Shown here one piece after another: positions 1 through 38,404 of a stretch of 38,404 bases of DNA. Where the stretch lies: positions 1 to 38,404 of the forward strand of contig WIXG01000564.1 in NCBI GenBank assembly GCA_009869945.1, written 5' to 3'. This stretch comes from Mesaphorura yosii. Lineage: Eukaryota; Arthropoda; Collembola; Poduromorpha; Tullbergiidae. The stretch's first letter is position 1, and every line of letters begins with the position of its first letter. Position numbers and translations under genes: made by a program. A model generated the notes under the pieces. The model saw only the letters and a program-made list of their open reading frames with translations. It did no database searches and was not told the origin of the DNA.

Positions 1-500
1 AATGTGAGACAGGAGTCGAGAAAGACACGAAAGATTAAGATTATGAAAGAGAACCGGCCTTATCTGTGCCAAGGGCAGGTGACCTGACAGGTCATCATTT
101 AATCGTGCACGATACGCGATTGACTCGTGTCGTCTTCCTCGCCATTAATGTACTCGGACTGCTTGTGCATGAGCTTGTCCGACTCTTCGGCATGCCTCCT
201 CGACTGCGCAGGCCTCCAGTCGAAAGTCGCTTAATTCGCGATTTGCAAAGATTTGCATGCTTAATTTTGGCATGGAGTTTAATATAAGCTCGATGCAAAT
301 GCGTGTCAATGGCAGTCGTAGTTGACTGCCATAAGCGTCAGCACCTGACCTCACATCGGTCGTAGTGCTTGTGCCCCGATGCCGTACGTGAAGTCGAGGT
401 GGTTGAAGAGGTCAAAGCCTATGGGCCGATATGCGAGGACGTTCGGCAGGCCGAGGGAGCTCAGCATGTCACCCTGGAACGTACATGCGGCGGATAATGA

Positions 501-594
501 CGCTCTACGTGCCATCAAAACACATGATGAGAAATCGTACAAATGTGGCACTTGTGGGAAACGTTTTAGAAGTAAGCCTGGGTGGAAGAAGCAT
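501..594 (+). pseudogene. C2H2 zinc-finger scrap fused to the UGT relic
   Basis: The plus strand reads a zinc-finger linker and half finger: ...IKTHDEKSYKC, then GTCGKRFRSKPGWKKH. This has the CxxC pair, the conserved F, a hydrophobic position and the first His of a C2H2 finger, preceded by a degenerate TGEKPY-type linker. The similarity stops at the His codon (592-594), exactly where the antisense UGT fragment begins. The second His is supplied only by chance UGT antisense codons, at H-x6 spacing rather than the usual H-x3-5. The open frame runs 379-777, but only this part looks like a protein family. It is probably a rearrangement scrap, not a gene. Confidence 0.5.
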
Positions 595-760
595 CGGGAT
601 CCCGATCAGTCGCACACCATGGTACACAGCCTCCGTCGTGCTGCCAAACCTCTATGCATAATGAACGCCATGCACATTGGGTGGCCAAGGATGTTTTGCT
701 GCGGGAGCCACTTGCGGAGCATCACATTCGGCGGCAGGTCGTCGTTCATGACAATCATCA
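590..760 (-). pseudogene. UDP-glycosyltransferase (UGT) fragment, frameshifted
   Basis: The minus strand reads [19 protein letters not shown], the start of the UGT donor-binding signature (WxPQxxILxHP). It continues FIMHRGL, where intact enzymes usually have FITHGG. One base is then missing near 639; in the next frame the signature resumes as [10 protein letters not shown] and IGIPM, ending near 595. UGTs transfer a sugar from UDP-sugar to small lipophilic molecules in the ER lumen. Only about 50 codons of the C-terminal half are recognisable. The shifted frame, the altered T and G of the THGG box and the lack of a surrounding gene indicate a dead fragment. The family call is strong; the age and extent of the relic are unknown. 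Confidence 0.75.
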
Positions 761-799
761 ACTTGCGCATTATGTGAGGTTCGATTAAGAAAACATGAA

Positions 800-2587
800 A
801 CCGAGCTTCTAACTTTATCTACAATGTCCTCATTTACATACTTGCACAACACGAACACGAATTAGACGATCAGAGTCCGAAATCCTGCGCCAATTCATTA
901 CAAGAGCATTCAGCAAAGATAAGCCACGAGTCAGAAGATAAGTGGTCGGTACATGGCGTGTGTACAGGAGCCTAGAAACTAAACAGTCCAAAATGACAGA
1001 AGACATACGGGCATAACATTTTATAAGAGAACTTACCTTGCAGAAGACTTCCTGGGCGTCTGGAGCTAAACTCATCAGAATTTGCCATTGCATCGCTCGT
1101 CTCAACTTCATGCGCCGACTTGGCTTGAATCACCCAAGCCTTTTGTGCTTCGGCCGAGCCGCTTACTTTTGAGTTGTGCTTTCAAAATTCAAAGTAACAC
1201 AAAGCATAGCGTTATGTTGACTCGAACTATGCAGCTATGCCTACATACGTATGTATACGTAAAAGCTTCCTTCTATTGTCGTACTCCATTTTAGATTTGG
1301 TCTTGCTCCGTTTCGCAGCATCGCAGTTTTGTTCCTCCGTCTTAAAAACCTCCGTGTTGCGTTGCATTTATTTTCAGGTATTAAGGTTACGCGTTACGAA
1401 ATCGTTAACTGAAGAGTTAATTAACTTATTAACCAGAAGATACTGACGCAGCAGTCCACTGGCTACTACTGGAGAGGTAAGGAATTTATTTTAATTGGCA
1501 GAAAATACCAGAAATTGCGCTGCGCTGCGCTTCATTTCCTTTAAACTTTAACTTAACTTAACGTAAATTAATTGTAGCCCATCGCATAAAGTGGCTTAAT
1601 TTGTGGAAAGAAGCCCGATTCATTTGAATTACAATCGATCTAGTTAGTTGCGAGCGTTTTGGCCTGGCCAAGATTGGTAATTAATAGAAAGATGCTAGTA
1701 AGATTTTAGATTTGAGTTAATTATGCAATCAATTAATAATGAATTGACTTATTGTTGCATGTTACTGTCAGTCAACATCGTAAACTCCGAGTACGAACCG
1801 CCTCTCCCGATCCTGAGCTACTTGTGTACTCCCTAATTGACTGAGCATCTCTTCGATGATCTTCAGTCCGCTTCAATCACCATTTATCAGCACTTAAAGA
1901 TAGCGTCCGATAGCATCTGTCTTTCTGGCCTACCTGCCCGCCTGTCTGCCTTCGTTCTACTTCCCAAAGAAAGGCAAGGCGGCAAAAATGGAGCACTTAC
2001 ATGACTTAACTTCCGACGGCCACAATTGCAACCCACTCAGCAGTTGCTTGATAGGTTTACAACATTTCACCGCCGCCAGCTCACCTACCCACCTTTTTGG
2101 CAACCACTTTAGTTTGCAGCGCTCCTCGACTCGACGGCGATCGCGATTAGCGTTTCGCCTCCCGACTTTCGACACAGACACAGCTCCATTTCACCATGGC
2201 CTCCTAGTTAGAATCAAAGTCAATCGGTCAACGCGTCGCTCCGCCGCCCGCCGCGCCCGCTTCTCACTACGCATAGCACAAATGAGTCCACCTTAACTGT
2301 TTTCTTTCGGCAATGCTGGGGTACGCTACGCAGTTATTTGTGTATTATCACTACGAATGACTCCTCATCAGTTCAGTTGGGGTTACGTCCCTCCAGTCAA
2401 CTGAGAGGATTTCTTTAAGCGCCAAGCAAACGCCTTCCTTCCATCAACCTTACAATTCTCCCAAGTCGTTGGTAGTTTTTCGTTCACATTATTTTTCTTT
2501 ATTTCTTCCATTGTTAACGTGCAGTGCACTTGTGCACTCGCTCGTCGAGCAGTTAATTTAACTTGATTCTGATGGCTGTAGGACAAA
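800..2587. other. Non-coding stretch upstream of the SR gene
   Basis: I see no supported gene here. Short open frames are present on both strands, but none has recognisable motifs. A minus-strand frame (1111 down to 1037) ends in a good GTAAGT donor but could not be connected to anything. The last few hundred bases should contain the promoter and 5' leader of the SR protein gene. Confidence 0.5.
2523..2538. repeat. 16-bp palindrome in the SR gene leader/promoter
   Basis: AGTGCAC-TT-GTGCACT is a perfect 7-bp inverted repeat with a 2-bp spacer, 50 bp upstream of the SR protein start codon. It could be a dimeric factor site or a small hairpin in the leader; no function is established. Confidence 0.45.
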
Positions 2588-3277
2588 ATGTCTGGGAGAC
2601 ATCGTGACTGGGACATCCAATGCAAGGTGTACGTTGGAAATTTGGGCAACAATGCTTCTAAGAACGAGCTGGAGTCGGCATTTTCCAAGTACGGGCCGCT
2701 GAAGAACGTTTGGGTCGCGAGGAATCCACCAGGATTTGCATTTATTGAGTTCGAGTAAGTCGCCTTCACAAGTATACCCAAAGCTAATTAATTAGTGGGC
2801 TAAGAATTGAATTTGAATTCTCTTGTCTTAATTCAGGGATCCACGCGATGCAGAGGACGCTTGTTCGCACTTGGACGGGACTCGTGTCTGTGGATCACGA
2901 GTTCGTGTGGAAATGTCAACTGGACGAACCCGTGGACCTGGCGGCGGTGGTGGCGGTGGTGGACGTGGACCTCCACCACCGAGAGGCCACCGAGGAGGTA
3001 ATGGTAAATGAATAAATTATATTGTTGCATGCTACGCCAGCGTTGGGGCTGAAACTCTGAATTCTAATGAATTGTTTTGAATTTTTGCGTGTTGCGTCGT
3101 GCAGGTCACTACAGAAGTCGTTCCCGTTCTCCAGTGCGTGGCGGCGGTGGTCGTCGTTTCTCTCGTTCACGTTCCCGAAGCCCAATTCGTCGTGGCGGTG
3201 GTGGTGGCGGAGGCCGTTCAAGATCACGTTCGATGACCCCACCGCGTGGTCGTCGTGAGCGTTCACGAAGCAGCTAA
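2588..3277 (+). CDS. SR splicing factor, SRSF3/SRSF7 (Rbp1) type
   Basis: There are three exons: 2588-2754, 2837-3003 and 3105-3277, joined by GTAAGT..CAG and GTAAAT..CAG introns in consistent phase, giving 168 residues. Residues about 10-85 form one RNA-recognition motif with RNP2 VYVGNL and RNP1 [10 protein letters not shown], followed by the DPRDA box typical of SRSF3/SRSF7 and insect Rbp1. A glycine-rich linker ([15 protein letters not shown]) leads to a short RS tail rich in RSRSRS and SPxR repeats, which SR kinases phosphorylate in this family. Such proteins bind exonic enhancers and recruit spliceosome components in the nucleus. No CCHC zinc knuckle is seen between RRM and RS tail, so it is closer to SRSF3/Rbp1 than to SRSF7. 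Confidence 0.93.
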
Positions 3278-3591
3278 GCTAAACTGGGACGACGGTAAAG
3301 GTGGTCATGATCAGCAAGAAGATGAAATGGCAGGCAGGACAGAAATGGTAATTAATATTTGGGTTTTGACATTTAACAGTTAAGAATCAAGAATTGATGT
3401 AAAAAGCAGGAGTTTATGTTTATTATTAAACGTGTGTTGTATTAACAATGTTAAGATCTTTTTCTCTGTATACCGTACCACATCCACTAAATTAGTATTT
3501 AATTTCTACATACCGAGTACGATTAAGTATTGTATTGTTGTATATTTCAGTTTCACAACACAGTGACGACACATTTAATTGATAAACTATG

Positions 3592-3597
3592 AATAAA
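3592..3597 (+). terminator. AATAAA poly(A) signal of the SR gene
   Basis: An AATAAA hexamer lies about 315 bp after the SR protein stop codon on the same strand, inside an AT-rich 3' untranslated region. Earlier weaker hexamers exist, so alternative ends are possible. Confidence 0.5.
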
Positions 3598-3599
3598 AT

Positions 3600-4988
3600 G
3601 CATTTAGTATTTGGCAAATTAGTTCCGTGTCCTTCGTTCATTGACGTTCATCGTCTTCCTTCTTCGTTCATGGTAAATTGTAGCAGTTTCAGCTTTCAGC
3701 TAATAAACCGTCATATCACACGCTCTTCTAATACGGAAGTACACCGAATACAGTTACGTTTGATGTAGCCGAGAAAGCGAATAATAATTAACAAATTAAA
3801 TAGGTTACTAATTCAGATTAATCGTTAATGAACCAGAAACTAGTCGAAAGAAGAAGTTGGGCATGTCGGTGAAGCAAACGCAAAGCACTGGCGACTGACA
3901 TTAAAAACTGACACAGACACAGAGCTTGTAGCTCTGCGTTGTTCTAATTCGTTCAAACGGACAGCTTAATTTAATTAATGCTGAGCAAAGTCGAAAGTCA
4001 AGTCCAAGTGAGTTTAACGCAGAGTTATCACGCAAAACCTTCCTCACATTGCCTCACAATTTTCACAACCTACTCTTCTAGAATTATTAGAACTTCTTCT
4101 AATACGTTTAATCGTCTCCAGTATCGTATTTTAATGGATAATCGGCTATCTGGCCTCAAATTGGAAGTTTTTCCAGTCTCAACTGCTTTGCTACATGATT
4201 TTTGGACTTTGTTGCTAGAAAACAAAATTAAATGAACGAAAGCGTCTGAGAGCTTAAGATTAAGCATTAAGCCGTTAATTAAGGGCAGGGTAGGGCGCAG
4301 GGCGTGGGCGAATTCAGAATTCGGATCCGATTTGACTTGACTAACTAATACCGTGTACTTGTAGAAATAAAAACGTAACTCTTAATATCAACATTTACTA
4401 TATTCGCACTGGCATTAAAATTGACTAAATACACTTCTTCTTTTATACTTACGCGAGGCTAGGTGCTAATAAACTAGGCTAATGGTTGATTTAATGGCAA
4501 TGATTCGTTGATTGAAAATAAATGGTAGCAAATGGCCGTACGTAAAATGCGTGGGCGTCGAACTATCAACTAAAACGCGAGCATTCGAGTGAATTCTTGG
4601 CGAATTTCTCATAAAATTGTCAAAATTGCGTTGTAAAATTGTGAAAGTACTCTACTTAAAATAGTAGAAAAGTGACAAGAATCTAAAAATTTGTAGGAAA
4701 AGTCGAGATTCTCAGCTGCGTATGTCGCTCGTGCTCGCTCGTAGAAATAAAGTAGAAAAGTGATTGACGCTTCGAATTACGAGTAAGAAATTACAAGAGG
4801 ACAGTCGACACACTAAGTTATTAAGAGAAAGCTTAGGCTAATTACGATACACGAATGAGTCGATCCGCAGTCCGCGTCCGCGTGTTTGTGCGTGCTGGCT
4901 TGGCTTTAAGCCAATTGCTAGAACTTAGAAGACTTCTTTTGCTATTTCCTATTCAGTAGCGCAGCGCAGGAGTCCTTGCCTTAATTAA
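3600..4988. other. AT-rich intergenic/3' UTR stretch
   Basis: No coding gene is supported. It probably holds the end of the SR transcript and the 3' UTR of the minus-strand four-TM gene. A 13-base motif AGTAGAAAAGTGA occurs twice, near 4664 and 4751. Confidence 0.45.
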
Positions 4989-5686
4989 TTAGTAAATTGG
5001 TTGACTAGGTTGTCCAAACTGTACAGCATACAGACTTTGTGCTTGCAATTGTGCTTGTTGTGGCAGAAATCGGATTTCATTAAGCAGAGTGTGCACCACG
5101 TGCAGTGACCATACACGGTACAGAATAAACACTAAGATTGGAATGAGAACCGCCGCAGATGCGGGGCTCTTGATTAGAAATGAGAGCAGGGCAAAGATAA
5201 GAAGGGCACAGACTATACAGTTGAAGATGATCCAACTCATCAGCTGGCCGACGTTTCTCTGTGAAAGAAAAAAGAAACAATAGCAAGATTAATTAAAGCG
5301 CACCGGCACGAAGAAGTTAATTCAGTTAATCAGCTATCAGCTACCTCTTTAGCGCCTCTGTACAGAGCAATGAGTATTATCAGCCACATGAGAAGAGTCA
5401 CGACCGCTCCTCCAGCCACCAACAGCGTCAGCCTCCCAACTTCTGCCTTCATCTCCTCCTTCTTCATGGGGTTCAGCTCGTCCTCCAGCATCCAGTCGAT
5501 GAGCACGGTCGGAAGACTTATGCCGATCAGGGCGGAGAGTGCAGCAAGTACGAATAGAATCTAGTGGGACGCAAAGATCACATGAGATGATTAGACATAT
5601 ATCATTGCCATCGCCATCACGTTTGGAGATAGGAAACTTACAACTTCTATGTACACGATGACTCTAGTCTTGCTTGCTGCTCCCAT
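4989..5686 (-). CDS. Small four-transmembrane protein, unknown function
   Basis: There are three exons on the minus strand: 5686-5642, 5560-5345 and 5258-4989, all in phase 0 with good GTAAGT/AG or GT/AG borders. They encode 176 residues. Residues 16-36 (ILFVLAALSALIGISLPTVL), about 59-82, 94-117 and 119-140 are hydrophobic segments. A charged loop containing DELNPMKKEEMK lies between the first two, and the polar Gln-rich tail ends QPSQPIY. The short first exon contributes only MGAASKTRVIVYIEV. The topology resembles the small four-TM arthropod proteins (MARVEL/DUF4728-like), but no diagnostic motif is recognised, so no function is assigned. Exon structure and phase make it very likely a real gene. 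Confidence 0.8.
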
Positions 5687-7450
5687 TTTGATAAAGTACA
5701 ATCACTGCACGATACCTTTTTTGGATCTGCCCTTTGATTTGTCACGCGAAAAGTTGTTATTGGCTTCGCACGGCACTCTTGCACTCTTATTAAAATGCGG
5801 GTATTGCGCTTGAATCGCTTGAATTCAGACTCTTTTATTGTTGGTCAAAAACGAAACAGGAAGTCGAAGTGTGCTTGTACGTATCAGTAATTCACTTCAT
5901 TGGTTGACCGACCCATTCAGCGATCAGCATGAATCCTCCAGCAGTGCTTCATCCTTCATGGTTTCGTCTTCGTCGAATCAAATCGCCAGCCAGGTGAGGG
6001 TAATCAAATTCAAGTCCACATCGTGAAGATCAGAGATCACTTCGATTCGGTTCGGCTTTAGTGTCACTGTACTGTCACTTGATTTGCCTGCAATTAATTT
6101 TGCCGATTGATTATCCATGAATCACAACTTCATTTCACTTCAGGTGCAACACAAAACACACATTCGTCAGAGATCCAGAGCAGACGGCACACGGCGGCAG
6201 ATGCAAGACGAAGACGTGCCCTCAGGAGGATGAACGATGAAATCATACTCCAAACTCGACTGTGACTCGACTCGATATTTTATAATCACCATCACTTCTC
6301 CATCACCTTCGTCTCGTCTCCAATTCAATCGTCCATCCAAGAAGTACGAGCCTGCCTGAAGTATTACGAAGCGAAAGCGAAATACTACAGCGATGAATGA
6401 ACCGTACGTACAACATGGATTATTTTTGTCGTGCCGTGTATTGACACTGGCACTGGCAGTGTCTTCTTTTCAGTTCAATACTCATCTCGAGTACCGTGCC
6501 GTATTGAACACGGAACACTGAGTCACTGAACACTAGTCTCCTGTGTTGGTACTCCTTGTTTTGGTAAATAAGGTTTGGCTACGCTAAACCTTAGCTGCCT
6601 AGCTGAGTGGGTCCGTCGGTCTCTGCGCTTTGTGAAACATCAATCTTGTGCAACAACTTGCTAGCGCTGCTTTCCGTTTCCAGGCACGGCTTTCCACTTT
6701 CTACTATCACCACAGCTCAGCCTAGGCCACAGGCACGTGTACAAGTTCCAGCCAGACTATGCTGGATTCGGGTTCCGGGCTCGGGATTTGGTATTTTGTT
6801 CCTAGCCGGTTCCGTTCCGGTGTGAGTACAATGCGAAGACGAAGACCGAATGAACAGATCGATTGGTTCATCCAGCGTGAGTGAGTCTGTTTGGCATTTG
6901 GCATGCAGCTAACTAGCAATTTGCAGCAATTTCCGGTTCCATTGTGTCAATATGCTACAATGACGATTGATAATGGCAATGTGTTCTTGAACACTCAATC
7001 TGAGGCATCTGAGGTCTTGAAAATGAAATTCTGGAGTGCTCGGGTCGGTCTCGTCGACGCATTCGATGGGGCAAAGTGAAAGACGCTCCTATGCAGTAGA
7101 GATTTCGTGGTTTATTTGAACGCTCGAGTGTTGGTTTGGTGCAATGATTGATTCTTTGCGTTCGCGTCCATCGCTTGGAGCTCTTTCTATTGTAGTAGTG
7201 CAATTATAATTAGCATTAACATCAATTCTGTACTGTCGGCTAATTAAGCTGATTACGAAACAAATCCTCCTTACAAGGAAAGTTGCGAGTTCACATTAAC
7301 TGCTCAGTTATTAACGGCACACGGTAGGCGTTTAGTTTTGGATTCGCCGAAGTGGCTGAAGGCCAAGTCGGTCAAGTCAAGTCAAGTTCATTGCAAATTG
7401 CAGGGCAAGGCGAGGTGATTTACTGATTGGCAGCATTCAGCATTTGCAAA
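5687..7450. other. Intergenic region between divergent four-TM and CCAR1 genes
   Basis: The flanking genes diverge, so both promoters should lie here. No coding sequence is supported; the open frames present have no family motifs. A short GTCAA triplet repeat occurs near 7370. Non-coding 5' exons of either gene could lie here but cannot be placed. Confidence 0.45.
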
Positions 7451-10400
7451 ATGTCATACTTTGGTAAGCTATAAAGTGCTGCATTGATGCTAAATAATTT
7501 CCTGCCTGTTTAGAGAAGCTAACTTGGAATTCAATTTCTTTTTCAGGTTCTGGCCAGAATCCTAACCATGGGATGGTTCGACCCGGCACTCCCATGCAAG
7601 CGCCTGGCGGTAGCATCATCCAACCCCAGCTTTTTAATCAGTTACAGTTTGGCCAGGCTGACGGAAGTGGATTTGATCATGGTGCAGGAGGTCATATTCA
7701 GTTGCTACAAGCGCCACAGCAGCAACAGCCTCCACAGTCGAATTTCCCGTTGAATTTCTTGACTGACCAATTGATGTCACAAGTTTCGACTCAGAGCCCA
7801 AACCTTCTTGGTACGATGGGGCTGCAGGGCTTGGCGGCGGGGTTCACGACAGTGCAGCAGAACATACAGCAAGTATCGAGCACGACACAATCATCCCCCA
7901 GCCAGCAACAACCTAAGCAGCGAGTTTTTACCGGAACCGTTACGAAAGTGATGGATACCTTTGGATTTATTGACGAGGACGTTTTCTTCCAGATGAAGTA
8001 AGCCAATTGTGGCCAACTTGCTTACAGCGCTAAACCGTAAGTAATTAATGAATTAATTCAATGCTTGCTTGGATTTTTCAGTGTTGTGAAAGGCCCCGTC
8101 TTGCCCAAAGCTGGTGATCGTGTTTTAGTGGAGGCGGACTTCAACGCAAATATGCCGTTCAAATGGAATGCTACTCGTGTCCAGATTGTCAACATGGCAG
8201 GCAACGCAGCAGGTGGCAAATCGCCTGGGTCATCCCAGCCGAATACTACAGCGACGATTCCCAGATCCATGCCACCGCCCCCGATCTTGTCAAACGCAGG
8301 GAGACATTCCAACAGTGCAAATAATCATCACCCTACATCCACGTCCGATCATCTAAACTTTAATCACGGTTCGATAATGTCAAATCCTCACTTTGGCCAG
8401 CAACACCAGACACAAAACAGTTCCAGTGGCGGTGGAATGTATGGACAGCAGACGAGAGGCAGTCCCAGCCAACAACAGCCGCCGCCTCGAATTGGACGAG
8501 TCCAGCCACTGCATTCTCAACAAGAACCGCTGATGCCAAATCCATTCCACCAAAGCTCAAGCCACTCAAATCCGAACCCACAGTCTTATCAGAGCAGTTC
8601 AAAAATGGATCGTGATCGTGATTTGGATTCTGGCCGTGATCGCGAACGTGATCTTTTGGATACGATAAATACGATTAAAGATCGAGGTAGAATTTCATAC
8701 AAATTGAGCCAGCTTTAGTTATTGTATTATCTTCGTATTAGAATCACTTGATATATTCTGCTTTTCTTTTCCATCTTTCCTAGATCGCGGACGGGAAAGG
8801 GACAGATCAAGAGATGTGATGCGTGACCGTCGTTCGAGGTCTCGATCAAGATCAAGGTCACGTGATAGGAATGATTGTAAGGGATTCCACGAGCTCCTTT
8901 GATTTTCTGAGCTTGAGTTAAGTATCTAAGTGAAGTTTACATCGCGGTCTTCTTTTGTGTATTACAGCTAGAAGAGATGACAGACGTGATCGGGAACGAC
9001 GCAGGAGTCCCGTCAGGAGCCCACCGCGTAGATCCTCGAGGGACAGAGACAGGAGACGTGAAAGGTAAGCTTGCGAAAGGCCAAGAATAATGAATTGTCA
9101 ACAGAGAGAAAGAGCTAAAATGTAACCTTTTACTTGGCAAAATAGGAGCCGAGATCGAGACGATGACCGGCGTCGCCGAGACAGGTTAGTTATTCAATGT
9201 CCCAAAGAAATCTTCGACCATGACCAGGAAGAGAAATTATCAAAATCATTCCGGTTGCTTTTGCATTTGCACTTGCAGGAGCCGCGATAAGGAAAAGTCT
9301 AGGTCAGACGTGAATAAAGACAGCAGCGATCGCCGTAAAGAGAGTATTTCGATTTCATCTCCAGCTTCTTACTCCTCCAGAAAGCGTTCACACTCTCGAG
9401 ACAGAGACAGCCGATCCGGGAGGGATGCCCCAGAGAAGTCGTCCTCGAGAAGGACGCGCTCACCTTCTCCAAGGAGGAAAACATTCTCGAGTTCAAAGTA
9501 TGCATTTGACACTCCCAGAGTTAAATTGGACACGTGAGTTAAATTAATTTACAAATTGCTAATTAATATTCCAAGAATGGTAATCTTTTAATTCATTTTT
9601 AATTCTCCATCTCACAGAATTGACTTTGACGTGGTTGAGCTGAAGCGAAGATACCGACACGCTCAAATCCCTCAGGATTTATTTATGGCGAGGTCTTGCT
9701 GGGCGAAATCATTTTCCATGCTAAACTTTCAGCCAGTTTGCTTACCGTCAATGGCCAGCCCGGTCCACATTTTCCGGAAGCATACGGACAAGGTCGATTT
9801 GGGAATATTTTTCAAGGAAAAGAACGAGGCAGGAGAGCTGGTCTCAAAAGTTGAGAAGATTTATGATGTCGAGGAGCCGGGGGATGCCAATTCAATATTT
9901 AGCGTGAAGGTAAATTGCATCGCAATGTGAGCTCGCTAAATTAGTCTAACTTGAATAAATTACATCTGAATTGCTTTAATTTCAGGTTTTGCTGCTATCC
10001 ATGCCAGAAAAGCAAATTCTCTTCCAGAAATGCTGCGGCTTGGCAGATGACAACGCGGCCAGATTTTATCTGAACAAGTTGATCAGCTTCATTGTTGGTA
10101 TCAAGGTAGAGAACTCAAGAACATAGGGACCTGAAGGGTATAAGAATTTTTTGTGCATTAATTACGGATATTTTTTATGGTGCAGACTACAGACAAGAAC
10201 GAACCAGCCGCAATCGGTGGAAGCTGGAGTGCTTCCTTGGACGGCGAAAACCCTCAGTCGGATCCACAAGTTTTGGTCAACACTGCTCGGAGAACATTCA
10301 AAACTTTTACTGGAATTGATCTGCAACCGTGCACGGCCTGGTACGCAATTTTAATTATGTTTCCTTCATTAACACATAAAAATCGCCCGTCGTCCTGCAA

Positions 10401-13400
10401 CTTAACGTGACGATTAGCCGAAAGACTGCAATCTGAAAGCTTCCCTTCCGGGTAAGGTTGGATTTGGATTAGATTGATAATCGATGGTTAGGAATTGGGG
10501 ACTCCAATTCACTGATTTTTGACTTCACGAGTTTGTTGTCTTTCTTCGCGTATCGCGTTATTTTATCGTCTTGTTTAATTTTTCTTTCTTACGTTTCTCT
10601 TCTTTGAATCCCGGAACCTTTGCTCGTCGTATTTAGGTTCCGCTTTATGGAGTTGTACTACAAGCGTGAAAGTGGAGTGCTGGAAACCGTCGTGTACTTC
10701 CTCCCGGACACTTCATCGTGCGCTCCGACGGCTGCGCAGTGGACGGCCCTTACCAGCGCTTACAGTTGGGTGTTTCACGGTGACGAGAAGAAGGAACCGC
10801 AAACGCCAGCGGAGCAGCAGATAGAAAAAGCTAGCAATGATGCAGACGCAGACGCTGTAGTTAACAAGAATAATTCACTTAAAACTAGCAAAGATAAGTC
10901 GACAGCGACGGTGACGGCGAAGGTGGAAGAGGCTTCCACGAAGGAGAAGGACGGCGAAGAGAAAGCAGAGACAGAGAAGGACTCCGACTCAAAGGCGAAG
11001 GCGGCTCTCACTTCCGAAGGAGATACTCCATCTAAAGACGAAGGAACGACAGCTCCAGGAGACGACGCCGCCACTAAAGCAGGGCTTGAAGATCCTTCTG
11101 CCGCCGTTGCTGATGGAAAGGAGGTTGCCGAATTTAAAGTGCTTAACATTTTGCATCTTATCTTAGCGTTAAGACTTTTATTGCTTTCTAACAATAATTG
11201 CAATTCCAATTTGCTTTGCATGGTGGTCTCAGTTGTGTATTTAAGAAGAGGTCGAAAGGAAAGCTTTTTTGTGTCTGGTTTCATGCAAACAAATGACGAC
11301 AATATCGAATATGATACGAAATTATCACCAGAAGACTAAACTCTATTTTAAATTCATGTCTTACAGTTAGACTCAACGATTCATATTTGTGTAGAAGTTT
11401 TAATTGTAGTTTGAACTGTTCAACAGATCGTAGCAAGCGACGGCGATGTGGAAATGAAGGACTTGCAGCCTGGAAAGGAAGCTGAGACTGCAGAAACTTC
11501 TGCGATGGATACCTCAACCACGAGCGTGGAGGCATCTCCAAGATTGAGTATGGCGGATCCAAAAAATATGAACGTACGTGAAAATTGAGCGGAGCTTCAG
11601 CGCTGTGACTGAAATCTTGTTAATGGGCAAGCTGTTAACTTGAGTTTGTGGTTTAATTAGGTTGCTAAACTGAAGGAGGAGCTTTCCGCCCGCAATCTGA
11701 GTACCAAGGGACTCAAGGCACAGCTGCTCGAAAGATTACTCGAAGCCCTGGAAGCAGAAAACAATTCTGCGAGTGCGGAGCCTGCTGCTGCGGTAAAGGA
11801 GGAGGCGCCAACCGGCAGCGAGCCTAAGATTGCTGTAAAAATTGAAGCGCCCGAAGAAAAAGATGAAAAAGTAGTCGAGGATTTGAAGGAAAAAGAAGAA
11901 TCTGAAGCCGAAATGCAGAATATTCAAGTTTTGGTTCCATTCACTGTCAACGTGGACGAGAAAACGAAAAAGTCTTGGGAACGTCGTTACCAGCTTCCCT
12001 CCAAGCCTCAAATGCTTATTCATCCATCCAACACTGCGAAAGATTTTGATTGCACTCAACTGTCGTTGGCTTCCTTGATGGATTTCACATCAACTGATTC
12101 GAGGCCACTGAAAGAACCAACGTTCGAGCTTTCTTTGTTTGGACATTTTTTTCACGAGATGCTCCAGTATGGATTCGGACTTCAAATCTTTAGGCAGCTT
12201 GTTGTTGAGGCGGAAAAGGCGAGAGAAAATATAAGTCCAAGCAAAGCTTTCTTGTTGCTCAGTTCATAAAATTCCTGACGAACTTTGCCATGTTTTTTTA
12301 GACGGAATCGGAAAAACCAATTAAAACTGAAAGGAAGCCTTCGGTTGGAGAGAAGGAGCAGAAAGAGAAAGAAGACGGAGGCAGCGACCCGAAGAAACCC
12401 AAATTATCCACCGATGAAGAAGCTCAGGCTCCAGTGATAATCACAACAGTTTATCCGGACCTCCTTTTCGCATTCTCGTACTTTGACTTGAGCCACGGTG
12501 GAACAATTCAAGCTTCAGATTTGGAGGAAGTTGTTTTTTCACTCGGCGTTGGTTTGAGCAGATCAGAGGTTAGATTACAATTACAAGAACTAAATTAAAT
12601 CAGTGCACTTTGAGGCTTCGACTTTAAACACTTTATGCTGTTGGCTTTCATTGTATTTTCAGGTCTTGAAAATGATTCAGAAGGTTGTGTCCCCAAAAGG
12701 AATCTTGAGATACCGCGATTGGACGGATAAACCCACCGGAAAGGACGGGCCGCTGACAGAAGAAGAGAACAAGGCGTTGATTGATAAACTGCTTAACATA
12801 ATTAAAGGTATTTTCAATGTTCATTGCATGAGTTAGGAGTTAGGCGTGGCTGTGATTTGCCTAAAACTATCTAATTATGGAATTCTTTTCTCTCCGCTTG
12901 ACTCTCCAGGAAATAGAACTCTGCTTCCAGTTTTCGTCTATCCGGACGAAGAAGATGCGTTGGCGTTCACGTCAGCAAGCGCACTCAAGTTTGAGCAGGG
13001 CGGAAGCGGATCGGACGGCGCAGTCGCGGGGTTGTTGAACCGAATCAAGAAATATGAGCAGGAGCGCTCTGTTCAGGCAGCAACATTAAATGTGACCAAC
13101 AACACACTCGGTACGTTATTCTGTTGACTCTCACATTCCTCACATGTCAGTCTCACTCCAAAATTCGAAATCCATCTTTTCATATCGTCCATTTTCTTCC
13201 AGTGCAATCCAAGAATCAAGCTGCAGAACTCAAACGTTCAAATGAGTCGTTAAACAAGGAGCTGACGCGTACAAAAGAGTCTCTCAAGAAGCTGGACGCT
13301 GAGTCACGATCAACAAGGGTAATGGCTATTTAAAATTAATTATTTTTAATTTCAATTAAAAATTTAATTCTACATTTGAACCTCTTGCAATTATTTCAGG

Positions 13401-13543
13401 GAAATTTGGAGACACTCAAAAGCGCTCTGGAAAGCTACGTCAGTCGGGTGCATCATTTGATCAAACTGCCCGCGCCTGCGAAGGGTGGAAGTGTTGGCGG
13501 TTCGGAGGGCACAGCGTCGCCCAGATCTACTGAAGATAATTGA
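7451..13543 (+). CDS. CCAR1: CCAR1/CARP1-type cell-cycle and apoptosis regulator
   Basis: Exons: 7451-7463, 7547-7997, 8082-8686, 8784-8876, 8968-9064, 9146-9184, 9279-9533, 9618-9909, 9986-10105, 10186-10340, 10637-~11138, 11427-11573, 11661-~12218, 12302-12568, 12663-12807, 12910-13110, 13203-13318 and 13400-13543, about 1400 residues. Domain order matches CCAR1: a Gln-rich N-terminus, an S1-like fold (RVFTGTVTKVMDTFGFI..., about 139-205), an RD/RS-rich stretch in exons 3-7, the DBC1/inactive-NUDIX region (exons 8-11, with WFRFMELYYKRESGVLETV), a SAP helix pair in exon 13 (LKEELSARNLSTKGLKAQLL), the HFFHEMLQYGFG block, a degenerate EF hand (FDLSHGGTIQASDLEE) and a C-terminal coiled coil. 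Family members are nuclear coactivators linking Mediator, nuclear receptors and splicing. The 3' borders of exons 11 and 13 are uncertain. Confidence 0.93.
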
Positions 13544-13726
13544 TGGCTAAACTACTAGAACTACTTTTCACTCTTGTTTATTTTTTGCATTTGGAGTACG
13601 ACTACGTTGAAGCCGACTGAAGTGACGACGATTAATTTATGGTTAATGATTATGTTAATTGTTGTGCTTATATTAAATACTAATTATTATTGTTTAATCA
13701 TGTCCAATTTTGATTCTGTCCGAAAT

Positions 13727-13732
13727 AATAAA
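13727..13732 (+). terminator. AATAAA poly(A) signal of CCAR1
   Basis: The hexamer lies 184 bp after the CCAR1 stop codon, in AT-rich sequence. The rest of the gap, up to the Tudor gene at 14236, shows no other supported feature and should hold that gene's promoter and leader. Confidence 0.6.
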
Positions 13733-14235
13733 GGGTATAACAAGATTTCAGTGTACTTTTTACATATTTACTGGTACAGCATGAATTAGAACTGGAGTCA
13801 ACCATTAAAAAGCCTGCGATCAGCAACGGCCCAGAAAACTTTTTGCACGCATTTTTGTAACAGGAAGATTTCGTTGGAAAACTAAAGACGTAAAGCCGGC
13901 CTGAGACAAGGACACGAAGGGGAGACGCGACACTTACTCGCTAATTCAATGGGACAAATTACGAAATACTTTCGTAAATTGTAAATTACTATTTGGACTA
14001 GCAAAGCACAAGAAATTTTTTGCCATATGCCAGTGCAGTTTCTCGTCCAGTTTCTACCAACCCAGTTCCCAGTCCAGTCAATCCAGCTCAGAAGCCTGAA
14101 ACCAGAACAGCCACAGTTCCGAAAATTCGAGTTCCAGTGCCAGTACGACCATTAATTCAAGAGTTGGTAACTTAATCCCAATTTCACAATCACTAACCAG
14201 TGATCTCCCTCGAACGAATTGACATCGAAATTGAT

Positions 14236-16826
14236 ATGGCGTCAGTCGCGTCAGCGTCAGCATCAGGCAGACCACCGAAAGTAGAAGCAGAGAGTGTGGA
14301 AAACGAGCCGAAGGAGGTACCAATCATGGACAAGGACACTGGCAACGGTGTAAAGAAAGAAGAGCCTGGTGTGGCTTCGGCCTTGGCCTCTGGAGCTGGA
14401 CAAGCTCCACAAATTGACCTGGATTATATACTTCATCTGGAACAAATCAAAAATTTGCAGCTGATTCGGGTAAGAATGGCAAATGGAGATGTGCAGCAGC
14501 TTCGGTCATTTCATGCTTGCATTCGAATTATTGATCTCAGGCGCAGATGGAGCCAGATTTGAGACTCTTGCGAGATAAGCTTCCACACATCAGGACTGTT
14601 CGATCTTTCCAAGTTACCCACATCGACAGCCCGTACGATTTTTATGTGAAATTCATCGACGTCGAGTACCCAGTGCAATTGTTGGATAAGCGAATGCAGG
14701 ATTACTACAATAATCCACAAAACTTGGAGGACGTGGTATGTTTTCTACCTGTTTATGCCTTCAACGAGCATTTTAACTGCGGTGTGTTCATATTGATTCT
14801 TGTAAATACAGAAATATGATCCCGTTTTCGACGTCAAATTGTACCTTTGGCTGTACAACCCACCAGAAGGAGGCCGTCGCTGGGAGCGAGTTAGAGTCTA
14901 CGCCCGAAACAGAGCTGACAGGGTGTGTCGCGTTTTCTTGATTGACATTGGCATAAAAAAAGTGGTTTTCTACGAAGAACTGTACCAGCTGAGCCAAGAA
15001 TTTAGCAAGTCGGAGGGTCGAGCTATTCGTGTATATTTGCTGGATGTTGTTCCGGTCAACGGTGGGACCACTTGGTCGGAAGAATCTAAGAACGGTAATT
15101 ACAACAACAATTATTATATTTCCACCAAATCATAAATCGAATTTATACCTTTTCACCACTTTGCAGCATTTACTGAGTTGGCTTTGAACAAGAAGTTTGA
15201 TGGGATTGGATCGAATAAGTTTAGTGAGAAAGATGATAGTGAATTTATGGAGCATTGCGCTCGCTACGGCGTCATTCTTTTTGACAAGCACTCAAAGTAC
15301 ACACTTAACGCTGAAATGTGCCGGGTGGGGTTGGCCGAAGGAGTGGGTATTGCGTAAGTACAAAACTCGCCAACGACACCGAGTTTTGTTGCTGCATCGT
15401 GCATTTAAAAATACAATTTTGTATCCAGTGCCGGAAGATATGACATACTTGAGGAGAACAATGAATACGAGAACCGAATCTGTGACTTCGACGACTCAAA
15501 ATTGGTAGCAGTTCTTTGCGACAAGCAGGCAGCCATAGCAATTGGATTAAAAGAGCCGCCGGAGGCCGCAGCTGACATTCGCAAGCAGATTCAGGTTGAA
15601 TTCGAGCGAGAGGGTAGGTTTCCGTGTTTGTGGCATGGTGTAAGCAATGAAATGAAATCTTAACACAATCTTACAGCAGCCATTGATTCCTCCAGGCGAG
15701 AGTAAAACTGGTGTTCAACTGGCGAGGGAAGTTAAAGAACGCGTCGCTCGCTGCATTTGTGGAACATTTCTGAACCCGTCTTGTTTTTACATCCTGATGT
15801 ACGAGAAGATTCCACTTTTTGAGAAGATGGTGGACTACATTGAAGGAATTTGGCAACACATCGGCTTGGTGGAGGACCCAAGCGTAATTCAGGCTGGAAC
15901 ACTGCTTCTGGTCGTTCGTACAGGTAAGAAAATCTCCAGCCAAAGCAGACGCCAATGCTCCTGGAGCAATGCTGTTCGATGGTAGAGTAATTAAATTACG
16001 TATGTTTACGTTTTGTAGACGATCCCGTTCAACGCGTCCACCGTGCGATGGCGAGGGAAGCTCCAAGGGGGCTTAAGGATGGCGCAGCTGTTAACGCTTG
16101 CTTTGTTAAAGTAAGGTTTCTTGCTTGTCTCTACTTTTCCGACACTAGCATTGCGAGTTTATTGTGCGCTTGTGTGCTATGTTTGCTTTTCGTTGCAGAT
16201 ATTTCTAATTGACCTTGGAAGGTCCCTCATGGTCAAAGTCAATACTTTGCGCCTTCTTCCGAAGAATTTGGCCACAATTCCGCCGTTTGCTTATCGGTGA
16301 GTGACAGACTCAGAAGACCGGCAAAAGAGTAAAGAGAAAAGGACTCATTTTCAAGTTGTATTTGCTTTCTTTCAGTGTTCACCTTGACGGGAAAAATTTG
16401 AAGCCGAACACTCCTGCTTGGTCCTCAACCGCGTCCATGATGTGCCGCAAGATTTTCACCAAGCCGATCCCAGCTGGATTGTTCTACATTTGGAGGCACC
16501 CACGCGCCGCTACGGTGGAGCTGGCTGATATTGACGGTGAAGTCATTTTCGATTCTGCCAATAAAACGTGGATTGCCAAACCACGCGTAGTTCGTCCAGG
16601 ACTCACCATCAGTGAAGACACAGCCAAGGCCACGGCTGCAATCAAGGCCAATCCGCTCTTCGGTCAGTTCTTCAAAAGTGTTGGCATCGAAGTCTCGCTC
16701 GAGTCCGTCGAACCTCCAACGGAACGGTTTCTGTCCCTCAAGCAAACGACCCTCGCCGAATTGGTCAAAGCGACGGGATTCGCGGTTGACATGAATTGTA
16801 GATCAGATTCGGCACTCAACAGTTAA
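14236..16826 (+). CDS. Two-Tudor-domain protein (TDRD-like)
   Basis: Nine exons: 14236-14469, 14541-14735, 14812-15094, 15167-15353, 15429-15613, 15696-15923, 16019-16110, 16199-16296 and 16376-16826, giving 650 residues. The ATG at 14236 follows a frame open from 14200 with no earlier ATG. Two extended-Tudor units are visible. In the first, HIDSPYDFYVKFID is followed by a core with RVFLIDIG (about 183-190) and YEELYQL. In the second, FLNPSCFYILMYEK is followed by IFLIDLG (469-475) and LRLLPKNLATIPPFAYRV. Tudor domains of this class usually bind symmetrically dimethylated arginine on PIWI proteins in germ granules. The aromatic cage was not checked residue by residue, so a piRNA role is an inference. 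The N-terminal 70 residues are low complexity; the C-terminal 130 residues match nothing I know. Confidence 0.88.
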
Positions 16827-16891
16827 TTTGAAGTTTCGTTTCAACAAATGCTTTTTCACCTTTCGTGTGCATTTTTTAGATTTGACGTGGG

Positions 16892-16897
16892 AATAAA
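16892..16897 (+). terminator. AATAAA poly(A) signal of the Tudor gene
   Basis: The hexamer lies 66 bp after the Tudor protein stop codon. The remaining ~380 bp to the next start codon (17276) contain no other supported feature and must hold the UBE2O promoter. Confidence 0.65.
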
Positions 16898-17275
16898 ATA
16901 GTCCTAGCGTTTTGATGTTACCAGTACAACAATTTTCACCAGCCGAATTGAAGTTTATTTCTAAAACCTGCCAAGCCATTACGTTCTTCAATCATTTCTT
17001 ATCTTTGCCATTGCCGTTTGTTTTTGCACTGGCTCGCCTGCTTACTCGGCAAAAACTCACCCAGTGCAATTTAAAAATCGCAGCGTAGTGGAAGACACCT
17101 CCTGATTTTGTCGTGAATTTTTCGAAATCGCTCTCAAAAAGGGCAAGAAAGGCAAGAATCCTGTCCAGTTCAAAGGAGTCTGACTGAAGCGAAGGTACAA
17201 CAACTCGCGAAAATTCAATTAATTTTAAAAGTTCGACTGCCAGATTGATAAACTACTGCTTGACGGCTCAACAGA

Positions 17276-20200
17276 ATGGCCGGACTGATTCTGACACCAC
17301 AAACGCAGTATGAATCGTCCACTGAAGAAGAGGACACCGTTCACTCCGAATCGGGAGTCTCCGACACCGGCTCAGCCTCCCACGACGAAGAGAATGTCCT
17401 GCAGCAGCAAAATGATCATGCTTCACCTGCTTCAAGTGTACGAGATTATCAGTACAAATACCAAGATCAAGCAGCACGAAAAAGATTTTATCCACATGAC
17501 TTTGTGGTTTTGAAAGAGAAGCAGTACCCTTACGAATGGAACCCAACGTAAGACGAAGATAAAGAGTCATTCATGCGATGATGCGATTCATGGTGCTAAT
17601 CTGTAAATCTGTACCTTCTGTCTTTTGATTTGATCTTTCGTTCCTGTCCCTGCAGTTTTGGAGTTTTGGTTGAACCAAATCACCCAAGCCTGGCACTCCG
17701 AGAATTTCGAGCCAAATCCAAAATCAGCCTGAGTAAATGGAATCCGGAGGAGGGACTCGAAGACTCGCTTTACGTTCAGTGGGGAAATTCATCCAGTGTT
17801 AAGCACGTTAAGCAAGATGACGTAAGTTATTTGCTGAAGCCTTTATACTGACAGCACACTCTTACACCTTGCTTTCATGAATTGACTGAATTCAGAATCC
17901 TATAAAAGTAGGTACGTGTTAACATTCCAGATTAGCGTGGTCGACCGTGTCATAGTAAAAGGGCAGAAGGTAGCTCGTCAAGACTGGACGATTGGCTACG
18001 TCGTAGACACACACGTTCGAGTCGCCGCGCAAATCATCGGTTCCAATCACGTGATAACTGATTTGGATGTGAAGAAGCTTAAGCCTGTCACCGTAAGTTA
18101 ATAACTTAAATCCTTTCGCTCCAGTATCCAGTTTTTCATTTTCCCATCATTTTCACTGCTTTACTGCTTTCCACGTTCAAACAGCCGATCGTTCGTGGTA
18201 TCGAAGTCCTTTACGACAGCAAATGGGTCGGCATCATCACGAGCGTCACTCGCTCCAATACATTTCGTCTGGAATCGTTCGCTCGTGGACAGAAATTCGT
18301 GCTCGAGACGACGGAGGCCGATGGCTTCATGAGGCAAGATCCGTACTCCACCCAGGCGATTAACATCCCCAAACAGCGCACTCGACTGTCGACGCGTCAG
18401 ATGGACCGTACAGTTTGGAAGGGGCGGGCCATGAGCACGCTCTGGAGAATGATGCTAAGATACATCATTCCAACACCGCTGGCGACTTATCTGGAAATTA
18501 AGGTGACGCTTAGCAGTAGCAGTAGCAGTGATTAACTTCAAGAGCCTTGGGCTTAAGCTAAGAAGCTTTTCTTTTCGTCGCAGCCCATCGGCATCACTGT
18601 CAAGTGGCTCCAGACGAAACCAACTGGAGACAATTTGGACCAGGCTTCGTTCTCTTCGATTGCACTGGCCAGCAGGGCGAGCTCGACGGAAATCTCCGCT
18701 TCAGACTTCTCCAAACTTGTCTTTGTCGGAACTCCAAACTACGAGACGATTCAACTGGGAAGCACACGCATGTACAAGCTGGACGAGAACGATCTGGTCA
18801 CCAGTTTCAATGTGTGGATGAGCGGATTCCGGTCACAGTTTCTCGGCGAGCCTCCCGGCCGTTACGCAAACAAAGTTTACCCTCCAGAGTCGATTCACTC
18901 TGCCCTCGCTCTGGTAAGTGACGCCACGAAAATTGCAATTGCAATTGCTAAAAAATCGCTTAAACGATTTCAGTCCACTCAATTCAAGGACGAAGTGCCA
19001 GTGAAGATTTTACTGAAACAAACTTACGCTACAATCGAATGGAACGTAAGTGAAGTGCCTGTGACGTTATTTTTGACACAATTCTTCGTTCGTTGCTTTT
19101 GGCTCCTCATCTGATTGAAGTATGCGTGCATTTATTTGCCCAACAGAATGGAGACGTCGAAACAATGCCATCTGCTGCCATTCCAGTCATCTGCATGTCA
19201 AGAGACAGTTCAGCTCACCGAACTGGAGCGGTGGTCGCAAGTTTCTTTGATTCGGAGGGCTCGAGCAAATACGGAGTTGTCCAGCACAGTGAAGAACAGG
19301 GTTAGTGACAAATTCGTCAGAAATCTCACCCTCTCTTGAAAGTTTCGCCTTGGCCGCTTTTGCGTAGTGCTCGAAAAAACAGGAACAGTTTTGGTCAAAT
19401 GGTTCCAACTGACTGAGCTTCCAAACGGAGATGAGGCGATTACGGATTTGGGCGTGAAAGAAGAGTCAGTTTACGACCTGCGCCCGCATCCCGAGTACAC
19501 TTTCTATCGGTTGCACACAAATCTATTCCTCAAGAAAAACCGGCCAGATGCCCCGTCGCAGGCTGGAGTCGTGCTGAACATTGACGTGCAAAATGGGACA
19601 ATGCGCCTTGGAGCAGCGTCCACCTCAGAAACATTCACGGTGTACCCGCATGAAGTTGTGCCACTGAATCAACGCTGCTACTGGAATTTCTTCACTCGTA
19701 AATGGGAGGTTGACGTCTTGCTTCCGCACGAGCACCATCTTGTAATTGAACGCAAGGTTCCAGGTAGGTCTACGTGGCGCGTGGTGAATTCGCAATTTGC
19801 GAATTGCCAGTCAGTTTTGCAAATTTTGTTCTTGTGCCTGCATTTTTTGTATTTTTTTCACCTTAGTTCGAGCTCGGGAGCCGATTTTCCTGCCGAGTTT
19901 GAACAACGACGGTTCCCGCCCCAAATTCCAATCTTGCCTGCTGGAAGAGCATCAGCTCCTGATTTCGGACTCTGCCCCTTCATCACACTATTTCTATACG
20001 GATCGGCTGAAGAATCTGACTTCAAATTTTGGTAAGATTCTCGCACGTGACTTGGAAGCGCTGGACAGCAATGTTCCAAGCGGAGCCTGGGTTCGAACTT
20101 ATGAAGATCGGTTGGTAAGCAAATTGACAGTAATCGCGAGTTTCTCCAATAATAGATTACTGTGCTAATCTCTAATTTGCATTTAGGATTTGTTCTCCGT

Positions 20201-21317
20201 CCTCTTTCTTGGCCCAGTCAACACTCCGTACGAAGATGGACTTTTCCTGTTTGACATGCAAATTCCAGTCGACTTCCCAGCCACCCCTCCGAAAGTTCAG
20301 TTTGTCTCGTACTCGGATCCTTTGAACCCTCTGTAAGACGACACAAGACACAAGAACACAGTCCAAATTCGTGTAGTCATTAAATTTCAAACTTTACTTG
20401 CTGCCAATTGCCAATATGCATTTTAGAATCGCATCAGACGGCACCTTCTGCATTTCTAAGCTGGACTGGGATTGGGCACAAGGAAATCGACCGGCTTCAT
20501 ACATTCAGAATGCTTTGCGCCAAATTCAAAGTGAGTTAATAAAACTTCGTTGCGTCAATCATTCCAAAAATAACTTCATGCAGCCTTTTACATTCTCTAT
20601 TATTCTGCCTCGTGTCAAAGGCCTCCTTTTCACTCCCGAGCCCTTCTACGCGTCGGACCTCAACAAGCAGTACAAAGACACAGAGCTTGGTGATCAATTC
20701 ATACGAGTCTACAACGAGAAAGTGTACATCAACGTGCTCACGTCCGCCATCAACATGCTCAAGCATCCACACGACCCTTGGCGTGACGTGATTGGCGCTC
20801 ATTTTGGGGTGGCTTTAGTCTCGTAAGTGATTAATTAAAAATTGATTGAAGTTTACTAGATTTATGCTACTTTGGATTCTTGCACGCTGACGCTTCCAGG
20901 AAACTCATACTCGCTCACAAATGGCTGAAACACGATGGAGGCAATGCAAATGAAGATTCCAACACCGAAGACGACCCCTTCGACGACGAAGATCGTCCGC
21001 CCGCTCCCGTGTACGCTCTCCTGCCCCTTTCAAAGGGATTCAAGCTGGCACTCGCAACTCGCCTGGAAACGCTGGACAAAATGCTACCGGTGGATTCAGT
21101 CAACGTCGGTGCCAGCTCTAAAAAGCCAAGACAGCTCATTCTGCAGGACACCGGCTTCCAGCTAGTCAAAGACGAGGCTTCAATGCTTCCTTCTCGAATC
21201 GCCAGCACAAGCAGCAGCGCCACGCTTACGGCAGCGGCTATTGCTGCTCGATCGATCGATCAAGACGAAGAAATCGTTGAGACAACCGAAGTTGAAGCCG
21301 TCACCGCTTTGGATTAA
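17276..21317 (+). CDS. UBE2O: UBE2O-type hybrid E2/E3 ubiquitin enzyme
   Basis: Thirteen exons: 17276-17547, 17656-17821, 17931-18092, 18185-18502, 18584-18913, 18974-19045, 19147-19300, 19368-19763, 19867-20114, 20187-20332, 20427-20530, 20621-20822 and 20900-21317, giving 995 residues. The long N-terminal half contains the beta-rich conserved regions of UBE2O. The UBC fold starts near residue 700 (VRTYEDRL, DLFSVLFLGP, NTPYEDGLFLFDMQIP) and carries the catalytic cysteine in DGTFCIS (Cys763). The C-terminal PLSKGF box near the end is also found in UBE2O. Such enzymes both carry and transfer ubiquitin, often multi-monoubiquitinating basic orphan proteins in the cytosol. The usual HPN-type Asn upstream of the Cys is Leu755 here (N-P-L). 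The protein is shorter than vertebrate UBE2O (about 1290). Confidence 0.92.
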
Positions 21318-21471
21318 ATGCCTACATAAATTTTAACCTCAATCATGCTTAAATTTACGTCCTGTTATTTCTTCGTACTGCTGCGTAATGAAAATTGTTA
21401 TTTTCAGATGTAATTTATAAATTGTGAACGGTCAATTAAGTCAATGTCAGTAAATTATCAGTGTAAATCAG

Positions 21472-21477
21472 AATAAA
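21472..21477 (+). terminator. AATAAA poly(A) signal of UBE2O
   Basis: The hexamer lies 155 bp after the UBE2O stop codon. It sits 10 bp from the oppositely oriented signal of the convergent gene. Confidence 0.65.
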
Positions 21478-21487
21478 AGAGATAACA

Positions 21488-21493
21488 TTTATT
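21488..21493 (-). terminator. AATAAA poly(A) signal of the PIP/SIM gene
   Basis: The plus strand reads TTTATT, so the minus strand has AATAAA, 174 bp beyond the stop codon of the 979-residue protein. Confidence 0.55.
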
Positions 21494-21667
21494 GACAACG
21501 ATAATGACCATAAAGACTAGCGATGGACTTGCTTAGAATTCGCAATTAGAAAGAAAGTTAAAAAATACGAAACTTTTGTGCATTTTTTTTCGCAGGAATT
21601 GATTTAAAATTGAAAGAGTAAACGGAATTTTACTGAGAATTGCATTGATGGACTTGCGAAAGGAAAC

Positions 21668-24607
21668 TCACTCGAATTTCGTGTTCATGCTTTGTTCTTC
21701 ATTCCCACGGCCTTGACTGCTGTTGCTGTGGGTGTCCACTGGGTATGCCCACTCCAGGTCCAGTGAATGGGGCAGTTGAGGAAAGTGATACTGAGTTTGA
21801 GCCGTCAAAATTTGCGACTGTGACGCAAACTGCACTGGAGATGCCATAAATGGACGGACGTCGACGTCGACTCCGAAGTTCAAAGCCTGAGGCGGCGGCT
21901 GAGGCTGCGAGAGACTCCAAATTCGCTGGGGCCCAGGCGACTCGTGGCGGTTGCGGTCGCTGGCGGGTGATTCAGGCGGAAAATACGCTGCGAGGCCTTG
22001 GCTTAGTGCTCTGACATCGCTGGTAAAGTTCTGGAATGGGTTTCCATTGTCATTATAAGGATCAAGGTCTTCAAGGCGCAGATTGGAACTGACGTTTACA
22101 TCAATAAACACTGGATTGCCTTCAAAGGTTTTGGAAGACAATCCAAATCGATACTGTGGTTCGCCTTGGTGTTGACTGTGGCTTTGATTTCGATTCTGAT
22201 CCGCAGCCGCAACCGCAGCTGCTTCAGTGAAGCTTGGTTCTGGCTCCTCCACATTTGCACCTGTTCCCAGTCGGTCGCAATCGTAATAGACATCAGACGG
22301 ACGTGAGTAGCAGTGACTGGCTTCATTTCTTTCGAAGATGTGTGGCAGTGCCGATCCGGGTGTTGGCGGAGAAAGTTTAAGAATTTCTTCTCCGCCAGTT
22401 ATTGGCACAGACATGGGCGAGGGGACACGTGATCGCGCTACATCTACTTGACCAATATCTTCCATATCGATTATGTTTCCATCTTGGCCGATGTTCACAT
22501 CTTCTCCAGGGCTTGACAGCACTTCTGGAGGCTCGCACTCACGCCCAGACCAGAGCAATGACTGACAGTCTCTTAAATCCAGAAGCAGCGATGCCGATGC
22601 GAGTTCTGAATTTTCAGCGGTGCCGGATGACGGCGGGGGCAAGGAAAGATCGTCAACACGAGATAATGTGGATGCCGTCGACATCGGCGTAAGCGACCCA
22701 GAGCTCGTTCCCGTTCCCGTCCTCGAGAAAGGCGTCGCAAGCCATGCCGGCGTTCGGATTCGAATCTCACGAAGCCCTGTCTTAGCGTTCATAAACTCCT
22801 CCGAGAAGGGTTGAGCTTGAGCTTTGATTTCATCGTCTTCGCCTTCACCGTGGAGCGAAGCAACTGGAGCAACAGGCAGAATTTGTGAAAGGGATGTCGC
22901 TGAAGCCATCGACGCCTCCGACCCGCAGAGACTAAAGATTGGCAGGTGCAGGTGCTGAAGCACTCCTACTCTTGCGACAGCGTTTGGAGTTCCGTTGCCA
23001 GCTGCTGGAGCGGCCGAAATGGACACCCAAACATCAGGCCCAAGCAATTCTTCGACTGATTTTGCATTGGCATCTGCTTCTGCTTCTGCACTCTGGAAAT
23101 ACGAATACAGTGACTTCTGCACCATTTTCTTCTTGTGAGGGTGAGGAGCTCGTGGAGTGCTAAAATTGTGTCGTAGCGTTTCGTGATGGTGCCGCTGTTG
23201 CTGCTCTGGCGTTGGCCTTGACTCGAAGTAGGATGAAGGAGCAACACTTCCAGTCGGGCTCAGTGGAATCACCGTCTGACTATTCCCTTCTTCTCGCTGC
23301 TGATTCGCGTTTGTATTCGTGGAACTCGGCTTCACTCTGTTGCCATTTTCCATACCAGTAGTCACAGGGGAATTTGTCAGATCAATTACTTCAGGAGCCA
23401 CCCCGACGACACCGACGTCGATATTGATATCAATGTCGTTTGCCTCATCATTTGTTCGACCAGGAGAGTACCCGAGAAGAATTTCACTGAGAGATTGATT
23501 ATCATCATCTAAATCACGATCTCGATCAAGGACGCTGATGCTGGATCGTGATGGAGTAATTATGATGGATTCCGGGTCTTTGTCAGCTTGATACAGGACT
23601 GATTTTTGGTATGACAGTGACGTCTGATCCACTTCTGACCCATACCTTGGGCGTTGACCAGGTGTGCTCGCGACCACGATTTGCTGTAGGCAGCCTTCAA
23701 GCACGGAGTACACGGATTGGACGGATTCTGGGCTACGAATCGTGGCAGGACTTGGCTCTGGTGTTTGTGCAAATGCAAAGTAGGATCCTGCTTGGTTTCT
23801 GCCATAAGAAACAGGCACTGATGGCGCTGGACATGAGTGGAATGACGAAATGCTTGCTGCCGGACCGCCGACGCACCTACTGTGGCCACATGACTGCTGT
23901 TGCAAGCTGGAGCTTCTCGATATCGGTCTTGGAGTCGGAGTCCACGCAAGTGAACTAGAACTTAACTCGCTTTGAATGTCGTGCTCGTGAGGACTACTAC
24001 TTCGATACGATTCAAGTCTTGACCTGGAAGAACGAGGAAGAGAAGATGCCAACGAAGAGACTGAATAGGGGCTTAACGAAGACACTGGCTGGACTTCTTC
24101 AATGTCTTCGAGTTGCATTCTCTCCAACAGACGATCATTTTCTTGATACATTCCATGAATACTTTCACTGCTCACGCTTAGGCTCTCGTCGGATTGGATT
24201 TGCCGTGCACCGCCTCTGAGTCTGACTCCTTTCGGCGCCTTGTCAAGTTCCAGTTCATGTGAAAGTTGAAGAGCCAACGCTTGGCCAAATGTCGGGAGAC
24301 TTTCCTTCGCGAATGCCAGCAGTGGACATGTTCTCTTATTTTCCAGTCGCTGAATATAATTTCTTGAGGCAGCATTGTTATTTCGCCTTAAATCTGGCTG
24401 TTGCTGAGGCGGCCCGCCTGAACGGAAGTTGCTGTTGTTTCGATGATAATTCCAGCCATAGCCTCCTCCACCAGCACCGCCGGCGCCTCCCCCTCGTCCA
24501 CCACCACCACCATGATCGCCTCGGTTTGGGAAAAATCGATGGATTGGCCGATTGTTTTGGCGTTCCTGCTGCTGCAGACGATATCGGGCGCCTCCGACCC
24601 AATTCAT
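21668..24607 (-). CDS. 979-residue disordered protein with PIP box and SIM
   Basis: One uninterrupted coding exon on the minus strand, with ATG at 24607. The family is not recognised. The N-terminus is RGG/Gly-rich (about 30-60), followed by a predicted helix around LLAFAKESLPTFGQALALQL. Most of the rest is Ser/Pro/Gln-rich and looks disordered, with many SP sites. Two linear motifs stand out. VIDLT (407-411, in APEVIDLTNSP) is a textbook SUMO-interacting core. QKSLYSYF (497-504), after the basic run HKKKMV, fits the PCNA-binding consensus QxxLxxYF exactly. A weaker PIP-like NRPIHRFF lies at 19-26. These suggest a nuclear partner of SUMO and PCNA; that is inference. A spliced 5' leader is likely: the minus strand has a GTAAGC donor at 24767-24762. 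Confidence 0.88.
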   Translation of the reverse strand: MNWVGGARYRLQQQERQNNRPIHRFFPNRGDHGGGGGRGGGAGGAGGGGYGWNYHRNNSNFRSGGPPQQQPDLRRNNNAASRNYIQRLENKRTCPLLAFAKESLPTFGQALALQLSHELELDKAPKGVRLRGGARQIQSDESLSVSSESIHGMYQENDRLLERMQLEDIEEVQPVSSLSPYSVSSLASSLPRSSRSRLESYRSSSPHEHDIQSELSSSSLAWTPTPRPISRSSSLQQQSCGHSRCVGGPAASISSFHSCPAPSVPVSYGRNQAGSYFAFAQTPEPSPATIRSPESVQSVYSVLEGCLQQIVVASTPGQRPRYGSEVDQTSLSYQKSVLYQADKDPESIIITPSRSSISVLDRDRDLDDDNQSLSEILLGYSPGRTNDEANDIDINIDVGVVGVAPEVIDLTNSPVTTGMENGNRVKPSSTNTNANQQREEGNSQTVIPLSPTGSVAPSSYFESRPTPEQQQRHHHETLRHNFSTPRAPHPHKKKMVQKSLYSYFQSAEAEADANAKSVEELLGPDVWVSISAAPAAGNGTPNAVARVGVLQHLHLPIFSLCGSEASMASATSLSQILPVAPVASLHGEGEDDEIKAQAQPFSEEFMNAKTGLREIRIRTPAWLATPFSRTGTGTSSGSLTPMSTASTLSRVDDLSLPPPSSGTAENSELASASLLLDLRDCQSLLWSGRECEPPEVLSSPGEDVNIGQDGNIIDMEDIGQVDVARSRVPSPMSVPITGGEEILKLSPPTPGSALPHIFERNEASHCYSRPSDVYYDCDRLGTGANVEEPEPSFTEAAAVAAADQNRNQSHSQHQGEPQYRFGLSSKTFEGNPVFIDVNVSSNLRLEDLDPYNDNGNPFQNFTSDVRALSQGLAAYFPPESPASDRNRHESPGPQRIWSLSQPQPPPQALNFGVDVDVRPFMASPVQFASQSQILTAQTQYHFPQLPHSLDLEWAYPVDTHSNSSQGRGNEEQSMNTKFE

Positions 24608-25055
24608 GACGTGACGCTGGTGCTTTAATTGTAATTATTGTCCAGTTGCAGCAGAGATTTCACAGCAGAGCCCACTTTGCTGCCTCGTGCTGTCCTGCAC
24701 TAGCAATTAATCATGAAAGTTATTTAAGGTTTCAAGTTTGCAATTAATTGAAAAAGAAAGTGCTTACCTTCAGGCTACAGTCGCTCCAGGCTCAGGTGCA
24801 GCTGCAGGATCAGCCTATCTGAGCCAAAATGAAGTGCAGTTAAGATAATTAACAAGAACTGACTGAAGTGATAAACTGATGCACAGTCGGGTCTCGGAAG
24901 ATGGGAACTCTTGAAAACTAATGCATGAGAGTGCAATTCTGTTAAAAAGTCCAAAGTAGTCAACAACTTTCTGGTTTCTAGCAGAATCTCAAAGGAAATA
25001 ACCACATCCGTGAAGCAAATCGAGATTTTATGCCAGGTCAGAAAATAAAATTCCG
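24608..25055 (-). other. 5' leader region of the PIP/SIM gene
   Basis: No coding gene is seen. A minus-strand sequence ending TGAAG followed by GTAAGC (donor 24767-24762) probably closes a non-coding first exon. A possible acceptor on the minus strand lies near 24700. The promoter is squeezed between this exon and the SIRT5 poly(A) site. Confidence 0.4.
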
Positions 25056-25061
25056 TTTATT
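25056..25061 (-). terminator. AATAAA poly(A) signal of SIRT5
   Basis: The minus strand reads AATAAA, 145 bp beyond the SIRT5 stop codon. Confidence 0.55.
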
Positions 25062-25206
25062 CATTCTAGTTTTTTTCTTAAACACACGCTGACAGTCCCA
25101 GATTTCTATCCGGATCGTTCGTATTTTAGGTGTGGCGCGGCTGCGTTTTCTTTGCTTGTAACGCACGTAAAATTGCAAATGGCTGTCGAGGAATCAGTCG
25201 GGCGAA

Positions 25207-26264
25207 TCAAAAAGGAGCGAGTGCGTCCGCCAGAGTGGACCCACAGGGGCCTTCAATATGGAACCTGTAGAAATGAGAATAAAACAATAAAATTTGCACC
25301 AATCAAGTCCCAGAAGCAGAGGGCCGTCAGATTATGGAATAACGCACTGGAAAATATCCGTCGCTGGTGTCTTCTCCAAATTAAATTCAGCTACTGGCAT
25401 TCCACGGGCGACAACGCGTGGCCCAAACTCGTTTGCAGGCTCCACGACAGAGGACGTCCCCGCTACGAGGCAAAGGTCGCAATTATCCAGCCATTCGTCT
25501 GAAACGCAGCAAATTCAACTGGAAAGATAGATAATGTTGTTCCAGACTAGAGAAACTACTTACAGCAAGTCGTCATGTGGGCGTCGGTCGGGTCTTCGTC
25601 GAACCAAATTATGTCCGGCCTGAGCAGACCGCCACAGCCCGCCCTTTGACAGCGTGGAAGGAATTTCCGTGGTATGTTGGCGTTCAGGCCCTCAGGCGAG
25701 CCTTTCCCGAGCAGCGCGGGACAAATCGGGCTCGCGTAGTTGGTCGTGATTTCTTTGCATGTGGTACACTGGACTTTGTACAAAGAACCGTGCAGCTCGA
25801 TCAAATCCGTGGGTGTCGGCTTCGTACCCGTGCCCGTGCTCGGGCTGAGAGCGACCGCAGCTTTTGTATGGAGTTCGTCAATGTTTTGGGTGATGATCAC
25901 AAACTTTTTCCCGTCACGCTCAAATCGCTTCTGGCATTCAGCGAGGACTTTGTGAGCCTGCGAGCGCGAAATTTTTCGGAATTAGCCTGTCTGATTAAAT
26001 TTTAATGCATCTTACCGTGTTTGGCTCCTTATTCTTCGCTACTTCCCTTCTGTAATGATACAGCTCCCACACGAGCGAAGGATTCCGTTGAAAAGTGTCG
26101 TATCGTGCAATCTGCTGAATTTCGAACCCTCGCCAGTACGAGTCTGCCCCTCGAAACGTTGGAATTCCTGACTCGGCTGATACGCCAGCGCCAGTGAGCA
26201 CGACGACGTAGGTGCTGCGCTGGAAAACTTTGCGAAATTCGATCAGACTTGACGACGGAGCCAT
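25207..26264 (-). CDS. SIRT5: SIRT5-type NAD+-dependent lysine deacylase
   Basis: Four exons on the minus strand: 26264-26016, 25957-25564, 25498-25348 and 25264-25207, giving 283 residues. Visible sirtuin motifs are [15 protein letters not shown] (25-39) for NAD binding, ITQNIDELH (105-113), catalytic His139 in ELHGSL, and zinc cysteines CTTC (147-150) and CQRAGC. The class III pair that reads negatively charged acyl groups is kept as Tyr69 and Arg72 in LYHYRREV, so desuccinylase/demalonylase/deglutarylase activity is predicted. The last exon ([17 protein letters not shown]) is short but restores the usual C-terminus. The start aligns with an internal methionine region of vertebrate SIRT5, so no mitochondrial presequence is visible; an upstream 5' exon or a cytosolic form are both possible. 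Confidence 0.93.
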
Positions 26265-27220
26265 TTTGGAGACAGAACCAACTTTTATTTATCACGCACA
26301 GATCACAGCTGCAGTCGATATCCAAATGACCTCTCCTCGTCTTCATTTTAGCTTAATCGCTCAGCATTCGAAATCAAAGAAGAGGACAATCGACAATGAG
26401 GAAGCGCTCGAGACATTTTTATTGGCTGTCAGCTTATCAAAAGTATCATATCGTTAATATGCATAGTAAAAGTTGTCTTGTGATCTCTGATCTGTGATCG
26501 TCATCGCTCGGGTCGGTCGTGCTTGTGCAAGATAACTGCGGATCAGCATGTGGCATAAAAGGAGATGCGATTTTGACTGTGATTGTGAATACAAAACGGT
26601 CGCAATCACAGGCGATTGACATACAGGAAGAGCATCTTTGTATAAATTATTGTCAATGCAGCGTAGCGTCCGCCGTCTGGCCAATTTTCATCTGCGATTC
26701 GCCACGTGCGAGTTTTATTACTTTTAATGAATGGTCAAGGAGAATAGTCGTAAAAAGTTTATGTTTATGCTGTGAGACAACTTTTTTGAATCACTTTGTT
26801 GGAAAATCAATTGCCCTTCTGTGAAAAATACGAAATTAGCCGCTTACAACTGGTTACTGGATCGAGATTAGTTTCATAAATTGAGTTTCGCATCGTTCGA
26901 CATGCAAAAGATGAAAATGCGTGTGGTTTCGTCAGAGATGAGACTCATTGTCATTCATGAGACTACAGCGAGAGCGTCGATTCTACTGCCAAAGGAGGAA
27001 GATTTAAAAGATGAATTGAAATCTATACGCGAATTGGTGAATTTCCCGTCCCCATGTCCCCGTCTTCTTTATTTACAGCGAGCTCCGAACCATTATCTTC
27101 TTCGTAATTCTCTAGAACTGAGCGATAGAGTTAACAAGTTATTTAGCCTTTTCATGGCGAGTTGATTAGCTGCATTCTTCTGCAATTCCTATCAGTGTGA
27201 GTGACTGACGGCGACGCGCA
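26265..27220. promoter_or_regulatory. Divergent promoter region, SIRT5 / mL49
   Basis: SIRT5 (minus) and mL49 (plus) diverge across about 950 bp, so both promoters lie here. No coding gene is supported. An open frame with ATG near 26902 runs to 27165 (about 87 residues) but has no recognisable motif and no splice partner. Confidence 0.45.
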
Positions 27221-28047
27221 ATGAAGTCACTGCAACGGACAATACATATCGGGGCCGATCTCGTAAGAAAGGTAAGCTCAGTGCCAACGCCAATTAAGCA
27301 ACTAAAGTACGACTGTTTAAGCTGCTGATAAGGATTCCTCATTTGTTCTATTCTTCCATTCACTTTTAAGGATGTCCTCGCCACCGGCTTTCTTCCAACT
27401 TGCAATCTTCCCTTCCTCCGCCTTTCAAAGCCACCATCGCCACTGATAGTTCCTTCCAGACTCCAAACCGGTTACTCGTACAAGGGAGGGTCGTACTACG
27501 GATCCAAAGTGGTGGACGACAAAAGTCTTGAGCTGTTCACTAAATGCGAAAAGTCGTATAAGGAGTGGAAATACGTCGAGAAGCTCTTCCCAAACGTGTA
27601 CGTGCCCGAGGCTCCTACCGATCCAGACATTCAGCTTGCATCTGGCTGGCAACCACCGCGACAGACTCCCGAAAACTGCAGCCTTCCGTATTTCATCCCC
27701 CGCACCAAAAATCACATGATACCTGTCTATCTGTGGGTGTACAGGAAAGGGGACGACAGAGATGAGAGAAGGCGCACCCAGATTAAGCATGTCGAAGGAA
27801 ACCTTTGGGTAAGTTAAATTACCCTTTGCACTGGGTTTTTGGTGCTGTTACCTAAAAATTGAGGCATTTCATTTGATCGTTGGTAATTGGCTCCCAGGCG
27901 CTCGAAAAGGAGCTCGGCGCTTATCTTCGAGACAAATACCCGAGGAAGGTGATTGTGACGTGGGTGAACGAGAGTTGGCGGCAAGTTTTTGTACGGAGAG
28001 ATTACGTGGATGATGTCAAGGAGTGGGTGCTCAATCAGGGCTTCTAA
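27221..28047 (+). CDS. MRPL49: Mitochondrial large ribosomal subunit protein mL49
   Basis: Three exons: 27221-27271, 27371-27808 and 27898-28047, all in phase 0, giving 212 residues. The N-terminal ~35 residues are basic and hydroxylated with few acids (MKSLQRTIHIGADLVRK...), as expected of a mitochondrial targeting sequence. The body carries the mL49 signatures SGWQPPR, LPYFIPRTKNHMIPVYL, a KHVEGNLWALEKEL block and a C-terminal VLNQGF ending. The protein is part of the mitochondrial 39S ribosomal subunit. It is slightly longer than vertebrate mL49 (166), mainly at the N-terminus. It is divergent from the mitochondrial deacylase SIRT5, a pairing that may be accidental. Confidence 0.93.
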
Positions 28048-28119
28048 ATGCCAAACCCTCACAAGTAATCAAACTGTATTTAGTTAGTCCCAGTCGATGA
28101 TTAGTCAATTTTTCATTGC

Positions 28120-28125
28120 AATAAA
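28120..28125 (+). terminator. AATAAA poly(A) signal of mL49
   Basis: The hexamer lies 72 bp after the mL49 stop codon. The following ~340 bp, up to the stop codon of the minus-strand gene at 28467, contain no supported feature and likely include that gene's 3' UTR. Confidence 0.65.
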
Positions 28126-28466
28126 GATGCAGGTCAATTGCCTTACCTTCTCAGAACGACCTACGTATTGACGATGACGCAATAATTTTACGAGATTCGT
28201 GTTTCGTGTATTTTTAGGTTTTACTATTCATAAACCTGTCTCATTGTTTAATTGTTTTTAACTGCAGGTCACGATTTACGACTTAGACTACGACTTACGG
28301 CTTAGACAAGGAACGTCATTTAAAGTAACTTAACTTCTCTTAAGCTTTAAGCAATAATTATTAAAACAGTCTTGGGGTAATGCGTAAGCCTTCTGTTCTA
28401 GTCAAAAGCGTAATAGTAATTAAGTAATCACTTCAGGCTTACGGTTTCAGGTCGCAGCTTCGAACT

Positions 28467-29210
28467 TCACAGAATTTCGACGATATGAATTTTATTGCTG
28501 TTGTAATCGTTCAAAAACTCCACGCTGTTGGAGGCGCTTGGGCTCGAGCTCGAACCAGAGCAAACTGCTTCCGTCGTCGTCATCGCTGACGTCGACGTGC
28601 TCGGTCGAGCTTCCATTTCGATAGGAACCATGAGCTCGTATTTGCTTGTACTCGCGCCACCGCCGCCGCCTCCCAAAATATTTAGCTTCAACTCTGACCT
28701 CAGCTTGGCGAAATTCGCAGACGCACTGGCAGTGGCTGCACTGACGTCTGGCACGGCTTCCCAATTGATTCTCGCACCAATCACGATGACCACCGCCAGC
28801 AGAATGCAGCCGAGAACCCCGAGAATCGGTCCGAGGACCCGGAACACTGTGAACGAGTGCAGGTGGGGCAAATGCGGAGTGGCGGAGTCGGATTCGTAAC
28901 TATGGCCGTGTCCGTGCCCATTTTTATCTTCATTCGTAATCAGCTTCAGCACGGTAGCATTGTTGTTGAGGTAAATGGTCGGGCTGCTCTCGGCGTTGGC
29001 GTTCTCGAAGTGCTCCGCGGCGAGTTCGGTGTGTCGTTTCCAGAAGTTGGATACTGCGAGCGGCGGCCAGTACCCGACGTGGATCAGGAGTCCACCTGCG
29101 GTGATGAAGGTCACGGACACGGCGAGACCGATGAGAAGGTAGTAAGCGTTGTCGGGCCTGGCGCGGGCGACGGAGGGTCCGGCGCCACCACCACTGCTTT
29201 TGGCGGTCAT
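28467..29210 (-). CDS. Two-pass membrane protein, TMEM200-like
   Basis: A single exon on the minus strand encodes 247 residues. Two hydrophobic segments are clear: about 23-48 (YYLLIGLAVSVTFITAGGLL, then GYWPP) and 123-147 (GPILGVLGCILLAVVIVIGA). The GYWP after the first segment and GPxLGxLG at the start of the second resemble the TMEM200 family, which has unknown function. Between them is a loop with a possible N-glycosylation site (NNAT, 83-86) and a His-rich HGHGHGH. The C-terminal 100 residues are Gly/Ser/Thr/Ala-rich and probably disordered. The large open frames on the opposite strand appear to be shadows. The TMEM200 link is from memory of the pattern and moderately uncertain. Confidence 0.75.
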   Translation of the reverse strand: MTAKSSGGGAGPSVARARPDNAYYLLIGLAVSVTFITAGGLLIHVGYWPPLAVSNFWKRHTELAAEHFENANAESSPTIYLNNNATVLKLITNEDKNGHGHGHSYESDSATPHLPHLHSFTVFRVLGPILGVLGCILLAVVIVIGARINWEAVPDVSAATASASANFAKLRSELKLNILGGGGGGASTSKYELMVPIEMEARPSTSTSAMTTTEAVCSGSSSSPSASNSVEFLNDYNSNKIHIVEIL

Positions 29211-30397
29211 TCTTGTGTGCTTGATGCTGCAGTGCGTTCACTGCATAAAAGTCAAAAAGCAAAGGATAAAACGCTGGAAGATTATTAATTATATTCCTTT
29301 ACAAAAGCACAATTACCTCAAACAGAAGTTTCTTGTTCTTCGCTACCTTCGTTATTCGCTGCTCTTTGCTTTGTCAACCGACGTCGTCAGCCGTGTGACA
29401 GCAGCCCGTTTTGACTTCACTGAGCACTGAATGGAACGCTGAGCCACAGGAAACAGAAGTTCATTGTATTCTACTGTGATGTGATGCGGTTCTCTCATCT
29501 CTGTTCTCTGTTACACTGCCTGCATGCACTGCAGTTATTATTTATAGTGTATCATTAATTCAGGCAGGCTGTTATTGTTATGCTACTCACATAATTCACT
29601 TAAGACCAAGACCAAGTAATAATAGTGTCGGTGTCGGCAATTTGTGCCTGTATTGCGTCTTGTTTGCAACTGCAGCTGAATCCCTTTGCAAATTGACAGC
29701 CAGGAGGCAGAAGCAGGTGAATTGTTGTACACGAAAAGCTCAAGCAAAATTCGCGAATCACTAATAGAATTCTGATTCTGATCCCTCATCTCATCGAGTT
29801 TTGCGCTGAAGACTGTGCAGACAGAGCCAAGTTGAATTGCAAGAGTTTGGTTGCTGCAGTTTTAGTTTACAACTGCAAATGTGCAAATCCTTCAAATGCA
29901 TTCGCGTCGCGTCGCTGCGCGTCTCAGCGCAGTGCGCTGGTAATTGGATGACGTGCATGAGATCATATGCGATACGAGCAAGAAAGGAATGAGAGCAAGG
30001 CAAAGTAATCACGTAATCACATGCTTGATGCGTTGAATCTCATGAAACAATTCAAGAAGGAGGCAAAAGGCAATGATCTTCAATACAAAATCAAAATCTG
30101 TAAAAATCGTAGTTCGCAGGGTTTCAATCGGTCAAGTAAATTCGCGATTCGTGAAACGCGACTCACAGGCGATAGCACTTGACAATTCTTTGACTCGGAG
30201 GCCGTGACATTTTGTACACCGAAGCAAGACTCGGGTTATTGCCCGTCTTGCGAATATTTACCTTTTGCCAAGCGTGAGGTGTGTCGACGACTCGAAAAAA
30301 TTCGGTATTTTATTCACATTTGTTGATTCTTCATTTTCGGCGCTATCGCTTTCGCTGCCTTTTTTGGAATTTTATAATTCGAACTTGTTTCAATAAT
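29211..30397. other. Intergenic stretch, no supported feature
   Basis: It should contain the promoter of the two-TM gene just upstream of 29210. Short open frames occur on both strands, but none shows a family motif, a plausible splice structure or a repeat. Confidence 0.45.
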
Positions 30398-30454
30398 TCA
30401 ACAATACAGCATAAACCTCCACTTTTCACTTATTCTTCCTTCACTTCCCACCAC

Positions 30455-30870
30455 CCCTTTTCGTACCCCTCGTAAACGTGCCCGAGCAGCGAGCTCCGGG
30501 CGAGTCTTCATTTGCACGGGATCTTTCATGGTGTGGAAGCCAGAGTCGTGGTCAGAGTCGATGACCTTCCAAAGGTTATTCGCCAAAAAAATCAGTCGAT
30601 GCTTCCAAGTCAGAAAGCAGTTTTTGAAAGAGAATATAATGGTCGAGATCGGAAGTTTTTCGGTTCTTTGCCGCGACGAATTTGGCGTAGGCGTTGGCAC
30701 AATCGTCGACGTCACCCATTTGAAGTACGCGAATCCGCAGCTGAAGATGAGCACCTTCCTGGAATCCTAACTGCTCCAGCGCACGATACACATATTGCAA
30801 TTGCAAAGCTGCGACTTGGCCCTCCTCGTGCTCTCGACCGTTCACCAGACTCCGTCCCGTATTGCGACAG
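30455..30870 (-). pseudogene. Ariadne C-terminal domain relic of an RBR ligase
   Basis: The minus-strand frame from about 30860 to 30603 reads REHEEGQVAALQLQ, then LRIRVLQMGDVDDCANAYAK, FVAAKNRK and LLSDLEASTD, in the order and spacing of the helical Ariadne domain of ARIH1-type ligases (EHxLxxQV, VL, AYxFxxxLKKN, DLExATExL). At a run of seven T (minus strand, near 30595) the frame shifts by one; beyond it the next frame continues NNLWKVIDSDHDSGFHTMKD and LAARARLRG, then loses similarity. The Ariadne domain autoinhibits the RING2 of intact enzymes. The upstream RING1-IBR part lies at 32740-33767, with the amidase gene between. Similarity is modest, so the assignment leans on the companion fragment. 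Confidence 0.5.
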
Positions 30871-30968
30871 AAGCGACCTGGTTAACCGACCGCGACGTAA
30901 GCGAGCCGGGTTAAACGACCGGCGGCATAAGCGACCGGAGACATAAGCGACCCACAGGCTAAGCGACG
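30871..30968. repeat. Imperfect tandem repeat, AAGCGACC units
   Basis: AAGCGA followed by CC, GC or CG starts at 30871, 30899, 30929, 30945 and 30961, with spacings 28, 30, 16 and 16. The two longer units also share TTAA[AC]CGACC. The array abuts the broken upstream edge of the Ariadne-domain relic. Confidence 0.6.
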
Positions 30969-30986
30969 GTGCCACATACCGTCTGG

Positions 30987-31472
30987 TCATATCTGGTCGG
31001 CGTTCTCGATTAAAATGTTCCTCAAATAAGCATCTGACTCTGAATCGGGCAGGGCAATGTGGGCAGCTGTGGTTGTGTCTTCTGGCCTAGGTGTTGGGGA
31101 ACTCCTCCTTTTCCGGTGGTAGCCGTCGACGAGTAAAGCACTCTTTGTGTACGGCGACTTGAAAGACTGGGTAAACTTCCATCCAGACACATCATACTGG
31201 AATGGTTTTGGGTTGTCAGAGTGGCTGATTTCATGTCGTCGAACAGTGGTGAAGGTCTGGGGTAGAAGGAGCACTTGAATCTGTGGCCTCCGTAGTCCTG
31301 GGTCGATTTCGAAGGTCCCAGGGGTACTGACGGTGCCATTTTCATGATATGAGCCTTGGATTCCACTTTCAATCTTTCTGTAATTTCCTAAGCTGAGTTT
31401 TGACTTTTGCAATGAATTTGCTGCAAGAAAAACAAGTAAAAGTTGCTTGCTTGATTTTATTTCAGTATACAT
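30987..31472 (-). CDS. Uncharacterised open frame following the amidase gene
   Basis: A 161-residue minus-strand frame with ATG at 31472, only 32 bp beyond the amidase stop codon. The first ~20 residues (MYTEIKSSKQLLLVFLAANS) look like a weak signal peptide. The remainder is polar and has no recognised motif (...KPFQYDVSGWKFTQSF..., ...SALLVDGYHRKRRSSP...). Two alternatives exist. The minus strand also has a strong acceptor, pyrimidine-rich and ending TTGCAG (31435-31430), so this may be an exon of something else. The amidase poly(A) signal also overlaps the first codons, which argues against this start. A second overlapping frame (31372-31022) is equally open. I cannot decide between them. 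Confidence 0.3.
   Translation of the reverse strand: MYTEIKSSKQLLLVFLAANSLQKSKLSLGNYRKIESGIQGSYHENGTVSTPGTFEIDPGLRRPQIQVLLLPQTFTTVRRHEISHSDNPKPFQYDVSGWKFTQSFKSPYTKSALLVDGYHRKRRSSPTPRPEDTTTAAHIALPDSESDAYLRNILIENADQI
31456..31461 (-). terminator. AATAAA poly(A) signal of the amidase gene
   Basis: The minus strand reads AATAAA, 43 bp after the amidase stop codon. This supports a separate eukaryotic transcript for that gene. Confidence 0.55.
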
Positions 31473-31504
31473 TTCCCTTCAATCAACAATGATAAACTCC
31501 ACTG

Positions 31505-31995
31505 TTACTTCTCAATTGTGTAATAATTACTACCGCCATTAACACCTGTACCCGAATAACGGATAAGACGTCGACTTGTCGGATGACCATTCCATTGATC
31601 CACGACGTTTATACCATCAGATTGACATGATTCAAAAATGGCAGCATGACGATCTGGGGGTCCGTATGTGTTTCCTGGAGCTGAAAAAACTGCGATGGCA
31701 GTTCTTGCCGGGATGCTCGCACAATTGGATTGGACATGGGTGCCACGTTTCCAGGAACCAGTTGTAAGACCCGTAAGACCAGCACATTGCGTCTTGACCA
31801 CGGATGTACACTCTTGACCATCTGGAGTTAGGATGTAGCCACCTGACATTGGTGGCAATGTACAGGAATTCTGTAAAGATTAATTCGATTAAAAATATTT
31901 ATAAGACCAAGATAGAACTGGTAGTCACTTACAAATGCCAAAGAGTAGTTGGAAAGACATCCCAGGAGCGCCACTACCAAAATTAAGAAAGCCAT
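31505..31995 (-). CDS. Secreted BPSL0067 / NlpC-P60-like amidase of bacterial type
   Basis: Two exons on the minus strand: 31995-31933 and 31870-31505, with a GTAAGT donor and TTTACAG acceptor, giving 142 residues. Exon 1 is a complete signal peptide (MAFLILVVALLGCLSNYSLAF). Exon 2 is a single compact domain: DGQECTSVVK (Cys42), GSWKRGTHV, TAIAVFSAPG, RHAAIFESC (His96), NVVDQWNGH (Asp112) and a C-terminal NYYTIE. This order matches, from memory, the bacterial BPSL0067 family. The Cys then His-Ala-Ala-Ile pattern is that of NlpC/P60/CHAP-like peptidoglycan amidases. The mature part has five cysteines (24, 42, 50, 71, 103), allowing two disulfides plus a free catalytic Cys42. An antibacterial secreted hydrolase acquired from bacteria is the likeliest reading. 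Activity and family need a structure or profile search. Confidence 0.8.
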
Positions 31996-32077
31996 CGAAG
32001 ATCGTGTCGATGTGTTGATTCTGAAGTTTTACTGTCAAAATCTCATCAGTAGTTAATTGGCTCGAGTTGTACACCTT

Positions 32078-32086
32078 CCTTATATA
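32078..32086 (-). promoter_or_regulatory. TATA box of the amidase gene
   Basis: The minus strand reads TATATAAGG about 83 bp upstream of the amidase start codon. A transcription start about 30 bp downstream would leave a leader of roughly 55 bases. Further upstream, to about 32440, nothing else is supported. Confidence 0.6.
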
Positions 32087-32452
32087 ACGTGAACCCTTCT
32101 CATGAAGCAGAATCATAATCACGAGACCGTTTGAGCAGCTGCCGATTTTGCTCTTTGGATTTCTGCAAGCGAGACATTTGTTTGCCGATTCGAATACAAA
32201 TATATCTGTAAATTGATTTAGTTGTTCGCTTTTCACGAGAATTGTTGCGGCAGAAAAATGGTGCAATAATTTGACCAGTTGTGGTGCTCAAAGACCGTCA
32301 AAGGACATTCACAGAGGTCACAAGAGCTTGTTTTCGCCATTTGGTAGTCAAACTTATGAGTTGTGAACCAACGACGAAATGAAACTAACAACAGTAAAAT
32401 GCATGAAATATTTTATTATTCTTATACACAAATTAATACACGAGAGAAATTC

Positions 32453-32749
32453 TTATGATAATAAGTTTCTAGAAGAAATTATAAGAGGTTCCCAAACAAA
32501 CTTGCAGTTATTCGCAGCATAGTACTTGGCCAGTTTCTTTTCGCTTTTTCGCCTTTGTAAGATCACAAACAACATTGGAATTAACGTAGGAAATTTGCTT
32601 AGAAAGTATTTGCCGTACTCTGCGTCTGTCAGACCTAAAATTGCTTTGATAGCTGGGTCTGATATTTCGCTATAATGCTGATTCTTGTCCCTAATAAACT
32701 CAATTAGGCTAATAATTGAACTACGATAATATACCTTGGGATTCTTCTT
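32453..32749 (-). other. Open stretch of 98 codons without a start codon
   Basis: On the minus strand a frame is open from 32749 to the stop at 32453 with no early ATG, reading ...YYRSSIISLIEFIRDKNQ, SDPAIKAILGLTDAEYGKYF and LAKYYAANNCKFVWEPLI. The composition looks protein-like, and AG acceptors occur near its start, so it could be a terminal exon or a remnant of an inserted element. It overlaps the 3' edge of the ariadne relic. No family is recognised. Confidence 0.25.
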
Positions 32750-33767
32750 TCAAGGGGAATGGTTTTGGTCGCCGGGTTTGAGCCAATTCGCGAGGAGGTC
32801 ACAGCGAAGAGGGTCGGGGCCAATTTTGCTTGCAGCTGAAGCAGAATTTGAATCCGCAGCTGCACGTGACTTGCCGTGCGTCGAACCACATGACGGTGAT
32901 AACATTCTGGCAGGCGGTCGGTGAGTAGCACCAGTACATCAGCTTGTTGGCACGGACCAAATCCATCGCGACGTTCTTGTGGCATTTTTCCAGGCGTGCT
33001 CGCCTGCACAGGCGATAAGAGTCGTTGCGCTCGTAAATCCAACGATGGCGGAGCATCCTAGAGTGGGGAATAAAATATCCAGCCCCGGTTGATCTCTCTG
33101 TATCAGATATTCGCGCCAGCACCGCCGACAGAATAAATGCCCACACTTTTCCAGGCCGACCATTTGGATTGGGTCTCCGCTATACAAGCGCCACATTCTT
33201 GGCCATTGGCATTCTGCTGCTGCTGATGATGATGATCGGCACTTGTGACATTCGACTCGATGAGCAACTGATCCAGCAACTGCAACTGCTCTCCCGAACA
33301 CTGCGTCCGCCAGCTTTTCTTTACTCCAGTGGAAATGTTACAGCAGTAAACAAGTCCTTGGTGCTGGGCAGTTCAGAAGTTCACTAACGTCTTCAATTAA
33401 TGCGATCGTGCTGGCGATTAATTCGGGAATTCTCTGCCCTTGGTAGATGTATTCGATCTTATCGTACGCATTGGTTCGCGGTGACGAGGATTGAGAGGAG
33501 CCGCATTTGCTGCTGGAGAACCCATGTCAATGTTCGCGTACAGGTCGAATTCCAAATCCGAATCTGTATCTTCATAACCTTTACTGAGTTGCCTTCCTGC
33601 TCCTGCTGTGCCCAATAATAGAATAGTAGATTAAAATTGAAATCGAATGAACAATTAGCTAATAATGTTGTTGATGACATAAACGAACCTGATGAAGAAG
33701 GGCCAGCGGAGCCGGCTCTTTTATTTGGGTACTCCAATTGACTAGTTCGTAATCGTGATCGCTTCAT
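32740..33767 (-). pseudogene. Ariadne/ARIH1-type RBR ubiquitin ligase, N-terminal half, disrupted
   Basis: The minus strand keeps the order of an ariadne RBR ligase but not its frame. A spliced N-terminus (donor after 33689, acceptor before 33605) leads to an acidic GYEDTDSDLEFDLY segment. A UBA-like helix region follows (IYQGQRIPELIASTIALIED), then an in-frame TAA at 33340-33338 just before HFHWSKEKL, where intact proteins read through. RING1 is split: CGAC lies in one frame and GLEKCGHLFCRRCW in another (shift near 33180). The IBR (CSCGFKFCFSC) needs another shift near 33035, and DPLRCDLLANWLKP a further one near 32818. RING2 with its catalytic Cys is not found. Intact homologues hand ubiquitin from an E2 via that Cys. 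This copy cannot make an active ligase. Confidence 0.8.
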
Positions 33768-33799
33768 CCTGCCTAATTGGTTACCCAACACCGCACCTT

Positions 33800-34162
33800 A
33801 GCCAGAATCCTGAATTAAGACGCTGGCAGTGGAAATTCACATTTATCACATTCTGTACGCAGGTCCGGTGCCAGTTTTACTATTTCAAACCGTCAATTTT
33901 CTGTTCGACGCTTGATTCCCTTGAGATTCGATAAGTTAGTTTAACATTATCACCAGCAAGTATTCATCACTCGACTTATTGTCACGAGTAACGAGCAAGC
34001 GACTAATGCTGGCTTGGGAACTGAACAAATTTTGTAACGACACCGAACAAAGAGCCCAAGAGACAAAATTTACAACGAAACGAGATCTTGCTGCAAGAAC
34101 AGAAACGGAAACGACAGATATAAATAAAATAAGACAAATATCTTCGAATGAAAGTGAATACT
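33800..34162. other. Non-coding gap
   Basis: I see no supported feature here. It lies upstream of the ariadne relic and downstream of the chemoreceptor gene, whose 3' UTR probably falls in it. Confidence 0.4.
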
Positions 34163-35374
34163 TTAGAATGCAATCATGAGATCAATCGTATAGCACATGA
34201 TTCGATCAAAGTATGCCATGGCCTCCATCGATTCGACGGTGCAGAGCGAGCCGATGCCCACGCCCAGCGCAGGGAACGACTTTAGCTCGAGGAGAGTCTC
34301 CTTCCCCTTCTTTCTACACTTCCACTCGTCCAGAAGTTCTCGACTCTTCTGGCGGACGCGGAAGCAGGCCGGGTAGAGGACGAGAGCGCAGGTGATAGCG
34401 ACACTGCCCAAGCTCGGCGGGAGGAAGTAGGCGGGGAACCCAAGCGTGTCGATCATTTCGAGGGTCGCGTAATTGCAGCTGACTGCGATCGACATGATGG
34501 AGGCCGTGAAGACGGGCATGATTAGGGCTTTGAGGGCCGTGTCGAAATTGGCACCGAGGAGCTGCAGTTGGCGATGAAGCCTCAGTCCGCCGTGGCCGTG
34601 GAGTTCCCCAGCAAGCTTTAGTGCCCCCGTGATGAGATGGAGGTAAATATACAGCGTGACCGTGTAGAACGTGATTACGCCCGCGCCGTAGTAGCTCGCG
34701 ATGGACTGCAAGAGTGCCCAGGGCACCAGATGCCAGCGGGAACGACGGGTGTACTCAAACAGCTTGCTGGGGAACATCGGGGCGTCGTAGCCCATGACCA
34801 TCGTCACGAAGAACATTTCGGCGCAGACAAGCGTACTCATTGCCATCAGAAGGAGGATTATTTTACCAGCTTTATCTTTCGCTTTTCCACGCCGCCGCCG
34901 CCCTGCCGAACTTCCGTCACCGTCGCTTTCACCGTTCCCGCCATCGTCGTCGTAGTCGTAGCCGTCCTGCACCTGCTGCTGCAGTATCAGTTTTTCATTC
35001 AAGGTGAGGATCCGATTGATGAACAAGCATACTTCGTCCCCGTTCAGGCTCGTGTTGACGTTGTACAGCGCCACGTTCGCCCAGCAGAGCCACCCGCAGC
35101 AGGAGAAAATCAGGAACCCGGCTTCCGTGTCGGCGTAGAGTGCCTCCTGAATCGTCCGGATCGTGATGAAGACCGTGTACACTACAGAGAACCCCGCCCT
35201 GGCGTGCCAGCTCCAAAATTTATACCCGCGCCCGCGCTTGGCGTGGACCAGCCGCCAGCTTCCGCTGGCGCTGCTGCTGGAGGAGCCTTCCCCAACTTCA
35301 AGGGGACTGGAGCCGATGATGTGCGCAAACTTGTAGAATTCACGAAGTACACCGATTGTGTAGGTCGACAACAT
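34163..35374 (-). CDS. Insect-type seven-TM chemoreceptor-like protein (Gr/Or superfamily)
   Basis: A single uninterrupted exon on the minus strand, 403 residues. Hydrophobic segments lie at about 59-77, 86-104, 172-194, 218-249 (long, may be two), 282-302, 316-338 and 376-403. Length, helix pattern and the C-terminal part (FPALGVGIGS... ending TIDLMIAF) fit divergent arthropod gustatory/odorant receptors, which form ligand-gated cation channels in sensory neurons. A hydrophilic insert at 134-171 (YDYDDDGGNGESDGDG then GRRRRGKAKDK) lengthens the loop before the third segment. The canonical TYhxxxxxQF motif of insect Grs is not seen, so the class is inferred from architecture. The long open frame on the opposite strand (34637-35395) is a shadow. 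Confidence 0.7.
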   Translation of the reverse strand: MLSTYTIGVLREFYKFAHIIGSSPLEVGEGSSSSSASGSWRLVHAKRGRGYKFWSWHARAGFSVVYTVFITIRTIQEALYADTEAGFLIFSCCGWLCWANVALYNVNTSLNGDEVCLFINRILTLNEKLILQQQVQDGYDYDDDGGNGESDGDGSSAGRRRRGKAKDKAGKIILLLMAMSTLVCAEMFFVTMVMGYDAPMFPSKLFEYTRRSRWHLVPWALLQSIASYYGAGVITFYTVTLYIYLHLITGALKLAGELHGHGGLRLHRQLQLLGANFDTALKALIMPVFTASIMSIAVSCNYATLEMIDTLGFPAYFLPPSLGSVAITCALVLYPACFRVRQKSRELLDEWKCRKKGKETLLELKSFPALGVGIGSLCTVESMEAMAYFDRIMCYTIDLMIAF

Positions 35375-36544
35375 CTTGCCGGCGGCTCCGACTGAAGGAT
35401 GAACGGCAATTTGGAAAGGCTTAAGCTAGAAATTGCAATTAAATTGTTTAATTGCTGGTTTGTTGCTTGTCAGACTTGTCCCTGCGCCTCTAAACAAAAG
35501 ATGAATGGATTAATGAATTCGAATTGGAAGAAATGAATGCACCCTGCAGAATTTTCTTATTTACACCAGAAAAATAAGAAAAATTAGCAACAGCGGTTAA
35601 TTACGTGTCAACATGGGCAATTTGCGGTTCACTGATTGCTTTAATTGCACTGCACTGCGCAATTTCTTCTCCACTCCTAAGCGTGCTAAGTAAATTTTTC
35701 AGTTCTTGTTTGATTGCTTATTACTTTCATCGGCTTCGGCGCGCATTTTGAATTGCGTCGGGTCACGAAACGACATGGCTAGTTGTACCCATTCAAGGGT
35801 TTAATCCATAGAAAATTAACCTGAACCTATCAGGCAATCCATCTCATCAACTTCAATAAAATACTAAACCCTGCACTTAAAATTCAAGCTGGTGCGTGTG
35901 CCAATGTCGATGTCAATTAATCGCGAGCTCTTCAAACTTAGAAATTCTGGAACATTTCATGGAACACTCCAATGCATTTTTAAACACCGACCAAACGAAA
36001 CACGAAGCAGCTACAGCACGTCATTCATGATTCCTGATTTCCAATTTTAGGCACGTGCGTATTGAATTGTTCATTGATTAATCAAAAATTCAAAAACTGC
36101 CACAAAAGCCACAATGTAATCCTGCATTTTAGCCAAATAGTTATCCAAATCTTAAAGAATTAGTAAACGAGGACAATTCCAACTCGAACTCGAATTTATA
36201 TTTGGCGTGGAACACCCTACAATCTTGGAAACGGACCCGCGTATTATTTGGTATACGCATAATTTGCAGTCTGTCAGAACTGAAATTGAATGAAGTTAAC
36301 TTCCCTTCAGCTTTTCACCGTATAACTTGATGAGAGCCAAGACTAAATGCTTCAGTCTTGGAATTATTTAAATGACTCAAAATGCAATGCCAATGCGCGC
36401 CCCACAATTACTGCGACTTCTTAGCTATCATTCCAAAATTTCAAAAAACAATTGCTGGTTCTTTCATCCTCCAACTTAACGTCTAAAACTGTACACTCGA
36501 ACTTCTCTGGAATCCTTTTACCACCGTGGTACCTTCCGAACAAA
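35375..36544. promoter_or_regulatory. Divergent intergenic region between two chemoreceptor-like genes
   Basis: About 1.2 kb of AT-rich sequence separates two head-to-head chemoreceptor-like genes and must hold both promoters. No coding sequence is supported. Confidence 0.4.
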
Positions 36545-37853
36545 ATGATATCGGAAGAATCCTTCCGCCTCTTCTCGTACGTGACCCGCATCGGGCACTG
36601 GACCCAAGTATTTCCTTACAAGTGGAACCCCGTGAGCTACAAAGTGGAAGTCGTGCCGAACCTGAACCGATGGCGAGCACTCGGAGTGACCAACCTCGCG
36701 CTGCAGTGGACACTCGTCGGGTTCGCCTTCACGGATTTGCTGGAGCCCGGGCTGAAAATTGAAACCCTCATTCACTTCGGGCTGATTATGATCAGTATAA
36801 TTCTTGCAACTGTGTTTCAGGTGCACAATTTGCTGTACCCTGTAGAATTCGCGGCGCTCTTGTCGGCGATCCACCTTTTCGCTCGGAAGTTGGCGCTGCA
36901 CTTTCGACTCGACATGAGGAAGAAAGACGGAATGGAAAAGCTGTTCAAACTGCTTCTTTCCGTCGTCGCCGTGCTGCTGATTCTTGTCGTTCTTGGGGAC
37001 ACGGCCATGATTAACAATGGAGACAGACTGTTTAGGGCTTTCAGGTTCCAACATTTGGGGCTCAATTTGTTGGTTGGAGTCGCATGGGGCTATCAAGCGT
37101 TATTCCCGTTCCTTACGGGCACATTCTTTGTGATGCTGGCTGTCAATTACACACACTCAATGGGGAACTTTCTAAAGAAGATCAGGTAGACAACTGACAA
37201 TTCATTAAAATTAAACCACTGCGCCAGTAAATTAATTACTTCACCAATTACATGAATTTATTAATTAGTTACAATTAAATTATTAAATTAATTAAACGCC
37301 TTGATTTAGGTTCAATTCAAGCCGAACCGCGTCCCAGTTAGTTAAGGATCACCTGCTATACCGCTCGCACGAAGTGCTGCACATCAAAGCTCGAGAATTC
37401 ACAGCCACGCTGACTGCGGCGGTGCTGGGCACAGCCTGCCTCCTTCAAATCGCCTCATTCTGCACAATGATTCGGGGATGGATTCAATTGCCTGGGCCCA
37501 CCAAAGCGTTTAACGTAATCACCCCAATTTTGGTGCTCGCGTGCACGAAAGCGTGCTTAGACTTTGGAATTTCGTACTCGCACGCTTCGAGGATGTTTCC
37601 AGCTTCATTTCGAAACTGGAAGCAGCAAATCAAATGCCCGCGCCCGCCTGCTGGTGTGCACGAAAGGACAAAAGGTCAAGGTCAAGAAGACCAAAGCCAG
37701 TTACTCCTCTACAAGAATCAGTTTAGAATATTTCGGACGTATCGTCCTTTCTATTTTAAGATTGGTAGTTTTTTGTATGTGACGGAAACGACCTTTATTG
37801 TCACGACGTCAGAAGTCGTCTTTCAGGGCGTGTGGACAATCCTTCTTTTGTAA
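36545..37853 (+). CDS. Insect-type seven-TM chemoreceptor-like protein (Gr/Or superfamily)
   Basis: Two exons: 36545-37185 and 37310-37853, giving 394 residues. The ATG at 36545 is the first in a frame open from 36452. Hydrophobic segments lie near 46-65, 75-96, 134-156, 171-201, in exon 2 at FTATLTAAVLGTACLLQIAS and FNVITPILVLACTKACLDFG, and at the C-terminus (TTSEVVFQGVWTILLL). The last block, with TYRPFYFKIGSFLYV before the final helix, resembles the C-terminal region of divergent arthropod gustatory receptors, where an intron and a conserved helix 7 are typical. It is not a close duplicate of the neighbouring minus-strand gene. A perfect GTAAGT at 37850-37855 overlaps the stop codon, so the true C-terminus might be spliced onward. 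Confidence 0.72.
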
Positions 37854-38404
37854 GTGATAATGTAGGAATGAATAATTAAATACGAGTTTCTGGAAGCTTC
37901 GGCGTCGGCTCACATTTCAACCGTCTTCTGTATTTATTTCCCTTTTCGCTTCTCATTCCGATGAATCGGCGCCAATTCATTTTGAACATGTCACGCCAGG
38001 CGAAAGACAACTGCAAAAAAAACGACTGAGTTAACGGTTTTCCGACTTTGTCGATCAAACGATCAAATTCAAGAGTATAAATAATTAAAGTAAGAAAGCC
38101 CGACGGCGAAACTAAGCGTCTAACTTTACAGGTACATTACAAGTAATGATCACGTGAGCACATCTTAAGCATAAAATATCAACTGAAGCAATGTGTTACT
38201 GCATCAGTGTTGCTTAGTATGCCGTACACCACACTCAAAATTGGAAACATTTTGCGAATTTTTGAACAACAATTTGTTTACATTCGTTCATCGTCTTCCC
38301 TTCTTAGTGCGCTCCAGCTGATTTGCCATTCGTTGGCGAGTCGACAATTGTTTGCGACCCATTTTCTCGGTTACTGCGTTGACTGTCACTCCATTCAAAC
38401 AACT
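37854..38404. other. Window end, no supported gene
   Basis: AT-rich sequence with small open frames only. It may include the 3' UTR of the preceding receptor gene and, if the GTAAGT at 37850 is used, part of a last intron. Confidence 0.4.

Follow-up and report, generated by a model that had tools for sequence, protein, structure and literature searches.

A Predicted Secreted Amidase of the Tae2/BPSL0067 Family, Probably Acquired from Bacteria, in the Springtail Mesaphorura yosii

Introduction

Springtails live among dense soil bacteria. On a contig of the springtail Mesaphorura yosii (GenBank assembly GCA_009869945.1, contig WIXG01000564.1), a short gene on the minus strand encodes a protein with the motif order of a bacterial cell-wall amidase. 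An earlier note on this DNA had proposed that the gene came from bacteria and now encodes a secreted animal protein, with a history similar to that of the domesticated amidase effector (dae) genes of ticks and mites. The questions raised by this locus are to which family the protein belongs, how its gene entered an animal genome and what the protein might do there. These questions were addressed with the window, i.e., the whole analyzed stretch of 38,404 nucleotides (positions 1 to 38,404 of the contig, forward strand), with the 93-Mb genome and with protein, genome, plasmid and viral sequence collections.

Results

Structure of the Gene

The gene at 31995-31505 (-) consists of a leader exon, a 62-bp GT-AG intron and a 121-residue exon, and, with its TATA box and AATAAA signal included, the whole compact eukaryotic gene covers 32086-31456 (-). 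The TATA box (TATATAA, 32086-32080, -), found by pattern match, is ~85 bases 5' of the start codon at 31995 (-). The coding part of exon 1 (31995-31933, -) contains 21 codons and encodes the hydrophobic leader MAFLILVVALLGCLSNYSLAF, which was judged by eye to be a signal peptide. The predicted intron that follows (31932-31871, -) is in phase 0 and reads GTAAGT...CTTTACAG. Exon 2 (31870-31505, -), recognized by its match to NF033857, encodes a 121-residue Tae2/BPSL0067-type amidase domain and ends with the stop codon, ~43 bases 3' of which is the AATAAA polyadenylation signal (31461-31456, -). The reading frame is intact. Thus, each element of the eukaryotic gene structure described in the earlier note, including the separate leader exon, was found at the sequence level. 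The splice joints and the leader are predicted from the sequence, and the protein is predicted to be secreted from a leader that was read by eye. An Rfam scan of the window yielded no match.

Family Identity

A scan of NCBIfam with the window protein yielded one match, NF033857 BPSL0067 (E 1.8e-12, 47.5 bits), whose cut-off is 27 bits. Membership in the BPSL0067 family, as had been claimed from motifs, is thus borne out by the profile search. In a six-frame scan of the genome with BPSL0067, the window gene scored 46.8 bits. Given that the NF033857 score is over the cut-off and that a paralogue 45% identical to the window protein is present in the same genome, the match to this family is beyond chance. 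The score of the window protein against Pfam CHAP was below the cut-off (18.3 bits; cut-off 26). A single-sequence protein search with 31 candidates found only a near-copy of the window protein and one remote protein (E 4.7e-3).

In the PDB, the window protein alone matched entry 6win, "Type 6 secretion amidase effector 2", weakly (E 0.049), whereas the paralogue matched it with an E of 7.1e-8 and a profile from nine relatives with an E of 1.1e-19. Among Tae entries, these PDB sequence searches found 6win alone. Because the paralogue and the nine-relative profile match 6win, the BPSL0067 family is, as far as sequence profiles tell, the Tae2 family. Tae2 is reportedly also the source family of tick Dae2, a link attributed to Chou et al. 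in 2015. The suggestion that the window gene belongs to a family different from that of the dae genes is therefore not supported.

Copies in the Genome

Besides the window gene, the genome contains a better-scoring intact paralogue and a broken third copy, and the three copies are on three contigs. The paralogue, on contig C975, is 45% identical to the window protein and scored 71.4 bits against BPSL0067. The introns of both intact genes are near the leader boundary; the phase is 0 for the window gene and, as read by eye, 1 for the paralogue, a difference that does not speak for a shared intron. Between the two intact copies, dN was 0.59 and dS, which is near saturation, was 1.69; with this limit on dS, the values suggest purifying selection on the intact copies. 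The third copy (contig C298, 24683-24995, +; loci L003 and L004) matches the paralogue in two frames, with identities of 74 and 71%, and is on sequence grounds a pseudogene because it contains in-frame stops and a frameshift. A fourth place in the genome, on C106, scored 16.7 bits (E 0.5) and was left as a chance match. An ORF near the paralogue (locus L002, 44-394, -) had no Pfam match at 0.01; its sequence resembles part of a family 3 glycoside hydrolase.

Homologs and Phylogeny

The profile search of proteins yielded 165 matches, of which 120 were listed. The animal-type sequences apart, all 14 taxon-named sequences among these 120 are from bacteria, including Caballeronia, Paracidovorax, Azohydromonas, Rhodanobacter, Dyella, Acidovorax, Rhodoferax, Massilia, Methylobacterium, Brevundimonas and a Rickettsiales MAG. 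One match, P0003, differs from the window protein by one residue over 114 and looks like the protein of the same species, recovered from an environmental sample. Another, P0005 (145 aa, from a 529-base contig), shares 74% identity with the paralogue, in an alignment that covers 74% of the latter. A leader is present, as are the five cysteines of the window protein and a sixth in the divergent tail, and P0005 was classed as animal-type on account of the leader and its likeness to the paralogue. P0005 departs from the family after GITV, where a second intron or a frameshift is possible.

In bacteria the family is sparse. Within one phylum, 3 of 398 genomes contained it, or 2 of 397 if the centre genome, which had been chosen for the gene, is left aside. 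The genome contigs contained one locus (42 candidate stretches) and the plasmids three records, and no family match was found in the phage collection or the viral contigs. In the Caballeronia locus (L019), an ORF of the STY0301 family with a leader peptide is at 4278-4625 (+), and its start is overlapped by the Tae2-type gene. This ORF, the one bacterial neighbor that was scanned, is likely an immunity protein, and the layout resembles that of effector-immunity pairs. By eye, similar leader-bearing ORFs adjoin the gene in L015, L017 and L021, and no such ORF was evident beside the genes of Marivita (L005) and Rhizobium (L020).

The three animal-type sequences, i.e., the window protein, the paralogue and P0005, were clustered together in one clade inside the family, both in a tree of 41 rows (98/88) and in a tree of 38 rows from which the three longest rows had been removed (100/97), the bootstrap being not settled in either case. 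The nearest row in the 41-row tree was a Marivita MAG on a long branch; in the 38-row tree, the animal-type clade took no well-supported place beside any one donor group (68/23). The bacterial origin that had been claimed for the gene is supported by this one clade within a family whose 14 taxon-named members, among the 120 listed of 165 matches, are bacteria. The direction of transfer would accordingly be from bacteria to the animal, as inferred from this placement.

A related matter is whether the springtail gene stems from a transfer of its own. A single ancient acquisition by arthropods, common to ticks and mites and followed by vertical inheritance with losses, would agree with the window gene being in the same family as tick Dae2. 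It would, however, presumably need many losses across arthropods, and no arthropod-named match was found among the 120 listed of 165, in a database that may hold few animals. We regard this as rather unlikely. No tick-named sequences were among the matches in the sequence searches.

Conserved Residues and Cysteines

The alignment contained 121 non-animal rows and the three animal-type rows; P0003 (an allele), P0019 (a duplicate of L015), P0002 (the leader) and the 45 unlisted matches were left out. In the numbering of the 142-residue precursor, Cys42 in GQEC, His96 in HAAI and the motifs VVDQW and NYYTIE are at the positions given for them in the earlier note. Cys42 is C21 of exon 2 (codon at 31810-31808, -) and His96 is H75 (31648-31646, -), and by alignment the two are the predicted catalytic residues. 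C21 is a cysteine in 120 of the 121 other rows, the remaining row having a gap, and in all three animal-type rows, while H75 is a histidine in 121/121 and 3/3 rows, respectively. In addition, W40, G43 and Q92 are invariant in the 121 other rows and are all present in the window protein.

These residues are relevant to the possibility that the copy in the window is no longer catalytic and is kept as a binding or regulatory protein, with the C975 paralogue as the working enzyme. The window copy is indeed the more diverged of the two, by score (47.5 versus 71.4 bits) and by end branch in the 41-row tree (1.13 versus 0.039). However, C21, H75, W40, G43 and Q92 all persist in an intact frame, and a loss of catalysis appears improbable to us.

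The mature part contains the five cysteines that had been counted before, at residues 3, 21, 29, 50 and 82 of exon 2. The earlier note had read them as two disulfides and one free catalytic thiol, the disulfides being an adaptation to secretion, and the notion of such an adaptation may apply to one pair but not to the other. At the position of C3, 101 of the 121 other rows have a cysteine, and at that of C29, 98 do. Because cysteine is common there, C3 and C29 may both derive from the donor, although the alignment is poor between C3 and C21. Different from this pair, C50 (codon at 31723-31721, -) and C82 (31627-31625, -) are, by alignment, present in 3/3 animal-type rows and in 0/121 others, 115 of which have a gap at C50. 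The broken copy on C298 reads NC and SC at the places of C50 and C82, and the non-animal row P0124 has a cysteine one column off C50 and none at C82. Since both residues flank neighboring strands in the expected fold, it is fair to regard C50-C82 as a putative added disulfide.

Contig and Genome Context

The contig carries several other genes with animal domains. At 7573-11339 (+), Pfam matches identify a split S1-like domain (profile positions 1-26 and 27-58, with a predicted intron between the two parts) followed by DBC1, a domain pair from which we take the gene to be CCAR-like. An ORF at 19367-20035 (+) contains a UBE2O SH3-B domain (23.4 bits; cut-off 22), and an ORF at 25556-25900 (-) matches the SIR2 domain. 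Two further ORFs on the minus strand had no such match. One, at 34163-35374, has a single exon and encodes 403 residues, with numerous hydrophobic stretches and no Pfam, NCBIfam or PDB match, and it resembles an arthropod gustatory receptor; the other, at 21668-24607, has 979 residues and no Pfam or PDB match at 0.01. None of the 10 ORFs of at least 100 aa examined for an immunity-type gene near the window gene matched a family over its cut-off, a search from which short or intron-split genes escape.

The earlier note had named bacterial contamination of the flanks as a reading to be checked, and the CCAR-like, UBE2O and SIR2 matches answer it. That the gene comes from a contaminating bacterium or a symbiont contig might be argued from the bacterial identity of all 14 taxon-named listed sequences outside the animal type. 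Such an origin is nevertheless extremely improbable given the intron, TATA box and AATAAA of the gene itself, the animal domains of the flanking genes (barring a chimeric contig), the occurrence of copies on three contigs and the lack of a sigma-70-type site in 31900-32300. A Tae-family gene with an intron, a TATA box and an AATAAA signal on an animal contig is what characterizes a Dae gene, and all of these were found here at the level of sequence.

The genome also contains 66 matches to the RR cuticle domain and an isopenicillin N synthase (IPNS) gene, which is a springtail hallmark. The IPNS gene (contig C420, ~6945-5766, -; locus L029) has three exons, whose identities to the fungal enzyme are 54, 70 and 61%, respectively, with GT-AG joints assigned by eye. 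The IPNS gene is followed on its own strand, after ~360 bases, by an ORF that encodes 238 residues or more and is rich in hydrophobic stretches. According to the accessible part of the springtail genome paper, IPNS occurs in Folsomia candida and was taken from microbes (PMC5490193).

Other host markers were less telling than IPNS. In the PDB, the six single-domain entries with the highest scores for the arginine kinase of the genome (589-603 bits) include decapod ones, against 551 bits for Limulus, 543 for a spider and 529 for Daphnia, a result that leans pancrustacean except for the low place of Daphnia; two two-domain entries had higher total scores. Triosephosphate isomerase did not separate the candidate groups (vertebrate entries 357-366, shrimp 349, tick 346). 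Two CAHS probes, meant to detect a tardigrade, gave no match in the genome, a negative of little weight. LNR domains, which are expanded in the copepod Oithona, gave three matches, all in one location, and COX1 was not found.

Discussion

Together, these results make it quite probable that a Tae2/BPSL0067 amidase gene was transferred from bacteria to the ancestry of springtails and is now a eukaryotic, duplicated gene with a secreted product. The protein is likely a secreted antibacterial peptidoglycan amidase, as judged from its family and predicted leader. We propose that the gene of a Tae2-type type VI secretion effector would have passed from a bacterium into springtail ancestry, gained a leader exon, an intron and a eukaryotic promoter, and then been duplicated. 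The precursor would enter the secretory route, where the leader would be removed and C3-C29 and C50-C82 would close as disulfides. By analogy with papain-like NlpC/P60 amidases, Cys42, activated by His96, would attack an amide bond in the stem or bridge of peptidoglycan. Once secreted, the amidase would lyse bacteria in the gut or in body fluid, a role like that of tick Dae2. It would reach Gram-positive walls directly, but Gram-negative walls only after opening of the outer membrane.

The amidase could instead be digestive, i.e., it could open the bacteria eaten with soil and litter and so serve feeding rather than guarding. Springtails eat microbes, and two diverged intact copies would fit a division of labor. 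Many degradative genes have also been acquired by F. candida, according to the accessible part of the genome paper (PMC5490193). Tick Dae2 of the same family, however, is described as a defence protein in the part of PMC11347951 available, and the two roles can coexist. We consider a digestive role plausible, with the odds somewhat against it.

With regard to the antibacterial role, it can be proposed further that springtails acquired Tae2 independently of ticks and mites and that, together with the horizontally acquired beta-lactam pathway, the amidase, stabilized by its putative added disulfide, would form a two-part borrowed antibacterial arsenal, in which one product makes an antibiotic and the amidase opens cell walls. 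This proposal is tentative, and we would give it a little less than an even chance. A hexapod copy of Tae2 would mean that the same interbacterial weapon served very different arthropods and would allow a test of repeated domestication. In addition, an enzyme that cuts the cell wall would then stand beside the beta-lactam genes already known from springtails.

Comparison with Known Systems

Domesticated Tae genes are already known. Besides those of ticks, domesticated amidases in mites and other eukaryotes were reportedly described by Chou et al. in 2015. Ticks are the animals named in the accessible parts of the literature on domesticated amidase effectors (PMC11347951, PMC7962413), and by title, the papers found that name such effectors concern ticks or a tick-borne pathogen, while none of the listed papers that mention Dae2 is on springtails. 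The springtail genome paper reports 809 foreign genes, and its main text contains no mention of amidase, peptidoglycan or type VI (PMC5490193); because of this large number, a Tae2 entry in its supplementary gene lists is quite possible. The main text of a paper on horizontal gene transfer in shrimp likewise does not mention amidase, peptidoglycan or cell wall (PMC3750580). Within the literature searched, a springtail Tae2 gene thus appears to be novel.

Similar to bacterial Tae2/BPSL0067 proteins (NF033857; 6win), the window protein has the same domain, the same length, the cysteine and histidine pair and the DQ motif. Different from them, its gene has a leader and an intron in place of type VI delivery, no immunity-type ORF was recognized among the 10 ORFs beside it, and cysteines 50 and 82 are added. 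Tae1, Tae3, Tae4, NlpC/P60 and CHAP proteins are, like Tae2, understood to be cysteine amidases of peptidoglycan. Among these, Tae1, Tae3, Tae4 and CHAP are set apart from the window protein, as the PDB searches gave Tae2 only and CHAP was below its cut-off. Four Tae families are named in the accessible part of PMC4832377.

Dae2 of Ixodes is, like the window gene, an animal gene and is said to come from the same source family; its host, however, is an arachnid and not a springtail, and the likeness is at the family level only. According to the accessible parts of the respective papers, tick Dae2 has an antibacterial use (PMC11347951, PMC7962413) and reaches Gram-negative walls only after the outer membrane has been opened (PMC7962413). 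Finally, springtail IPNS is similar to the window gene in being an antibacterial gene acquired from microbes and present in the same genome, but it makes an antibiotic precursor rather than cutting the wall and is an unrelated protein.
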